NCBI GenBank assembly: GCA_017403955.1
Contig: JAFRDH010000019.1
Coordinates: forward strand, 124,001-188,000
DNA: 64,000 bases
Source: Mogibacterium sp.
GTDB taxonomy: Bacteria; Bacillota; Clostridia; Peptostreptococcales; Anaerovoracaceae
Direction: 5' to 3'
Numbering within the stretch: position 1 is the stretch's first letter; every line of letters starts with the position of its first letter. Positions 1 to 64,000 of this stretch are shown piece by piece. The notes beneath the pieces are model-generated. The model was not told the DNA's origin. It saw only the letters and a program-made list of their open reading frames with translations, and searched no databases. Made by a program: the position numbers and the translations under genes.

Positions 1-78
1 TCACATGCATCCGCGTAATGATTCCGATTCCCGGCTTTTTTTGATAATAATATGTTATATAGGAGGCAATCAATAATT

Positions 79-1329
79 ATGAACACCAACAAAAGATGGC
101 TTTACCTTGCTACAGCTACTCTGACACTGCTGTTTCTCGGCCTGATCTATGCTTGGTCTATATTCAGAGCTCCATTCAGTGAGTTGTTCCCTGACTGGTC
201 TATCTCACAGATGTCCCTGACATTCACTATCTCAATGATTTTCTTCTGCCTTGGCGGATTTGCAGGCGGACTGATGAGCAAGAAAATGTCAGTGAGAACA
301 AGATTCCTTATTTCAGCAATTATGTTGTTCGTAGGATTTTTCGCAGTATCCATGGTCAACACTTCTGCACCGGGATCGAGTCTGACGATGCTCTATATTT
401 TCTACGGCGTATTCGGAGGAGGCGGCGTAGGTCTCGCATATAATTGTGTAATCGGAACTCTCAACAAATGGTTCCCTGATAAAGTCGGTCTCGCATCCGG
501 TATCATGCTGATGGGATTCGGCCTCGGCGGACTTGTACTCGGTTCTATCGTAAATGGTATGATCGGCTCGATGGGTCTGCTGCCGGTATTTAAGATCCTC
601 GGTATCGTCATCGCTATCGTATGTGTACTGGCTGCGATCATCATAAAGGCTCCGACAGCAGAAGACAGCGCAGCACTCGCTGATCTGGCAGCTACCGCAA
701 AGGTCGCTTCTGGCAAAGGCGCAGCCGCCACGGCAGCACCTGCAAAAGACTACTCTGCAGCTGAGATGCTCAAGACCGGAAGATTCTGGTTTTTCACGAT
801 CTGGGCGATCCTGCTCAACTCTGCAGGACTGCTGGTCATCAACAGCGCAGCTAACATTTCAGTAGCATTCGGCGGCACAGCTGTACTCGGAATGATCGTT
901 TCACTCTTCAACGGAGCAGGAAGAATCATCGCAGGTAACAACTTCGACAAGTTTGGCCGTAAAGCAGCTACGATCGTAAACAACTCGTTCATGCTGGCAG
1001 CAGGTATCTTCTTAGCACTTGGCGGAATGACAAGCAAGTACATCTTCATTCTGATCGGACTTATCTTTGTCGGCCTGGCATACGGCGGATGCCCTACCAT
1101 CACATCAGCATATATCAACAAAGCATTCGGTCCGGCAAACTTCCCGACCAATTTCAGTATTGCAAACTTCAGTCTTATTCCTGCAGCTACTATAGGACCT
1201 ATGATCTCATCTGCACTCCTCGAAGCAGCAGGAGGCAGCTATAATACGAACTTCTATGCAATCATCGGATTCTCCGCAGCAGCGCTTGTAATGTGGGTAC
1301 TCCTCAACATCTCAAGCAAGAACGCTTAA
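79..1329 (+). CDS. MFS transporter, oxalate/formate antiporter (OFA)-like
   Basis: A 416-residue, 12-helix membrane protein of the major facilitator superfamily. The N-terminal run LIYAWSIFRAPFSELFPDW followed by a 'SISQMSLTFTISMIFFCLGG' helix and a Gly-rich helix (FGGGGVGLAYN) are typical of the oxalate:formate antiporter subfamily, whose members exchange or take up small carboxylates. A hydrophilic Ala-rich central loop (about residues 205-235) separates the two six-helix halves. The start at 79 is preceded by AGGAGG at 61-66; an in-frame ATG at 52 lies upstream of that site and is unlikely. The real substrate cannot be read from sequence. It is convergent with the ribosomal operon. Confidence 0.85.
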   Translation: MNTNKRWLYLATATLTLLFLGLIYAWSIFRAPFSELFPDWSISQMSLTFTISMIFFCLGGFAGGLMSKKMSVRTRFLISAIMLFVGFFAVSMVNTSAPGSSLTMLYIFYGVFGGGGVGLAYNCVIGTLNKWFPDKVGLASGIMLMGFGLGGLVLGSIVNGMIGSMGLLPVFKILGIVIAIVCVLAAIIIKAPTAEDSAALADLAATAKVASGKGAAATAAPAKDYSAAEMLKTGRFWFFTIWAILLNSAGLLVINSAANISVAFGGTAVLGMIVSLFNGAGRIIAGNNFDKFGRKAATIVNNSFMLAAGIFLALGGMTSKYIFILIGLIFVGLAYGGCPTITSAYINKAFGPANFPTNFSIANFSLIPAATIGPMISSALLEAAGGSYNTNFYAIIGFSAAALVMWVLLNISSKNA

Positions 1330-1373
1330 TAATAGTTTGCAGATCAGCCGGGATCATTCGATCCGGAATAACG

Positions 1374-1406
1374 AAAAAAACGGGTTGCCACATTTTGTGA
1401 CAACCC
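1374..1406 (-). terminator. Intrinsic terminator of the ribosomal superoperon
   Basis: Stem GGGTTG..CACA/TGTG..CAACCC at 1382-1406 with one mismatch, followed on the minus strand by seven T residues (1374-1380). It lies just after rplQ and ends the S10-spc-alpha transcript. A second small stem at 1348-1366 (CCGGGATC/GATCCGG) may stop the convergent MFS transcript. Confidence 0.85.
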
Positions 1407-1436
1407 ATTTATATTAGTATTAAATCCGTCTGTTGA

Positions 1437-1778
1437 TTAAACGAGCTCGAGGTATACTACTTCAGCATTATCTCCCTGTCTAGGTCCAAGCTTCAGTGTT
1501 CTTGTATATCCGCCGTTGCGATTCTCATACTTTGGTGCGATCTCGTCGAAGAGCTTAGCGACAACTGCCTCATCGAAGAGGTACTCAAGAACCTGTCTTC
1601 TTGCGTGAAGGTCGCCCTTCTTAGCAATAGTGATAAGCTTCTCAGCCTGACGGCCAGCTTCTTTAGCTCTCATATCAGTTGTTGTGATTCTTCCTTCTCT
1701 GAAAAGATCGGTTACCAGGTTTCTCAGCATGGATTTTCTGTGTGCAGAATTTCTGCCCAGCTTCTTATAACCCTTCAT
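1437..1778 (-). CDS. rplQ: 50S ribosomal protein L17
   Basis: 113 residues, the usual short bacterial L17. The N-terminal [20 protein letters not shown] signature is intact. L17 binds 23S rRNA near the peptide exit-tunnel side of the large subunit. The ATG at 1778 has an AGGAG site seven bases upstream; the TTG immediately before it is not used. It is the last gene of the alpha operon, 27 bases after rpoA, and is followed by a strong intrinsic terminator. Confidence 0.97.
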
Positions 1779-1805
1779 CAATCTACTCCTTTCGATTATA
1801 TCCGA

Positions 1806-2753
1806 TTATTCTTCCTCGCTTGGCTTGAGTGAAAGTCCCAGTTCAGCGAGCTTGTTCTTTACTTCTATCAGCGACTTCATTCCGAGGTTTCTGACCTTCA
1901 TCATATCCTCTTCAGTACGCTGTGTGAGCTCCTCGACAGTGTTGATCGAGGCTCTCTTGAGGCAGTTGAATGAACGTACAGACAATTCGAGTTCCTCGAT
2001 TGCCATTACAAGAGCTTTCTCCTTGCGGTCCTCGTCCTTTTCGATCATGAACTTCATGTCGCTTACTTCGGAACCGAGTCCGATGAACAGGTCGAGATGC
2101 TCCTGAATGATCTTGGCACCAATGGATACTCCTTCTTCCGGTGAGATCGAACCATCAGTCCAGATCTCAAGAACCAGTCTGTCAAAGTCAGTTACTTGTC
2201 CGACTCTTGTGTTCTCAACAGTGAAATTAACCTTCTTGACAGGTGTGTAGATTGAGTCTACCGGAATTACAGCTACAGGTGTGTCAGGTGTCTTGTTCTG
2301 CTCTGCAGGAACATAACCCTTACCTGTTGCGATGTTCATTTCCATAACCAGTGTTGCATTATCAGCAAGTGTTGCGATATGCAGATCAGGATTGAATATC
2401 TCTGTGTCTGAATCAATGATGATATCAGCTGCGGTTACTTCCTTTGGACCTACAGCATTAATAATCGCTCTCTTGTCCTCATTGCCGTCGATCTTGACAG
2501 CAAGTCTCTTGAGGTTGAGGATGATTTCTGTAACGTCTTCCTTTACTCCCGGAATTGTAGAGAACGCATGGAGTATTCCATCGATCTTAACCGTTGTGAT
2601 AGCCGCACCCGGAAGGGAACTGAGAAGGACTCTTCTCATGCAGTTACCAAGAGTAGTTCCGTAGCCTCTCTCAAGAGGTTCGATTACGAATTTACCATAC
2701 TGGCCGTTTGCATCAACTTCTTTGGTAATAGTTGGCTTAATAATCTCGATCAT
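1806..2753 (-). CDS. rpoA: DNA-directed RNA polymerase alpha subunit
   Basis: 315 residues. The N-terminal dimerisation domain occupies about residues 1-230 ([19 protein letters not shown] motif that contacts beta/beta'), then a short linker and the C-terminal domain (about 245-312) with RSFNCLKRA and NLGMKSL, the helices that bind UP-element DNA and activators. Length and both domains are normal. It lies between rpsD and rplQ as in most Firmicutes and is co-transcribed with them. Confidence 0.98.
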
Positions 2754-2835
2754 TCTCTTCCTCCTGAATATTCAATTGTAAATAGATGCATTTGTCCTGC
2801 AGCTAAGGCATATAATATGCCGGCTGCACATTCTA

Positions 2836-3423
2836 TTATCTTGAATAGAACTCGACGATGTAGTGCTCTTCGATTGGCAGGTCTACATCAGCGCGCTCAG
2901 GAGTTCTGGTGATCTTACCTTCAAACTTGTCGAGGTTGAGATCGATCCAGGCAGGAGTAGTGATAATCATTTCCTTAAGTTCGTTGAACTTAGGGGATGA
3001 CTGTGACTTAGCCTTAACAGCTACTACGTCACCGGCCTTGAGCTCCATTGAAGGGATGTCAGCCTTCTGTCCGTTAACTGTGAAATGTCCGTGGTTAACG
3101 AGCTGTCTAGCTTCTCTTCTTGTTGCTGCAAAACCCATTCTGAATACTACGTTGTCCAGTCTGCTCTCAAGCATGATAAGGAGGTTCTCACCAGCTCCAC
3201 CGGCTCTCTTAGAAGCTTTTTCAAACAGATTGCGGAACTGAGTCTCGCTCAGACCATATGTGAATCTAACCTTCTGCTTCTCTCCGAGCTGGATTCCGTA
3301 TTCACTCTTCTTGCGGCGTCTTACTGCGCCATGTCTCTTGGACTTCTTGTTAACACCAAGGTACTGTGGTTCGATACCAAGAGCTCTTGCTCTCTTCAGT
3401 ACAGGTCCTCTATCTCTTGACAT
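2836..3423 (-). CDS. rpsD: 30S ribosomal protein S4
   Basis: 195 residues. Primary 16S rRNA binder and, in several bacteria, the translational repressor of its own operon. The S4-like RNA-binding domain is clear around residues 88-150 (LDNVVFRMGFAATRREARQL, then VNHGHFTVNGQ). The N-terminus lacks the CxxC zinc site, so this is the zinc-independent form. A structured leader upstream of rpsM (4225-4405) is a candidate S4 target. Confidence 0.98.
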   Translation of the reverse strand: MSRDRGPVLKRARALGIEPQYLGVNKKSKRHGAVRRRKKSEYGIQLGEKQKVRFTYGLSETQFRNLFEKASKRAGGAGENLLIMLESRLDNVVFRMGFAATRREARQLVNHGHFTVNGQKADIPSMELKAGDVVAVKAKSQSSPKFNELKEMIITTPAWIDLNLDKFEGKITRTPERADVDLPIEEHYIVEFYSR

Positions 3424-3446
3424 ATTGTATTACTCCTCCTTCCCGA

Positions 3447-3839
3447 TTAGACTCTTCTCTTCTTAGGCGGTCTGCAGCCATTGTGAGGAATCGGTGTGAT
3501 ATCCTTGATCATGGTTACCTTAAGACCGGCAGTCTCAAGCGCTCTAACTGCAGAATCTCTTCCGGAACCAGGTCCCTTTACATATACTTCTACAGTCTTC
3601 AGACCATGCTCCATAGCAGCCTTTGCTGCTACTGTTGCTGCTTCTGCTGCTGCGAACGGTGTGCTCTTACGTGAACCTCTGAATCCGTTCGAACCTGCGC
3701 TGGACCAGCTAAGTGCGTTTCCGTCCATGTCGGTCAGAGTGATAAGTGTATTGTTGAAGGTGGACTGGATATGAGCCTGGCCTCTTTCAACGTTCTTACG
3801 TTCTCTCTTTTTCTTTCTAATCTGTTTTTTAACAGCCAT
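3447..3839 (-). CDS. rpsK: 30S ribosomal protein S11
   Basis: 130 residues, standard length. Contains [20 protein letters not shown] near the N-terminus and ends [18 protein letters not shown], the nearly invariant S11 tail. S11 sits on the platform of the 30S subunit next to the mRNA exit. Lies between rpsM and rpsD with about 20-base gaps. Confidence 0.98.
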
Positions 3840-3858
3840 AACTTATACCTCCTTCCCC

Positions 3859-4224
3859 TTATCTCTTCTTACCAGCCAGACGCTTTGGACCCTTGCGAGT
3901 TCTTGCGTTTGTCTTTGTCTTCTGACCCCTTACAGGGAGTCCTCTTCTGTGTCTGATACCTCTGTAAGATCCGATCTCCATGAGTCTCTTGATGTTCAGG
4001 GATACTTCTCTTCTGAGATCACCTTCTACCATGTACTCAGCGTCGATAACTCTTCTGATCTTACCGGCATCTTCTTCTGTCAGATCCTTAACTCTGATAT
4101 CAGGATTGACGTCAGCCTTCTTGAGAATTTCTCTCGATGTGTGAAGACCAATACCATAAATATAAGTCAGACCATATTCGATCCTCTTATCTCTTGGCAG
4201 GTCAACTCCGGCAATTCTTGCCAT
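3859..4224 (-). CDS. rpsM: 30S ribosomal protein S13
   Basis: 121 residues from the ATG at 4224 ([14 protein letters not shown]), which is preceded by an AAAGGAGG site. The open frame continues 33 codons further upstream, but that part belongs to the structured leader. S13 heads the small subunit and contacts the P-site tRNA and the 50S; the basic C-terminal tail ([19 protein letters not shown]) is intact. First gene of the alpha operon segment. Confidence 0.97.
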
Positions 4225-4405
4225 ATAGTTCCTCCTTTCCCATCTTCCGTCGCCATTCCGGGGGCGATATAGACGGGTGTTCAAGATTGAAAAATAAAGT
4301 GTCGATCTGTGTTCCCGGCACACAGCACTTCTTTAACGCGCATAAACACCCGAGGCATAGTAATTCCTTGGGTGTAAGCCTTGTTGCGCTATTTATGACG
4401 CGCAA
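4225..4405 (-). promoter_or_regulatory. rpsM leader: Structured leader of the alpha operon (candidate S4-binding site)
   Basis: About 180 bases between a promoter and rpsM. On the transcribed strand it begins with a 7-bp hairpin GTTGCGC/GCGCAAC (4383-4406), then a 10-bp hairpin (4346-4375, arms ACACCCGAGG and CCTTGGGTGT on the plus strand), then a two-part stem CTGTGT/ACACAG inside AAGTG/CACTT (4297-4330). Known biology: S4 autoregulates through the leader before rpsM in E. coli and near rpsD in Bacillus. Assignment to S4 here is inference from position and structure. Confidence 0.5.
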
Positions 4406-4411
4406 CGATTT

Positions 4412-4420
4412 ATGATAGCA
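4412..4420 (-). promoter_or_regulatory. Extended -10 promoter for rpsM-rpsK-rpsD-rpoA-rplQ
   Basis: The minus strand reads TGC-TATCAT, an extended -10 element, about 190 bases upstream of rpsM in the 260-base gap after rpmJ. No good -35 box is placed 17 bases away, which fits an extended -10 type. It would let the alpha genes be transcribed separately from the S10/spc genes. Confidence 0.5.
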
Positions 4421-4484
4421 TTATTTCGGAAATAAATCCAGCTGTTTTTGCAAATTTTTTGCCTTTTGTGACAGGTTTTTTTAA

Positions 4485-4598
4485 TTATCCCTGACGCTGT
4501 TTGTGCTTAGGGTTCTCACAGATAACCATTACACGGCCATGTCTCTTGATAACCTTGCACTTATCGCACATAGGCTTTACAGAAGCTCTAACCTTCAT
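4485..4598 (-). CDS. rpmJ: 50S ribosomal protein L36
   Basis: 37 residues. Begins [20 protein letters not shown] and keeps the zinc-ribbon ligands C11, C14, C27 and H32, so this is the zinc-binding C+ form. It sits on the large subunit near the L7/L12 stalk base. ATG at 4598 is preceded by GAGGAGG. Located between infA and rpsM, the standard position. Confidence 0.97.
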
Positions 4599-4620
4599 TA
4601 TATGCCTCCTCTTTATTACT

Positions 4621-4839
4621 CTACTTCTCTCTCCAAGTGATTCTTCCGCGTGTCAGATCGTAAGGTGAAAGTTCAACCTTTACCCTGTCGCCCGGAAGTA
4701 TACGAATGTAGTTCATTCTGATTTTGCCCGAAATATGAGCAAGCACTTCAAAACCGTTCTCCAGTTTCACTTTGAACATTGCGTTAGGCTGTGCATCAAC
4801 AACTGTGCCCATCGCCTCTATGGTATTATTCTTAGCCAT
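4621..4839 (-). CDS. infA: Translation initiation factor IF-1
   Basis: 72 residues from the ATG at 4839 ([15 protein letters not shown]), the full length of the single S1/OB-fold protein that binds the 30S A site during initiation. The core [20 protein letters not shown] and [13 protein letters not shown] are typical. The open frame extends 43 codons upstream into map and is not used. Its stop is TAG, which shows that UAG works as a normal stop in this genome (relevant to secY). Confidence 0.98.
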
Positions 4840-4853
4840 TAATTCCTCCCCAA

Positions 4854-5600
4854 TTACAGAGTTAAAATTTCCGGTTCTCCATCGGTGATCAATATTGTAT
4901 TTTCGTAATGCGCTGCGTTTTTGCCGTCGAGCGTCACTACTGTCCAGTTGTTGCCCAGAACCCTGCATTCATATGTCCCAAGTGCCAGCATAGGTTCAAC
5001 TGCCAAAGTCATGTTCTTTTTGATTTTGGCGCCGGTTCCCGGCCTTCCATAGTTTGGAATAAGCGGATCTTCATGCAGCTTGGTTCCTGTACCGTGTCCG
5101 GTATAGTCCCTGATGACACCCATTCCGTGTTTCTCAGCATATTCCTGAACGCCATGTCCTATGTCATGAATTCTGTAGCCTTCCATAGCATACTTGATAC
5201 CTTCGAAGAAACTCTGACGGGTAACATCTATGAGTCTCTGATCTTCAGCGCTGATAACTCCTACCGGGAAAGTACGAGCAGCATCACTGTTGTACCCATG
5301 ATATGTACCGCCTATGTCTACGCTTACGATATCTCCTTCCTTCAGGATTCTCTTTTCTGAAGGAATGCCATGGATGATTTCTTCATTTACAGACACGCAG
5401 GCTGCAGCGGGAAACCCGCCGTAGCCTTTGAATGTCGGTGTCATTTTGTGTTTAATGTACGTTGATTCGACGAAGTTATCAATGTCCTTTGTCGAAATCC
5501 CCGGTTTAATGAACCTCTCAAGTTCACGGAATATCTCAGCCGTTACCTTGCAAGGTTCTCTCATCAGATCAATTTCACGCTTAGATTTGATAACGATCAT
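4854..5600 (-). CDS. map: Methionine aminopeptidase, type I
   Basis: 248 residues; removes the initiator Met from nascent proteins. The dinuclear metal ligands are all visible: two Asp in [20 protein letters not shown], His in [12 protein letters not shown], Glu in LAVEPML and Glu in ENTILIT; the substrate-gating His is in NEEIIHGIP. No N-terminal zinc-finger extension, as usual for bacterial type Ia enzymes. Two bases separate it from adk, in the canonical secY-adk-map-infA order. Confidence 0.97.
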
Positions 5601-5602
5601 TA

Positions 5603-6247
5603 TTATTCTCCGATTTCTGCAACGATCTCTTTGAACACTACGTCATGATCTTTCTCAGCGTTGAAGTTTCTGAGAGCGCCGGTCTTGGTATAGTACCCGA
5701 TCAGCGGAGCTGTGGATTCTTCGTAAACAGCGATTCTCTTCTCAGCTGTCTCTACGGTGTCGTCCTTTCTCTGTTCGAGTTCGCCGCCGCACTTATCGCA
5801 TACGCCTTCGACTTTTGGTGGAATGTTTACAATATGGTAGCTTGCTCCACATTTCTTGCAGATTCTTCTTCCGGTCAGTCTGACCATGAGTGTGTCATGT
5901 CCAACTTCGAAGTTGATTACTGCGTCAAGCTTCTGTCCGTTTTCCGCAAGGAATTTGTCAAGCTGTTCTGCCTGGAAAATTGTCCTTGGGAATCCATCAA
6001 GCAGATATCCGTTTGCGCAGTCTTCCTGCTGAAGTCTGTCCTTGACAAGATCTACAACGAGTTCATCAGGAACGAGCTGTCCTGAATTCATGTACTCCTG
6101 TGCCTTTTTGCCAAGAGCAGTACCTTCTTTAATGTTCTTACGGAAGATATCGCCTGTTGAAATCTGTGGTACTCCGTATTTCTCTACAAGCTTTACTGCC
6201 TGTGTGCCTTTGCCGGCTCCCGGAGGTCCTAATAAAACTGCTCTCAT
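5603..6247 (-). CDS. adk: Adenylate kinase
   Basis: 214 residues; interconverts ATP + AMP and 2 ADP. P-loop GPPGAGKGT at the N-terminus, DGFPRTIFQAEQLD for AMP binding, and a long LID domain carrying four Cys (CKKC..CDKC around residues 130-153), the structural zinc site found in Gram-positive enzymes. Directly downstream of secY in the spc operon. Confidence 0.98.
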   Translation of the reverse strand: MRAVLLGPPGAGKGTQAVKLVEKYGVPQISTGDIFRKNIKEGTALGKKAQEYMNSGQLVPDELVVDLVKDRLQQEDCANGYLLDGFPRTIFQAEQLDKFLAENGQKLDAVINFEVGHDTLMVRLTGRRICKKCGASYHIVNIPPKVEGVCDKCGGELEQRKDDTVETAEKRIAVYEESTAPLIGYYTKTGALRNFNAEKDHDVVFKEIVAEIGE

Positions 6248-6268
6248 ATCTATCCTCCTACGCTCTTA

Positions 6269-7549
6269 TTACTTAAGGAATCCCTGATAATTTCTCATCA
6301 GCATCTGATTTTCAAGCTGCTGAACGATATCAAGTGCTACACCTACCATGATCAGCAGTGATGTGCCGCCGAATGAGAAGTTGAACGGTGTAAATACACT
6401 TACGATCGTCGGGATAGTTGCTACTGCTGCGAGGAAAACACCGCCTGCGAAGCAGAGTCTTGTCATGATTTTGTTAAGATACTCAACGGTTGCAACACCA
6501 GGTCTGATGCCCGGGATGAATCCGCCGTTCTGTCTCATGTTATCTGCAACATCTGCAGGGTTGAACATGATTGCAGTGTAGAAGTATGTGAAGAACAGCG
6601 TCAGAAGGATGTTCAGTGCTGCATATACCCATACTCCAGGATTGCCTGATGGTGACAGATACTTAGTAACAAAATCTGTAAATCCCGAATTAGGGAAGAA
6701 ATAAGTGATTGTCAATGGGAACTGAAGCAGCGAAATCGAGAAGATGATTGGAATAACGCCTGCCTGGTTGACCTTCATCGGAATGTGAGTCGACTGGCCG
6801 CCGTACATTTTTCTTCCTACTACTCTCTTTGCATACTGTACCGGAATCTTTCTGACACCCTGCTACATTTCGATGATCACCATTGTGACCAGAATTGCTG
6901 CGATGACGAGAACGATTACTGCTACTACTGATACAGCTCCGTCTTTGATCTGTGTGTATACGCTCCTGACTGCGGACGGCAGTCTGGCAACGATTCCTGC
7001 GAAGATGATCATTGAGATACCGTTTCCGATTCCATACTCATTGATCTGTTCGCCAAGCCACATCAGGAATGCTGTGCCTGCTGTCAAAACAATTATGATT
7101 GTGATCATATTGAAGGCGCTCTGGTCTACTATCGCTCTTCTGAAGAGACCGACGGTAAGACCTATTGCCTGGATAAGACCCAGAGCAACAGTCATATACC
7201 TTGTGATGGTCGCCATCTTCTTACGTCCCTCTGAGCCCTCACGAGCCAGTCTTTCGAAATAAGGGAACGCGATTGTAAGAAGCTGAACGATGATCGATGC
7301 GGTTACGTATGGGGTGATGCTCAGTGCGAAAATCGTGAAGTTACTGAACGCACCACCCGAGAACAGATCGAACAGGTCAAGAAGACCTGTCTCTCCTGTG
7401 AACATCTGCGCAAGATACTCTCTATTAATGCCCGGAACCGGGATATTGGATCCGATTCTGAACACCAGCATCATCAAAAGTGTAAAGATGATCTTCTGTC
7501 TGATCTCCTGAACTTTCCATGCTTTAGAGAATGTCTTCACAAGTTCCAT
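6269..7549 (-). pseudogene. secY: SecY translocase subunit, interrupted by an in-frame amber codon
   Basis: Encodes the protein-conducting channel SecY of the Sec translocon. The frame gives 426 codons, a normal SecY length, but codon 229 (6863-6865) reads TAG. The flanking sequence is continuous and in frame: ..VTMVIIEM, stop, then QGVRKIPVQYAKRVVGRKMY and GGQSTHIPMKVNQAGVIPI. No insertion or deletion is involved. The stop falls at the end of TM6, just before the large cytoplasmic loop that contacts SecA and the ribosome. A single transition from CAG (Gln), or a change from GAG (Glu), explains it. UAG ends infA, rplX, rplN and rpsH here, so it is not reassigned. Sequencing error, strain mutation or a second secY copy are the realistic explanations. 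rplO overlaps its start (TAATG). Confidence 0.9.
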
Positions 7550-7989
7550 TAGATAACCTCTGCCTTTCCGCCTGCCTTCTCAATCTTTTCGACAGCGCTC
7601 TTGCTGAACTTATCAGCCTTGACAGTGAGCTTCTTCTCAAGCTCTCCGTTACCAAGGATCTTAACTCCGTCCTTGACCTGCTTAACAAGACCAGCCTGCT
7701 TCATAGCTTCAAGATCTACTACAGCATCGTTCTCGAACTTGTTGAGGTCAGCAACGTTTACTTCAGCATATTCCTTTGCCCAATGATTAGTGAAGCCTCT
7801 CTTAGGGAGTCTTCTGTAGAGTGGCATCTGACCACCCTCGAAGCCGAGTCTGACTCCGCCGCCACTTCTTGAGTTCTGACCGTTCATACCTCTGCCGGCA
7901 GTTGTTCCCTGACCGGTACCCTGGCCGCGGCCGATTCTCTTAGGTGCCTTTGTGGAGCCCTCAGGCTTTTTCAGTTCATGAATTCTCAT
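7549..7989 (-). CDS. rplO: 50S ribosomal protein L15
   Basis: 146 residues. Gly/Arg-rich N-terminal extension ([20 protein letters not shown]) followed by the globular L15 domain ([20 protein letters not shown]). L15 is a late-assembly protein that threads into 23S rRNA. Its stop overlaps the secY start by one base (TAATG), indicating translational coupling. Confidence 0.98.
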
Positions 7990-8003
7990 GGTCTTTGCCC
8001 TCC

Positions 8004-8183
8004 TTACAGCTCTTCAACTTTGAGAAGATGTGAAACCTTGTTGATAGCTCCTCTTGTTGCAGGGGAGTCCTCGAGCTCTACTGAGTGATGGAGCTTTCTG
8101 AGTCCAAGTGCTTCAACAGTCTTTCTCTGCTTAGGCTGACAAGCGATAGGGCTCTTAACCAGTGTGATCTTAAGTTTTGCCAT
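8004..8183 (-). CDS. rpmD: 50S ribosomal protein L30
   Basis: 59 residues, starting [20 protein letters not shown] and containing the [11 protein letters not shown] segment of L30. Too short for many ORF cut-offs but its position between rpsE and rplO and its sequence are unambiguous. Preceded by an AGGCAAGGGAAATG context. Confidence 0.97.
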
Positions 8184-8195
8184 TTCCCTTGCCTC

Positions 8196-8699
8196 CTATC
8201 CGATAATTTCTTCCGGTGTTTTGCCACGGCGCTTAGCAACTTCCTCTACGGTTGTCAGGTTCTTAAGACCTTCCATAGTTGCTCTTGCCATGTTGCCGGT
8301 ATTGCTTGTTCCGAGGGACTTAGCTCTTACGTCCTTGATGCCTGCTGCTTCGAGTACTGTACGAACAGAAGAACCTGCGATAACTCCTGTACCCTTTGCT
8401 GATGGCATGATGAGAACCTTGCCTGCTCCGAACTCACCTACAGTTTCGTGAGGAACTGTTGTTCCAACTGTAGGTACGTATATCATTTTCTTTTTAGCAT
8501 CCTCTGTAGCTTTTCTTACTGCTTCAGGAATTTCGATAGCCTTTCCGAGACCCATTCCTACATGGCCCTCGCCGTCTCCTACTACTACTGTTACGGAGAA
8601 TCTCATGTTTCTTCCGCCCTTAACAGTCTTAGCAACACGTCTGATATCTACGATAGTTTCTGTAAGCTCGAGCTTGGATGCGTCGATTCTAGTCTGCAT
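8196..8699 (-). CDS. rpsE: 30S ribosomal protein S5
   Basis: 167 residues. N-terminal double-stranded-RNA-like domain with [20 protein letters not shown] (the loop where spectinomycin-resistance and ram mutations occur) and C-terminal domain with [21 protein letters not shown]5 helps control decoding accuracy and mRNA entry. Normal position between rplR and rpmD. Confidence 0.98.
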
Positions 8700-8712
8700 T
8701 CCGTGTCCTCCT

Positions 8713-9078
8713 TTAGAATTTCAGGCCGGCTTCGCGTGCTGCGTCAGCGAGTTCCTTAACTCTTCCGTGGAACAGGTATCCGCCTCTGTCAAAGCACACT
8801 TCGTTGATGCCCTTAGCTACAGCCCTTTCTGCAACTGCCTTACCAACCTTTGCAGCAGCCTCTTTGTTGCCGCCGTATCCGATCTCAGCCTTGAGATCCT
8901 TATCGATTGATGATGCTGAAACGAGTGTTACACCGTTAACGTCATCTATAATCTGAACTGAGATGTTAGAGTTGGATCTGAAAACGCACATTCTTGGTCT
9001 CTCAGGAGTTCCGAAAACGTTCTTGCGTACTCTTTCATGTCTCTTCAGTCTTCTGTCATTTCTGCTTAATTTTGCCAT
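8713..9078 (-). CDS. rplR: 50S ribosomal protein L18
   Basis: 121 residues; binds 5S rRNA in the central protuberance. Typical [19 protein letters not shown] start and the C-terminal [20 protein letters not shown]. Gaps of 17 and 13 bases to rplF and rpsE. Confidence 0.98.
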
Positions 9079-9095
9079 TTTCTTTCCTCCTTTCC

Positions 9096-9638
9096 TTACT
9101 TAGCTGCGCTCTTGCCTTCCTTCTTATGTACAACTTCGCCATCATACAGAACGCCCTTGCCCTTGTATGGTTCAGGTGGTCTCCAGCCTCTTACGTCAGC
9201 AGCGTAGTTGCCTACCTGTGCCTTATCGATGCCCTTGATGATGATTGTTGTAGCATCAGGAGTCTCGGTTGTGATTCCTGCAGGATCTACGAGTTCGATC
9301 GGGTGGGAGTATCCGAGCTTGAGGACAAGTGTGTTGCCCTGCTTAGCTGCTGAATAACCAACACCTACGATGTTGAGCTTTCTCTCGTATCCCTTTGTAA
9401 CTCCCTCGATCATGTTGTTGATCAGGGTTCTTGCCAGACCGTGCTGTGATCTGTTCTGTCTGCTGTCGTCAGGTCTTGTGACTTTGAGGGTCTCGCCTTC
9501 GATCTCAACGCTCATGTTGCTGCCGATCTTGGAGCAAAGTTCGCCCTTAGGTCCCTTTACCTTAACATTGTTTCCATCTTCTACCGTTACTTCTACGCCG
9601 GCAGGGATGGTTATAGGTCTAACACCAATTCTTGACAT
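9096..9638 (-). CDS. rplF: 50S ribosomal protein L6
   Basis: 180 residues, two tandem L6 folds; begins [17 protein letters not shown] and ends with the conserved region around [17 protein letters not shown]. It lies near the sarcin-ricin loop and GTPase centre. Follows rpsH by 16 bases. Confidence 0.98.
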
Positions 9639-9654
9639 ATTGTCTTACCTCCTA

Positions 9655-10053
9655 CTACCAAACGTAACAAATAACTTCTCCGCCTACTCCGAGCTTACGA
9701 GCTTCCTTGTCGGTGATAACACCCTTGGATGTTGACAGGATAGCTACTCCGAGTCCTCCGAGTACCTTCGGAACTCTGTCAGCTTTAGCGTAAACTCTCA
9801 TTCCAGGCTTTGAGATCTTCTTGATTCCATAGATTGTTCTTTCTTTTCCAGGACCATATTTAAGATCTACTTTGATTGTACCCTGTGCATTGTCAGAAAC
9901 TACTTCGTAGCCGCTGATGAATCCCTCATTGAGCAGGATCTCTACGATTGACTTCTTCATCTTTGAAGCCGGGATATCAACACTTGTGTGACCAGCAGTA
10001 TTAGCGTTTCTGATTCTAGTCAGCATATCTGCGATTGGGTCTGTCATTGACAT
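9655..10053 (-). CDS. rpsH: 30S ribosomal protein S8
   Basis: 132 residues from the ATG at 10053 ([20 protein letters not shown]), which has an AAGGAG site at suitable spacing; a further in-frame start 13 codons upstream lacks support. The C-terminal [20 protein letters not shown] binds helix 21 of 16S rRNA. In E. coli S8 represses the spc operon. Stop codon is TAG. Confidence 0.97.
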
Positions 10054-10136
10054 AACAGTATTTTCTCCTTTCTTAACGTGGTTCCCATACATACTATTTC
10101 AACATATGGGCCTGCGAAAATTATTAGCTGTTGTTT

Positions 10137-10322
10137 TTACCAAGAAGCTTTCTTAACACCAGGGATCTCGCCCTTGTATGCAAGCTCTCTGAAGCAGATA
10201 CGGCAGATTCCATACTTCTTCAGAACTGAATGTGGTCTTCCGCAAACCTTGCATCTGGTGTAAGCCCTTGTTGAATATTTAGGCTTTCTAGCCTGCTTAA
10301 CTTTCAGTGAAGTCTTTGCCAT
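10137..10322 (-). CDS. rpsZ: 30S ribosomal protein S14, zinc-binding type Z
   Basis: 61 residues, the short zinc-ribbon form typical of Gram-positive bacteria. C24/C27 ([10 protein letters not shown]) and C40/C43 ([10 protein letters not shown]) form the zinc site. Located between rplE and rpsH. The 83 bases to rpsH are a slightly larger gap than elsewhere in the operon. Confidence 0.98.
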
Positions 10323-10336
10323 ATTCTCCTCCTATA

Positions 10337-10888
10337 TTAATTAGCGCTCTTCTCGAAAGGCATTCCCAGGAGCTCGAGGAGTGCAAATGCTTCCTCGTCA
10401 GTCTTCGCTGTTGTAGTGAAGACGATGTTCATGCCCTTGATTGTCTCAACATCATCATAGACGATTTCAGGGAAAATCAGCTGCTCCTTGAGTCCCATGG
10501 AGTAATTTCCTCTACCGTCGAATGAGTTTCTGCTGAGGCCCTTGAAGTCTCTTACTCTTGGAAGAGAGATGTTGAACAGCTTGTCAGCAAATGTGTACAT
10601 TCTGTCCCCTCTGAGTGTTACCTTTGCGCCTACAGGCATTCCCTCTCTAACCTTGAAGTTAGCGATGGACTTGCGAGCTTTGGTAACAACCGGTCTCTGA
10701 CCTGCGATCAGAGAAATTTCTTTTACTGCGCTCTCAAGGATCTTAGCATTGTCCTTAGCCTCGGAAAGACCCATGTTGATGGTGATCTTTGTCAGCTTTG
10801 GTACCTCCATAGGGTTGGAGTAGCCGAACTTGTCCTGCATAGCCTTGAAAACTTCATTCTTATATTTGTCTTTAAGTCTGATTTCCAT
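10337..10888 (-). CDS. rplE: 50S ribosomal protein L5
   Basis: 183 residues; binds 5S rRNA and contacts P-site tRNA and S13. Contains [20 protein letters not shown] and the [20 protein letters not shown] core; ends with [20 protein letters not shown]. Full length and normal position after rplX. Confidence 0.98.
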
Positions 10889-10905
10889 TTCTGCTCCTCC
10901 GTCTC

Positions 10906-11211
10906 CTAGTCGATTACTTTGCCAGTCTTCTTGGAGACTCTTACCTTCTTGCCATCCTCGATCTTGTGGCCGATCCTGGTTGCAGCCTTTGCTTCCTTGT
11001 CATAGAACATGACGTTTGAAGCATCGATAGGACCTTCCATGTGCTTGATCTCAGATGCGGATGTTCTTGTAGCCTTTGCATGCTTAGTCTGCATGTTTAC
11101 GCCCTCAACAACGACCTTGTTCTTCTTAGGAACAGTTCTCAGAACTTTTCCAGTCTTGCCCTTGTCCTTACCGGCGATTACTACTACTGTATCATCTTTC
11201 TTAATCTGCAT
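10906..11211 (-). CDS. rplX: 50S ribosomal protein L24
   Basis: 101 residues. KOW motif at the start ([19 protein letters not shown]), followed by [15 protein letters not shown]24 starts assembly of the large subunit and lies at the tunnel exit. The ATG at 11211 is seven bases from AGGAGG; the GTG just before it is not needed. Stop codon is TAG. Confidence 0.97.
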
Positions 11212-11222
11212 CACTACACCTC

Positions 11223-11597
11223 CTACAGTACTTCTGGTGCCAATGACACGATCTTCATAAAGCCGTTATCTCTAAGTTCTCTTGCGACAGGTCCGAAGAT
11301 ACGTGTACCTACAGGGTTCTTGTCGTTCTTGTCCTTGATGATAACTGCAGCGTTCTGGTCGAACTTAACGTATGAACCGTCAGCTCTTCTTGTGCCGCGC
11401 TTTGTTCTAACAACAACTGCCTTAACTACGTCGCCCTTCTTAACAGCGCCGCCAGGTGTAGCGTCCTTTACGGAGCAAACGATGATGTCTCCGATGTTCG
11501 CATACTTACGGCCGGTTCCGCCAAGAACTCTGATGCAAAGCAGTTCCTTAGCTCCAGAATTGTCGGCAACTCTAAGTCTTGTTTCAGTCTGAATCAT
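11223..11597 (-). CDS. rplN: 50S ribosomal protein L14
   Basis: 124 residues; begins [20 protein letters not shown], almost invariant for L14, and contains [21 protein letters not shown]14 forms an inter-subunit bridge. Eleven bases separate it from rplX. Stop codon is TAG. Confidence 0.98.
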
Positions 11598-11611
11598 ATT
11601 GCGTTGCCTCC

Positions 11612-11866
11612 TTACTTAGCCTTCTCTACTATCTTGACAAGTCTCCATCTCTTGTCCTTGGACAGAGGTCTTGTCTCCATGATCATAACCTTATCGCCGA
11701 TGCCACACTCGTTCTGCTCGTCATGAGCCTTGAACTTAACTGTTCTCTTGACGCCCTTTCCGTAAAGAGGATGTCTAACGATGTCTTCTGTAGCAACTAC
11801 GATAGTCTTATCCATCTTGTCGCTTGTTACGATACCGATTCTGGTCTTTCTTCTGTTTCTTTCCAT
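11612..11866 (-). CDS. rpsQ: 30S ribosomal protein S17
   Basis: 84 residues, single OB fold. Typical start [20 protein letters not shown] and core [20 protein letters not shown]. Early 16S rRNA binder. Fourteen bases before rplN. Confidence 0.98.
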
Positions 11867-11886
11867 TGTCAGTTGTCCTCCTTTCT

Positions 11887-12087
11887 CTAAGCGTTCTTGT
11901 TAAGCTCATTCTCTCTGATGATGGTCTTAACTCTGGCGATGTCTCTTCTCAGATCTCTCATCTTAACAGGATTCTCAAGCTGTCCTGTTACATGCTGGAA
12001 TCTCAGGTTGAAGAGCTCCTGCTTCATTCTTGCGAGTTCAGCAGTTCTTTCCTGATCGGTCATCTTTCTGATTTTGTTCAGGTCCAT
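11887..12087 (-). CDS. rpmC: 50S ribosomal protein L29
   Basis: 66 residues, two-helix protein near the exit tunnel where trigger factor docks. [20 protein letters not shown] is the L29 signature. Its ATG overlaps the stop of rplP by one base (TAATG). Confidence 0.98.
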
Positions 12088-12512
12088 TACTGCTCTCCTC
12101 CTTCCTGTCCCTTAACGACGAACTTGCACTTGATCGGGAGCTTGTGAGCAGCAAGTCTCATAGCTTCTTTTGCCTGTGCTTCAGATACGCCTTCGATCTC
12201 AAACATTACTCTGCCCGGCTTAACTACTGCTACCCAGTACTCAGGAGCTCCTTTTCCGGAACCCATACGTACTCCGATAGGCTTCTTACTTACCGGCTTA
12301 TGAGGGAAAATCTTGATGTATACTTTTCCGCCTCTCTTAATGGATCTTGTCATAGCTACTCTGGCAGCCTCGATCTGCTTGGAATCGATCCAGCCACGGT
12401 CATCTGCAGCAAGTCCATATGTTCCGTATGCTACGTAATTGCCTTTTGTGGCAATACCCTTCATTCTGCCACGGTGCTGTTTTCTACGCTTAACACGTTT
12501 TGGCATTAACAT
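12087..12512 (-). CDS. rplP: 50S ribosomal protein L16
   Basis: 141 residues starting [19 protein letters not shown]; contacts the A-site tRNA and peptidyl-transferase region. [20 protein letters not shown] and the [17 protein letters not shown] core are intact. Overlaps rpmC by one base and follows rpsC by 26 bases. Confidence 0.98.
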
Positions 12513-12538
12513 GGCGAGTTCTCCTTTCTTCTATAATA

Positions 12539-13414
12539 TTATGCTTCTGTCTCCTGGGTAGCTTCTGCCTGTACCTCTGGAGCAGGAGCTGCTTCGACCT
12601 TAGGTGCCTTGCGAACTCTTGTTGTAGCAGGCTTAACCTCAGGCTTAGCTTCACGACCTTCAAATCTTCTTCCTTCTCTTCTGTCAGCTCTTCCGGCAGA
12701 CTTTCTGTCTCTCTTATCGTTTCTTCTGCCCTTCTTGTCTCTTCTGTCGCTTTCAGCTTTAGGAACTGCGTCTTTGAGGCCCTTATCGAGAATCTCGCCA
12801 TGGTTGATCCAAACCTTTACGCCGATCTTGCCGTAAGTTGTATCAGCCTCTGCGAATCCGTAGTCGATATCTGCTCTGAGTGTGTGCAGCGGAACGTTAC
12901 CTTCGCTGTACTTCTCACTTCTTGCGATCTCAGCGCCGCCAAGTCTTCCGGAGCAAACGATCTTGATGCCCTTTGCGCCAGCCTTCATGGTTCTGCTGAT
13001 CGGCTGCTTCATAGCTCTTCTGAAAGAAGTTCTTCTTTCGAGTGACTGTGCTACGCTCTCAGCTGTGAGCTGAGCGTCGAGCTCTGTCTTTCTTACTTCT
13101 TCGATGCTGACGTCTACAGTCTTGCCTGTCAGGTTAACGAGGCCCTTCTTGAACTCATCGATTCCTTCACCTTTGTTACCGATGATCATTCCAGGTCTTG
13201 CAGCCATAACGATGACTTTGACTCTGTCAGCTGCAGGTCTTTCAATTACTACATTGGATACGCCTGCGTTGTAGAGTTTCTTCTTAATGTGAACTCTGAT
13301 CTGATTGTCTTCTACAAGGAAATCCGCAAAGCTGGACTTGTCAGCATACCACTTTGAGCTCCAATCCTTGTTAATTCCAACTCTCATTCCATGTGGATTA
13401 ACTTTCTGACCCAT
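12539..13414 (-). CDS. rpsC: 30S ribosomal protein S3 with a long charged C-terminal tail
   Basis: 291 residues, about 70 longer than the common form. Residues 1-215 are the standard S3 with KH domain ([20 protein letters not shown]) and C-terminal domain ([12 protein letters not shown]). Residues from about 225 onward form an Arg/Lys/Asp-rich then Ala/Glu/Pro-rich low-complexity tail, presumably disordered. Such tails occur in S3 of various Firmicutes; no function is assigned. Its start overlaps the rplV stop (TAATG). Confidence 0.97.
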
Positions 13415-13791
13415 TAGCGAACCTCCTCCTTATCAGTATTTTCGGCCGGTTTCTTAGCAGTTTTCTCTTTGAGAACCACGTTGATGTGGCTTGTTCTCTT
13501 GAGGATCATTCCTGCTCTGCCCTGTGCGCCCGGTCTCCAGCGCTTCATTGTAGGGCCCTGGTTTGCGTTGATCTCTGCTACATAGAGATCGTCCAGGTTC
13601 ATCTCATGATTGTTCTCAGCGTTAGCTGCTGCTGATTTAACAACCTTCTCAACAAGTTCGGAACCCTTGCCAGGTGTGAACTTGAGAATTGTAAGTGCCT
13701 CGTTCAGGTCCTTGCCTCTTACCAGATCAGTAACAGGTTTGAGCTTGCTTGAAGACATTCTTACGTACTTGGCTACTGCCTTAGCTTCCAT
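13414..13791 (-). CDS. rplV: 50S ribosomal protein L22
   Basis: 125 residues. [20 protein letters not shown] at the start and the long beta hairpin segment [20 protein letters not shown] that lines the exit tunnel (site of macrolide-resistance mutations). A short charged C-terminal tail follows. Overlaps rpsC by one base. Confidence 0.98.
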
Positions 13792-13820
13792 AATTCAGCT
13801 TCTCCTTTCTGTTACTTTGA

Positions 13821-14090
13821 TTACATCTTTCTGTCACCGGAGTGACCCTTGAATGTTCTGGTTGGAGCAAATTCTCCGAGTCTGTGTCCTACCATATCCT
13901 CTGTGATGTATACAGGCACATGCTTGCGTCCATCGTGAACAGCGATTGTGTGGCCGATCATCTGAGGGAAAATTGTGGATGGTCTGGACCAAGTCTTAAT
14001 TACGTTCTTTTCGTTGGCTGCATTCATCTCTTCGATCTTCTTCAGAAGCTTCTTATCAACGAATGGGCCTTTCTTAAGCGATCTTCCCAT
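13821..14090 (-). CDS. rpsS: 30S ribosomal protein S19
   Basis: 89 residues, marginally shorter than the usual 92-93. [20 protein letters not shown] and the [20 protein letters not shown] core are diagnostic. Forms the head complex with S13. Confidence 0.98.
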
Positions 14091-14104
14091 GAAACTGCTC
14101 CTTC

Positions 14105-14938
14105 CTATCTGCCGTTTCTTCTCTTAACGATATACTTGTTAGAGTCTTTGTTCTTCTTACGTGTCTTGTAACCGAGTGTCGGCTTGCCCCAAGGTGTGAC
14201 AGGACCCTTACGTCCGATCGGAGCTCTACCTTCACCACCACCATGTGGGTGATCATTAGGGTTCATTACGGAACCTCTTACTGTAGGTCTCCATCCCATG
14301 TGTCTCTTGCGGCCTGCTTTACCGATCTGGATGTTGCCGTGATCGATGTTGCCAACCTCTCCGACAGTTGCTCTGCAGTCCATTCTTACCATTCTTACTT
14401 CGCCGGACGGAAGTCTTACCTGAGCGTAATCTCCTTCCTTAGCCATGAGCTGCGCACCGTTTCCGGCAGCTCTTACAAGCTGTGCGCCCTTGCCAGGCTT
14501 GAGCTCGATGTTGTGAATGATAGTACCGAGCGGAATGTTTGCGATTGGGAGTGTGTTGCCCGGCTTGATGTCTGCGTTAGGACCGGATTCAACAACGTCT
14601 CCGACCTTGAGCTTGTTAGGAGCGATGATGTATCTCTTCTCTCCGTCTGCATAAACAACGAGTGCGATGTTTGCAGTTCTGTTTGGATCGTATTCGATCG
14701 TCTTGACTGTAGCAGGAATATCGTCCTTATTTCTCTTAAAGTCGATGATTCTGTACTTAGGTCTGTATCCGCCGCCTCTGTGTCTGACGGTGATCTTGCC
14801 TCTTACGTTTCTTCCGGCATGCTTCTTAAGTGTGACTGTAAGAGACTTTTCCGGCTTGTCGGTTGTGATCTCCTCAAATGTGGAGACGGTCATTCCTCTA
14901 AGACCCGGAGTAGTTGGTTTATATTTTCTGATTCCCAT
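14105..14938 (-). CDS. rplB: 50S ribosomal protein L2
   Basis: 277 residues. Begins [20 protein letters not shown] and ends with the conserved [20 protein letters not shown] loop that reaches the peptidyl-transferase centre. Full length, 14 bases before rpsS. Confidence 0.98.
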
Positions 14939-14955
14939 TTCTTACTGCCTCCTTA

Positions 14956-15246
14956 TTAAAGATCCTGGAAGAGCTCGATTTCCTTGCTGTCAGGAGTGAG
15001 TGTAACAACTGCCTTCTTATAGGAAGAAGTTGTTCCGAATGTTCTGCCGAGTCTCTTCTTCTTACCACTTACGTTCACGATGTTGACCTTGGCTACATCT
15101 ACGCCGAAGATCTCTTCGATTGCCTTGCGGATCTCAGTCTTGTTGGAGTCCTTGGCTACCTTGAACGCATATTTCTTATCAGCTGCCATATCCATACTGT
15201 TCTCAGTGATGATAGGCCTGATGATTACATCGTATCCGGTCTTCAT
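14956..15246 (-). CDS. rplW: 50S ribosomal protein L23
   Basis: 96 residues; docking site for trigger factor and SRP at the tunnel exit. DVIIRPIITENSMDMAADKK is the L23 signature and VAKVNIVNVSGKKKRLGRTF follows. Overlaps the rplD stop by one base. Confidence 0.98.
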   Translation of the reverse strand: MKTGYDVIIRPIITENSMDMAADKKYAFKVAKDSNKTEIRKAIEEIFGVDVAKVNIVNVSGKKKRLGRTFGTTSSYKKAVVTLTPDSKEIELFQDL

Positions 15247-15869
15247 TATGCGTATACCTCCTCGATCTTCTTGGCTGCTGCCTCTGTGAGCACGAGAGTG
15301 TAATGGTTAACGATCTCATATACATTCATTGTGCTTACGAGTGCTGTTCTGACGCCAGGAATGTTGTGAGCGGACTTAACTACGTTTACGTCCTTCTCGT
15401 CCATAACGATCAGTGCCTTCTTGTCAGCCTTGATGTTCGCAAGAACCTTTACCATTTCCTTTGTCTTAGGCTCTTCGAATTTGAACTCGTCTACTACGAT
15501 CAGCTCATTGTCAGCAACCTTTGCGCTGAGTGCGGACTTGAGAGCAAGTCTTCTGAGCTTCTTGTTGAGGGAGTATCTGTAATCTCTTGGCTTTGGTGCG
15601 AATACGATTCCGCCGCCGATCTGTGATGGGTCTGTCGAGCTTCCCTGTCTGTGACGTCCTGTTCCCTTCTGTCTGAAAGGCTTACGTCCGCCTCCTCTGA
15701 CCTCTGCTCTTGTCTTTGCAGATTGGGTTCCCTGTCTCTGGTTAGCAAGATAGTTCTTAACTACTGCCTGAACAGCGAATTCGTTAGGCTCGATTCCGAA
15801 GATCTCGTCTGCAAGAGTGATTTCTCCTACAACATTACCTTCAACGTTTACTACGTTTAACTTTGCCAT
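15246..15869 (-). CDS. rplD: 50S ribosomal protein L4
   Basis: 207 residues. The extended tunnel loop (TRAEVRGGGRKPFRQKGTGR) is intact. In E. coli L4 also represses the S10 operon by acting on its leader; the structured leader upstream of rpsJ here invites the same question. Lies 20 bases after rplC. Confidence 0.98.
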   Translation of the reverse strand: MAKLNVVNVEGNVVGEITLADEIFGIEPNEFAVQAVVKNYLANQRQGTQSAKTRAEVRGGGRKPFRQKGTGRHRQGSSTDPSQIGGGIVFAPKPRDYRYSLNKKLRRLALKSALSAKVADNELIVVDEFKFEEPKTKEMVKVLANIKADKKALIVMDEKDVNVVKSAHNIPGVRTALVSTMNVYEIVNHYTLVLTEAAAKKIEEVYA

Positions 15870-15889
15870 TGTCAGTTCCTCCTTTCTGC

Positions 15890-16525
15890 TTACTTATCCT
15901 GACCCTTAACTGCCGGTCTGATCTTGAGGAGTCCGCCCTTCTTTCCAGGAACAGCACCCTTGATCATCATCAGGTTGCGGTCAGCAAGTGTCTTAACGAG
16001 TACTACGTTCTGAACTGTTACGGTGTCTCTACCCATTCTTCCAGGAGCCTTGTTGCCCTTGAATACTCTTGATGGATAAGTACCAGCAGCCAGAGCGCCG
16101 GCAAGTCTCTTATGCTTGGAACCGTGAGTCATAGGTCCTCTGCGGTGTCCGTGTCTCTTGATGTTACCCTGAGTTCCTTTACCCTTGGAAGTTCCTGTAA
16201 CATCCAGCTTCATTCCTTCTTCGAAGTCTGCAACGGAGATTACCTGTCCAACCTCGTAGCTGACGCCTTCTTCAGGTCTGAACTCAGCGAGGTGCTTCTT
16301 GGTCTCAACGCCTGCCTTGGCAAAATGACCTGTCAGCGGCTTGTTGACTCTCTGTGGCTTCTGGTCTTCATATCCGACCTGAACCGCATCGTAGCCGTCA
16401 GTCTCAACTGTCTTGATCTGTACGACAGTTTCTGGGCCAGCCTCAACGACTGTTACCGGGATGACTGTTCCGTCTTCTGCGAAAATCTGTGTCATTCCGA
16501 TTTTCTTTCCCAAAAGTGTTTTCAT
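15890..16525 (-). CDS. rplC: 50S ribosomal protein L3
   Basis: 211 residues. Typical start [19 protein letters not shown] and the [20 protein letters not shown] loop that approaches the peptidyl-transferase centre, followed by [20 protein letters not shown]. The 101-base gap from rpsJ is the longest inside the S10 segment. Confidence 0.98.
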
Positions 16526-16626
16526 TATTGTTTTCCTCCTACTTTCTTACAGCGGATCACTCTGGTTTGCGGTGCTTGTAATGTCTTTTCAGACATCCGC
16601 CTCTCATGTGATCTTACTAATCTAGC

Positions 16627-16938
16627 TTAGAGCTTGATCTCGATATCAATGCCAGCAGGCATGTCCAGCTTAGTGAGAGCTTCTGTTGTCTTTGTTGTTG
16701 CGTTTGTGATGTCGATCAGTCTCTTGTGAGTTCTCTGCTCGAACTGCTCTCTGCTGTCCTTGTACTTATGTACGGCTCTGATGATTGTAACGACTTCCTT
16801 CTCTGTTGGAAGAGGAATAGGTCCGCTTACATCAGCGCCTGTCTTCTTAGCAGTCTCAACGATCTTAGCTGCAGACTTGTCAAGAAGAGCATGGTCATAA
16901 GCTTTCAGTCTGATTCTGATTTTCTGTAATTCACTCAT
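16627..16938 (-). CDS. rpsJ: 30S ribosomal protein S10
   Basis: 103 residues; head protein of the 30S and, as NusE, part of antitermination complexes. [20 protein letters not shown] and [20 protein letters not shown] are diagnostic. First gene of the superoperon, preceded by AGGAGG seven bases upstream and by a long structured leader. Confidence 0.98.
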
Positions 16939-17264
16939 TGTAGATCCTCCTGTTAAATTTGTACTAATTTTCGCTATGCTTGTACAGGACTCCGCTCCGT
17001 CTCATCTCGCGGAAAGCCTTACAACTCCTTGGCGTCCTTGAAATTTCAACGTTTTTGCCGTCCTTGTGCCTGACCTTCGGCCTCTCGCAGAGGTCTGGCA
17101 TACCGCACACTCGCGTTGCTTGTGTGTCGTACACCGTGCCGTGCGTTTCCTCAGCTGTGGCACACAACAAAAAAGCGAACCCCTTCGCCCTCATCGCGTG
17201 AGGACTTCTCGGCAGAAATTATCCGCTAGCACGGTAACTTCCTGCTTCTTCGCGTTTTGCAAGC
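16939..17264 (-). promoter_or_regulatory. rpsJ leader: Long structured leader of the S10 operon with attenuator-like hairpin
   Basis: About 326 bases of GC-rich leader from the inferred start site to rpsJ. On the transcribed strand a hairpin CCTCA/TGAGG (17189-17203) is followed by GCGAA/TTCGC (17175-17188) and six T residues (17169-17174), an intrinsic terminator about 75-95 bases into the transcript. Further down, TGCC-GACC pairs with GGTC-GGCA (17067-17100), an alternative to an internal CCTCT/AGAGG stem, so mutually exclusive folds are possible. An open frame of 76 codons (16964-17194) lacks a binding site and is probably an accident. The ligand, perhaps L4, is inferred only. Confidence 0.6.
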
Positions 17265-17270
17265 CTTTGA

Positions 17271-17299
17271 ATTATATATTATGAAGATAAGCTGGTCAA
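17271..17299 (-). promoter_or_regulatory. Promoter of the S10-spc-alpha superoperon
   Basis: TTGACC (plus-strand complement 17294-17299), exactly 17 bases, then TATAAT (17271-17276): a near-perfect housekeeping sigma promoter. An A-rich stretch just upstream (17301-17320, AAAAAAGTTTTAAAAAAGG on the minus strand) looks like an UP element, as expected for a ribosomal promoter. Confidence 0.85.
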
Positions 17300-17694
17300 G
17301 CCTTTTTTAAAACTTTTTTCAGCAATTATTTGTGTGTTTTTTGATGCTGAATTTCAGTATTTTCAAGGGTTTGAGGGGCTTCTTCTCCTACACGGCGGTT
17401 CGCGTTTCCTGCAATGTCGATTCTGCCCCACAAATAGTGTCTGACGCCCTCATGCCGGCACTATATATAGTAGTGCATACATATACATGCATCCATATAA
17501 TTGCAAATTAAGACAAGAGCATTAGCCGGTGACTGCCCGGCTGACATCGATTTATTATGCATCAGCCAAAGCAACCGGGTGAGCCCCCTTTCAGCACTGT
17601 GCCTGCTGACAGAAAGCTCACCCGGTCGTGTCATGTTTCGGTTATTGCAGTTGTGTAGTAGTTATGTAGTAGTTGTGTTGTAGTAATTACAGTA
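17300..17694. other. Intergenic region between the S10 promoter and the ABC binding protein gene
   Basis: About 395 bases without a credible gene. It holds the A-rich upstream element of the S10 promoter and, at 17574-17626, a hairpin with 11-bp arms ACCGGGTGAGC/GCTCACCCGGT placed about 70 bases after the end of the binding-protein gene. That hairpin may end the nitrogenase-like operon, although no T-run follows it. I see nothing else that I can name. Confidence 0.6.
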
Positions 17695-18852
17695 TTAGTT
17701 GTTGTATGAGAATCCGCCGCCTGCGCTCTGGGCAGGTTCAAAGATCGACTGTGCCTGCTCATCTGTCAGGTCGATTCCGAAGACCTCTTTGTAATATGTC
17801 TTTGCCTCAGCAATGACATCAACGTCCTCGAACTTTTCAGGATATGCAGTCTTTGCCATCCAGAGAAGTGTTACAGGACAGTCTACTCCAGGTGTGTAGC
17901 TCCTGTACATTCCAAGAGGCATCTTGAATACTCTCTTGTCCTGTACAGCCTTGACTGCGCTCCAGTCATATCCTTCGACTGTATTGTTATAAAGGTCGTC
18001 CGGGAAGTAAGTATTGAAGTTTGTCATGAAGATCAGATCAGGATTCCATGCATAAACCTGTTCCATATTGACTGCGACTGAATTGTCTGTGCTGAGTTCC
18101 TGAGCAACATTCTTTGCGCCGATAGCGTCAGCCCACCACTGTCCGAAGAACTGCTGGCCGGATGTGAGCAGAGTTGTGTCGCTGTACTGGAAGAGGAAGA
18201 ATGAATTTGCCTTCTCTTCGTCAGGAATATCCTTCACCTTTTCCTGTACGAAATTATACATTTCCTCAGACTTGGTCCTGCAGATCTCGGCTTTATCATT
18301 ATCCGGGAACATCTGGCTCAGAAGGTCGATCCAGTTATTTAATGTTTCTATGCAATTATAGTTCCACTTGTTTACGGAGATCGCTACTGCTGCAAAGCCG
18401 GCATTTTTCAGTTGCTCGCCGAGTTCAGGACTCGAAGCGCTGTAGAAAACAACGTCCGGTTCGAGTTTTGTCAGTTCTTCCATGTTGACGTTCGTTCCGT
18501 CGATATATCCGGTCTCCGCATTCAGTATTTCCGGATAAAGCTGTCCCAGAAGTCCGTTTTGAGCGGCCGTCATGCTAGGCACCGGCATTCCTACGATCTT
18601 GTCTGCAGAGTCAAAGAAAACTGCAAGTACGCTAGGAAGCGGGAAGATATCACAGACAGCGATTCTGTTGATCTGTGCAGGGACCTCCACCTGATTATCC
18701 GCATGATCGGTCACAACGATCGTTTCAGGTGCGGCAGTCTCTTCACTTCCGCCGGAAGAGCCGCATGAAGCGAATGACATCATTGCCATAACCAGGGCAA
18801 GCATAAGAACGAGTAGTTTTGTTGTTTTCTTCATATTCAGATAATTCTTCAT
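17695..18852 (-). CDS. ABC transporter substrate-binding lipoprotein (FepB/BtuF type)
   Basis: 385 residues. Signal peptide with lipobox FASC (Cys30), then a class III periplasmic-binding fold (TroA/BtuF superfamily) as used for siderophore, haem, cobalamin or metal-chelate uptake: INRIAVCDIFPLPSVLAVFF, a TKLEPDVVFYSASSPELGEQ lobe and PDLIFMTNFNTYF in the second lobe. The start at 18852 follows AAGGAGG. It is the last gene of the nitrogenase-like operon, 79 bases after the component-1 gene, and most likely feeds the FecCD-type permease at the other end of the operon. Substrate unknown; the context suggests a metal complex or corrin/tetrapyrrole-like molecule. Confidence 0.8.
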   Translation of the reverse strand: MKNYLNMKKTTKLLVLMLALVMAMMSFASCGSSGGSEETAAPETIVVTDHADNQVEVPAQINRIAVCDIFPLPSVLAVFFDSADKIVGMPVPSMTAAQNGLLGQLYPEILNAETGYIDGTNVNMEELTKLEPDVVFYSASSPELGEQLKNAGFAAVAISVNKWNYNCIETLNNWIDLLSQMFPDNDKAEICRTKSEEMYNFVQEKVKDIPDEEKANSFFLFQYSDTTLLTSGQQFFGQWWADAIGAKNVAQELSTDNSVAVNMEQVYAWNPDLIFMTNFNTYFPDDLYNNTVEGYDWSAVKAVQDKRVFKMPLGMYRSYTPGVDCPVTLLWMAKTAYPEKFEDVDVIAEAKTYYKEVFGIDLTDEQAQSIFEPAQSAGGGFSYNN

Positions 18853-18931
18853 ACTCAGAAACCTCCTTGAAGTAATAAATTTATATAAAAGAAATAATTG
18901 ATAGCTGATTTGATCTGCCGGGATGCTTCCA

Positions 18932-20230
18932 CTAAAGCTGCGAAAGAATCACTTCCGGTTCCTTTATAAGGTCCGGGATCGCTTTTCTGTAGATCCTGCC
19001 TGAGAAAGCCTCGGTAGGGAGTGAAATGAACTTCGCGCTTTCCGGGCAGATAGGCTTGTACATAGGGTCTGCGATAATGACATTTGCACCATCGAGTTCC
19101 GGGATTATGTCGTCCTCATCAGGCGTCAGGCGGTCGCAGCTGCGGAGAATGTATTCAGGACATTCCGTCGCGCAAAGCACTTTGGTCAGGCGGCCGGTCT
19201 CGAATTCTATTGCCGCAGCCAGCGCGAGGCTTGTGATGCCTTCCCCGATAATGACTACATCCGTTCCGGAATTATTAACGGCAGCACCGGCTGAGAGATC
19301 ATACTCGTATTCAACTGCATCAGCAAGATCCGACAGGATCTCGATGCTCTGCGTGCCTACTCTTTCGTCCGCATGTTCAGAATGCCTTACTGCACGTGAC
19401 TCAAATGCGACATCATTAAGAGCATCCATGATCATCTGCTTCTGGTCGTCACCGATCGGGAGTCCTATTACATAAGGGATACCGAATCGTTTGTACAGGA
19501 CTTCAGCAGCCCCGAGACCGGCTGCGGAAACCACCAGGTTCGCATCCGCCCTTCCGGCAAGTCTGAGTTCATCAAGGGAACTGCCCATAGCCCATTTTGA
19601 AATGACTTCGTAATTATTCTCCTCAAGCCACGAGCTGATGGACGCATCCGAGCCATTTACAGAGAAATCAAGCGGAGTCAGGCCTAGAATATTGACTCTT
19701 ACTTTTTCGAACATCGCAGGGGTGTTTCCACCGCCCGCTTTAAGGATCATCCCGAGCGGTCTTGCAACATCTTCTGTCGCTACATCATCAACAAGTCTTT
19801 CTGCGATCCCTGCCAGAGCCATAGAGGCTCCGTCGATATATGTCTTCATACCGCTCGTAGGGAAGCCAAAGGCCGGGATACCTGTTCTCATTTCTATGAC
19901 CTCTGCAACAGCCTTGAAGTCAAAGCCTGTCATCATCGGGATCGGAGTTCCGCAGACAGCGATGAACGCAGGTTTCAGATTCGACGCTGCATCCACGATA
20001 TCATCGATGAGCTTTTCATCATCGCCCATTATCGCCTCGATCTCGCTGATCCCGGAAATATATACCATACTGTCCATATCGAACCATCTTGGTTCATCAT
20101 GGGTCGTATATGTTGAATTGCAGCCTGAAGCATCGTGCATGACAGTCATGCCCCCGAGCTCGAAAAGTGCCGAGCAGACGCCAAACGCATCAGCTGAATA
20201 TGTGCTTATTATTCTTGCTGTCTGTTTCAT
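18932..20230 (-). CDS. Nitrogenase component 1-like protein (first subunit)
   Basis: 432 residues of the oxidoreductase/nitrogenase component-1 family (NifD/K/E/N, Bch/Chl N/B, Cfb, Mar and Nfl relatives). Three Cys are placed like the P-cluster-side ligands: C19 (FGVCSALFEL), C37 (HDASGCNSTYTTHDEPRWF, the counterpart of the NifD 'HGPIGC' loop) and C93 (IAVCGTPIPM). RVNILGLTPLDF matches the family's 'vNiiG' strand. It is clearly shorter than NifD/NifK and I see no equivalent of the FeMo-cofactor Cys/His ligands. It lies 13 bases after the second component-1 gene. Function is probably an unusual ATP-driven reduction, not N2 fixation (inference). Confidence 0.8.
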   Translation of the reverse strand: MKQTARIISTYSADAFGVCSALFELGGMTVMHDASGCNSTYTTHDEPRWFDMDSMVYISGISEIEAIMGDDEKLIDDIVDAASNLKPAFIAVCGTPIPMMTGFDFKAVAEVIEMRTGIPAFGFPTSGMKTYIDGASMALAGIAERLVDDVATEDVARPLGMILKAGGGNTPAMFEKVRVNILGLTPLDFSVNGSDASISSWLEENNYEVISKWAMGSSLDELRLAGRADANLVVSAAGLGAAEVLYKRFGIPYVIGLPIGDDQKQMIMDALNDVAFESRAVRHSEHADERVGTQSIEILSDLADAVEYEYDLSAGAAVNNSGTDVVIIGEGITSLALAAAIEFETGRLTKVLCATECPEYILRSCDRLTPDEDDIIPELDGANVIIADPMYKPICPESAKFISLPTEAFSGRIYRKAIPDLIKEPEVILSQL

Positions 20231-20243
20231 GTTCTGCTCCTTA

Positions 20244-21599
20244 CTATCTCAGGCATACATCGCAGCCAAGCCCTTTGACCTGGACAAGCTCGCGCATGCA
20301 TTTTTCTTCGCTGTATGCTTCTCTTATAAGTTCCAGGGTGTGAAGGACTGCGTCATATCCGAGCATCCCGCCTCCCTCGACCACATTGACAAAGTGATTC
20401 GTATTATCGAAATATGCCGCTTTCTGGCCGATAGCCAGGACGGTATCTCTCTCAGGCACCGCATTCTCCGAAGCAGCGAATCTCATGCTGCTGTGGACTG
20501 TCGGATAGAGCATCAGATCCGGATGATTCTCCCTGAGGTACTCAAAGTCCGGTTTGTCAGCTCCCGGTATTCCGTCAACATAGACGCGAGTCACATTGAA
20601 TCCGTGACTCAGGAGCATTCTTGCAAGTCCGAGAGGACGCGGGCAAAATGTGTAATCGATCGTGATCTCTGTATCGCCGACAAGCGAGAGCGTATCTTCG
20701 AGAGCTTTATCACAATCCGCCCTCAGCGCCTTAATTTCTTCAGGACTGAATCCCGGGACGCCGAGAACATCAGCGAGCTTTGCGAACTCATCATCGATCT
20801 CGTCATAGTTGAAACTGAACTTCGTATAATGATGCTTTCCTCCCAGCCTTGCGGAAAGCATATCTCCTCCCGGAGCTGCATCTGCATTATATGAAATATA
20901 GAATGCGCTCTCAGCCATCTCCTGATATTCAGCATAATTCCTGCATGAAGTGATCTCATGCACCTTCCTGCCTGTACGTTTCAGGAGCTTCATCAGATCA
21001 CTGTTTTCGCGGGTCGGAAGATCGTTGCCGATGATGGCGACTGCTTCCGGATCGATCTCCCGCTCGTGCAGCAGCATATAAAGTCTTGAACGCATGAGCT
21101 GATCCGGTGTCAGCCCGCTTTTGCGCATGATAGGATTCATGTAGCAGTCCGTAAAATCTATATCAGGAAATCTCTCCCTCAGTCTTGCATAGATCATGTC
21201 GAGATCGCAGCCTGCGAAATGATGTACGCAGCTTGTATATACAAGCACTGCAGGAGGTCTCTTCGGCAGCTTGCGGATGATATCCGACACGCCTTCGATG
21301 ACAAGTTCCTCCATATCTCCGTCGAGGAGATTATTCTCGCGGACAGCTACTGTAGAGAATCTGTCGGTCGTGCCCATCTCTGCCGCAGTCAGAACAACGC
21401 CGCGGAGACAGCCTGCAGCACAGACGAAAATCTCGTGTGCCTCAGGGATGAGCATTCCTGTATGTACGATATTCCATGTACCTCTTGCAGGTGAGGAATA
21501 TTCAAGGCCGGACCTGAACGGAGCAGGAAAAGCGGCATCAGCCACTCTTACCGCTGCGATCACCGGACCTGTTTCTTTTGCATTCACTCTTTTAAGCAT
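20244..21599 (-). CDS. Nitrogenase component 1-like protein (second subunit)
   Basis: 451 residues, same superfamily as its neighbour but divergent. Candidate cluster ligands are C60 and C64 (IFVCAAGCLRG), C124 (VYTSCVHHFAGCD) and C131; the YTSC..GCD stretch corresponds to the NifD/K 'tC....GDD' strand. The protein ends with GLGCDVCLR, a C-terminal CxxC unusual for this family that could bind metal or act as a redox-active tail. Together with the preceding gene it should form a heterotetramer reduced by the NifH-like protein encoded just upstream (48-base gap). Confidence 0.78.
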   Translation of the reverse strand: MLKRVNAKETGPVIAAVRVADAAFPAPFRSGLEYSSPARGTWNIVHTGMLIPEAHEIFVCAAGCLRGVVLTAAEMGTTDRFSTVAVRENNLLDGDMEELVIEGVSDIIRKLPKRPPAVLVYTSCVHHFAGCDLDMIYARLRERFPDIDFTDCYMNPIMRKSGLTPDQLMRSRLYMLLHEREIDPEAVAIIGNDLPTRENSDLMKLLKRTGRKVHEITSCRNYAEYQEMAESAFYISYNADAAPGGDMLSARLGGKHHYTKFSFNYDEIDDEFAKLADVLGVPGFSPEEIKALRADCDKALEDTLSLVGDTEITIDYTFCPRPLGLARMLLSHGFNVTRVYVDGIPGADKPDFEYLRENHPDLMLYPTVHSSMRFAASENAVPERDTVLAIGQKAAYFDNTNHFVNVVEGGGMLGYDAVLHTLELIREAYSEEKCMRELVQVKGLGCDVCLR

Positions 21600-21647
21600 A
21601 ATTTCCTGCCAATCTGTATCAATCGTGATGTATCCGTTTTGCCCGGA

Positions 21648-22403
21648 TCAAAGTCCGCAGACCTCGAGCAGCTTCTTCGCGAGCGTCCTGTACTCACCGG
21701 CCATTTCACTTTCAGGGAAAGCCTCTATAACAGTTTTGCCGAGGTCCTCTGCATCAGTTACAGTATCGCTGCGGCTGAGTTCTCCGATTATCTCCGAGCC
21801 GATGTCGGAAGCAAGCTCTGCGACTTTGGCATCCTCGTCGCGGACATTTCTGTGGTTAAGTATGATCCCGCCGAGGCTTGCATAACCGCGGTCCTTGAAT
21901 CCGTCGATAGCGACCGCTATATTAGCTGCTGCATGGATAGCCATATTCTCGCCGGAAGTGATAACGAATACTTTGTCCGCATAGCCGCCTCTCATCGGCA
22001 TCGAGAATCCGCCGCATACGACGTCTCCGAGGACATCATAAATAACTACATCAGGCTTATACACCTCGTAAGCACCCTTCTCTTTGAGTTTCTCAAGAGC
22101 CGCGATGATGCCCCTTCCCGCGCATCCGAGACCCGGTGTAGGTCCGCCTGCTTCAACACAGATGACCCCGCCGTAGCCTTCATGCACCATATCTTCAAGC
22201 GCAAAATTGTTCTTGCGTTCGCGTACGAGTTCGAGCACGGTTGTGATCTCGCCCTCACCGTGAAGACTTGCCGTTGAATCGGCTTTAGGATCGCAGCCGA
22301 TCTGCATTACTTTATAACCCATATCAGCAAGTGCAGCAGAAACATTAGAAACTGTTGTCGATTTGCCTATACCGCCTTTTCCGTAAACTGCTATTTTGAT
22401 CAT
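21648..22403 (-). CDS. NifH-like nitrogenase reductase / [4Fe-4S] ATPase
   Basis: 251 residues. P-loop GKGGIGKST, switch I region CDPKADST, and the two Cys that hold the inter-subunit [4Fe-4S] cluster: C94 in GLGCAGRG and C130 in [14 protein letters not shown]. The Arg of GCAGRG, the ADP-ribosylation site in NifH, is present. All features of an ATP-driven electron donor of the NifH/BchL/CfbC group are intact. Shorter than NifH (about 275-295). Overlaps the hydE stop by four bases (ATGA), so it is translationally coupled to HydE. Confidence 0.88.
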
Positions 22404-23461
22404 TTTATTTCTCCCTCTGACGCTTTGAAATCACCGCGTCCTACGACTACTTCGTATCCTATCTCTTCCATCTGAGCCCTCAGTGCAGTGATACCTGCTT
22501 CGGCGCTCATATCTGTTCCGACCTTGCCGTCATACAGCATGTATTTCTTTCTGACTTCCATCGGGGACAGATTCGGCATGACGACGTTGCATCCGGCGAG
22601 CACACCCTTCTGTCTGCCCTCCGCTTCTACTGTGCCAAGCGCGGTGGTAGATGGGATCAGCGCATCCGGGAACATTATCCGGCAAAGCGCTATGACGAGC
22701 AATGTAGTGTCCACGCTGCCGCGGGGCTCATCCCTGAAAGGTGTGTCTTTGTGTGGGATGAACGGTCCGAGCCCGATCATTTCCGGCCTGAGGTCATGCA
22801 TGAAGATCATGTCCTTCGCAATGTGCTCAGGTTTCTGGTGCGGTGTTCCTATCATGATCCCCGCACCTGTCTGGAATCCGATTTCTTTAAGATCGCGGAG
22901 ACAACGCTTCCTGTTCTCGCATGACATCTTTTGCGGATGGAGCATCGAGTAATGCTCAGGGTCTGCGGTTTCATGTCTCAGCAGGTATCTCGAAGCACCG
23001 GCATCGTAAAGTGCCTGATAATAGTCTCTGTCAAGTTCTCCGATCGAAAGTGTCACAGCGCAGTCCGGGAACTCGTCATGGATATCCCGCACGATGCCGC
23101 ACATTTTCTCCTTTGTGAAATACGGATCTTCTCCGCCCTGCAGCACGAAGGTCCTGAACCCGTGCTCATATCCGTCTCTGCAGCAGTTCAGGATATCCTC
23201 TTCATCCAGCCTGTAACGCTGGATATTATGATTGCTGCACCTGATACCGCAATAATAGCAGTCATTTCTGCATATATTGGTGAATTCAACGATGCCCCTG
23301 AAATAGATTTTCTTTCCGAATCTCCCGATGGCTATTCGGTGGGCTTCGCGCATTGCATATTCAAGATCCGCCTGATCGTAAGTGCTGAAAACCTGCGTCC
23401 ACTCTGCTTCGTCGAGTTCACGCTTTTCGATCAGTTTGTCTATAAGCTGTATGTTCGTCAT
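22400..23461 (-). CDS. hydE: Radical SAM protein of the HydE family
   Basis: 353 residues. Radical SAM cluster CX3CX2C (C64, C68, C71 in [12 protein letters not shown]), the HydE-specific [16 protein letters not shown] and [19 protein letters not shown] stretches, and the [21 protein letters not shown]-terminal region. HydE acts in [FeFe]-hydrogenase H-cluster assembly, on the Fe(CO)2(CN)-cysteine complex made by HydG. Here it overlaps the ABC ATPase gene upstream and the NifH-like gene downstream by four bases each, with no hydF, hydG or hydrogenase gene in the window. It may be a true HydE recruited as a neighbour or a paralogue making a different organometallic or sulfur-radical product. 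Confidence 0.85.
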
Positions 23462-24546
23462 ACCGTCCCCTTCCGGTCATCTGAATTGTCTTTTGCATAT
23501 GTCGTCTTGACGCTTATCGACGGGATCAGGCCGAGTCTGTGTGTCAGTTCTGATATCTCCGATCTCATTCCGTCAAGAGTCATGTTGATAATATACAGAC
23601 CGGCTCTCCTGTAAGGCAGTCCCATCCTGCCGATCAGCATATGATTATATTCATGGAGCAAAGCATTGATCATTTCAGCTTTGTCATTATTATCCGAAAT
23701 GATCGTCACAGATGCTATGCATTTTTCGTCTTCTTTTTTGCCCTGAGTCTGCGAATCTGTATCCGCGATGCTGAGCGGGATCACGTTTCTCATGATGTTC
23801 TCAGGTGTCTCGATCTCACCGATCACTGCGTTTACGCCGAAGGCTTTGCGGATGTTATCTTCAGTGACTACATTGACGGTACTGCCAAAGATACTGTCAC
23901 CGCCCTTCGAGAGGATGAGTGATTTGTCGGCGCGCTGAAGCGCGTGTGCAGGATAATGCGTGTTGAATACGCAAGCGACTCCGTTCGCCGCCAGTTCAGA
24001 GATCGTATCAAGAACGATGAGCTGGTTCTTGAAATCAAGATTCGACTCCGGTTCATCAAGGATAAGGATCTCAGGTTCTGCTGCCATAGCTCTTGCGATA
24101 AGAACCATCTGAAGTTCTCCGCCGCTTATTGCATGGCACTGCTTGTCAGCAAGATCCATGATCCCAAGCGACCGCATGACTCTCTCCGCCGCCTCCATAT
24201 CTTCTGCAGAAGGCTGAGCAAACACGCCTATTCTGCTGCTCCTTCCGAGAAGGACCGTCTGAAAAGCGGTGAAAGAAGATGCTGCGGATTTTGCCTGCGG
24301 GACATACGCCATCCTGCTCCAGAGTTTTCTCGCCGGGATACTGTGGATGTCCTCTCCGTCCAGAAGACTCCGCCCGCTCTTCCATTTGAGCATATCCATC
24401 ATGCACCTGAGCATAGTGGTTTTGCCTGCTCCGTTAGGTCCGAGCACTGCGATGATCTCTCCGCTTGTGACTTCAATATTTATATCTTTGAGGATCTCAG
24501 GTCCTCCCTTATAAGCAAAGCTGCCGTTTTCGATTCTAAGTATCAT
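23458..24546 (-). CDS. ABC transporter ATPase fused to a C-terminal TM1266-like regulator domain
   Basis: 362 residues from the ATG at 24546, which overlaps the permease stop (ATGA). Residues 1-250 are a FecE/BtuD-type ATPase: Walker A LGPNGAGKTT, signature ISGGELQMVLIARAMA, Walker B EILILDEPES, H-loop FNTHYPAH. After a linker, about residues 277-355 repeat the fold encoded by the separate small gene at 25714-25959: ASVTIISDN, LLHEYNHMLIGRMGLPYR, LYIINMTLDGM, then VKTTYAK. That family is annotated as an iron-only-hydrogenase system regulator (TM1266 type). The fusion ties the importer physically to the hydrogenase/HydE-linked regulator. A longer upstream reading frame exists but is covered by the permease gene. 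Confidence 0.85.
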   Translation of the reverse strand: MILRIENGSFAYKGGPEILKDINIEVTSGEIIAVLGPNGAGKTTMLRCMMDMLKWKSGRSLLDGEDIHSIPARKLWSRMAYVPQAKSAASSFTAFQTVLLGRSSRIGVFAQPSAEDMEAAERVMRSLGIMDLADKQCHAISGGELQMVLIARAMAAEPEILILDEPESNLDFKNQLIVLDTISELAANGVACVFNTHYPAHALQRADKSLILSKGGDSIFGSTVNVVTEDNIRKAFGVNAVIGEIETPENIMRNVIPLSIADTDSQTQGKKEDEKCIASVTIISDNNDKAEMINALLHEYNHMLIGRMGLPYRRAGLYIINMTLDGMRSEISELTHRLGLIPSISVKTTYAKDNSDDRKGTV

Positions 24547-25559
24547 ATGCGCCAGCCTCCGCTTCTTCTCATCAGCATAATAAAGAATGGTGCGCCGATT
24601 ATCGCGGTGAGTATCGACACCGGTATTTCTGCGGCTGATATGCTTCTGGCCATTGTGTCCACTGCGATCATAAAGACCGCGCCGAGGCTTACAGATGCCG
24701 GGATTATCGACAGGTGGTTGTTGCCGAAGAGCATTCGGCACATATGAGGGATCAGGAGTCCGACCCATCCGACCTGTCCGCACATCGAGACGCATGATGC
24801 CGTGATCACGGTCGCGCAGATAACAGTCACAGTCCTGAGCGCCCTGATATTGACTCCTGAGGCTTTTGCCTCGTCATCGGAAAGCGGCAGCAGGTTCATT
24901 CTCCATCTGATCAGGAAAAGGACCAGTACACCCGCAATAATTACCGGTGAACCGAATGAGAGTGTCCTGAAGCTTGCTTTGTCAAGGCCGCCCATCAGCC
25001 AATAAGTGATCGCCGGAAGCTGCGATTCTTCATCAGCGACGTATTTGATCAATGATACAAGCGCTGAGAAAAGCGAGCCTATCATGATACCCGAGAGAAC
25101 GATGTAGCTGAGTCCGCCTTTGTCTTTGCCCGATCCTGCGAGCCACGTAAGTGTTACGGCAGCTCCGCCCATCAGCATGCCCACAAACTGCACTCCGACC
25201 AGATCGAAGCCCAGCAGAATGCCGAGTGCTGCGCCAAAGCTCGCTCCGCTGGCGACACCGAGTGTGTCAGGCGTAGCAAGAGGGTTAGCGAAAAGGCTCT
25301 GGAATGCACAGCCTGAGACCGAAAGTCCCGCTCCTACCAAAGCCGCAAGCACGATCCTCGGGAGCCTGAGCTGCATGATCGTCTTCTCGACAGGCATATT
25401 CGCATAGTGGCCGCCCGATATCCTTGTTCTGAGAACATCGAAAACATCCCCCGGAGATATCTGCATTCTCCCGAGGCCAAGAGCGATCAGCGCTGCAATG
25501 AAAGGCAGCACGATCAGTATTATTATCCAATAAACCTGTAACCTTCCGTCTCTCCTCAT
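24543..25559 (-). CDS. ABC transporter permease, FecCD/BtuC family
   Basis: 338 residues, about ten transmembrane helices, with hallmark segments LRLPRIVLAALVGAGLSVSG, FQSLFANPLATPDTLGVASG and GLLIPHMCRMLFGNNHLSII of metal-chelate and cobalamin importers. I chose the ATG at 25559: the frame opens upstream at a TTG (25634), but an intrinsic terminator at 25586-25623 lies between the two, so the shorter form is the better reading; GAGG precedes it, though closely. It couples to the ATPase by a four-base overlap. Homodimer expected. Confidence 0.85.
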   Translation of the reverse strand: MRRDGRLQVYWIIILIVLPFIAALIALGLGRMQISPGDVFDVLRTRISGGHYANMPVEKTIMQLRLPRIVLAALVGAGLSVSGCAFQSLFANPLATPDTLGVASGASFGAALGILLGFDLVGVQFVGMLMGGAAVTLTWLAGSGKDKGGLSYIVLSGIMIGSLFSALVSLIKYVADEESQLPAITYWLMGGLDKASFRTLSFGSPVIIAGVLVLFLIRWRMNLLPLSDDEAKASGVNIRALRTVTVICATVITASCVSMCGQVGWVGLLIPHMCRMLFGNNHLSIIPASVSLGAVFMIAVDTMARSISAAEIPVSILTAIIGAPFFIMLMRRSGGWRI

Positions 25560-25713
25560 ATCCTCACTTGAGTCCCGTTCTAATGAAAAAGCCTCACTCC
25601 CCTGTTGCGAGAAGCAAGGCTTTATTGCAATCAAAAATCAGTCCTTGTTGTCATCGTGCTTCAGCCTCAATGTGCACCGGGCAGATTTCGGCTTCAGGGG
25701 ATGTTGTGAGGTA
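25560..25713 (-). promoter_or_regulatory. Intercistronic leader with intrinsic terminator (attenuator candidate)
   Basis: About 150 bases between the small regulator gene and the permease. The transcribed strand ends in a hairpin with arms AAAGCCT/AGGCTTT (25588-25623) and an inner partly wobble-paired CTTCTC/GGGGAG stem, followed by five T residues (25586-25590), only about 30 bases before the permease start. Upstream of it the sequence can form an AGCC/GGCT stem. I do not recognise a known riboswitch class. It could make transcription of the permease and all downstream genes conditional. Confidence 0.6.
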
Positions 25714-25959
25714 TCAGGCTTTGGCGTAGGTCACTTTAGCATTGATGCCGTCAAGACGTCCGAGCGCACCGCTGAGAGAATTGATCTTATCCATCGGTGC
25801 GTCAATGGCCACGCTGATTATGTTGAGGTTCTTCTCTCTATAAGGAACTCCCATCCTTCCGAGGATGTATGATGAGTACTCATGGAGGAGATCATTCAGC
25901 ACGTCCACCTGATCAGCCTTTGTGACAATAATGCTTATCACAGCGACTCTGGTTTCCAT
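25714..25959 (-). CDS. Iron-only hydrogenase system regulator-like protein (TM1266 family)
   Basis: 81 residues from the ATG at 25959 (AAGGAG eight bases upstream). Sequence runs METRVAVISIIV, LLHEYSSYILGRMGVPYREK, NLNIISVAIDAPMDKINSLS, INAKVTYAKA. This small ACT-like ferredoxin fold is the TM1266 family, normally found beside [FeFe]-hydrogenase and HydEFG genes and presumed regulatory. It has a close relative as the C-terminal domain of the ABC ATPase in the same operon. First gene of the nitrogenase-like operon. Confidence 0.85.
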   Translation of the reverse strand: METRVAVISIIVTKADQVDVLNDLLHEYSSYILGRMGVPYREKNLNIISVAIDAPMDKINSLSGALGRLDGINAKVTYAKA

Positions 25960-25997
25960 TGATACCACTCCTTATTCAATTATTCATATACATTCGT

Positions 25998-26026
25998 ATT
26001 TTAACACAGGTAAAGCAGACCTGCAA
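25998..26026 (-). promoter_or_regulatory. Promoter of the nitrogenase-like operon
   Basis: TTGCAG (complement of 26021-26026), 17 bases, TAAAAT (complement of 25998-26003), about 40 bases upstream of the regulator gene. Good match to the housekeeping sigma consensus. No obvious operator palindrome overlaps it. Confidence 0.7.
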
Positions 26027-26031
26027 CGGGA

Positions 26032-26057
26032 GTGTGCCACCATCCCCGGTGACACAC
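26032..26057 (-). terminator. Hairpin after the giant BspA-like gene
   Basis: Stem GTGTGCCACC/GGTGACACAC with one mismatch and a six-base loop, starting about 10 bases after the stop of the BspA-like gene. No T-run follows, so efficiency is uncertain, but its position just before the next promoter supports a terminator role. Confidence 0.5.
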
Positions 26058-26068
26058 CCTTTCGATCG

Positions 26069-29000
26069 TTATTTGACTCTTATCTTGACAGTAACAGTCT
26101 TAGTCGCGGCTTTGTAGTTGCTGTCGCCTGAAGCAGTGACTTTGACTTTGATCTTATAGGAGCCTTTTTTGGTCCCTTTCTTGACTGTGATCTTGCCGGT
26201 CTTGGCATTCACTGAGAGTTTCTTGCTTCCGCCGGCTTTCTTGTAGGTGACTTTTCCGACTGCATTTGCGACAGTGAGTGCCTTTACTGTCTGCTTTGCC
26301 TTTTTGACCTTCTTAGCTTTGACCTTCTTAGAGGCTGCTTTGACAGTCATCCTCTGAGGATCTTTCCTGACCAGGTTCTTCCATGCGAGCAGGAGTTCCT
26401 TGTTTGCTTCGCGAAGTGCTTCGGCATCCGCAGAAGTGTCATCGACCGCAGCATTCGCTTTGTCAAGTGCTGCCTTGAACGATTCGTAGCTGAGTGCCTT
26501 GTAAACCGATGCAACGACCTCATTGTTTGCGTCGATTATATTCCTGACAAGTGTATTCAATGCAGAATCACGGTCTTTTTCCGCTTCCTGAGCCGTCTTA
26601 TCTACAGGCTTGAGATTTCTCAGTGCCCTGACTACATTGCTCTTTGCCTCGCTGAGCTGATCTGTTGTGGAAGCCGGATCATCGATCAGCGCGTTGGCGG
26701 CATCGATAGCATCCATCAGATCCTTGTAACTCTCGGAAGTGTACTCTCCTGAAGCCGCTATTGAGTTAGCGTTTATGATGCTCTCTTCGAGCTCCTGAGC
26801 GGCCTTATCACGTGCCGAACTGTCTTCGACAACTACCAGATGATATTTTGCACCTTCATTGAAGGCCAGGTGATCCGGATTGGTCGATGTGAGAATCACA
26901 ACGTGACCTTCCCCGGTTCCGGTGTTATTCTCAAACGGCTCGACACCCATTGTCTTGAGCGATGACGGAAGAGCAACCGTAGTCAGCAGGCCTTCTTTGA
27001 ATGCGTACTTACCGATCGATTCTATGCCCTCTTCCAGATTCAGATCCAGAAGTGTCTGTTCCTTGTATGTTCCCTCAAAAGCAGATTCACCGATCTCTTT
27101 TACATTGCCCGGGACCGTAAGTGTTTCCAGATGATGCAGGTGGAATGCTTTTCTTCCGATTTTCGTTACTGATGCCGGGATCGTAAGCTCAGTCAGTCTC
27201 GCGCCGGCAAAAGCCATTTCACAGATCTCGGTTACTGTCGAAGGAATTTCGACATGACTCATGCGGATATTCATTGAGAAAGCGCCTTGCGGGATCACTG
27301 TGACGTTCTCAGAAAGCCTCAGTTCTGTAATGGAGTTCATAGCAAAAGCCCCTTCTCCGAGAACGTTTACAGTATCAGGCAGATATACGCTTCCGAGATG
27401 GTTGCCGTGGAATGCACTCTTTCCGATCTCGGAAAGACTCTTGAGGCTTCTGAAGTCGATAGCTGTCAGCATATTATATTCGAATGCCCGCTCTCCGATC
27501 TTTTCCAGCCCTTCCGGCAGGACCACAGATCTGAGTCCATCCGAATTCGCTTCATATTTGCCAATATCCGCGTCTTCTTCCGCAACAGCGAATGCCCTGT
27601 CTCCGATCATGGTAATAGGAGTTCCATCCGGTGCGCAGTCAGGCAGTATGAGATTTTTCATTGTCTCAAACTTTGCCCTTCCGCTCTCGCTCCATCCGGT
27701 CAATGCAGTTCCATCTTCACTGAAGGTGAAGTCTTCTTCTTCCCATCCGCTTCCGGCAAGTTTGTCGTAGACTACCTCGAAAGAATATGCTGAATTATTA
27801 TCAAGGGCTGCATATCTTGCTGCCTCTTCCTCATTAGATGTCAGGAGTCTGACTTTGGCTTCGGTGTCTGTGAAGGCCCCCGCCTTGATTTTGTCAAAAG
27901 AATACTCTGAAGGAATCTCTGCTTTCGCAAGAGCATGCCCTCTGAAAGCGTTTGCAGCGATAGTACCGTCAAAACCTTTGCCGAATTCGAGGCGGGTCAG
28001 TGTGTTCTGCAGTGTTTCATTGATGACTGCAAAACTGCTTGAGCCAACCGACAGGACTGAACCAGGCAGGTAAAGATCAGAGATCTGGCTATTGCTGAAA
28101 GCACTGTTTCCGATAGTCTCCAGTCCTTCGTGCAATGTGAGTTCCCGGATCTTGCTGCCCTGGAACGCGGTATTGCCGATCGATTTGATGCTTTCAGGTA
28201 TCTCAAGGCTCTCGATCGTTGCCATCTGATCGAACGGTATCTTATTGTTCGTCTTCACAAACGCACCTGCAGGGATCGCTGTAAGCGATTTTGACAGAAT
28301 GACCCTGTTTACATAAATCGTTCCGCTGAACGCACCGTTTCCGAGTGTCGTCACACTGTCCGGAAGAATGACCGACGTAAGCGGAGCATTCTGGAATGCA
28401 GTATTACCGATCGTCTTTAATGACTCCGGAAATTCGATTTCCGTAAGGCCGATCGTTTCTCCTGTCGAGGAATCTATGTATGCCGAGAAGGCGTTGTTCC
28501 CGATCGATTCAAGTCTTTCCGGAAGTCTCACAGAAACCGGAACATATGGGGTGCCGTCCACTGCGATCCCGAATGTGCCGATCTGGTCTTCTCCGGCCGA
28601 GCCCATTACCCCATCACCGATCGCTTTAACAGCCTGTCCTTCCGGTCCATTGTCCGGGAGAACGAGATCCTGATTGATCCGGATCTTGCTCTTTCCTGCA
28701 TCCGAAAGTCCTGTTATTGTCGTTCCCTCTTCATCAAATGTGAAATCGGAAACTCCCCACGGAGCTTCATCTGACGGGATCTCGCCGATCACCAGTTTCT
28801 GGACATAAGAGCCACCGTTTTCCGTATTATATATGAGATCAGTATCGCTATCTGTCTTCTTGTACATATAGACGATACCGCCCTTCTGCAGCGCAGAGGT
28901 CCCTCCGGTAACCGGCTCAACACCGGTGTTCTGGAAGAATACTGTCGAAAGTGTCGTCGCCGGTCTCAGCGCGCCCATGACTCCGACATTATCCGGGAGC

Positions 29001-31588
29001 TGTACGGAAACGACTTTGTTGATCGCAAATGCCATATTCTCTACATTCAGACTGAAATCGACCGTATCCGTGAAGTCGAGCGTCGATATCTGGTTGGATC
29101 CGAATGCCTGCGACTTGATCAGCGTGATCGTCGAAGGGAAGCTAACGCTTCTCAGCTGGTTGTAAGCAAAAGCTGATGTGTCGACAAAGATCACACCTTC
29201 CGGGAGCGTCAGGGCTGTCAGCTCATTTCTTATGAACGCCGAATTTCCAATGAAGAAATCGCCGCGTTCCTCCAGATCCGGATCCCAGGATGTCTTGTCG
29301 TTCTGCGTCTTAACGTTTTCCGGGAAAGTGACAGATTTCACTTTATAACCGAGCTCACTTTCGAGGGTCGATCCCTTGAACGCGCTCGCTCCGACGCCCT
29401 GTACCTTGCGGCCGTCCGGGTCTTCTGCAGGGATCACCAGATGCTGATTCTGCTTGAACTTCGCCTTGCCGGTATCTGAGAATCCGGTCACGACCCAAAG
29501 TGTCGGCGTGAGACAGTCATCAGTATTGTTACCAAGGAACAACGATTGGTCTGCAACTGTCCACTCACCATATGTAAAGTCTTCAGGAGTCCACACCTTG
29601 AAGTCTGTCAGGATAAGCTTGTGGAACTCTGATTCCGGGAAATTCTCACGGTCATCATACTGTTCCCTGCTGCTGACATAGACCTTGGTGACCATATCAT
29701 ATGGCTCGCTGCCCGGGATATCCGGTGTACCATGAGTCGAAAGCATCTTTTCAAATGTCAATTCCGGAAGTGCTTCCACAGATTCAGGCAGTTCTACCTC
29801 AGCGATGAGTTTGTTCCTGAATGCTCTATTGCCGATCTTAGTAAGGCTGCCCGGGAGTTTCAGACTGCACACTGCATCATCGAGCATCAGGTAATTCTTC
29901 GTTGAGAACGCGTACTCACCGATCTCGGTCACACCTTCCGGGATATTGATAGAGATAATATTACTGCCCGCGAAAGCTCTCGCACCTATCTTTGTGACAC
30001 CTTCAGGAATTGTTACCGAAGTGAGATCTGCCATCCAGTTCTTAGAGTCACTGCAGGCAAAAGCTGCTGCAGGAATCTCTGTCAGGCTGCGGGACAGAAC
30101 GACCTTCTTCAATGTCTTGTTCGTTGAGAATGCACCGGCGCCCATTGTTTTTACCGTATCAGGAAGCACCACAGTCTCAAGCGAGTTCATCATGAATGCA
30201 CTCTGGCCGATTTCCTCAAGCTTAGGCGGGAAATCCACCTCGGTAAGACCGGCTTCGCGGAATGCGTTCATACCAATTTTTTTGAGTCCGCTCGGCAACG
30301 TGACCGAGGTGATTTTTTCTTCTGCAGTTGCAAAGAGTCCACCCGACTGCGCCGGGGCATCCGCGATCGCGGTGATCAGTTTACCGTCTTCGTTGTAATC
30401 AGGCAGGATCAGGTCTGTATTGGTCTTTCTCTTCTCAAGACCGCTTGCGGACAGACCGGTTATGGTCGTTCCGTCAATCGTGAAGTCTCCTCTGTTCCAT
30501 GATTCCGAATCAGGGTTCTGTGTATCCGGATTTCCGTTATTGATGATCAGCTTCTGGAACCAGGATTTGGTCGAAGCCGTCGTTTTATCGATATGATGGA
30601 TTCTGTCAAGATCCCACAGACCTTCATTGTCTGTGTACATGTAGACGACCCCACTTCCTTCAAAAGCAGCCGCAGTCATGTCCTCCGCAGCTTCTGCCGG
30701 CAATGGCTCCATGCCGGGATTGAGCATGAATGTGTGCTTATTCACAACTGCAGTTGTATCCGGCAGTCTTACGGACTGGATCTTGTTGTTGGCAAATGCC
30801 ATTCCGTGCATTTCCATCATGAACCATGTGCGCTCAGGGAATCCGACTTTGGTGATCTGGTTCTTCGCAAAGCACTGTGTCTCCATCCACCAGATGGTTT
30901 TAGGGAGTGTGACTGTCGTGAGCTTGTTGTTATAGAAAGCGTTGCTCATGAGGGCGATGACACCATCAGGGAGCTTGACGCTTGTGAGTTCGTTGTTCGC
31001 GAATGCGTTTTCTGCAATGACGAAATTCCCTCTCTGGGTGATAAGGTGTGTCAGTTCGTCATCGTAGTTCACATACATCCCGGTCGGAAATTGGACCGAA
31101 GTCAGGCCTTTGGCATAGAATGCGTCTTTGGCTACTCCTACGACTTCTTCACCGGTATCTGTCGTGGAAGGCAGGACCAGGTCTTTGTTCTGCTCAAGTT
31201 TAAGAAGGCCGGTTTCTGAGAAACCCGCGATTGCCATTCCGGAAATCGTGAAATCTCTCGAATAATCACAGCCATACAGTCTCTGTGAATACTCAGCATA
31301 AGTAAAGTCTGCAGTAGTCCAGGTGCTGTAATCGAGTTCCTGCGCCGTATCTTCTTCAGCTACAGCTTCTCCATCACCTTCAACGGATCCGGAAGCTTCT
31401 TCGGGCAGCGTCTCAGTGTCAATGGTTTCATCATCGCCGGACTGGATATCACCGGCTGATTGTTCTGTCAATTCGACAGATTGTGAGTCTGTTTCGATAC
31501 TTGCTGATGTATCATCCAGTGCGAATATCTGCACCGGGAAAACCATCATAATTGCAAGCAATATTGATAGAATTCGTTTGCGATCCAT
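26069..31588 (-). CDS. Giant BspA-like leucine-rich-repeat surface protein with FIVAR domains
   Basis: About 1839 residues from the ATG at 31588 (AGAGG nine bases upstream; another ATG three codons earlier has no usable spacing). Signal peptide, an acidic Ser/Glu-rich stretch (about 30-90), then five related modules. Each opens with a 'W..eDFTf...ItGlSesGk.K...n.dLvlPd' segment (near residues 95, 365, 675, 950, 1275) followed by several LRR_5/BspA repeats of the type 'IGnsAF....L..v.LP.sv..ig'. Then two FIVAR helical domains (about 1575-1735) and a Lys-rich beta domain ending VTVKIRVK. No LPxTG anchor or transmembrane tail. Such proteins are secreted adhesins that bind host proteins or other bacteria; the basic tail may hold it on the wall (inference). 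Confidence 0.85.
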   Translation of the reverse strand: MDRKRILSILLAIMMVFPVQIFALDDTSASIETDSQSVELTEQSAGDIQSGDDETIDTETLPEEASGSVEGDGEAVAEEDTAQELDYSTWTTADFTYAEYSQRLYGCDYSRDFTISGMAIAGFSETGLLKLEQNKDLVLPSTTDTGEEVVGVAKDAFYAKGLTSVQFPTGMYVNYDDELTHLITQRGNFVIAENAFANNELTSVKLPDGVIALMSNAFYNNKLTTVTLPKTIWWMETQCFAKNQITKVGFPERTWFMMEMHGMAFANNKIQSVRLPDTTAVVNKHTFMLNPGMEPLPAEAAEDMTAAAFEGSGVVYMYTDNEGLWDLDRIHHIDKTTASTKSWFQKLIINNGNPDTQNPDSESWNRGDFTIDGTTITGLSASGLEKRKTNTDLILPDYNEDGKLITAIADAPAQSGGLFATAEEKITSVTLPSGLKKIGMNAFREAGLTEVDFPPKLEEIGQSAFMMNSLETVVLPDTVKTMGAGAFSTNKTLKKVVLSRSLTEIPAAAFACSDSKNWMADLTSVTIPEGVTKIGARAFAGSNIISINIPEGVTEIGEYAFSTKNYLMLDDAVCSLKLPGSLTKIGNRAFRNKLIAEVELPESVEALPELTFEKMLSTHGTPDIPGSEPYDMVTKVYVSSREQYDDRENFPESEFHKLILTDFKVWTPEDFTYGEWTVADQSLFLGNNTDDCLTPTLWVVTGFSDTGKAKFKQNQHLVIPAEDPDGRKVQGVGASAFKGSTLESELGYKVKSVTFPENVKTQNDKTSWDPDLEERGDFFIGNSAFIRNELTALTLPEGVIFVDTSAFAYNQLRSVSFPSTITLIKSQAFGSNQISTLDFTDTVDFSLNVENMAFAINKVVSVQLPDNVGVMGALRPATTLSTVFFQNTGVEPVTGGTSALQKGGIVYMYKKTDSDTDLIYNTENGGSYVQKLVIGEIPSDEAPWGVSDFTFDEEGTTITGLSDAGKSKIRINQDLVLPDNGPEGQAVKAIGDGVMGSAGEDQIGTFGIAVDGTPYVPVSVRLPERLESIGNNAFSAYIDSSTGETIGLTEIEFPESLKTIGNTAFQNAPLTSVILPDSVTTLGNGAFSGTIYVNRVILSKSLTAIPAGAFVKTNNKIPFDQMATIESLEIPESIKSIGNTAFQGSKIRELTLHEGLETIGNSAFSNSQISDLYLPGSVLSVGSSSFAVINETLQNTLTRLEFGKGFDGTIAANAFRGHALAKAEIPSEYSFDKIKAGAFTDTEAKVRLLTSNEEEAARYAALDNNSAYSFEVVYDKLAGSGWEEEDFTFSEDGTALTGWSESGRAKFETMKNLILPDCAPDGTPITMIGDRAFAVAEEDADIGKYEANSDGLRSVVLPEGLEKIGERAFEYNMLTAIDFRSLKSLSEIGKSAFHGNHLGSVYLPDTVNVLGEGAFAMNSITELRLSENVTVIPQGAFSMNIRMSHVEIPSTVTEICEMAFAGARLTELTIPASVTKIGRKAFHLHHLETLTVPGNVKEIGESAFEGTYKEQTLLDLNLEEGIESIGKYAFKEGLLTTVALPSSLKTMGVEPFENNTGTGEGHVVILTSTNPDHLAFNEGAKYHLVVVEDSSARDKAAQELEESIINANSIAASGEYTSESYKDLMDAIDAANALIDDPASTTDQLSEAKSNVVRALRNLKPVDKTAQEAEKDRDSALNTLVRNIIDANNEVVASVYKALSYESFKAALDKANAAVDDTSADAEALREANKELLLAWKNLVRKDPQRMTVKAASKKVKAKKVKKAKQTVKALTVANAVGKVTYKKAGGSKKLSVNAKTGKITVKKGTKKGSYKIKVKVTASGDSNYKAATKTVTVKIRVK

Positions 31589-31627
31589 AGTCCACATCCT
31601 CTCTCTATTGGGGCATTATTTCAACCA

Positions 31628-31789
31628 GGAGCAAAGCTCCAACAAGCTCGCTTGATTGGAGCGAGCGACGCCGTCAACAGACGCCGGGAGCTTCAGCTCC
31701 TGAGAGCATCAGTGGGGGATTGTGACCCTCCACTGATGGTCGAAAGTGGAACCCACCGCCTTAGAGGCGGGGGATATCCGGCGTCTGTT
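31628..31789 (+). mobile_element. IS200/IS605-end-like or solitary omega-RNA-like structured element
   Basis: A 160-base run of hairpins with no ORF of its own: GGAGC/GCTCC (31628-31640), GCTCGC/GCGAGC (31646-31666), GGAGC/GCTCC (31687-31700), ATCAGTGG/CCACTGAT with extra GGG/CCC pairs (31708-31737), and CCGCC/GGCGG (31756-31770) within a GTGGAACCCACCGCCTTAGA context. A perfect 12-bp inverted repeat AACAGACGCCGG (31676-31687)/CCGGCGTCTGTT (31778-31789) closes the last three stems. The final hairpin plus 'GTGGAACCCACCGCC' strongly recalls the right end and guide-RNA scaffold of IS605-family elements in clostridia. No tnpA or tnpB is nearby, so it would be a non-autonomous remnant. Identification rests on motif memory and layout only. 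Confidence 0.5.
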
Positions 31790-31977
31790 ATACACAAAGT
31801 CTAACATCAGCGGAAAAGCTGTGCTATTGATGATATCTATGAACAATGTGGTAAAACAGTGTGCTCATCTATAGATTGGTTCATTATGCAGAAACTGCAA
31901 TCCTAATAAGAAATGCGGCGATCCCCGCGGGGATCGCCACTCTATAAACAAACTTTCTGAAATTCAGTTCCAAACGT
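31790..31977. terminator. Rest of the surface-gene intergenic region, with a perfect 22-base palindrome
   Basis: The remainder of the 389-base gap between the two BspA-like genes. At 31917-31938 a perfect palindrome with arms GGCGATCCCC/GGGGATCGCC lies 39 bases after the stop of the 771-residue gene and probably ends its transcript (followed on the minus strand by the T-containing GCATTTCTTATT). The segment 31800-31910 shows no recognisable feature. Confidence 0.5.
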
Positions 31978-34293
31978 CTACTTGACCTTGATCGTTACGG
32001 TTACAGTCTTTGTGCCCGGCTTGAAGTTGCCATCTCCTGCAGCTGTTACCGTGACTTTGACCTTATAGGTTCCCTTCTTGGTTCCCTTCTTGACCGTGAT
32101 CTTACCGGTCTTGGCATTTACAGTCAGTTTTGCACTTCCGCCTGCCTTCTTGTATGTTACTGCGCCTTTAGCACCCGTAACTGTAATAGCAGCAACGTTC
32201 TGTTTCGCCTTCTTGACTTTCTTGACCTTTACCGTCTTCGTCTTGACTGCGACCTTCATACTATTCGCTGATTTCTCAACAAGAGCAGCCTTTGCAGTTG
32301 AAAGCGCCAGATCTGCTGCTTCAAGGTCTGCAGTAGTAGCATCTTTATTTCCGATAACGGCCTTTGCAGCATTGAGTGCCTCTGCAAATGGTTTGTAAGT
32401 ACCTTCTGTATACTTCGCTGCAGTGTATCCGCCTGTAGCAGCCTCTACAAAATTTGTAGCAAGTGAGCTTACTGCATCAGCATATTTTGCAGCTTCAGAT
32501 TTTGCTTCTGCTGCTTCGATCTTTGCTTCTGCTGCCTCGAGTTTCTCTTTTGTACCTGCAGGCAGCTTAGCTTTCTCTCCCTCTGAAAGAGCATCATAGT
32601 CGTTTATGAGTTTTTCGACAGTCTCTTTGTCAGCAGGTGTGAGCTCTTCCGGAAGATTGTTCAGACCTTCTTCGATTGCTGCCGGCGATGTTCCCCAGTG
32701 AGCGTAAAGAGTCGTGTCAGCATCATAGACTTTATCAGCAGTGATCATATCACCACCTTCTTCTGCGGTGAACCATCCCGTAAAACCGAAACCATCCCTG
32801 GTCGCCTCAGGCAGCTTTTCAAGCTTATTCTTGAAAGTCTCAGCACTGGCAAATTCAGCACTTCCGCCTTCTCCTGCGTCAAATGTGATGGTATGGGAAA
32901 TCTTGATTACATCATGATAATTGGATGTAACAGTAACTCCCGGGAGGATCTTTCCGTCAATTGTTATTTCTACCTTTGGCTGTCCCTTTGATTTCAGGAA
33001 TGCATTCGCGTGCAGCTTAGCAGTTGTCGGAGGCATCTGGACTTTCTCGATCACACTCATTCCAAATGTGCCTGCATCGACCTGTACTTCCAAATCCGTT
33101 TTGTCAGGGAATGTCAGCGTTGCCAATGCCGTGTTCTTTGCAAAGGACTGGTTGCCGATATACGAGATGCTAGCCGGGAATGTTACTTCTGTTAAACTAT
33201 TCCCGTTGAATGCAGAATTACCAATATATACTACGCCATCAGCCAACTCAATTTTCTCGATCGCATTACCGAGGAATGCGGAAGCACCAATGAAGAAATC
33301 TCCTCTGGTATCGTTCTTGATTTCCCAGTTCTGCTTCTCCAGAGGTACTCTTTCGACCTCAGGGAATACGACCTCTGTCAATTTAGGGAGATTTTCAGGC
33401 TGGAATGCTGTTCTGTACTGGAATGCATTGCTCAGAACTCCCTGGACTTTTTTGCCCTCAGGATCTGCTGCAGGAATAACCAGTTTTGTGTTGCCCGCTG
33501 CAAGTTTGAGCTTTCCTGTTTCGCTCATTCCGGAAACGACCCACAATTCCGGTTGAATTAAATCAGACGTATCACTTACAGGATACAGTCCATCGTTTGC
33601 ACTCCATGTCCAGTTGCCATATGTGAAATCTGTTGCTTCCCATGTGGATGCATCGAGCCACTGAGCATAAATAGTGGTATCAGCTGTGAACACAGTGTCT
33701 GCGGTGATCTTTTCTCCGTTTTCTGCAGCTGTGAACCAGCCGCGGAATGCGAATCCTTCTTTGGTTGCCTTTGGTAATTCTGCCAGCTTGCCATCTACTG
33801 TCTGAGCTGAAGCAGGTTCCACGGCTCCGCCGTTTGCATCAAAAGTAACAACAAATTCAGTGACAGGTGTTTCTGTTTTAACGGTCAGTTCATAAACTGT
33901 GTCAGGAGAAAATGCTTCTCCGTTAACGGTTTTGAACACTCCATCGCTGCCTTCTAATGCAAATGTGAATTTGAGTCCTGAAGTGACCTCATAGTCATCT
34001 GTAGTGATATCAAATTCGGATTCCGGATCAGTCGGTCCATACGCCAGATTCAGCGTGTGCTGCGCGATTCCGTCAGCATCCGTCTTTGTATCAAAATCGA
34101 CATCGTTGCCCTCGTCATCGAAATAGAGCTGTACGCCTTCAACAGCAGCACCATTCTGATCGACGACTTTGACTTTGATCGTAGAATTGTCTGCTGCTGC
34201 ATAAGCGCCTGCGGCACCGAGCCATCCGAATCCGGTGATCACCATTGCGAATGACAATGTGAGAGCAAGCAGCTTGCTAATCCATTTAGTCAT
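31978..34293 (-). CDS. BspA-like surface protein with InlB B-repeats and FIVAR domain
   Basis: 771 residues; start supported by GTAGGAGG. Order: signal peptide; a prealbumin-like beta domain (about 35-145, VKVVDQNGAAVEGVQLYFDD); Listeria/Flg_new-type B-repeat (VTFDANGGAVEPA..YAQW, about 148-212); one BspA module very close to module 3 of the giant neighbour (DFTYGNWTW..VIPAADPEGKKVQGV) with LRR_5 repeats; a second B-repeat (ITFDAGEGGSAEFA..YAHW); coiled-coil-like Ala/Glu/Lys region; FIVAR-like helices; and the same Lys-rich C-terminal domain, ending TVTIKVK. Secreted surface protein, likely an adhesin. Shares ancestry with the 26069-31588 gene by duplication and exchange. Confidence 0.83.
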   Translation of the reverse strand: MTKWISKLLALTLSFAMVITGFGWLGAAGAYAAADNSTIKVKVVDQNGAAVEGVQLYFDDEGNDVDFDTKTDADGIAQHTLNLAYGPTDPESEFDITTDDYEVTSGLKFTFALEGSDGVFKTVNGEAFSPDTVYELTVKTETPVTEFVVTFDANGGAVEPASAQTVDGKLAELPKATKEGFAFRGWFTAAENGEKITADTVFTADTTIYAQWLDASTWEATDFTYGNWTWSANDGLYPVSDTSDLIQPELWVVSGMSETGKLKLAAGNTKLVIPAADPEGKKVQGVLSNAFQYRTAFQPENLPKLTEVVFPEVERVPLEKQNWEIKNDTRGDFFIGASAFLGNAIEKIELADGVVYIGNSAFNGNSLTEVTFPASISYIGNQSFAKNTALATLTFPDKTDLEVQVDAGTFGMSVIEKVQMPPTTAKLHANAFLKSKGQPKVEITIDGKILPGVTVTSNYHDVIKISHTITFDAGEGGSAEFASAETFKNKLEKLPEATRDGFGFTGWFTAEEGGDMITADKVYDADTTLYAHWGTSPAAIEEGLNNLPEELTPADKETVEKLINDYDALSEGEKAKLPAGTKEKLEAAEAKIEAAEAKSEAAKYADAVSSLATNFVEAATGGYTAAKYTEGTYKPFAEALNAAKAVIGNKDATTADLEAADLALSTAKAALVEKSANSMKVAVKTKTVKVKKVKKAKQNVAAITVTGAKGAVTYKKAGGSAKLTVNAKTGKITVKKGTKKGTYKVKVTVTAAGDGNFKPGTKTVTVTIKVK

Positions 34294-34365
34294 ACAATAA
34301 CCTCCTACTTAATACACTTAGAAATGAAAGATATATATCATCAAGCTTATGCTTTATGAACGTGT

Positions 34366-36063
34366 TTACTTGACCTTGACAGCTTTGGCTGCTGACCACC
34401 TCGATGCCAGCGTCTTGCCGCCATAGATCCTGTAAGTGCGGATCCTTACGTAATACTTCTTCTTTGATTTGAGCTTCTTGATCGTATACTTCGTCTTGCC
34501 CGCGCCTTTGACGGTGATCGTTTTGCAGCCCTTCTTGAAGTTCTTACTTGTACTGTACTGGATCTTATATCCGGTCGTTCCTTTTGTCTGTTTCTTCCAG
34601 GTGACCGTCAGTTTTTTCTTGCCCTTGGTGAGCTTTGTGATCTTAGTACCTGCCGGCGCGGAAACCCGGACGTTGTTATCGGACTGAGGTTTCACCTCCG
34701 GTTTTTTCTTAGGCACTCCATCTCCGTAAACCATAACGACAGGTTCCGGTACAGTCGATGTCATATGGAATGTGACATGATCGTAATCTTGTGTAAAACT
34801 GATCGGCTCCGCATTGCCGTCTCTGAGGAGATACACACCTGCAAGATTCCTGAACTGCGGCAGCTTTGCCGTTACGGTCAGGTCGACATCAGTGATTTTG
34901 CACAATTCCCATCTGTGAGGATTGACATACGTCAGATCGATGGCATCATAGTCACGATCCGCAAGTTCTGCAGGCATCTGCACCGCGATGTTCCTCACGA
35001 GAAGAAGCAACGTCTTGAAGTTCATTCCTGTCACTGTAACGAGAGGTTGATCGATGCCTTTGTCATCTGTATATTTGCGGAGACTGTTGATCTTGCCGGA
35101 TTTTGTCTGCTCTGCTGCCTGTTTCGTCAGCAGTTTGAACTCATTCAGTCCCTGGCAGCAGGTATGATCATAAGTGTATCTCCCGTAGACACTTGTTGAT
35201 CCAGTGGTCTCATCAGTATACTTATGCTCTGATTTGTCTTTGACTGCGACAGCCAAAGTTTCAATTCCGTATGCCGGATCGTCAATGTGGACCGTATAGT
35301 CTGTGTCTTCCGTCAGCTCCGCTTCCAGTTGTCCGTTGCTGCTGACCGCATTGACCGGATCCTCACTTTCACTTGTGAGTATAAACTTTACACCGTCAGC
35401 AGGCTCTCCGTTGAACGTAACCGGAAGTCTCATGGTATATTTGAGCGGATCATGAAAACCGGAGCTGCTGTAGTGAACTGTGATCTCGTTCAGCATTCTG
35501 AGATAGCTCTTGCTGTTGTCTCCATCATAATCCGTCTTATAATCGTACGCTCCATCTGCGCTGACGCCCTGATCTCCGGCTTTGAGTGCCCAGACATAGT
35601 ATTTGTGTGCCGTGCCCGGTATCATGTAGTTGAAGATAATGTAGTGTTCATCGGCAGAAGTTATGGTATATGCGTGGCCATGCCTCAGCTTAAGTCCGCT
35701 TATCTTGCCTTCCTCTGCAATCACAGTCTCTTCTACTCGTTGTGTCGTGCAGTTATAGATTCTGAACGGGACCGGTTCATCGAGCGGATATGGTTCATCG
35801 TAATCTGTCTCGAGCATTACATCTATATCAGGAATGCTCGCCAGGTCACTTTCAAATACATTCTTGAACTGATGTACAGGTACTCCGTATTTATTCAGAT
35901 TCAGATCTCTGTTGAGTTCCTCATCGGCTTCAAATCCTTCAGGCAGGCCGGTATCTTCAGGCGCTGCATAAACCATGAAGCCGGACACAATAAAAAGAGC
36001 CGCCATAAGAAAAGCGACTATTAACACTCCGATTTTGTTAACTACAGACTTCATTTTAAACAT
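34366..36063 (-). CDS. Secreted protein with C-terminal fibronectin type III domain
   Basis: 565 residues. N-terminal membrane-spanning signal sequence (VLIVAFLMAALFIVSGFMVYA). The middle (about 60-440) looks like beta-sandwich domains, with PADGVKFILTSESEDP recalling Cna-B-like folds and a CC pair (YDHTCCQG), but I do not recognise a named family. Residues about 465-565 form a fibronectin type III domain (KKLTVTWKKQTKGTTGYKIQ, then YYVRIRTYRIYGG) ending AAKAVKVK. Third secreted protein in a row; 73 bases separate it from the BspA-like gene downstream. Role unknown, probably cell surface. Confidence 0.7.
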   Translation of the reverse strand: MFKMKSVVNKIGVLIVAFLMAALFIVSGFMVYAAPEDTGLPEGFEADEELNRDLNLNKYGVPVHQFKNVFESDLASIPDIDVMLETDYDEPYPLDEPVPFRIYNCTTQRVEETVIAEEGKISGLKLRHGHAYTITSADEHYIIFNYMIPGTAHKYYVWALKAGDQGVSADGAYDYKTDYDGDNSKSYLRMLNEITVHYSSSGFHDPLKYTMRLPVTFNGEPADGVKFILTSESEDPVNAVSSNGQLEAELTEDTDYTVHIDDPAYGIETLAVAVKDKSEHKYTDETTGSTSVYGRYTYDHTCCQGLNEFKLLTKQAAEQTKSGKINSLRKYTDDKGIDQPLVTVTGMNFKTLLLLVRNIAVQMPAELADRDYDAIDLTYVNPHRWELCKITDVDLTVTAKLPQFRNLAGVYLLRDGNAEPISFTQDYDHVTFHMTSTVPEPVVMVYGDGVPKKKPEVKPQSDNNVRVSAPAGTKITKLTKGKKKLTVTWKKQTKGTTGYKIQYSTSKNFKKGCKTITVKGAGKTKYTIKKLKSKKKYYVRIRTYRIYGGKTLASRWSAAKAVKVK

Positions 36064-36122
36064 AAATCCCGTAACGCTAGTTCTCCAATAACCATCATGC
36101 CCCTATCTAATTGTAGCAAATA

Positions 36123-36150
36123 AGCCTATTGCGGATGATTGCAATAGGCT
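36123..36150 (-). terminator. Terminator hairpin after the ynjBCD-like operon
   Basis: Perfect 10-bp stem AGCCTATTGC/GCAATAGGCT with an eight-base loop, followed on the minus strand by TTATTTG. It lies 30 bases after the ABC ATPase stop and before the fibronectin-domain gene. Confidence 0.65.
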
Positions 36151-36179
36151 ATGATGAGATTCACTGATATTGATTTTAA

Positions 36180-37019
36180 CTATTCTTTTACATTACCAAT
36201 GACATTAAGCATAAGGTCGTATTCTCCGTCCGGCCGGTCGATCCTGCAAGTCAGGCCGCTCCCGTCAGATGCTGTGAATACACCATTCCTTACGATTCCT
36301 TTGACATAGGCATTACTTCCAAAGTATTCCGCAACCCTTTCGTCTGACGGATTCCCCATGACCTCATCAGGTGTTCCTATCTGAGCTATGTGGCCATCGA
36401 ACATGACAGCGACTCTGTCGGCCATCGACAACGCCTCCTGCCTGTCATGCGTGACCATTATCGTAGTCATGTGAAATCTCTTATGCAGATCTCTGACAAG
36501 TTGCCTCATGTCTTCGCGCAGATTTTCATCAAGGGAAGAAAACGGCTCATCGAGGAGAATGATCCTCGGTTCTGCCGCAAGTGCACGCGCAAGCGCTACC
36601 CTTTGCTGCTGGCCTCCTGAGATCCTCGAGATCTTCCTGTCCCCATATCCTTCCAGCCTGACAAATCCAAGAAGTTCCTCTGCTCTTTTAAGTCTTGTAC
36701 CCTTATCCAGGCCTTTGATCTTGAGTGGATATGCAACATTCTCTGCAACTGTCATATTCGGGAACAGTCTCATCTCCTGAAAAACAATGACGGTATTCCT
36801 CTTGTAAGCAGGAACATCGTTGATGATTTCCCCATCGAGGCTGATCGTCCCTGAAGATACAGGAATAAGTCCTGCGATGGTCTTGAGAAGCGTACTCTTG
36901 CCGCAGCCGCTCGGCCCGAGCAGGCTGACGAACTCTCCTTCCCTGACTGCAAGACTGAGTCCATTTAGTATTCTGTTCTTGTTGAGTTCAACATTAAGGT
37001 CTTTGATTTCAAGTTTCAT
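36180..37019 (-). CDS. ynjD: ABC importer ATPase, YnjD-like
   Basis: 279 residues, PotA/CysA/YnjD-type ATPase. Walker A LLGPSGCGKSTLLK, Q-loop VIVFQEMRLFPNM, signature ISGGQQQRVALARALA, Walker B IILLDEPFSSLDE, switch His in MVTHDRQEAL. A short C-terminal extension (about 230-279) resembles a truncated TOBE-like region. It is the last gene of the binding-protein/permease/permease/ATPase operon, which matches E. coli YnjBCD best through its binding protein. Substrate unknown. Confidence 0.8.
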   Translation of the reverse strand: MKLEIKDLNVELNKNRILNGLSLAVREGEFVSLLGPSGCGKSTLLKTIAGLIPVSSGTISLDGEIINDVPAYKRNTVIVFQEMRLFPNMTVAENVAYPLKIKGLDKGTRLKRAEELLGFVRLEGYGDRKISRISGGQQQRVALARALAAEPRIILLDEPFSSLDENLREDMRQLVRDLHKRFHMTTIMVTHDRQEALSMADRVAVMFDGHIAQIGTPDEVMGNPSDERVAEYFGSNAYVKGIVRNGVFTASDGSGLTCRIDRPDGEYDLMLNVIGNVKE

Positions 37020-37060
37020 AATTCCCTCTTACGTTTATCCATCAAATGCATTCGCCGGGT

Positions 37061-37846
37061 CTATGACCTGACGATGCGGTGGATGATCGCTTCGAATACA
37101 AAGAATACGATGAGTGCGGATCCTACAAATACGGCCGCATATATCGATGCCAAAGCCCGGTCTCCGCTCTGGATATACGGAAACATGACAAGAGCGAGAG
37201 TTTTGACTTTGCCGCCGCCGGCCATGAGGGTCGTAAAGTACTGACTGTATGAGATGATATATGCCATGGATGCGGATGATAAAATCCCGGGCAAAAGCTG
37301 CGGGAGTGTCACATCGAGGAATCCTCTGAGAGGTTTTGCTCCGAGAACGGCCGCCTGTTCTTCAAGGCTGCTGCCCACCGCGGCTGTCATATCCATCATG
37401 ATCGTGATGCAATACGGAAGGGCAGCAACAAGATGCACTATGATGACTCCGGTAATGGTGTCGTTCAGATGTATTCTTATGAGCGTGACCTGAATGCCCA
37501 TCGCGAAAACAGTGCCCGGCACGATAAGCGGCAGAATAGAAGCGGAACTGATCAGCTTTCGCCCTCGTATCCGGTAAATCTCCGTAGCTCTTGCAGTCAT
37601 CAACGCAATAACCGTTCCAAGAACAGCAACTGCTGTTGCAAGGATCACACTGCTCTTAAGGATCTTCCACAAGCCGGATGATCCGAACAAAAGCTCTTCG
37701 ACTGTTCTCAGGGTGTAGCTCTCCGGAAGCAGTCCCGGCCAAGGCCATCGTCCTGTAACAGTCCAAAGCAGGATCACTAATGCCGGAAGGATGATGATGA
37801 TCGCTGTCAATATCAGGATAAAGCTGAGGATCCGGCTATTTCTCAT
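37061..37846 (-). CDS. ynjC: ABC importer permease (YnjC second-half-like)
   Basis: 261 residues, six predicted helices, binding-protein-dependent transport fold. The EAA cytoplasmic loop is EEQAAVLGAKPLRGFLDVTL. The ATG at 37846 has GGGAGG five bases upstream; a GTG two codons earlier is less likely. Overlaps the other permease gene by 11 bases. E. coli YnjC is a single protein with two permease halves; here the halves are separate genes. Confidence 0.8.
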   Translation of the reverse strand: MRNSRILSFILILTAIIIILPALVILLWTVTGRWPWPGLLPESYTLRTVEELLFGSSGLWKILKSSVILATAVAVLGTVIALMTARATEIYRIRGRKLISSASILPLIVPGTVFAMGIQVTLIRIHLNDTITGVIIVHLVAALPYCITIMMDMTAAVGSSLEEQAAVLGAKPLRGFLDVTLPQLLPGILSSASMAYIISYSQYFTTLMAGGGKVKTLALVMFPYIQSGDRALASIYAAVFVGSALIVFFVFEAIIHRIVRS

Positions 37847-38723
37847 AGTCACCTCCCAGCTTCTTCAGAAGCCTGTTCATAGCGATCGCATATATCACTG
37901 CCATTGCCAGCGAGATCAGCAGTGTGACCCCGTTCATCGCCATCGCATATGGTCTCAGCTTAAACTCCGGTTTGATGAATTCTATGTACGTGTACACCGG
38001 CAAAGCTTTCGGCAGGGTCGCGCCGAGAAGCATCGGCAGTTCATATCCTCCAAAAGAAAAGATAAAGACGATCAGGAGTCCTCTGGCGATCGCAGGCAGG
38101 CTAAGCGGCAATGTGATATTTATAAAACTCTTCAGAGGACTTGCACCGAGGTTTTCCGCAGCCTCGCCGAGCGTGCTGCTGACACTGGCCATCAGAGCGA
38201 TCGTGAAGTAAGCGATAAATGGTGATTCTTTCCAGACATAAGCAATTATGACACCCGCATATCCTGTGCCATAGAGTATACCGGGGAATTCAGTATAGTC
38301 GACAATGATACCCAGCGCATAGGCGAGCCTTGCAAAGAGTCCTGTCTGCGATAAAAGTGCGACTGTAAAAACGGCTACTACTGTATGCGGCACAAGAATC
38401 GGAAGTCGCACGGTATATAGCATGCCGCCCTTTGTTCTTCCTGTTTTGATAAGAGCCGCGCAAATAACTGTTCCGCAGACAGCTGCTGCAAGACTTGAAA
38501 TTATTGACACGCGAAGAGATACTCCTATAGACTGGAGTACTTCAGGTCTTCTTAGGGTCTCAGCATAATACCGGAGTGTAACATCATAAAGATTGAACAC
38601 CGGCATATACCCAAGGCTCTGAACAAGTATATTAATAATTGCGATAAGCACAAGTGTTGTGACCAGCAGGAACGGCAGGATCAGCAGCACCGGAACTATT
38701 TTGTCTCTTCTCATTCGTTCCAT
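37836..38723 (-). CDS. ynjC: ABC importer permease (YnjC first-half-like)
   Basis: 295 residues if started at the ATG at 38723; an ATG three codons later and a GTG seven codons earlier are alternatives and none has a clear ribosome site. Six helices; EAA loop TLGEAAENLGASPLKSFINI. Partner of the following permease, forming a heterodimeric channel. Translationally coupled by the 11-base overlap. Confidence 0.78.
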   Translation of the reverse strand: MERMRRDKIVPVLLILPFLLVTTLVLIAIINILVQSLGYMPVFNLYDVTLRYYAETLRRPEVLQSIGVSLRVSIISSLAAAVCGTVICAALIKTGRTKGGMLYTVRLPILVPHTVVAVFTVALLSQTGLFARLAYALGIIVDYTEFPGILYGTGYAGVIIAYVWKESPFIAYFTIALMASVSSTLGEAAENLGASPLKSFINITLPLSLPAIARGLLIVFIFSFGGYELPMLLGATLPKALPVYTYIEFIKPEFKLRPYAMAMNGVTLLISLAMAVIYAIAMNRLLKKLGGDYEK

Positions 38724-38793
38724 AATACAGGAACAGCGCAGCACAAAGGCTGCGCGTTCCCATAAAACAATAAAGGGTTCTATGAATTATCTC

Positions 38794-40029
38794 TTATTTA
38801 CCGACAACTTCCTCTGCCCAGATCTCTTCAATGACAGGAACGAGGTCTGCAGGCATTTCCGGAAGTCTGTGGGTCAGAAGGTCTGCCTGCGTGAGGACGC
38901 CCTTTCCGAGATCGACAGCATCGAATGCAGCCTTCTCATCATCAGACAGCTTGTCCTGATCAACAACAGGAAGTTCTCTGAGCTCAGCATACTGAGTCAG
39001 CTGGATGTCTCCGGATATTATAGCATTGATAGCAACCATAGCACCCGCTTTGTTAGGAGCATCGAATGCGATCGCCATATAGTTGGTGTTTCCGATCGTT
39101 CCGTTATCAAATACGAATGTCTGGCATGTCTCAGGAAGTGTGCCGTCTGCGATTCCTGACGCTACTGTGAACGGACCATAGCTCATGTCCATGACAACTT
39201 CGCCGTCCTGGAACATCTGATCAAGTGCTGTAGAATCTGCAGGGAAAGTCTTTCCTTCATTCCAGAGGTACGGATTGAGTTCTCTCAGATACTCAAGCGC
39301 AGGCTCGATGGCTTCCTTAACAGTAGCCTTATCTGCCTCCATCGTCTGGAACTGCTCCCATCCGCACTTTTCATAAATCAGGTTACGAACGAAAGCACTT
39401 CCTGTGAAGTCCGGAAGAGCCGGATAAGTGACTTTACCCTTGTTTGCCTTCGCATACTCAAGGAATTCATCTGCGTTCTTAGGTGTTTCCGGTGTTACAG
39501 CGCTGTCATTATACATTACCATCTGCGCCTTAGCATATGGTGCTTCGTATCCATCGATCGGCTTGCAGAAATCGTTAAGTGTCTCAGGATCATCCCCATC
39601 TATATATGCTTCCATGTTAGGCAGCTGAGATGTGAATGGTCCGTAAAGAAGACCATTTTCCTTAGCTGTGTAGAAGTTCTCTCCGTTGATCCAGATCATG
39701 TCGATCGATCCGGTCTCTTCGCCGGCTTCCTTCTCGCTTGTCAGCTTTGCAAGGATATCGTTGATATCCATCCCGATATACTCGAAATTGATATCGTAGT
39801 TCTCTTTGAGATAGTCAGCTACAGTGCCATTCAACCAGTTATTACGGTTCTCATCTCCGCCCCATCCGTAGAATGCTACGTCTGTGCCCTTCGCCTGTTC
39901 AACGATCTCATCCCAGCTTGCAGATGCAAGATCCGTGCCTGCAGGTTCTTCCGCACCTTTACTGCCGCATGCTGCAAGTCCGAATACCATCATTACTGCA
40001 AGCAAAAGAGCAATGATTTTCTTGTTCAT
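38794..40029 (-). CDS. ynjB: ABC importer substrate-binding lipoprotein, YnjB-like
   Basis: 411 residues from the ATG at 40029 (AAGGAG eight bases upstream). Lipobox LAAC, Cys21. Family-1 binding fold. The stretches VAFYGWGGDENRNNWLNGTV, SIDMIWINGENFYTAKENGL and LYGPFTSQLPN are close to what I recall of E. coli YnjB, the binding protein of the uncharacterised YnjBCD importer (sometimes described as thiamine-like). It opens an operon divergent from the hydrolase-PadR gene, with two perfect palindromes in the shared upstream region. Confidence 0.8.
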   Translation of the reverse strand: MNKKIIALLLAVMMVFGLAACGSKGAEEPAGTDLASASWDEIVEQAKGTDVAFYGWGGDENRNNWLNGTVADYLKENYDINFEYIGMDINDILAKLTSEKEAGEETGSIDMIWINGENFYTAKENGLLYGPFTSQLPNMEAYIDGDDPETLNDFCKPIDGYEAPYAKAQMVMYNDSAVTPETPKNADEFLEYAKANKGKVTYPALPDFTGSAFVRNLIYEKCGWEQFQTMEADKATVKEAIEPALEYLRELNPYLWNEGKTFPADSTALDQMFQDGEVVMDMSYGPFTVASGIADGTLPETCQTFVFDNGTIGNTNYMAIAFDAPNKAGAMVAINAIISGDIQLTQYAELRELPVVDQDKLSDDEKAAFDAVDLGKGVLTQADLLTHRLPEMPADLVPVIEEIWAEEVVGK

Positions 40030-40075
40030 TTTGTTCACTCCTTAGTAATACCATTGATCTGATAACCGTTATTTT

Positions 40076-40092
40076 ATTAGACCAGGTCTAAT
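40076..40092. promoter_or_regulatory. Operator-like palindrome, proximal to ynjB
   Basis: Perfect 17-base palindrome ATTAGACC-A-GGTCTAAT, 47 bases upstream of the ynjB-like start and within the probable promoter zone. A candidate binding site for the PadR-type domain encoded by the divergent gene. Confidence 0.5.
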
Positions 40093-40117
40093 TGTTCGGT
40101 CATATACAAGCCTATGC

Positions 40118-40133
40118 CATTATCCGGATAATG
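40118..40133. promoter_or_regulatory. Operator-like palindrome, middle of the divergent region
   Basis: Perfect 16-base palindrome CATTATCC-GGATAATG, about 26 bases from the first palindrome and 130 bases before the hydrolase-PadR gene. Different in sequence from the first, so either two regulators or one site for each gene. Confidence 0.45.
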
Positions 40134-40262
40134 TCCAAATGACTCAATCTATATGTTCCGAATAGGCAATTGAAAAAATCAATATATATCATTTGCGTGT
40201 TTATTTCTGTTATAAATAGGGTAATGATCAGCTGAAAGGCATTAATCTGAAAGAGAATAGAT

Positions 40263-41510
40263 ATGAGCAAGAAAATCAAAGTTATTTGTGATTGTGACAA
40301 CACTACAGCGTTCCCCGGACGTCCGATGGATGACGCGCTGGCGATCCTTTATCTACTTGGTAGTCCGGATATAGAACTTATCGGGATCACTTGCAATTAC
40401 GGCAACGGTACATCGCGGGAGTCCTATTACAGCAATACGACAATGCTGCGGGAAACGGGATATGACAGAATCCCTGTATTCAGAGGTTTTGAGCAAGGTG
40501 AAGATCCGGTTTGCGACAGTTCACGTTTTATTGCGGAATCTGCTGAGAAATACAGCGGTGAACTTGTATATCTCGGGATCGGTTCGCTGGGCAATCTGTA
40601 CGGGGCCTATCTTCTGGACAATGATATTTTTGACAAAATCAGTCAGATCGTTCTTATGGGAGGTATCACAGAACCACTCTTCGTTCATGGGGATCAGCCT
40701 CTTGATGAACTGAATTTCTCTGTCAACGCGAAAGCATCAGCACTTGTTCTGAGCAAAGGCCATAATATATCCGTCATTACCGGCAACAATTGTCTTCCGG
40801 TATCGGCGCTTCCGAAAGACGAATTCCTTGACAAACTTTGCTCATCGGATAATCCTGCGGGAATGTATATAGCGCAGAAATGCGGTTACAGATTCAAGAC
40901 AAAAGAGATCGTTTACGGAGCGGACAGTTCATACTGCTGGGACGCAGTGGCTGCAGCGTATATCAATCATCCGGAGAAGTACTCCGATCAGTTCTTCCCA
41001 TGTTACATTAATGAAAAAGAGATCGGTGCAAGTGGGTTCCTTCATCCTTGCGATGAGACAGAGGCGAATAACATGATCAACATTCCTGTTGCCAGAAGCC
41101 GTATCGAGATCCAGGAACTCTTCTATTCAAGCTGGCTCAATCTGGATATAAATACAGGAGACGCGAATTTCTCCTGTAAAGGACTGTATCTGGATAAACT
41201 CATCCAGCCTTGTATCCTGATCGAGCTTTCCAAGGAACCTTGTTATGGCTTCCGTCTGCTTCAGAAGCTCAAAGATGACGGATATATTGAAGATACACTC
41301 GATCCGACAGGCTTCTACCGCAATCTCCGCAAAATGGAAAAAGATGGCTATCTGACTTCCGAGTCATCGGGCAAAGGGCCTAGGGCCAAGAAGACATTCG
41401 CCATCACTGATTTTGGCAGACGTGCTCTGCTTAACTGGAGAGATTCCCTTAGTAAATATGAGAGACACATCAGCAGGATCGTTGATGGTATCTCTCAAAG
41501 TGAACATTAA
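40263..41510 (+). CDS. Nucleoside hydrolase-like protein fused to a PadR-type DNA-binding domain
   Basis: 415 residues. Residues about 1-305 are an inosine/uridine-preferring nucleoside hydrolase fold. The calcium-site motif is VICDCDNTTAFPGRPMDDAL, the longer 'DCDN...GRP.DD' variant rather than DTDPGxDD; IELIGITCNYGNG, YLGIGSLGNLYGAYL, SQIVLMGGI and an ELNFSVNAKA loop follow. Residues about 315-410 are a PadR-like winged helix: QPCILIELSKEPCYGFRLLQ, YRNLRKMEKDGYLTSE, KKTFAITDFGRRALLNW. A ligand-binding or catalytic nucleoside domain joined to a transcription factor suggests a sensor-repressor for the divergent importer. Its stop overlaps the convergent kinase gene by four bases. Confidence 0.85.
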   Translation: MSKKIKVICDCDNTTAFPGRPMDDALAILYLLGSPDIELIGITCNYGNGTSRESYYSNTTMLRETGYDRIPVFRGFEQGEDPVCDSSRFIAESAEKYSGELVYLGIGSLGNLYGAYLLDNDIFDKISQIVLMGGITEPLFVHGDQPLDELNFSVNAKASALVLSKGHNISVITGNNCLPVSALPKDEFLDKLCSSDNPAGMYIAQKCGYRFKTKEIVYGADSSYCWDAVAAAYINHPEKYSDQFFPCYINEKEIGASGFLHPCDETEANNMINIPVARSRIEIQELFYSSWLNLDINTGDANFSCKGLYLDKLIQPCILIELSKEPCYGFRLLQKLKDDGYIEDTLDPTGFYRNLRKMEKDGYLTSESSGKGPRAKKTFAITDFGRRALLNWRDSLSKYERHISRIVDGISQSEH

Positions 41511-42565
41511 AGTCCGAATCTCTTCTCTATATCGCTAAGGAAACTGTCACTAAGATAATCATCCAGTTTCTTGCGTGTACTCTCGTTGGTTATGAGCTTA
41601 TCCGGATCCTGATACTGTACCCATGCCATCGCGCACCATGTGAGACCGCGCAGGCAGGTGATGTTGATCAGATCCAGAGTGCGAGCTTTTATTCCGTCAG
41701 TGTCAAATCTTCCGCAGACCGCCTTGATATATTCATTTATCAGACGGTCTGTTTCTTTGCTGCTGAGGATATGCTCCGTCTTCCAGAATGTGGTCGTTGG
41801 AGCCAGCATATGACCGAGATCCTGCGCAGGATCTCCATAAAGAGGTTTCTCCCAGTCGACGAGCCTGACATATCCTTTATCTACCAGAAAATTAGTGTTA
41901 TTCAGCTCAGTATTGATGCAGCACCGGTAAGGAAGTGATCCTTCATCACCATCCCTGCCGCCAGGCGCTATCTCATGTCCGCGGTCAAGAAGCCTGCGCA
42001 ACCTGCTTTTGATGCTGTCGCGCCCAAGGTCTGATTCCATATAGGTCCTGACCATCGCCTCGCATTCATCTAATATCGCTCCCGAAGCGCTCGATGGCGC
42101 GATAAGTCTGACAGTATCTTTCGGGACCGTTTCCGGCTCGCCATAAATGACTTCTCCCGGATCGATTTTGACACTGTGGATATCCGCAAGACACTCCATG
42201 GCGCCATTCATTTCTAACTTCTCTTCGTAATGAAGATGCTCGCCCGGCAGGTATTCCATTACAAGCACGCCATGATCCGTCGATCGCTTCGAACCATCGA
42301 CATAATAGACCCCTGGCGTACGTCTGCTGTCTTTGAGAAGCTCCAGCGCATGCGCCTCGTATTCGATCTGCCGGTCAAGATGCATCTGACTTCCGGCATT
42401 TACACGCAAAATAAGTTTGCGCCCCGTCTCAGGATGCGCAAACAAATAGTTTACATTATATTCCCCTTGAGCAAGCAATTCATATTTCTCGGTTACTATC
42501 TCTGAGAAACCCATTGCTTTGCGATACCCGGGATCTTGTACAAATCGTTCTATCAATTCTGTCAT
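41507..42565 (-). CDS. APH/choline-kinase-like phosphotransferase with altered catalytic motif
   Basis: 352 residues of the aminoglycoside phosphotransferase/choline kinase/ThiK fold. ATP-binding lobe with RKLILRVNAG (Lys) and VLVMEYLPGEHL hinge; the metal Asp is in VRLVDWEKPLYGDPAQDLGH. The usual catalytic HxDxxxxN reads NTELNNTN in CCINTELNNTNFLVD, so His and Asp are replaced by Asn and Glu. Either a divergent active kinase or a non-catalytic ligand binder. Last gene of the ydjY/TVP38 operon, three bases after the TVP38 gene. Neighbouring a YnjBCD importer, a small-molecule kinase such as thiamine or nucleoside kinase is possible but unproven. Confidence 0.7.
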   Translation of the reverse strand: MTELIERFVQDPGYRKAMGFSEIVTEKYELLAQGEYNVNYLFAHPETGRKLILRVNAGSQMHLDRQIEYEAHALELLKDSRRTPGVYYVDGSKRSTDHGVLVMEYLPGEHLHYEEKLEMNGAMECLADIHSVKIDPGEVIYGEPETVPKDTVRLIAPSSASGAILDECEAMVRTYMESDLGRDSIKSRLRRLLDRGHEIAPGGRDGDEGSLPYRCCINTELNNTNFLVDKGYVRLVDWEKPLYGDPAQDLGHMLAPTTTFWKTEHILSSKETDRLINEYIKAVCGRFDTDGIKARTLDLINITCLRGLTWCAMAWVQYQDPDKLITNESTRKKLDDYLSDSFLSDIEKRFGL

Positions 42566-42568
42566 TTG

Positions 42569-43273
42569 TTACTCTTCTGCAGTTGTTTCTTCTACCTCGT
42601 TCCCGAGATATTTCCTCTTAATAAACCATCCGAGGAACATCACCAGCACGAGCAGCGCTGCCGCGATTCCGAAATACAGCCACCGGTTTGCTCCGGATGT
42701 GAAGCCGGCTGTACCTATAGTATACAACGCAACGCCCGGAATCATAAACACAAAGGTATAAAGTGAGTAGTGCGCAAGAGAAATATCTGTGATCCCATAT
42801 GCAAAATTCTGGATATTGTATGGAAAAAGAGGAACCAGTCTTGTGATTGCAAGCAATACGATATCGCTTCTCCCTGCATCATCGAACAGGATCCGCTTCA
42901 ACAAAGCATTTTTTGCCACCATCGGTTTGATCGAGTCCTTGAGGAAGAACCTTCCGACAATAAATGCGATGATCGCGCCGAGTGTAGTTGCTATCAGACA
43001 AAACAGTGTTCCCCACCATGGTCCGAAGATCACTCCTGAAAGGATCGCGAACGTTACGCCCGGAAGTGCCAGCACCACGCACGCGACTACAGTAAGTCCG
43101 ATGTATATCAGAGCTGCAAGGGCGAAATGATCGTTGATCATATCCGACAGGAACTTCAGATTCTCCGAATTACTCAGGTAATCAGACCATCCGAAAATAT
43201 GGTTGAGCACCAGGATGACCACGATGATCATGCAGAACAGTATTAACTTCGAATTCTTCTTAAATTTTTCCAT
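42569..43273 (-). CDS. TVP38/TMEM64 (VTT/DedA-like) membrane protein, YdjX/YdjZ-like
   Basis: 234 residues, about five helices. VTT/SNARE-associated domain with the motif GVIFGPWWGTLFCLIATTLG..AFIVGRFF and a second half LVPLFPYNIQNFAYGITDIS. This family includes DedA-like lipid scramblases and E. coli YdjX and YdjZ. Its ATG directly abuts the TAA of the longer TVP38 gene upstream, so the two are translated together as a pair, like ydjX/ydjZ. Confidence 0.85.
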   Translation of the reverse strand: MEKFKKNSKLILFCMIIVVILVLNHIFGWSDYLSNSENLKFLSDMINDHFALAALIYIGLTVVACVVLALPGVTFAILSGVIFGPWWGTLFCLIATTLGAIIAFIVGRFFLKDSIKPMVAKNALLKRILFDDAGRSDIVLLAITRLVPLFPYNIQNFAYGITDISLAHYSLYTFVFMIPGVALYTIGTAGFTSGANRWLYFGIAAALLVLVMFLGWFIKRKYLGNEVEETTAEE

Positions 43274-44530
43274 TTATTGAGCCTGAATCGCTTCTCTGCT
43301 CTTTGCGGCTTCTGCTTTGAGTCTTTCCAGCTCTTCTGCGGCAGCTGCGTCAACTCCCTTTTGTCTCTTCCAGAGTAAGCATACGATCAGGAATCCCAAT
43401 ACGATGAAAATCGCAAAGCCCAAATTGATCGCGCCGAACGAAAGGGATCTGATCCCGATACCCATTCTGAACAGACCCGCAGGCATACGTGTAATTGCCG
43501 GTCCACAGATCAAGTACATTACAGCAACAGCTGCAGCAGTACCAATAGCTGTAAAAGCAGGTCCGCATTTCAGTTTCTTAAAGATAAGAAGTATCGCAAA
43601 TATTCCAAGCCATGCGCCGAAGAAAATCCATCCGGAATTCACAGCCGCAGCCCATTTCGGGACACTGGAATATGCAAGTGCTGCAACCATTCCCCATGGA
43701 GCTGCAAGATAAAGCTTGCTGAACAATCTGGCCAGATTAGATGGTTCCCTTACAAAGACCTCACCAGCAGCTGCAGCAGCTTCTTCTTTCTTCTTCTGGC
43801 TTGCGCTGTATACTTGTCTGATCAGAATGACCACGATCGCCAGTGCGAAGAGGCACATAAGTCCGATAAATAGTTTCTTTGCTCCCCCTGTAAGCATTCC
43901 GCCAACATATGAATAAACAACACATGCAGGAAGCTGACCGAGACCTGTCGCTACAAAGAATCCCAGAAAGTCCATCGAGGTAAGGCCTGCAGCATATGAA
44001 ACAACGTCAAAGGATATGAATGGAAGCAGTCTTGCGACGAGGATACATCGCTTTCCGTACTTCGCGAAAAAATCTTCGATCGAAGCAAGTGCACCCTTAG
44101 TACATATTCTTTCAACAACATCTCTTCCCAGGATTCTTGCGATCCAGAAGCAGAGTGCTGCTCCGGCCATGGATGATGCCCATGAGAGGATGCAGCCTTG
44201 CCACCATCCGAAGAGGTTTGCGTTTGTCAATGTGATGAAGAAAGCCGGGAGCGGTGCCGCAAGCGACTGGAAAATCATCAGCAGTGCAGAAACAGCCATA
44301 GCCCATTTACCGTATTTGCCGATAAATTCACGCATGTCATCAAAGTTTCCTGTCTTGAACATCGCAACAACATTGTTGACCCATTCATGAACAGACGGGA
44401 CCATGAAATATACAATAAGACATACAGCAAAAAGGACGGCAAGCACTATCCTGCCGGTCCAATTGCCTTTCGCCTTGGCTTCAGCCTCAGCTTTTATACG
44501 TTCCTGTTCGTTTCTTTCTACTCTGCTCAT
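43274..44530 (-). CDS. TVP38/TMEM64 membrane protein with extra C-terminal membrane region
   Basis: 418 residues. Residues about 25-225 are a VTT domain (NANLFGWWQGCILSWASSMA, then LVARLLPFISFDVVSYAAGL). Residues about 255-395 add roughly four more helices (WGMVAALAYSSVPKWAAAV, ILLIFKKLKCGPAFTAIG), and an Ala/Glu-rich coiled tail follows (AEELERLKAEAAKSREAIQA). The extension is not part of ordinary YdjX/Z proteins. Six bases separate it from the YdjY-like lipoprotein gene. Confidence 0.82.
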   Translation of the reverse strand: MSRVERNEQERIKAEAEAKAKGNWTGRIVLAVLFAVCLIVYFMVPSVHEWVNNVVAMFKTGNFDDMREFIGKYGKWAMAVSALLMIFQSLAAPLPAFFITLTNANLFGWWQGCILSWASSMAGAALCFWIARILGRDVVERICTKGALASIEDFFAKYGKRCILVARLLPFISFDVVSYAAGLTSMDFLGFFVATGLGQLPACVVYSYVGGMLTGGAKKLFIGLMCLFALAIVVILIRQVYSASQKKKEEAAAAAGEVFVREPSNLARLFSKLYLAAPWGMVAALAYSSVPKWAAAVNSGWIFFGAWLGIFAILLIFKKLKCGPAFTAIGTAAAVAVMYLICGPAITRMPAGLFRMGIGIRSLSFGAINLGFAIFIVLGFLIVCLLWKRQKGVDAAAAEELERLKAEAAKSREAIQAQ

Positions 44531-44535
44531 ATCTG

Positions 44536-45204
44536 TTATTTCAGTGTGAATGTGATCTGTACGTTAGTACCGTCAGCCGGCATTACAGATTCATCAAGGT
44601 ATACTTTAGGATTTCCGGAATCGATTGCATTGTATCCGTAAGCTGCGTTGGATGTGATTCCTGCCCAGCAACTATTGAGGCACGCGATGCATCCGGAGCC
44701 GCATTCAGCGTTATTATCCTTATTACCGGAAAATCTCATATCTACATCGAGTTTGCCGTCATCAGTCTTGATGCTGTCGACCATCGGAACCGGTGTATCC
44801 TGACCTTCCCATGTAAGTGTGATATCTACCTTCTGACCATCGGTGAATTCTCCGTCAGCGATCTTGTCACTGGTAGTATTCCATGGTTCTCCGCCGATCG
44901 ATATCATTGCATCATAGAAATCCTGCGAATTACAGTAAGCTGCGAGCATGCACTTGTCGCCCATTCCGCCGTCCTGCCATACAATGTAGTGCATTGTAGA
45001 CTGATCAAAGAATGTCCCGTTGAGCTGTGCAGTTATTGTTACTGTCTTAGCCTCTGCATCCGTAACTATTTCATCAAGAGCAGCTGCCGGCTGAGCATCA
45101 TCCGAACCACTGTCTGCAGGTGCAGAATCGCCTGAACCTCCGCATGCAGCAAGGGCGATGATCATAGCTAATCCGAGCAGCATTACTAATAGTTTCTTCT
45201 TCAT
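44536..45204 (-). CDS. ydjY: YdjY-like lipoprotein with a conserved Cys-rich C-terminal motif
   Basis: 222 residues from the ATG at 45204 (AAGGAG upstream). Lipobox LAAC, Cys21. The domain starts VTDAEAKTVTITAQLNGTFF, contains HYIVWQDGG and FYDAMISIGGEPWN, and ends with GSGCIACLNSCWAGITSNAA. The last block (GCxxCxxSCxxGxxSNxA) recurs twice in the 1222-residue protein at 59373-63041. It could bind an Fe-S cluster or metal; E. coli YdjY is often described as ferredoxin-like. First gene of the ydjY-TVP38-TVP38-kinase operon. Assignment rests on the domain and the E. coli ydjXYZ parallel. Confidence 0.7.
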   Translation of the reverse strand: MKKKLLVMLLGLAMIIALAACGGSGDSAPADSGSDDAQPAAALDEIVTDAEAKTVTITAQLNGTFFDQSTMHYIVWQDGGMGDKCMLAAYCNSQDFYDAMISIGGEPWNTTSDKIADGEFTDGQKVDITLTWEGQDTPVPMVDSIKTDDGKLDVDMRFSGNKDNNAECGSGCIACLNSCWAGITSNAAYGYNAIDSGNPKVYLDESVMPADGTNVQITFTLK

Positions 45205-45335
45205 TTCCGGTCTCCTTCCGAGCAAAATAAACAAATCACTATTCATATATTAACTACATCAAAACTTTTTAACCAATTGATGCACTCAATATGGAATTGC
45301 AGGGGGATAAGTGATTTCTATATTTATTCATACAT

Positions 45336-46697
45336 CTAACGAATATCTTTATACTTTTTGCTGAGAACGTCCGGACTCACGCCTTTTCTGAATAGCCTTC
45401 TGAGATTCCACATTCCTATCTCTGTCTTAACGATATCGGCAGTTCCCGTGCCATACCTTCTAGAAGAAGTCGTGATCCTGTTACGTGTCATGCCCGGCCT
45501 CAAACCGTAACGCTTCATTTTGCGCGAAAACTCATAATCTTCCATTAAAGGAAGCTCAGGGAACATGCCCATCTCAAAGAACACTTTCCTGTCAATGAAT
45601 ATCCCCTGGTCTCCGAACGGTATCCCGCGGAAGAAAGCCCTGTGATTGGATATAAGACGGTTTGTCAGCATGAAAAAATTTCGCGAAGAGAACCTGACGC
45701 CGAAGCATCCCCATTCATATCCGGAGATCACCTGTCTGATCTGGCGGTCAAAGTCCTTTGGTATCACACTGTCACAGTGAAGGAAGAACAGGATATCCCC
45801 GCTGCTTGCAAGCGCTCCTGTATTCATCTGGATCCCCCGCCCCTTATCACTCTGCACTATCCTGAACTGATCCCCAGCCATGTCGATGGTTCTGTCTGTG
45901 CTTCCACCATCTACAAGGATCGCCTCGATCCCGTCATGCGACCTTAACTGCTCTGCCAAAGCACCGATCGATGTTTCCTCGTTATATACAGGGACTATCA
46001 CAGATATTTTGGCGGTTCTTGTAAGAAACTTCCCTGTATGAGATCTTCTCAGTCCGCTGTCTTCTCTCATCCTGCTGCGGAATTCAGCGGCATCTTCCGG
46101 GGTATCGATGTCACTGTATGTGTCCGCGGGCTCAACACTTAGACCGGCCTTTCTCATAGATGCGATCGTCTCCTCGAATACTGTCGAGACCCCATATAGC
46201 TTCACATCGAATGCCTCATGGTGTGATTCTTTCATACCGATCAGGTAGTAGCCTCCGTCCGCTGTCGGACCGATCACTACATCGCAGATATCCAGCATTG
46301 CAAGCGCAGTATCAACAGACTCCGCCTCGATTTCCGGAATATCACTTCCGATCAGCACCACTTTCTCATACCCGAAACTGATCGCGTCACTGATCGCGTT
46401 TTCCATTTTCTCTCCGAGACCCTCACCCCTCTGTTCGAAGAAGATCGTCTTTTTCCCGAAGATCCTTCGCAGGAAGAGCGGCTCACCACCTGTGTAAGCA
46501 ACAATAATATCCGCATCAGCCTTCTTCATTTCTTTGGCAATGTCTCTCAGGAAGCATCTGTGCAGTTCCGCGCATTGCTCAGCAGAAAAGCAAGGCATGA
46601 GCCTGGTCTTCGTCTTTCCGGGCACAGGCTCCCTTGTGAAAATGATCAAAGCGTTCCTGTGATTATTGATACTGCGATGTGATTGTGTAAATTTCAT
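45336..46697 (-). CDS. Two-domain glycosyltransferase: DUF2064 (TIGR04282-like) fused to GT2 (TIGR04283-like)
   Basis: 453 residues. The N-terminal half (about 10-210) is the GT-A-like DUF2064 family: IIFTREPVPGKTKTRLMPCF, VVLIGSDIPEI, DVVIGPTADGGYYLIGMKES. The C-terminal half (about 230-453) is a family-2 transferase: ISVIVPVYNEETSIGALAEQ, EAILVDGGSTDRT, ILFFLHCDSVIP, LMEDYEFSRKMKRYG. In many genomes these are separate neighbouring genes ('rSAM/selenodomain-associated transferases 1 and 2'), often near TVP38 genes. Here they are one chain. Overlaps glf by four bases, so it is expressed with the polysaccharide operon although it also borders the ydjY operon. Confidence 0.8.
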   Translation of the reverse strand: MKFTQSHRSINNHRNALIIFTREPVPGKTKTRLMPCFSAEQCAELHRCFLRDIAKEMKKADADIIVAYTGGEPLFLRRIFGKKTIFFEQRGEGLGEKMENAISDAISFGYEKVVLIGSDIPEIEAESVDTALAMLDICDVVIGPTADGGYYLIGMKESHHEAFDVKLYGVSTVFEETIASMRKAGLSVEPADTYSDIDTPEDAAEFRSRMREDSGLRRSHTGKFLTRTAKISVIVPVYNEETSIGALAEQLRSHDGIEAILVDGGSTDRTIDMAGDQFRIVQSDKGRGIQMNTGALASSGDILFFLHCDSVIPKDFDRQIRQVISGYEWGCFGVRFSSRNFFMLTNRLISNHRAFFRGIPFGDQGIFIDRKVFFEMGMFPELPLMEDYEFSRKMKRYGLRPGMTRNRITTSSRRYGTGTADIVKTEIGMWNLRRLFRKGVSPDVLSKKYKDIR

Positions 46698-47869
46698 ATC
46701 ATCATACCTGCGTCGCTCAGTGCGGCAGCAATAACATCATCCATATCCATATAACGGTAGCTGCCAAGTCTCCCGCCGAAGAGGACTTCTTTTTCCTGTT
46801 CTGCCAGCTTTCTGTATTTCTCATATCTAGTCCGATTTTCATCATCCGCTACCGGATAGAATGCATCTTCACCCGGATGCCACTTCGCGGAGTATTCTCT
46901 GGTGATGATCGAGCCGGTCACGTTCGCCACGTTCCTCTCTTCCGCGAAGAGCTTATGCTCTGTGATGCGGGTCCAGGGTACCTCAACATCCGTGTAGTTG
47001 ACAACAGCTGCTTCCTGATACGCCCCGCCGGCAAAGCATTCTTCTTCCGGGACATGCAGCGTCTCGAATCTGAGTCCTCTGTACTCGAGCGGCCCATAGC
47101 AATAACCGTAATATGCATCGATTTGTCCGGAATAAATGATCCGGTTTGCCAAAGGAGTGAGTTCTGTCCTGTTCGCCGGATCAAGGAAGTCTGTTCCTGT
47201 CATCACATCGACCCCGTCAAGCATCCTGCTCACCATTGCCGTATAGCCATCTGCAGGAAGTCCCTGATATTTGTCATCAAAATAATGGTTGTTATATTCA
47301 TACCTTACCGGTATTCGCCTGATGATCGATGCCGGAAGCTCGCTGCACGGTCTGCCCCATTGCTTCTCGGTATATCCTTTGATCAGCTTCTCATAAACAT
47401 CTGTCCCTACAAGACGGATCGCCTGCTCTTCCAGGTTGGATGGTTCCTTGGCTGCAAAGCCTGATGCTGCGATCTGCTTCTCTATGATCTCTTTCGCTTG
47501 CTGTGGTGCTGTGATCCCCCACATCTCGCGGAACGTGTTCATATTGAACGGAAGCGAATAGAGCTTGCCCTTGTAGAAAGCCTTGGGCTCATGGATGTAT
47601 TCCCTGAAGTCTGCAAACCTGCGGACAAAATCCCAGACGCGTTCATCACTGGTATGGAATATATGCGCACCGTAGTCATAGATCATGATTCCGTCTTCTT
47701 CATGTGTGAAAGCCGCCCCTCCGATGTGGTCCTTCCTCTCAACAACAAGCACGCGGAAACCTTGATCGGTGAGAACTCTGGCAATTGCTGCCCCATACAT
47801 TCCTGCGCCGACAACCAGATAGTCGTATTTACGATCGTGATCTCTGATGTTCATATAAGCACCCATCAT
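46694..47869 (-). CDS. glf: UDP-galactopyranose mutase
   Basis: 391 residues; converts UDP-galactopyranose to UDP-galactofuranose using FAD. Dinucleotide-binding DYLVVGAGMYGAAIARVLTD, RKDHIGGAAFTHEEDG, YDYGAHIFHTSDERVWDFV, KAFYKGKLYSLPFNMNTF, GYTEKQWGRPCSELPASIIR and YFDDKYQGLPADGYTAM are all hallmark Glf motifs. The first ATG overlaps the stop of the upstream transferase gene (ATGA); starts one or five codons later are possible. Shows that the surface polysaccharide contains galactofuranose. Confidence 0.95.
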   Translation of the reverse strand: MMGAYMNIRDHDRKYDYLVVGAGMYGAAIARVLTDQGFRVLVVERKDHIGGAAFTHEEDGIMIYDYGAHIFHTSDERVWDFVRRFADFREYIHEPKAFYKGKLYSLPFNMNTFREMWGITAPQQAKEIIEKQIAASGFAAKEPSNLEEQAIRLVGTDVYEKLIKGYTEKQWGRPCSELPASIIRRIPVRYEYNNHYFDDKYQGLPADGYTAMVSRMLDGVDVMTGTDFLDPANRTELTPLANRIIYSGQIDAYYGYCYGPLEYRGLRFETLHVPEEECFAGGAYQEAAVVNYTDVEVPWTRITEHKLFAEERNVANVTGSIITREYSAKWHPGEDAFYPVADDENRTRYEKYRKLAEQEKEVLFGGRLGSYRYMDMDDVIAAALSDAGMMI

Positions 47870-48948
47870 TCTCCGAGCATATCGAGTGCTTTGAGAACAG
47901 CTTTCCGGATATGCACGCCTTCTCTCATTTCACTCCCGACTCTTCCGGCATTCATTTTCAGCATCTCATATTGCTCCGGGCTTACAGACTGAAGGATTCC
48001 CGGAATTTCATCGAGGCTTGAGATCGCGACCCCGCATCCTTCAGCAGTAACAAACTCCGCCAGAGCAGCGCCTTTCCAGATCAGGACCGGCATTCCGCTC
48101 GCAAGATAATGCGACATTTTGTGCGGGTTGTTATAGCTTAAATACTCACCGCAAGCTCCCGTACAGGTTTTGACAGATGTCCCGTCCCATACAAGCCCGA
48201 ACGATCCCGTCATCACATCCATCAGTTCGAGCGAAGTGAATACGCCTCTGTAATTCACTTTGTCACTTGTTCTTCCCGTGAAACCCGGCCCATACAGATC
48301 GATTTTGAAATCATCACCAAGCACATATGCAAAGCCTGATTTGCTTCTCAGCAAGTTCCCGCAGAAGACGACCGGTCCATCCGGGCTGAAACGCTTGTCC
48401 ATATCTGCAGGCTCATCATCACGAAGATAATCCATGACACCTACACAGACAATTTTACCTGGGTCGATTCCAAGGGAGACGATCTTCTCCTTCATCTTTT
48501 TATTGTGGACGATCAGGACATCGCTCATTCTGAAAAGATCCGCCTCTGACTTTGCGTCAAACGCATGCTTGATATATGCAGCCTTTCTATAGTCGGACAT
48601 GAAGAACGTCTCCAGATCAAAGACAATGTTGACGATCCTGCAGCCTCTCTTTTTGACCTTATTGATGACCCTTGTATAGCCCGTGAATTTCTCGCTGACA
48701 GGGCTGTGGAGCACTAAAACATCTCCCTCGCCGAGTTTTGAAAGGTTTTCTTTCCATACTTTCCTGAGTCTTGTCTCAAGAAGCAGCCTGTCAATAATTG
48801 AGAGCGATGTACTTTTCCTTAATGTAGGGATCCTTATACACTCAAGACCGCAGCGCCTGAGGACTTCAAAATAGTCGTCTCTTCCTTTGCCTCCGGCTGT
48901 CCTGAGATCATCATGATCCATGTAATTAGTTTCTGTGTAGTATTTCAT
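47866..48948 (-). CDS. Glycosyltransferase, probable galactofuranosyltransferase
   Basis: 360 residues, GT-B fold without a clear DxD. MKYYTETNYMDHDDLRTAGG, LHSPVSEKFTGYTRVINKVK, KTCTGACGEYLSYNNPHKMS and HYLASGMPVLIWKGAALAEF match the sugar transferase family found beside glf in lactobacilli and streptococci, where members transfer Galf. GGAGG precedes the ATG by four bases. Overlaps the flippase gene by 23 bases and glf by four. Confidence 0.75.
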   Translation of the reverse strand: MKYYTETNYMDHDDLRTAGGKGRDDYFEVLRRCGLECIRIPTLRKSTSLSIIDRLLLETRLRKVWKENLSKLGEGDVLVLHSPVSEKFTGYTRVINKVKKRGCRIVNIVFDLETFFMSDYRKAAYIKHAFDAKSEADLFRMSDVLIVHNKKMKEKIVSLGIDPGKIVCVGVMDYLRDDEPADMDKRFSPDGPVVFCGNLLRSKSGFAYVLGDDFKIDLYGPGFTGRTSDKVNYRGVFTSLELMDVMTGSFGLVWDGTSVKTCTGACGEYLSYNNPHKMSHYLASGMPVLIWKGAALAEFVTAEGCGVAISSLDEIPGILQSVSPEQYEMLKMNAGRVGSEMREGVHIRKAVLKALDMLGE

Positions 48949-50365
48949 CCGGCCTCCAGATCGAACGAGTCATTATGAGATATATTACGGCAAAGCATAT
49001 GGAAGATATGCAAAGCCTTATGAAAGTCCCGTCAGCAAGACGGGCTGCGAGAATTCCTCCTGCCGAGGCAGCAATGCATGCTGCTATGATCCTTGCTGCC
49101 GGAATTGTTCTCAGTATCTGCAGCGCGTCTTTCCCTGCAGCGTAAACAAGATAGCCTGTAACAACAAACTCCGCTGCGAGTGTTGCAGCCGCTGCTCCGG
49201 CTGAAGCAAAATGCGGGATCAGAATGAAATTGAGAACAAGATCCACGATTGCTCCGGCTACAGAGGAGATGACGACATCTCGTTCTCTGCCCTCCGGAAT
49301 CAGCATCTGTATTCCTATGACATTCGATATCCCGATCAGAATGACAGTAGGCATGATCACCTGCATAGGCAATACCGCTCCTGCAAACCCGCTGCCTGCA
49401 AGAAGATCAATGCAGTCCCGCGCAAAAATCACAAAATAAACTGCTGCAGGAACCGAAACTGCGGCCACGATCATGATTGTCTTAGAGAGGATCTCCATAA
49501 ACTGGTTTTTCTGCCCTTTGTCATAGTAATAAGAGTTTCTTGGAAGAAGCACCGCGCTTGCAGACGTCACAAGACTCACGATCACGAGCTTGATTTTGAC
49601 CGATACTCCATAGAGTCCGGCCTCTGCATCGTCCTTCAGAAAATCCAGTATCGCGAGATCCAGGCTGGTGTATATCGTAGTAGCTGCCGCCAAAGCAAAG
49701 AACATCATCATCGCAGGCAAGTGCCTCGCGAAACGATATCCCCCGACCGGTCTCAGCAGTATATGTTTTCGAAGATTCACGAAATTCAGAACATTTGATG
49801 CTGATGCCGCAAACACCGTCAGACAGCCGTAGATCATATGATCCTGACTGCTACGCACCAGCAGGAACATCCCGATCACAGCTATGACTTTGAACACCAG
49901 CGATCTGATCGTGATATAGGTATATTTTTCGAGAGCTTTATAAAGCCATTCGACCCCGATCGCATTCAGAAAAATCAGAGAACTCATGATGGTGATCATG
50001 AGACGGTCTTCGCTGAACTTTGGTACCGTCAAAATCATAGTAAAGAAAGCTATATATGTGATCAGACAGGTCACGAGGTTAATCGCCACGATCTCGTGGA
50101 CCGTTCTGGAAAGATCTATTTCATCATCTCTCGCCCGCGCGCATGCCCTGATCCCATATACCGGGATCCCCAGTTCCGCAAGCATCGAAAAGAACGTGAT
50201 CACGGATGTTGCAAAGTAAACCTTGCCGATCCCGGCAGGATTAAGCACTCGCGTCACATACGGAAGCGTGATCAACGGGAAAATGATCGATGATAACGTC
50301 AGGAGAACATTCATCAACATATTCACTTTGATGGAAGGTGTCTTCTCTCCTGATCTATTCTGCAT
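48926..50365 (-). CDS. wzx: Polysaccharide flippase, Wzx/MATE-like
   Basis: 479 residues, about 12-14 helices. Wzx signature regions: NMLMNVLLTLSSIIFPLITL, PYVTRVLNPAGIGKVYFATS and PVYGIRACARARDDEIDLS near the N-terminus. It moves undecaprenyl-linked repeat units across the membrane. Overlaps the GT2-Wzy gene by 11 bases. Normal family length. Confidence 0.9.
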   Translation of the reverse strand: MQNRSGEKTPSIKVNMLMNVLLTLSSIIFPLITLPYVTRVLNPAGIGKVYFATSVITFFSMLAELGIPVYGIRACARARDDEIDLSRTVHEIVAINLVTCLITYIAFFTMILTVPKFSEDRLMITIMSSLIFLNAIGVEWLYKALEKYTYITIRSLVFKVIAVIGMFLLVRSSQDHMIYGCLTVFAASASNVLNFVNLRKHILLRPVGGYRFARHLPAMMMFFALAAATTIYTSLDLAILDFLKDDAEAGLYGVSVKIKLVIVSLVTSASAVLLPRNSYYYDKGQKNQFMEILSKTIMIVAAVSVPAAVYFVIFARDCIDLLAGSGFAGAVLPMQVIMPTVILIGISNVIGIQMLIPEGRERDVVISSVAGAIVDLVLNFILIPHFASAGAAAATLAAEFVVTGYLVYAAGKDALQILRTIPAARIIAACIAASAGGILAARLADGTFIRLCISSICFAVIYLIMTRSIWRPDEILHRN

Positions 50366-52640
50366 CTTTCAGTCCTCCCTCAAGGCAGAAATAGCCTGAG
50401 CTGATCATTAACAGCATGAAAAAAGTGATATATTGATACGGTACCACCGTAAACATGAACAAATACGCAAAAAGTACTATCGTTATGACCGCAGTGCGTT
50501 CTTTCCGTCTCAAAGCCCTCACTAAACCTGAGATAAATGCATAAATATACAGGCTCCCCAAGTAGATCCCGCCCTGTGCGAGGATCTCCATAGGCGAGTT
50601 GCTGAATCCGACATCGTAGCCATGTCTCCATGCAGGCATAAACCTTTGAAGATATTCCAGACTTTCGAATCCGCCTCCGAAAAACGGATGCTGCATCCAT
50701 GCGTTATATCCGACAACAAAGTCATTGAACCGGACACTTCCGGAGCCCCATTTGATTTTGTTATAGACCATGACCGAGACGATCACCACAGCTGCAGCAG
50801 ATAAAGTGAGCACTGCAGCCCTTGCTGCACCGGACAGCTTGATGTAATGCTGCAGATCTTCTGAGAAAATGACTGCACAGAAGACCATCAGGAATACATA
50901 ATTCACAGCGGAAAAAGTAGTTATGATCGTTACAATGAGCAAAATGGTGCGCCACATTCGCGGTTTACCGTATGACCCGGTCAGCACATAATCGACCAGC
51001 AAAGTCATCGAGCAGCAGAATCCGGCCATCGGAGCCTCAACAAATATACCGCTGTTCCTTGCCGGCACCGTAACCCAACCTGTCCACTGTGTTTCATAAT
51101 ATATATGGATAAAGGTTGGTCTTCTTACAAACTCGCCTGTCGGTGACCAGTCAAGATTCACAAATCCTGTCCCCGGGAGAATATGAAGTGTCGATCCGAA
51201 GATCCAGCAGAAAAGAGATACAGCAGCAATCACGACCATGATATTGCTGAAAGCTCTCAGTATTTCGATCGTCTTCTGTCTGCCTTCCTTTGAGCGGGCA
51301 AGTATGATCATCAGAATCAATGCGGAAAAACATCGTATCACCCTAAGTCTGTTTACAGGATCGACCATTGTGAAAACACATGCATAAATGCAAAGTGCCG
51401 CAGCGATAAGCAGAGTTTTGCGATCGACTTTCGGGAAAGCTTTTCCGTCCCTTCTGAACAGGATGCATACTGCAAGCGCAGCCATCATCACAAGCCACGT
51501 TCCGCGGTTAACATACATCCCCAGATTTTCAAGATGCATATAGATCGTCCTGCACTGTACTATCATGCATGCAGCAGCAACATATTCTGCGAACCTGACA
51601 AGTGCAGAACCGGCAGCCCCTGTTCGCCTTGTCTCGTCATGCAGTACTTTGGCGGCTATCACAAGATAAGTCAGCTGCCCGGCACTCCGTGTCTTTTCAA
51701 CAAGTCTTGACTGAGAGGAAATCGCATATATCCCGGGATAGTTTTGCCTTAAGTCTTCATCAAAGGTTTTGAGTTCAGCGCGTTTCGATCGCGGGTCATC
51801 CATGATCATTGTAGATACATAGACTTCTCTTACCATGGTGCTGATCGTCTTATCCGCAAGGAATCTGCGTGCTCCCTGAATGTCACCGAACTTGCTGATG
51901 TACGATTCATAGATATCAAACACGCCGTAAGCTGCTCGTATCTTGTCATCATAATGAGCTCTGCGGCCTTCGATACTCATGCTCTGGCCTTCTTCTCCGA
52001 GGCTGTACCTGTACACAGGCACCGGATATCTCACAGCATCAGACGCATACAGTTCTGCTGCCATGACATATTCATTGTCTGTATAGAAACATTTTTCGGT
52101 CAGCCTGACACCGGATCGCTTAAGAACTGCTGTCCTGACACAAAGTTCGAACATCATAAGGCCGTCGCTGAGCTGCGCTTGTTCCATGCAGACCGGTACA
52201 GTCTGCAGGTCCATATGCCTGTCGCATTTCTCAATAATTCTATCTCCCGAAACGGTTCTTCTCTCATAGACAAAAGGGCTGATCACGAGATCGGTATCAA
52301 CACCTTCGAGAAAACCTGTCAGCCCTGAAAGACCTTCTGCATCAAATGCATCATCTCCATCAAGGAGTTTGAAGTACTTCCCCTTTGCCGCTTCGATGGC
52401 CGTATTTACAGTCGACCCATATCCTCCGTTTGTTTTCCGGATCAATCTGACCGTATCAGGAAATCTTTCCGCATAGCTCTCCGCAATGGCAGCAGTGCCA
52501 TCTGAAGAGCCGTCATCGACAATAACAAGATCCAGACGATCATCCGGCACGCCATCAGGCATAAGCGAAAGAAGAGTTCTCTCGAGGGAACTCTCTATGT
52601 TATATGCCGCTATGGAAATCGTCAGAAGTTTGTCTTTCAT
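50355..52640 (-). CDS. Fusion of a GT2 glycosyltransferase with a Wzy-like polymerase
   Basis: 761 residues. Residues about 1-320 form a family-2 transferase (LTISIAAYNIESSLERTLLS, LVIVDDGSSDGTAAIAESYA, KYFKLLDGDDAF). Residues about 370-750 are a multi-pass membrane protein of O-antigen polymerase/ligase type, with a large outer loop region (TEFVRRPTFIHIYYE.., and HPFFGGGFESLEYL with the Gly-rich loop common before the last helices). The frame is continuous, so this is one protein coupling addition of a sugar to polymerisation. Overlaps both neighbours. Confidence 0.82.
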   Translation of the reverse strand: MKDKLLTISIAAYNIESSLERTLLSLMPDGVPDDRLDLVIVDDGSSDGTAAIAESYAERFPDTVRLIRKTNGGYGSTVNTAIEAAKGKYFKLLDGDDAFDAEGLSGLTGFLEGVDTDLVISPFVYERRTVSGDRIIEKCDRHMDLQTVPVCMEQAQLSDGLMMFELCVRTAVLKRSGVRLTEKCFYTDNEYVMAAELYASDAVRYPVPVYRYSLGEEGQSMSIEGRRAHYDDKIRAAYGVFDIYESYISKFGDIQGARRFLADKTISTMVREVYVSTMIMDDPRSKRAELKTFDEDLRQNYPGIYAISSQSRLVEKTRSAGQLTYLVIAAKVLHDETRRTGAAGSALVRFAEYVAAACMIVQCRTIYMHLENLGMYVNRGTWLVMMAALAVCILFRRDGKAFPKVDRKTLLIAAALCIYACVFTMVDPVNRLRVIRCFSALILMIILARSKEGRQKTIEILRAFSNIMVVIAAVSLFCWIFGSTLHILPGTGFVNLDWSPTGEFVRRPTFIHIYYETQWTGWVTVPARNSGIFVEAPMAGFCCSMTLLVDYVLTGSYGKPRMWRTILLIVTIITTFSAVNYVFLMVFCAVIFSEDLQHYIKLSGAARAAVLTLSAAAVVIVSVMVYNKIKWGSGSVRFNDFVVGYNAWMQHPFFGGGFESLEYLQRFMPAWRHGYDVGFSNSPMEILAQGGIYLGSLYIYAFISGLVRALRRKERTAVITIVLFAYLFMFTVVPYQYITFFMLLMISSGYFCLEGGLKDAE

Positions 52641-53776
52641 TGATCGCGATCAGTTTGAGCTGTTTGTAGATATAATTCTCTTATTCCGGAGGCAATATGC
52701 TCTATGCCAAAACCATTTTTCAGGAGACGGTCTGCCTGCTCCGGGTGTCTTACATGTTCTTGTATGACTTCCTCTGCCCATGCATCCGGGTCATCGATAC
52801 TTAAGAATGTGACGCCATCCGCAGCTGCTGCAAGCGCAGGGATCACATCCGCAGCAAGCACCTCAAGTCCTGATGCCTGTGCTTCAATAACCGAGATGGC
52901 AAGACCTTCATACCTTGACGGCATCAATGCGAGATCCGCTGCCTGCAGATAATTTTCCGGATCATGAACAGCTCCTGTCATGATCAGTTCATCGAGCAAA
53001 CCAAGTTCTCCGGCCTTCGCCAGGAGCATATCTCTGTCTTCTCCATCCCCGACCAGAATGAGTTTATATTTCTTTGTTCCGCCGGATACGGATCCACTTT
53101 GGAGAGAATGCAGCAGATCCAGCAGAAATGATTGATTCTTCTGATAAGTCAGTCTCCCGACATTGACCAGCACGAAAGTGTCCTCCGTGAGTCCCAGCTT
53201 TCTGCGCATTTCAGTTCTTTTGCCCCCATTGAATCTGAAGCGTTCGATATCGATACCATTATTGATGACCTTAAGTCTCTTCTTGCAGATGTCTGCAGGA
53301 AATCTCCAAAGTCCGGCTTCTCTTGAGCAGGCACAGTATTCATCCGGGTACAGTCTCAGCCCGAATGATGTCAGAGCCTTGCTGGCAAAATGTTTCAGTC
53401 CATGTTTTCCTGTGCAATGCGAGTGAACGATGATATGCGGGATACCTGCCTGATGCGCAAGTCTGGCGTACATTTCGAGCATCGAATTGCTTCCGGAATG
53501 AATATGTATCACATCATAATGATGAGTCTTAAGAAAATTGCGTATCGGTTTCGTTGCAGAGTTTCTGAGTTTGCCCGGCCTGAAATCACATCCGAGAGCA
53601 TAAATATCCCCGCCCTGCGATCTGATGATGGAAGCAGCGATTTCGTTATCACAATAATATGGTGTAAGAAAATCAGCCTCTATTCCTTTCCTGTCCATTT
53701 TGCCAAGGACATTCATGACAAAGGCTTCCTGACCCCCATATGAAAAAGGTTCTCCGAATGCTTCCAATACTCTCAT
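52637..53776 (-). CDS. Glycosyltransferase family 4 (EpsF-like)
   Basis: 379 residues, GT-B. MRVLEAFGEPFSYGGQEAFV at the start, HIHSGSNSMLEMYARLAHQA, VNVGRLTYQKNQSFLLDLLH and the GT4 EX7E-like PSRYEGLAISVIEAQASGLE. Transfers a sugar from a nucleotide donor to the lipid-linked repeat unit at the cytoplasmic face. Four-base overlap with each neighbour. Confidence 0.88.
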   Translation of the reverse strand: MRVLEAFGEPFSYGGQEAFVMNVLGKMDRKGIEADFLTPYYCDNEIAASIIRSQGGDIYALGCDFRPGKLRNSATKPIRNFLKTHHYDVIHIHSGSNSMLEMYARLAHQAGIPHIIVHSHCTGKHGLKHFASKALTSFGLRLYPDEYCACSREAGLWRFPADICKKRLKVINNGIDIERFRFNGGKRTEMRRKLGLTEDTFVLVNVGRLTYQKNQSFLLDLLHSLQSGSVSGGTKKYKLILVGDGEDRDMLLAKAGELGLLDELIMTGAVHDPENYLQAADLALMPSRYEGLAISVIEAQASGLEVLAADVIPALAAAADGVTFLSIDDPDAWAEEVIQEHVRHPEQADRLLKNGFGIEHIASGIRELYLQTAQTDRDQ

Positions 53777-54681
53777 TTAATATTCTGTGATCTTTCCGGC
53801 TCAGGATAGAACCGCAATCCTTCATAAGTTCCGTTTATCAGAATAGATGCTCTTCTGGCTTTTTCCCGCCAGGAATTTCTGCTCGCAGCGATCCTTCCGA
53901 GATGAAGTGTAAGCCTTGCTGCCTCATAGCAGAATCCTTTTATCCCTTCTCTTCTGTATAGATATACATCGTTTCTGTACAGGTATCTGAAGCGCCAGAT
54001 CCTGTCTTCCGGTGCGTTATGTATATGCGCTGCCGAATTCTCTGAGGTGTCATGGATGGCAGTGCTGCCGGTGATCAGATAGCATGGGTATTTGCGTGAG
54101 ATCCTTCTGGTATATTCCCAGTCATCCGTCCAGATGTAGAATTTTCTGAACGGGAGCCCGACTTCTCTGACGACCCGGCCAGGGATCAGAAGCGATACGA
54201 ACGATGCCATTTCGACCTCGATCACATCTCTGTCCCAGTCCCTGACATTTCTAAGAACCGTCTCGCGCTGGACGTTCATATTACAGAGACTACCGTCTTT
54301 CCACAGAACTTTGCCCGAAAGAAAACCGTATTCTCCTGCATGCGTTCTGTCAAAGTCTATGTATTTCTCAAGTGCGTCCGGTGCAGGGATACAGTCATCA
54401 TCCATTAACCACATCAGATCATAACCTGCTTCCGCGGCTTTCCTTAATCCGTACGTGAATCCTCCCGCGCCCCCACTGTTATAGCCCGTGTTGTAATACT
54501 TTACAGAACCATTTCCCGTGAACCTGCTTATCTCTTCCCGCGTGCCATCAGTGCTGTTATTATCCACGACAATAATATCAGGCGCTCCTGCGGTCTGCGA
54601 GGTCAGTGCTCTGATACAATTGAGGAGTTTTTCCTTGCGGTTGTAAGTCACAATGACTGCTGCAACACAATTTTCTTCCAT
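53773..54681 (-). CDS. Glycosyltransferase family 2 (GlfT2/rhamnosyltransferase-like)
   Basis: 302 residues from the ATG at 54681, five bases after the stop of the preceding gene; an earlier in-frame start would overlap it. GT2 motifs CVAAVIVTYNRKEKLLNCIR, IIVVDNNSTDGTREEISRF, MWLMDDDCIPAPDALEKYID. The three Asp of MDDDC and the RKFYIWTDDWEYTRRIS stretch match galactofuranosyl- and rhamnosyltransferase-like enzymes, consistent with glf in the operon. Confidence 0.85.
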   Translation of the reverse strand: MEENCVAAVIVTYNRKEKLLNCIRALTSQTAGAPDIIVVDNNSTDGTREEISRFTGNGSVKYYNTGYNSGGAGGFTYGLRKAAEAGYDLMWLMDDDCIPAPDALEKYIDFDRTHAGEYGFLSGKVLWKDGSLCNMNVQRETVLRNVRDWDRDVIEVEMASFVSLLIPGRVVREVGLPFRKFYIWTDDWEYTRRISRKYPCYLITGSTAIHDTSENSAAHIHNAPEDRIWRFRYLYRNDVYLYRREGIKGFCYEAARLTLHLGRIAASRNSWREKARRASILINGTYEGLRFYPEPERSQNIK

Positions 54682-54685
54682 CTTC

Positions 54686-55468
54686 TTATTTCCCCATCGA
54701 ACCTGTGATTTTGCGTCTGAACACCCCAAACGCTTTTAGCATCAGGTTCTCTTTTTCAGTCATAAGATATGGCAACTCTATATATTCAACATGATTCGCA
54801 TCGAGCCACACATCCAGAAGTCTCTCGGAAACGAATCCGTATACTCTTTGGTCCCGCTCCGAGTAGCTGGATATATCAAGTTTTGTTTCAAGATCAAAGA
54901 GAATATCGAACAGCCACTGACAGTAGCGATCCAGGATATCCCACCTCATGATGAACATGTTAAAACGATGCCCGCGCGTCATCCTCATTCTTCTGTCAAA
55001 TGCATCAAGGTATTCAGGATACTTCTCTGAGATGATCTCTCTTGTCAGATCGAGGTCCTGTGCATGGTGCGCATGAACATAATGAGAATAGTTAGTCTCT
55101 ATCACGTAGTTCCTGGCACGGGGAACTGCTACGCTGCAACGCGACATCAAACGATCAGCGAATCCCCGTGAAAGGATCGACTTGCGGCCCGTAAGCGGCG
55201 TGGCAAAATATCTTCGATAGTGGCAAAGTCCGATGCTTGAACCATCTTTGAGCACTTCTGTAGTATCCATGTTCTTCCATGCCCAGTAGAGAGCGGTAAG
55301 TTCGCAGTAATTCTTGTTGCGATCAGAGATATTGTCCCCTGCATCATCACGCAAATATCCTTCAGGGACAGATTTCGCAAGGGCAGCACCTGCCATTACC
55401 GGAAGATGCAGTCCATCAGCCGGCACCGGATATTCTTTATGAGTCACAACCAAGATCTTAGTTCCCAA
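54686..55468 (-). CDS. DUF4422 glycosyltransferase-like protein
   Basis: 260 residues with a TTG start preceded by GAGGT; no later ATG would keep the conserved N-terminal strand ILVVTHKEYPVP. Conserved features of DUF4422: NISDRNKNYCELTALYWAWK, GLCHYRRYFATP, HAQDLDLTREIISEKYPEYL and MFIMRWDILDRYCQWLFDIL. Family members sit in capsule clusters and are thought to be transferases. One base separates it from the sugar-transferase stop. Confidence 0.85.
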   Translation of the reverse strand: MGTKILVVTHKEYPVPADGLHLPVMAGAALAKSVPEGYLRDDAGDNISDRNKNYCELTALYWAWKNMDTTEVLKDGSSIGLCHYRRYFATPLTGRKSILSRGFADRLMSRCSVAVPRARNYVIETNYSHYVHAHHAQDLDLTREIISEKYPEYLDAFDRRMRMTRGHRFNMFIMRWDILDRYCQWLFDILFDLETKLDISSYSERDQRVYGFVSERLLDVWLDANHVEYIELPYLMTEKENLMLKAFGVFRRKITGSMGK

Positions 55469-55469
55469 A

Positions 55470-56093
55470 TCAGATACCTCTTTTCAGGAAGATCGCTACA
55501 GGCGTCATCAGAAAGAGCTTTACATCCAATGCAAGTGATGCGTTATCAACATAATAAAGCTCCATTTCCTGTCTCCTTCCACTTTGGTAAGTTGCGTCAT
55601 TTCTCGCATAAACCTGCCAGTATCCGGATAGTCCGGGTTTAGCCGAGAGGAATTTGGCCCGCTCCTCATCCGTATAGAAAGCCAGTTCACCTTCCATCAC
55701 CGGTCTTGGACCGATCAAGCTCATTTCACCTTTGACAATATTTATAAGCTGCGGCAGTTCATCGAGCGAGAGCTTCCTAAGTGTATGCCCTATTTTCGTT
55801 ACTCTCGGATCTTCCTGCAGCTTATATTCCTGATAGTATTTCTCAAGGTCTTCATCATTCAGAGTAGATTCCAGTTCATCGGAGCCGACTTTCATGCTTC
55901 GGAACTTATAGATCCTGATTTTCTTTCCGTTCCTGCCGACACGTTCATGGATATAGAAAGCAGGTCCGCGCGTCTCTGCTTTGACAAGAATGGAGATCAC
56001 AGCAAGCGCCGGACTGGTGATCCCGAGCATCAAAGATGCACAGACAATGTCCAGTCCTCTTTTAATTATCTGATACTGCTTCTGTTTCACCAT
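55470..56093 (-). CDS. Initiating sugar-phosphate transferase (EpsL/WbaP C-terminal type)
   Basis: 207 residues. Short monotopic phosphoglycosyltransferase: one N-terminal membrane helix (LDIVCASLMLGITSPALAVI), HERVGRNGKKIRIYKFRSM, LRKLSLDELPQLINIVKGEM and SLIGPRPVMEGELAFYTDEE. It attaches the first sugar phosphate to undecaprenyl phosphate, starting repeat-unit synthesis. Overlaps the LCP gene end by 32 bases. Confidence 0.93.
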   Translation of the reverse strand: MVKQKQYQIIKRGLDIVCASLMLGITSPALAVISILVKAETRGPAFYIHERVGRNGKKIRIYKFRSMKVGSDELESTLNDEDLEKYYQEYKLQEDPRVTKIGHTLRKLSLDELPQLINIVKGEMSLIGPRPVMEGELAFYTDEERAKFLSAKPGLSGYWQVYARNDATYQSGRRQEMELYYVDNASLALDVKLFLMTPVAIFLKRGI

Positions 56094-57537
56094 TCATAAA
56101 CTCCTGTATTAGTTTGAGTGCGCTGTCCACAGATTCCTGGTCCGGGATCATCACATATAATTCGGTTTTTGGCATGGAATAGCACTTCTTGCTCATGGCG
56201 TCTGTACCATTCATCTGGAAATCTCTGATATCCCAGTTTGCCATCTTATTCATCTGCATCCTGATCAGGCTTCGTATCTGATCATCTCTCATGCTGGTAC
56301 GCATGCCTTTTGCAAGAGCATCCAGCATATCAGGATAATGAACGATCAGAGCCGGAGACATTGCTTTCCATGCGATCTCTCTCATGACCTGAGCCTGATT
56401 CTGTGCTCTGTGGATGTCTCCGTTCTCATAAGCATATCTCTCCCGCGCATATGCCAGAGCTGTCACGCCATCCATGTGATTCACGCCTTTAGCTATGTGA
56501 ACATCCGGATTCGTCCATGCAGTAAACTCTGTGTCAGATTCCACATCTATACCACCGATCGCATCGACCATATACACAAGTGCGTCAAACCCGACTTTGA
56601 CATAGAAATCCATTGTCAGTCCGGTGAACTGTTCGATGGTCCTGATGGACTCTTCCGTCCCGTAAACGCCGATATTTGACAGTTTGTCGCTTCCGTTATA
56701 TGAGGCAAGCGAAATGTAAAAATCCCTCGGAATGCTCGTAATGAGGATCTGGTTAGTCGTCGGATTGACCGTGACGATCATATTGACGTCATTCATTGCC
56801 GCTGAATCTACACCTGTCCTTGAATCACTTCCCAGGAGATAAATGTTGAACGACTCTCTGGTAACATCTTTCTCGCTGCCCATCTTCGGTATCGTATGCT
56901 TGACATTGAGCGCCCAGATCGTTCTGGTTTTCTCCTCGAAATCAGGATGGGTTTCCACGACATGAGCTCTTGTAGCCTCATCTATTATGATCGCGTCGCA
57001 TTTCCCTTCATATAAGAGATCTGCCAGATCAGAAACATTGTCCGCATGTTCCGCCTTCATCGGCCCAAGCATGGATTTGACTTCTCTGACACACTCTTCC
57101 ACATAAACGCTGACAGGTTCTTTGACATATGCGAACCTGACACCCGGAAGATCTTCTATTTTCTCATAGCTGCTGTCCGCGCTGACGATCACTGCAGCAG
57201 AATACTTCTCTTCTGTTTCTGTGCCTACATCCTTGATGAATGTATCACTCTTCCACGCATAAGCAGAACCAAAACTGAGGCAGATCATAAACAGAATGCT
57301 GAGAAAACAGGAAATCCCCCGCAGAAACTTTCTCTTCCTGCCAAGCACGAGTCCGGTCACGACTAATTCCGCAAAGAGCAGGATGATCAGGACTATGACC
57401 GCCAGGTATTTGACCGGAAAAGCGCCGAGCCTTGCTACCGCATAGATAAAAATTGCAGAAATAACAAACTGGGCAATAATTAATATACTGCCCATTAGTG
57501 AATTACCATGTTTGTTTTTTCCTGTTTTGTTATGCAC
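56062..57537 (-). CDS. LytR-CpsA-Psr (LCP) family cell-wall polymer ligase
   Basis: 491 residues if the GTG at 57537 is used; an ATG 14 codons later is possible. Three N-terminal helices, then a small domain (about 125-215, YEKIEDLPGVRFAYVKEPVS to GKCDAIIIDEATR) that resembles a substrate-binding lobe and is seen in some clostridial LCP proteins, then the LCP domain (SDSRTGVDSAAMNDVNMIVT, ILITSIPRDFYISL, VDAIGGIDVESD, LAYARERYAYENGDIHRAQN). LCP enzymes transfer lipid-linked glycopolymers to peptidoglycan. Starts four bases after the Ig-domain gene stop. Confidence 0.9.
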   Translation of the reverse strand: MHNKTGKNKHGNSLMGSILIIAQFVISAIFIYAVARLGAFPVKYLAVIVLIILLFAELVVTGLVLGRKRKFLRGISCFLSILFMICLSFGSAYAWKSDTFIKDVGTETEEKYSAAVIVSADSSYEKIEDLPGVRFAYVKEPVSVYVEECVREVKSMLGPMKAEHADNVSDLADLLYEGKCDAIIIDEATRAHVVETHPDFEEKTRTIWALNVKHTIPKMGSEKDVTRESFNIYLLGSDSRTGVDSAAMNDVNMIVTVNPTTNQILITSIPRDFYISLASYNGSDKLSNIGVYGTEESIRTIEQFTGLTMDFYVKVGFDALVYMVDAIGGIDVESDTEFTAWTNPDVHIAKGVNHMDGVTALAYARERYAYENGDIHRAQNQAQVMREIAWKAMSPALIVHYPDMLDALAKGMRTSMRDDQIRSLIRMQMNKMANWDIRDFQMNGTDAMSKKCYSMPKTELYVMIPDQESVDSALKLIQEFMNGETEAVSDN

Positions 57538-57541
57538 TTTA

Positions 57542-59197
57542 TCAGTTCACCTTGATTTTGATCGTTTTGGTCTTCTTGCCGCACTTGACCGTGATCTTGG
57601 CAGACCCCTTCTTGACGCCTTTGACCTTACCCTTAGAAGTTACGGTTGCGACTTTTTTGTTTGATGTCTTATAAGTTATCTTCTCGACACATGTTACAGG
57701 CGATCTGGTCGCTTTAATCTGATGAGTCTTGCCTTTTTTAATTTTTACGGAAGTGCCGTTTGTTACTTTGATGCCTGTGCACTTGACCGCTTTCTTCTGC
57801 ACAGCGACAGTGACCTTAGCGCTCTTTCCGCTTGCGAGAGTAACGGTAACAGTGGCTTTGCCTGTCTTGGTGCCCGCCGTCAGCTTGATGCCGTTGGCGC
57901 CTGACTTGACCGCCTTAACAATACCGGTGTTGCTTGATTTGATTGTTTTGATGCTGTCGCCGGCAGCAAAGGTTACTTTCTCGGCTGTTGTCGATTGCTT
58001 GGTCTTGAGCTTGAGCGAAGTGTAAGCGAGCTTGATCGTAGGCGTGATCTTAGGGACAACATGTCCTGCCTTGATCAGCATTCCGCAAGTGTTGCAGTAC
58101 ACGTCACCGGAATAGCCTTCTTTGAAAACAGTAGCAGCAGTCTTGTTGGAAACTGTAGTGCTGCCATGTGTACATGTGATCTGCTTATCAGCCAGAACTG
58201 TTATGACTGTCGATCTGTCAGCAAGCATTCCGAGCAGTTCGTTACATATTCCAAACCCGGCATCAAATACTGCATCCGGGTCACAGCTGTAACGATCAAC
58301 CGGTTTGCCGGAAACTTCTATCGTTTCCATTGCAGCGGAATCCAGAACATCGTTTAATGTCTGAAGAGCATCTGCACCGGAACTATAATCCGATAATATC
58401 GAGATCTGAATATCTGAGGTTGTTCTGAATTTGCTGCCGCAAAAGCTCAGCTCAGCATAAGCAGGGATGAAAAGACTGACAGCATTGGTTTCCCCTTTGC
58501 TGAATGATGTGTTCTGTCGGAGATTATAAATAAACTTAGAGAAATCATTCAAATAATCATCCTTGCGCTTGACCGAATCATAAAGGTCATCGATCATATT
58601 TCTTTTCTCAAAGGTAAGAATACTATTCCCCATCTGTACGACAGTACCGGTAGGTATCGAGAGGTAGTTGTCGTCCCATGGACCAAGGTCATAATCGTCC
58701 ATGACGTCGCACTTAGAAACACTGATGTATTCACCCAGGGATTCTAACGCAGTTCTTATCGTGCCTTCCGGAGTGTTGTAATCTACCTTCCACTGTCCGG
58801 TATTTCCGTCCCAGCTGCCGAGTTGATTGCAATTGAAAGTATATCCGACCAGATTTGCTTTCGCGACTCTGTTCGAAATAGCATAGGTACGCAAATTCGG
58901 GATTTCTTGCGCCAGATCATAATTCCCGGCACCTGTTTTGAAATGCAGGTATCCGGTTCTTGTGTCAGTGATTCCAAGCCAGTCGATATGATTCATCGAC
59001 ATATTGAGTGTGAAGTCTCCTGCATCGAAACCAGACGAGTCCACATCAACAGTTGAAGAGTAATCACTGTCTGCGAAAATATTTAAATTGACAGTCTCTC
59101 CGGACTTGATGTTCATGTTGAAGACTGTTCCATCAGCGAAGGACATCGCTGCTCCCAGCATCAGAACCGCAATCGCCAGAGCAAGTATTCTTTTCAT
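57542..59197 (-). CDS. Secreted protein with C-terminal Ig-like (Big_2-type) domains
   Basis: 551 residues with a clear signal peptide (MKRILALAIAVLMLGAAMSF). Residues about 25-330 match no family I know; this part includes GTVVQMGNSILTFEKRNMID. Residues about 344-380 have a Cys/His arrangement (CTHGSTTVSN..YCNTCG) seen in clostridial surface proteins. Two Ig-like domains follow, with the SNKKVATVTSKGKVKGVKKG motif of the bacterial Ig-like group 2, ending KTIKIKVN. It leads into the LCP gene after four bases, so it may be co-expressed with the polysaccharide operon. Confidence 0.75.
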   Translation of the reverse strand: MKRILALAIAVLMLGAAMSFADGTVFNMNIKSGETVNLNIFADSDYSSTVDVDSSGFDAGDFTLNMSMNHIDWLGITDTRTGYLHFKTGAGNYDLAQEIPNLRTYAISNRVAKANLVGYTFNCNQLGSWDGNTGQWKVDYNTPEGTIRTALESLGEYISVSKCDVMDDYDLGPWDDNYLSIPTGTVVQMGNSILTFEKRNMIDDLYDSVKRKDDYLNDFSKFIYNLRQNTSFSKGETNAVSLFIPAYAELSFCGSKFRTTSDIQISILSDYSSGADALQTLNDVLDSAAMETIEVSGKPVDRYSCDPDAVFDAGFGICNELLGMLADRSTVITVLADKQITCTHGSTTVSNKTAATVFKEGYSGDVYCNTCGMLIKAGHVVPKITPTIKLAYTSLKLKTKQSTTAEKVTFAAGDSIKTIKSSNTGIVKAVKSGANGIKLTAGTKTGKATVTVTLASGKSAKVTVAVQKKAVKCTGIKVTNGTSVKIKKGKTHQIKATRSPVTCVEKITYKTSNKKVATVTSKGKVKGVKKGSAKITVKCGKKTKTIKIKVN

Positions 59198-59239
59198 ATT
59201 CTTCCTACGCCCCCGTTATTTCATGCAATAGTTTCATAT

Positions 59240-59245
59240 ATTATA
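59240..59245 (-). promoter_or_regulatory. Possible -10 box for the secreted-protein/polysaccharide operon
   Basis: TATAAT on the minus strand in CTGTATAATATATG, about 43 bases before the 551-residue gene. No good -35 match at 16-18 bases, so this is tentative. The rest of the 175-base gap holds only the terminator of the preceding gene. Confidence 0.35.
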
Positions 59246-59321
59246 CAGTATGCATTATCCGTAGTATTATTGATGAAATCTATAATGTAAGGTCGGCATA
59301 TTCATTATGCTTTATGCCACT

Positions 59322-59354
59322 AAAAAACCGGGGAGATCTGACTGATCTCCCCGG
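59322..59354 (-). terminator. Intrinsic terminator of the rhodanese/transglutaminase gene
   Basis: Perfect 11-bp stem CCGGGGAGATC/GATCTCCCCGG (59328-59354), five-base loop, then six T residues on the minus strand (59322-59327), 18 bases after the stop codon. Textbook rho-independent terminator. Confidence 0.92.
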
Positions 59355-59372
59355 ATCATCCTGTAGGACTAA

Positions 59373-62300
59373 TTACTTCAGTGTATATACGATTGTAACT
59401 TCCTGTCCGCCTGCTAATACATCAGTGTCAATATACATATAGTTCTGTGCTTCGTTAGCTGTAGCTATTCCGACTGCAGCGTTGCTTACAACACCTGCAT
59501 AGCAGCTGAATGCACATGATACACATCCTGTATTCCAAGCAGCCTGATTTACTCTGTTTCCGCTGAATGCCATATCGAAAGCTTGTGCGGAATCTGTCTC
59601 AACTCCGTCCTTCTTATACTTGAAGCACTGAGCAATAGGTGTTCCGTTAATGGTAACATCAAGATGCGAGAAATCCGCATTATCACCAGGAACATCATTG
59701 AGCGTCAGTCCGTCTGCAAATGTCAAGTTGCTCTCAGACCAAGGCTTTGCTCCGATAGCTATAAGAGCATCATAAAGGTCAAGAGGTTTTGCATCTGTAA
59801 GGAATGGAGAATCCTTTGAGCCTTTCATAGCTGTGTTCAGTACAAGATGATCAACTGCTGTTGGATTATCCGTATAAACCGGGTTAACTGTAGCAGTGAG
59901 AGTTACGGTCTTGTTTTCTCTGTCAGCTACGACATCACCGAATTCTTCAACGGTCTTTACTACAGGGCCTGACCAGCCATTCATGCCGCCAATCAGTCTG
60001 ATAATGTTGCTTTCAGGAACTCCAAGGTCTTTGAGAATAGCATCTGCAGTATCTGCACATTTCTGTCCGCTGTAGCAGCATGCTACATAAAGTGCATCTG
60101 TGCCGTTTGCGTCAACAACAGCCTTTACAGCTGCTCTTGCATCATCAGTAGGGCCGCTTCCAGGGCATGTAGCAAGAACTGCTCCATCGATATGTCCATT
60201 GTCATAATCAGACTTAGCACGTACGTCCATAACAACGAATGTGTCTTTGTCTTTTGCAAGAACGCCGGCAAGATCATCAGCTTTGATGCCATTTGATACA
60301 ACGCCCTGTCCGGATGTCATCACAGATGTGATATAGTTAGCATACTTAGCATTCCATCCGGCCATGCCGCCCTGCTTGCCCTGTGTTCCGTTATCCTGTG
60401 CAAGAATCAGGATGTTGTCGTTTGCTACGCCAAGCTCTCTGAGGAACTGTCTTCCCTGGTTAGCATACATATTACCTGTATAGCAGATCAGTGCATACTT
60501 TGTGCCTTCAGGGTCTCCCTCGATAGCATCTACGATGGTCTGTTTTGCGGCAGCAACTACATCAGGTGTTGCAGTCGCAGCTGTTGCTGCAGAGATATCT
60601 GCAGAAATAGCACCCGGAATGTGTCCTGTCCCATATGCATCCGCCTTACGTAAATCCAGGATCTTGTAATCATCCGTTCCGAGAGAAGCCTTCAGCTCAT
60701 CCGCGGTGATAGTCTTTGGCTCTACGAGCTTGTATGTTACAGTAACTTCTGTTCCAGGAGCAGGTACGTTCTCTCTGTTTACAAGGGACTCAGCTGTGCT
60801 GTAAGCATAAGCGGAGTTGGAAACGGTTCCGATCCAGCAGCTGAATGTGCAAGTGATGCATCCTGTCTGGTTGCCGCTCTTGATTCCTTTGACAGTGGAG
60901 TCAGCCCACTGGTCAACATTTTCCTTGCATCCGCCGAATCTCATTACAGTTGTGTAAGGTTCGATTTTGGAGTTATCTCCGCCTTTTTCTGAAATGTGAT
61001 AGAAGAAATCAGACATTCCGGCAGTCTTGGTCTGTCCGCCTTCCTCCCATGAGAATGTTACTTCGAGTTCACTTCCGTTCTTGAGGAATACGTTCTGGTT
61101 AGTTCCATCAACGATTGCCTGTGCCTTATTGAAGTCATCAGCAGGCTTTGCGATCTCGCTCAGAGCTGCATATACATCGCCAGGCTTAGCAAGTGTGTTG
61201 AGGAGCGCGATCTTTGCGTTTGATCCGAACTTATTAACTACAACATGATGAGTCTGGTCATCAAACGCGTTCATGTGAATCGTGTCATTTACGGTAGCCT
61301 TGAGAGAAACTGTCTTGTTCTCCTTATCTACTGTAATAGGTGCATCTTCGAAACACTCGAGATCATAAACAAAATCTTTGTACTTTGTGCACTCTACATA
61401 TTCACCATCGATGTCTGCTCTAGGATAGCCGAACGTGTTAGCATGTCCGCTGGTCTGCTTTGGTTCAAGATCAACGTCACGGCCTCTTGCAAGGACGAAT
61501 CTGTTGTTGTCTACCTTTGCCCAGAACTTCTCGACGTCTGCGGTCTTCTTTGCAGCTTCTACATCTGCAATAGACATGTTCTTATTGGAACCCTTTACTG
61601 CTTTAAGTACATCGCCCGGGTCTGCATATACCCAGCCTGTGCCAGGTACATAGAACTCAGCCCAGCAATGCTGATGATCAGAGATCTTTCCGAAGCCGGC
61701 TTCATTGAGGCCGTCATTCATACGGATTCCGAACATTTCTCTTGCAGGGACTCCTGCAGCACGGCAAAGTGCTACGAATGTGGAATTGATGTCAGTGCAG
61801 TGTCCGCCTGCTCTTCCGAACTCTTTAAGATCACTCAGGATCTTAACAGTATCGCCGTATCCGCATCCGATTACTTCAAATGTCTTCTTAGTGCCATCTG
61901 CATTCTCAAGTTCTTCACCGTTGTCGATTCTCTCGAGATTTGCAATTACCCAGTCATAGATAGCTCTTGCTTTCTCAACGGTTCCGGTCTTTCCTTCAAC
62001 GATCTTCTGTGCTGCTTCTTTTACAACAGGATCATTGACCTTGACGAAGTCGGATTCCTTGGTGAGTGCTGCTTTCGCATCTGCCGGAAGTCCTGCTGCA
62101 GGATCTTCAGTCAGATCAGTTCTTGATACTTCTACTCTCTTTACGTGATATGAGAGAACTGCTGTCCTCTTCGCAGGATCTGCATCCTTATCCCACTTGA
62201 GGTAAAGCATCTTGTTGCCATTGACCTTTTCTGTTGTGATTTTGGCCTCAGCCATTCCATCTGCTGCAAATTTAACATCTGTTACAGTCTGGAATTTATC

Positions 62301-63041
62301 GTTCTGTGGTACAGGTACCCATACTTCAACAACTTTTCCTGCATCATACTTGGTCATATCGAAACTGTTATAAACAGTTCTTTCTTTTGCTTCACCGATC
62401 ACAGGATCAGTTTCCTTGATTGGCTTCTGAACTGTGACTTTGCATGTTGCCTTAACGACCTTGCCGGAAGCTTTGGTTGTAGCGAAAGTGATGGTAGCTG
62501 TTCCTGCCTTGACTGCTGTTACTTTGCCGCCGGAGACAGTAGCTACGCTCTTATCGCTTGTTGTCCATGCTGTAGGAGCATACACACCTGCAGGTGTAAC
62601 TGTTCCCTTCAAGGTGAAGGACTGTCCAACTGTCAGGGTCTTGCTTGTTGCATTGAGCTTAGCGCTCTTTGGTTTGATATCCTTGACCGTGATTTTGATG
62701 GTCTTCTTGACCTTCTTGTTGGCCTTGGAAATAGCGGTAATAGTTACTTTACCTTTCTTCTTGCCTGTTACAACGCCTTTGCTGTTAACAGTGGCGATCT
62801 TCTTGTTGCTGGATTTCCACTTAACAGCTTTGCTTGCCTTGGCAGGCTTGACCGACTTGACACTTACAGTGACTTTGCCCTTGATATCTACAGTCTTGGA
62901 CGTAGTAGTGAGGGTGATCTTGGTCGGTTTCTTAGTTGCTGCAAACGCCTGATTCATAGGAACTACTGAGTAGGTGACAACCAATGCGAATGCCATCAGC
63001 AGTACTACGAATTTGCGCAGGAATGATGAACTTTTAGTCAT
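59373..63041 (-). CDS. Secreted multidomain protein: Ig-like x2, transglutaminase-like, YdjY-like x2, rhodanese x2
   Basis: 1222 residues from the ATG at 63041 (GGAGG five bases upstream). Order: signal peptide (LLMAFALVVTYSVVPMNQAF); two Ig-like domains (about 36-205, SSNKKIATVNSKGVVTGKKK); transglutaminase-like domain (about 320-520) with the Cys in AGGHCTDINSTFVALCRAAG, His in SDHQHCWAEFYVPGTGW and Asp in VYADPGD; a YdjY-like domain (about 565-780) ending GCITCTFSCWIGTVSNSA; rhodanese 1 (LRKADAYGTGHIPGAIS, active-site loop CYTGNMY); rhodanese 2 (MDVRAKSDYDNGHIDGA, loop CYSGQKC, then LIGGMNGWSG); a second YdjY-like domain ending GCVSCAFSCYAGVVSNAA. Both rhodanese loops keep Cys, so sulfur transfer outside the cell is plausible. 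It parallels E. coli YnjE. Confidence 0.85.
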   Translation of the reverse strand: MTKSSSFLRKFVVLLMAFALVVTYSVVPMNQAFAATKKPTKITLTTTSKTVDIKGKVTVSVKSVKPAKASKAVKWKSSNKKIATVNSKGVVTGKKKGKVTITAISKANKKVKKTIKITVKDIKPKSAKLNATSKTLTVGQSFTLKGTVTPAGVYAPTAWTTSDKSVATVSGGKVTAVKAGTATITFATTKASGKVVKATCKVTVQKPIKETDPVIGEAKERTVYNSFDMTKYDAGKVVEVWVPVPQNDKFQTVTDVKFAADGMAEAKITTEKVNGNKMLYLKWDKDADPAKRTAVLSYHVKRVEVSRTDLTEDPAAGLPADAKAALTKESDFVKVNDPVVKEAAQKIVEGKTGTVEKARAIYDWVIANLERIDNGEELENADGTKKTFEVIGCGYGDTVKILSDLKEFGRAGGHCTDINSTFVALCRAAGVPAREMFGIRMNDGLNEAGFGKISDHQHCWAEFYVPGTGWVYADPGDVLKAVKGSNKNMSIADVEAAKKTADVEKFWAKVDNNRFVLARGRDVDLEPKQTSGHANTFGYPRADIDGEYVECTKYKDFVYDLECFEDAPITVDKENKTVSLKATVNDTIHMNAFDDQTHHVVVNKFGSNAKIALLNTLAKPGDVYAALSEIAKPADDFNKAQAIVDGTNQNVFLKNGSELEVTFSWEEGGQTKTAGMSDFFYHISEKGGDNSKIEPYTTVMRFGGCKENVDQWADSTVKGIKSGNQTGCITCTFSCWIGTVSNSAYAYSTAESLVNRENVPAPGTEVTVTYKLVEPKTITADELKASLGTDDYKILDLRKADAYGTGHIPGAISADISAATAATATPDVVAAAKQTIVDAIEGDPEGTKYALICYTGNMYANQGRQFLRELGVANDNILILAQDNGTQGKQGGMAGWNAKYANYITSVMTSGQGVVSNGIKADDLAGVLAKDKDTFVVMDVRAKSDYDNGHIDGAVLATCPGSGPTDDARAAVKAVVDANGTDALYVACCYSGQKCADTADAILKDLGVPESNIIRLIGGMNGWSGPVVKTVEEFGDVVADRENKTVTLTATVNPVYTDNPTAVDHLVLNTAMKGSKDSPFLTDAKPLDLYDALIAIGAKPWSESNLTFADGLTLNDVPGDNADFSHLDVTINGTPIAQCFKYKKDGVETDSAQAFDMAFSGNRVNQAAWNTGCVSCAFSCYAGVVSNAAVGIATANEAQNYMYIDTDVLAGGQEVTIVYTLK

Positions 63042-63053
63042 AAAACCCTCCAA

Positions 63054-63375
63054 TCATCTTACAGTAATAATTAACATATTTATTTTATCAGCATGGATAT
63101 TACAGCTTAAATTGAAAGGACTAATTCCTGCGTCGTGTAATATTGCAACATTCAATAGGAAATCTGTTGCAATCGGGCAAAATAGTATTTTTAGCTGTTT
63201 TAACGTTACGCAGCCTCCTTTTCGGGATAATCTCAAAAAAAAGAGAGAAACTTTCGCTTCTCCCTTCTGCATCAAATGACTAAAGTTGATCAGAGTAACT
63301 CTTTATCCGGATATCAGCAATCCAATCAATACAAATCAAATATGCCGGATGACCCGCGCTTTCGTTCTCCCGGCA
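63054..63375. other. Intergenic region before the rhodanese/transglutaminase gene
   Basis: About 320 bases with no credible gene. From the right it contains the terminator of the Fe-S protein gene (63235-63262) and an inverted repeat ATTGCAAC/GTTGCAAT (63142-63149 and 63166-63173) 100-130 bases upstream of the 63041 start, possibly an operator. A -10-like TAAAAT lies near the gene but I could not place a convincing -35. Confidence 0.5.
63235..63262 (-). terminator. Intrinsic terminator of the CCG-domain gene
   Basis: Short stem GAGAA/TTCTC (63245-63262) on the minus strand followed by CTC and an eight-T run (63235-63242), about 110 bases after the stop. Confidence 0.65.
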
Positions 63376-64000
63376 CTATTTGATCTTGGTAAGTACTCTG
63401 TTGATGTAGGATTTCTTTGTGTCCGGCTGTTCGTTCGTACCGAGTATCAGCGGCAATATGTGATCGATCGTTTTAAAGCCACTTCTTCTGAATCTGCCTG
63501 TGCATGAAGCACAGTATGTGTATGTATGAGTACCGCATGATTCTTCCAGTTTGCGGACAAATCCGTCTGCGATTTCTTTTTCATAAGCCATCGCACTTCC
63601 GCCAAGGCCGCAACACTGTGCGCCGTCCGTGCACACGATTTTGCCCTTGATGAACGGACGGATCTCTTCGATCCATCTCTTTTCAGTCCTGTCCGGACAT
63701 GGCAGGTAAAACTCAACATCGCCGTTGATCACATTTCCTGCATCTAACTCGCTCAGCTTTGCATACACACTGACCACTTTGATTCCGAGTCTGTCGCCAA
63801 AGAAATCTCTGCAGTTCGGACACGCGGTCACAATCTCGTTCACATGATTGTCTTCAAGCCTCTTACGGATCTTACAGATGATTTCATCCTCGTCCTGCTT
63901 GAGACCGAGTTCTGCAACAGGTTTGCCGCAGCATTCATACACTGTTCCGATGCCATGACTCCCAAACAGCTTCTCGAGCTTCGAATTCGTCTTCGGATAC
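63376..64000 (-). CDS. (Fe-S)-binding CCG-domain protein, 5'-truncated by the window edge
   Basis: At least 208 residues; the frame is open to the end of the window with no start, so the N-terminus is missing. Two cysteine-rich CCG domains: YPKTNSKLEKLFG..YECCGKP with TACPNCRDF, then YLPCP with GAQCCGLGGSA and CASCTGRF. These motifs bind non-cubane [4Fe-4S] clusters in HdrB, GlpC, LutA and related redox subunits. The visible part is complete at its C-terminus. It lies upstream of the rhodanese protein but is separated by a terminator. The electron partner is outside the window. Confidence 0.85.
   Translation of the reverse strand, partial: YPKTNSKLEKLFGSHGIGTVYECCGKPVAELGLKQDEDEIICKIRKRLEDNHVNEIVTACPNCRDFFGDRLGIKVVSVYAKLSELDAGNVINGDVEFYLPCPDRTEKRWIEEIRPFIKGKIVCTDGAQCCGLGGSAMAYEKEIADGFVRKLEESCGTHTYTYCASCTGRFRRSGFKTIDHILPLILGTNEQPDTKKSYINRVLTKIK

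Follow-up and report, generated by a model that had tools for sequence, protein, structure and literature searches.

In the known pathway of [FeFe]-hydrogenase maturation, HydG splits tyrosine into CO and cyanide and passes an Fe(Cys)(CN)(CO)2 synthon to HydE, which makes the diiron precursor; finishing and delivery fall to HydF. Nitrogenase-like systems form a second point of comparison. Those of group IV (Cfb, Mar, Isr and Nfa) pair a NifH with a divergent component 1, often alongside a radical SAM partner. The maturation order HydG-HydE-HydF is given in excerpted text of PMC12752695, where, as in the title of PMC3105041, HydG is held to supply the H-cluster with its CO and CN. For the Hyp pathway of [NiFe]-hydrogenase, an excerpt of PMC6802093 assigns cyanide production to HypEF and a scaffold role to HypCD.

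An eight-gene operon with HydE and a nitrogenase-like set

The window (the whole stretch of DNA analysed, 64,000 nucleotides) holds eight intact ORFs between 17695 and 25968, all on the minus strand. The initial annotation had described them as eight tightly coupled genes, and Pfam and NCBIfam models confirmed the families:

25714..25959, minus strand: putative regulator of hydrogenase systems, TM1266 family (start codon ATG at 25959; reading frame open to 25968)
24543..25559, minus strand: FecCD/BtuC-type permease (start codon probably the ATG at 25559; reading frame open to 25634)
23458..24546, minus strand: ABC ATPase with a C-terminal TM1266-like domain (ATG at 24546)
22400..23461, minus strand: HydE radical SAM enzyme, CX3CX2C (TIGR03956, 531.5 bits, cut-off 254.6)
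21648..22403, minus strand: NifH-like ATP-dependent reductase (PF00142, Fer4_NifH, 292 bits)
20244..21599, minus strand: component-1 subunit "D" (PF00148, Oxidored_nitro, 52.5 bits, cut-off 28.6)
18932..20230, minus strand: component-1 subunit "K" (PF00148, 95.6 bits, cut-off 28.6)
17695..18852, minus strand: importer substrate-binding protein, SBP (PF01497, Peripla_BP_2, 60.6 bits; lipoprotein-like start, judged by eye)

Two hydrogenase-associated regulator domains had been proposed, and both were recovered. One is the TM1266 protein itself (TIGR03959, 105 bits against a cut-off of 60.8; PF21699, 102 bits), and the other is the C-terminus of the ATPase (PF00005, 107 bits), where PF21699 scores 69 bits over residues 279-349 of a query with one extra codon in front. 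The coordinates likewise bear out the three 4-base overlaps, which link permease to ATPase (ATPase start at 24546), ATPase to hydE (23461/23458) and hydE to nifH (22403/22400). The HydE assignment stood, with the PDB HydE 5few as a match among solved structures (E 3.9e-82), and so did that of the importer: the permease (PF01032, 276 bits; a 338 aa homologue occurs in locus L057), ATPase and SBP all match families of the FecCD/BtuCD type. The best solved relatives of the SBP, 4ovk (166 bits), HI_1472 3psa (73 bits) and the nickel/iron binding proteins 4ls3 and 4ino (57 bits), are a mixed group. No riboswitch match exceeded the gathering score in positions 17000-26800 of the window, and of the three riboswitch matches in eight relative loci none lies between TM1266 and SBP.

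The NifH-like protein was annotated as an intact ATPase, and its P-loop (GKGGIGKST) and both cluster cysteines are in place; C94 and C130 are kept in 100% of 96 rows. Its nearest solved chain is 9fmg_D (252 bits), from an entry titled as a methylthio-alkane reductase complex. Both component-1 proteins are divergent, as had been claimed. In D, C64 and C124 are kept in 100% and C60 in 96% of 99 rows. As to the FeMo-co ligands of a nitrogenase, Cys and His in D, the C-terminal half lacks any Cys or His kept in at least 95% of these rows. In K, the sole cysteine kept in at least 95% of 96 rows is C37, and a NifN chain scores 42 bits among solved chains. D also carries a C-terminal cysteine (C446 in the window protein) kept in at least 90% of 21 rows, a near-invariance that counts against a settled cluster content.

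By model scores the set falls outside the characterized NifH, Bch and Cfb groups, none of whose models reaches its cut-off. A canonical Mo/V/Fe nitrogenase is rejected: NifH model TIGR01287 gives 321 bits (cut-off 394), the six P-cluster cysteines are not present (three in D, one in K), and the genome's two PF00148 proteins leave no nifEN besides nifDK. DPOR and COR are rejected on BchL (TIGR01281, 195.5 against 345), BchX (TIGR02016, 162 against 331) and BchB (TIGR01278, 36 against 490), and CfbCD on CfbC (NF033200, 313.7 against 402) and CfbD (TIGR03282, 27.6 against 268). Unlike NifEN and DPOR BchNB, with which alignments give 10-19% identity, the pair has HydE and an importer as partners and is the only component-1 pair of the genome. 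From group IV systems it differs in scoring below the CfbC and CfbD cut-offs, in lacking the Mar six-cysteine pattern and in having a true HydE as its radical SAM partner.

The host genome encodes a hydrogenase and HydF but no HydG

Outside the operon, the host genome encodes [FeFe]-hydrogenase and HydF (565 bits, over cut-off, contig C20; the operon lies on contig C12), and the operon HydE is its single HydE match. No HydG passes the cut-off in the host (G000), the best match being far below it at E 1.1e-13. Two hydrogenase-like proteins are present, one of them L022; their contigs are C25 and C21. The host HydA carries the three H-cluster motifs TSCxPxW, MPCxxK and ExMxCxxGCxxGGGxP. HypD was not found in the genome. 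D and K are its only PF00148 matches, which leaves neither a NifEN nor any other component-1 pair; a second nifDK or nifEN pair, which would have spoken against the initial annotation, is lacking. The annotated absence of nifEN, hydF, hydG and hydrogenase from the window held, their genome matches lying elsewhere or not existing. For nifB the call was made by visual inspection: HydE is the only one of 18 genome-wide radical SAM matches inside the window, and none of the 18 looked like NifB.

Cassette A accompanies the absence of HydG

We use cassette A for the NifH-like protein plus the D-K pair. In a survey of 218 genomes of the order, most of them MAGs, a D match of at least 407 bits defined a D-bearing genome. 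Matches over cut-off were found for HydG in 154 genomes, HydE in 166, HydF in 169 and HydA (TIGR02512) in 187. Because HydA-type matches over cut-off also occur in genomes lacking HydE, HydF and HydG (e.g. G036, G049 and G068), HydA alone was not used as evidence of a hydrogenase; the analysis was conditioned on HydE.

HydE without HydG is found in 14 of the 218 genomes when counted from per-genome rows. Twelve of these carry the D family, all with HydF and HydA over cut-off and all 95-100% complete, a completeness at which an assembly gap is rejected as the cause of HydG loss for the set; the other two, which lack D, are 77% and 62% complete. HydG is thus missing in 12 of 15 D-bearing genomes versus 2 of 151 HydE-bearing D-less genomes (Fisher p 6.6e-14, uncorrected for kinship). 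When 66 more genomes with D, 65 of them distinct, were examined, HydG passed the cut-off in three. The contrast is visible within a single genus, g16, in which G106, G138 and G191 have HydG and no D match, G100, G188 and G227 have D and no HydG, and G040, G176 and G231 have neither of these nor HydE. In G227 the NifH of the cassette lies away from D-K, and the NifH adjoining D-K in G100 is nearer the type of cassette B, described below; both observations speak against the H-cluster reading proposed further on.

Weaker matches to the HydG model (E 1e-48 to 1e-59) in G083, G133, G156, G227, G261 and G272 are taken as ThiH-like, judged from span and size; those of G261 and G272, and a second match in G260, end by position 391 of 470. 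HydG and D do occur together in six genomes (G199, G202 and G226 of one genus, and G242, G246 and G260), so cassette A is not a replacement everywhere.

Operon order in relatives and an alternative to the importer

One scan of species genomes returned 217 loci with a D relative, so the arrangement is more than a chance one; 80 of these loci were selected for mapping. The recurrent order is TM1266-permease-ATPase-(HydE)-NifH-D-K-SBP-(HydF), often with HydF last. HydE flanks 31 and HydF 26 of the 80 loci. Where more than 4.5 kb lies on both sides of D (n = 55), TM1266 is present in 55/55, HydE in 19/55 and HydF in 20/55. The presence of HydE and HydF in only 19 and 20 of the 55 well-flanked operons counts against an H-cluster reading. 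The commonest extra neighbors belong to the surroundings of a single genus or a single small set of loci.

In 7 of the 12 HydG-less D-bearing genomes, no importer stands beside D-K. Another nitrogenase-like set, cassette B, is found in these genomes instead and is clustered with HypF-HypC-HypD-HypE; in locus L098 the order is HydA-HydE-HydF-TM1266-B-HypF-HypC-HypD-HypE. HypD is found in 37 of the 218 genomes. Only 7 of these have no PF00374 ([NiFe]-hydrogenase) match at all, and they coincide exactly with the 7 genomes that lack HydG and carry cassette B; among the 30 counted as [NiFe]-bearing, the evidence in 13 is a short match (39-59 bits) that covers about 70 positions. As in the [NiFe] pathway, the Hyp proteins of B-type loci carry their marker motifs: HypE ends in PRIC in 10/10, HypD has MEVCGTH and GPGCPVC in 10/10, and a HypC-like ORF, recognized by its MC start, is present in 10. 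They differ from that pathway in that 7 of the 218 genomes are of B type without PF00374 and in that the Hyp genes are clustered with nitrogenase-like sets, at some loci together with HydE, HydF and HydA.

The importer is exchangeable with cassette B plus HypFCDE. Among the A-bearing genomes checked for both, 16 have the importer beside A without B and 11 have B without the importer, with no genome having the two, and none of the importer-type genomes was found to contain HypD. In a D tree built by a quick method, the Hyp-type label has to change four times or more, subject to a long-branch warning and to its labels and sampling: L158 is entered as importer although it has none, L128 is entered as Hyp-type without B having been looked for, and L168, which has no full-length row, is left out.

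A proposed HydG-independent route to the H-cluster

On the gene content just described, the operon probably represents a branch of H-cluster maturation in which [FeFe]-hydrogenase is served without HydG. The tie of the set to H-cluster maturation is well supported, and the distribution suggests a second H-cluster route in many HydG-less gut and rumen bacteria that have [FeFe]-hydrogenases. This reading lay beyond the view of the initial annotation because HydA and HydF without HydG, the tracking of HydG absence, the often terminal HydF and the alternation of importer and cassette B are all seen only outside the window. The annotation had offered two possibilities, modification and reduction of an imported metal complex or tetrapyrrole-like compound, or production of a new organometallic cofactor. 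The second was close in direction, although the product is most likely no new cofactor and instead the known H-cluster, made without HydG. The likeness to HydEFG maturation lies in the TM1266 neighbor and in HydE, HydF and HydA, kept in 12/12 HydG-less D genomes; the difference lies in the absence of HydG and the presence instead of a nitrogenase-like set with an importer or HypFCDE.

The scheme that we infer from gene content, co-occurrence, exclusivity and motifs, including the substrate, the order of steps and, for the importer type, the origin of CO and CN, would retain HydE, HydF and HydA and place cassette A where HydG stands. Cassette A would be an ATP-driven reductase or scaffold of NifEN/DPOR build, in which the three conserved cysteines of the N-terminal half of D and the one of K would fit a bridging [4Fe-4S] cluster better than a P-cluster. 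It could bind a mononuclear iron-cyanide/carbonyl precursor and reduce or ligand-edit it to a form acceptable to HydE. Two sources of this precursor can be envisaged. Beside cassette B, homology suggests that HypF-HypC-HypD-HypE would convert carbamoyl phosphate to cyanide and attach this to iron. In the window type, the FecCD-type importer may bring in the precursor or an equivalent, and it could be regulated or gated through the TM1266 domains. The chances seem evenly balanced that, in gut and rumen Clostridia, nitrogenase-family reductases and not HydG finish a mononuclear iron-cyanide-carbonyl unit that is either made with HypFCDE or imported as a complete or partly built organometallic iron compound.

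All parts belong to known families; to our knowledge, no known system joins these parts or gives a nitrogenase-like enzyme a role in making the H-cluster. If true, making the H-cluster without HydG in rumen and gut bacteria would add a function to those known for the nitrogenase family. Two hydrogenase maturation systems regarded as separate would be joined, and gut and rumen H2 production would gain a new handle. If the importer form is right, cells would draw an organometallic iron compound from their surroundings, and a hydrogenase cofactor precursor could then be shared among microbes as a public good. No described case of such uptake is known to us.

Alternative functions

The set could serve the H-cluster at another step, with HydE or HydF receiving iron, sulfide or low-potential electrons from cassette A, an iron chelate entering through the importer, and CO and CN coming from cellular sources (e.g. 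CODH or trace diatomics). The importer class is of the iron/metal-chelate type, HydE and HydF look ordinary, and work cited in an excerpt of PMC9431212 gives about 1% hydrogenase activation when only HydE and HydF are supplied, a level that free CO or CN doubles. We nevertheless regard this as unlikely, since the set tracks the absence of HydG specifically, not of HydE or HydF, and the importer's alternative is the cyanide-making Hyp set, which points to ligands rather than iron.

On the reading of the initial annotation, taken here as unrelated to hydrogenase, a metal chelate or tetrapyrrole would be imported, modified by HydE and reduced at the cost of ATP. This would fit the resemblance of SBP, permease and ATPase to siderophore, heme and B12 importers, as well as the fold of a D homologue, which nearly matches the tetrapyrrole binder DPOR. 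The six genomes with both HydG and cassette A also favor it, as do transporter-linked D-K sets at 21-27% identity in HydG-bearing genomes (L056 and L066), with no HydE in the stretch examined. The transporter linkage may thus predate any hydrogenase role, and a tetrapyrrole or metal-chelate route may apply to these distant relatives. For the operon itself we think it quite improbable, given that the importer is dispensable, being swapped for B plus HypFCDE, and that the tie to HydE, HydF, TM1266 and the absence of HydG is strong.

The retention of cassette A in six HydG-bearing genomes, and the second hydrogenase-like protein of the host, could instead reflect a different organometallic cofactor for an unrecognized enzyme, with HydE and the Hyp proteins shared. 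This we consider very unlikely, as the 80 loci show no candidate client enzyme that is found repeatedly next to the operon in different families, the host HydA has its three H-cluster motifs and HydA passes the cut-off in all 12 HydG-less D genomes. A methylthio-alkane or isethionate reductase-like organosulfur system is hardly credible: the MarDK P-cluster has six cysteines, three per subunit, in the ligand list excerpted from PMC12552129, a pattern absent here with one conserved cysteine in K, and the neighbors differ from those of the sulfonate locus in the portion of PMC11423573 consulted.

HydE in genomes with and without HydG

On the HydG-independent route, HydE would act with cassette A in place of HydG. 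In the HydE tree, the HydE proteins of HydG-less genomes lie in several places. A pair test gave only three independent starred pairs, in which HydG was opposite to A in 2.5 on average and never alike; with so few pairs this is not significant. Of the HydE alignment columns, 92 are kept at 90% or more and are alike with and without HydG, and 10 differ in preference (36 versus 41 sequences).

Operon and host genome

The minus strand carries all eight genes proposed in the initial annotation, each of them intact, and Pfam and NCBIfam searches bear out their assignment to an importer, HydE, a NifH-like protein, a pair of divergent component-1 proteins and two TM1266 domains (a putative hydrogenase-system regulator family). 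The four-base overlaps also agree with the earlier description, the ATPase starting at 24546.

17695–25968, minus strand: operon encoding TM1266, FecCD permease, ABC ATPase ending in a TM1266-like domain, HydE, NifH-like protein, two divergent component-1 proteins (D and K) and Peripla_BP_2 substrate-binding protein (SBP)
25586–25623, minus strand: hairpin with T-run resembling a terminator, between TM1266 and permease (by eye)
26069–31597, minus strand: BspA-like leucine-rich-repeat surface protein, 1842 aa, just upstream of the operon (by eye)
17185–17258, minus strand: weak S10-Clostridia ribosomal leader match (24.3 bits, cut-off 35.1) ahead of ribosomal protein genes

TM1266 may be transcribed alone, with read-through into the rest of the operon. 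Among relatives of the locus that carry a title, the closest are MAGs from rumen and gut, bearing the label Mogibacterium or Clostridiales.

The window occupies C12:124001–188000 of the host genome (2.20 Mb, 25 contigs, 95.1% complete). Model searches of this genome reveal HydA, HydE and HydF, and neither HydG nor HypD. The genome has 18 radical SAM matches (read by eye) and one HydE match, the operon gene, which is bona fide (531 bits against an NCBIfam cut-off of 254.6); the best match to the HydG model reaches only E = 1.1e-13. HydF scores 565 bits, and HydA (591 aa, three H-cluster motifs) adjoins two ORFs (625 and 162 aa) resembling, by eye, HydB/HydC partners. HypD and PF00374 have no match in this genome. 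The absence of nifEN, claimed for the window, holds genome-wide, the operon's two component-1 proteins being the only PF00148 proteins. A second hydrogenase-like protein (L065:9942–11750, 602 aa, Fe_hyd_lg_C 144.7 bits) has a PAS-like C-terminus by eye.

Component 1 in genomes lacking HydG

Identical searches for HydG, HydE, HydA, HydF, D, PF00374 and HypD were run on 218 genomes of the host's order, many of them MAGs. HydE exceeds its cut-off in 166 and HydG in 154, and the per-genome rows give 14 with HydE and no HydG. Twelve of these, 95–100% complete, also encode HydF, HydA and D at 407 bits or more (the host G000, G005, G023, G034, G083, G100, G133, G156, G179, G188, G227 and G229); the two without D, G198 and G207, have a completeness of 77% and 62%. 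D scores at least 407 bits in 15 of the 218 genomes, three of which, all from one genus, have HydG (G199, G202, G226); some D match (E ≤ 0.001) occurs in 34, the remainder at 227 bits or below. Fisher's test on 12/3/2/149 gives p = 6.6e-14, uncorrected for kinship, which the profile comparison controls only in part. Within genus g16 both states alternate (G106, G138 and G191 versus G100, G188 and G227).

HydG exceeds its cut-off in three of 66 further D-bearing genomes, counted irrespective of HydE, and four have no HydG-model match whatever; this set comprises 50 of 80 kept loci plus 16 genus MAGs, 59–94% complete, with G287 repeating G019. Genomes carrying cassette A (NifH, D and K) together with HydG number six in all. 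Elsewhere in the 218-genome tables, HydA-type proteins exceed the cut-off where HydE, HydF and HydG do not, for example in G036, G049 and G068.

Gene order and exchange of the importer

Among the 80 loci retained, the genes recur in the order TM1266-permease-ATPase-(HydE)-NifH-D-K-SBP-(HydF). Where more than 4.5 kb was available on both sides of D, TM1266 occurs in all 55 loci. Permease, ATPase and SBP each occur in 50 of them, HydE in 19 and HydF in 20. Because HydF ends the operon and HydE lies inside it, the set is tied to H-cluster maturation apart from the phylogenetic profile. D and K are naturally fused in G005 (L054:10299–12827).

Cassette B, a second nitrogenase-like set (NifH'-D'-K'), is present in genomes that have no importer beside A, and HypF, HypC, HypD and HypE follow it in all ten B regions of sufficient length.

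Importer and cassette B in A-bearing genomes examined for both
Importer (or its ATPase), no B match, 16 genomes: G000, G003, G004, G009, G014–G018, G023, G034, G179, G199, G202, G226, G229
B, no importer beside A, 11 genomes: G001, G005, G006, G008, G010, G083, G100, G133, G156, G188, G227
Order in G005: TM1266-NifH-DK(fused)-B-HypF-HypC-HypD-HypE-HydF
Order in G100: HydA-HydE-HydF-TM1266-B-HypFCDE
Order in G188: HydA-HydE-HydF ... TM1266-B-HypFCDE-NifH-D-K

No genome in this count combines B with an importer beside A, the importer in B genomes being scored beside A only and the flank spanning only ~1.5 kb in G001, G004, G009, G014, G015 and G018; the count leaves out G007 (which has B) and two loci without importer, L128 and L158, to which the B search did not extend. 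At one syntenic place in genus g1, G179 has MFS-permease-ATPase-NifH-D-K (L105) versus MFS-NifH-D-K in G006 (L110). The importer is exchangeable for the B set. In G227 no NifH lies beside D-K, and in G100 the adjoining NifH is closer to the B type. A HypB-like GTPase lies a few kb from A in several g1 genomes (L063:782–1465, L105:1135–1818, L110:13601–14278), including importer-type G179, where the HypD search found none.

HypD occurs in 37 of the 218 genomes, with a match to PF00374, the [NiFe]-hydrogenase family, in 30; 13 of these matches cover only ~70 positions (39–59 bits) and may be Ech-like. The seven HypD genomes without PF00374 (G005, G083, G100, G133, G156, G188, G227) are exactly the HydG-less B-type genomes among the 218. 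In all ten loci HypE ends in PRIC, HypD keeps MEVCGTH and GPGCPVC, and a HypC-like ORF was located via its MC start; the strict HypF pattern V.HH.AH matches in five. Given the function of HypEF and HypCD in cyanide production and loading onto iron, as outlined in PMC6802093, B-type cells can, by analogy, make cyanide and place it on iron, [FeFe]-hydrogenase being the sole client seen.

Proposed HydG-independent maturation

In the scheme outlined in PMC12752695, the HydG product Fe(Cys)(CN)(CO)2 is reduced and dimerised by HydE, and HydF with aminomethyl H-protein finishes the cluster. If HydE and HydF work unchanged in the absence of HydG, another supplier of the same or a similar synthon is required. 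In the B type a cyanide source is evident in the Hyp proteins, and CO could arise if B reduces CO2 or a formyl donor. In the importer type HypD was not found in the 218-genome search, and since the importer occupies the place of B and Hyp, the compound taken up should carry what Hyp and B make. Cassette A, common to both types, would carry out the final step ahead of HydE, a reduction or a ligand exchange. The compound taken up, the reaction that A performs and the requirement for A are all putative.

Among the matches listed for open PMC papers (subscription papers and preprints lie outside), no title or opening of an abstract links nitrogenase-like proteins to maturation of the H-cluster; none of the open papers combines nitrogenase-like, HypF and HypD, and none has phrases for absent HydG. 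The gut hydrogenase survey PMC12578642 contains none of the maturase terms looked for. Excerpts of PMC9431212 report that motif searching did not detect hydG in five of eight acetogenic Clostridium, propose atypical HydG candidates for seven of these eight, and raise unidentified ligand-incorporation mechanisms as a question; heliobacteria are described in an excerpt of PMC9147875 as having hydA without hydEFG.

Distant NifH and D-K sets linked to FecCD-type importers occur at L056:7505–15211 and L066:5700–12622, in HydG-bearing hosts. Their D-K proteins show 21–27% identity, and they may belong to a broader and older family of nitrogenase-like enzymes with transporter linkage.
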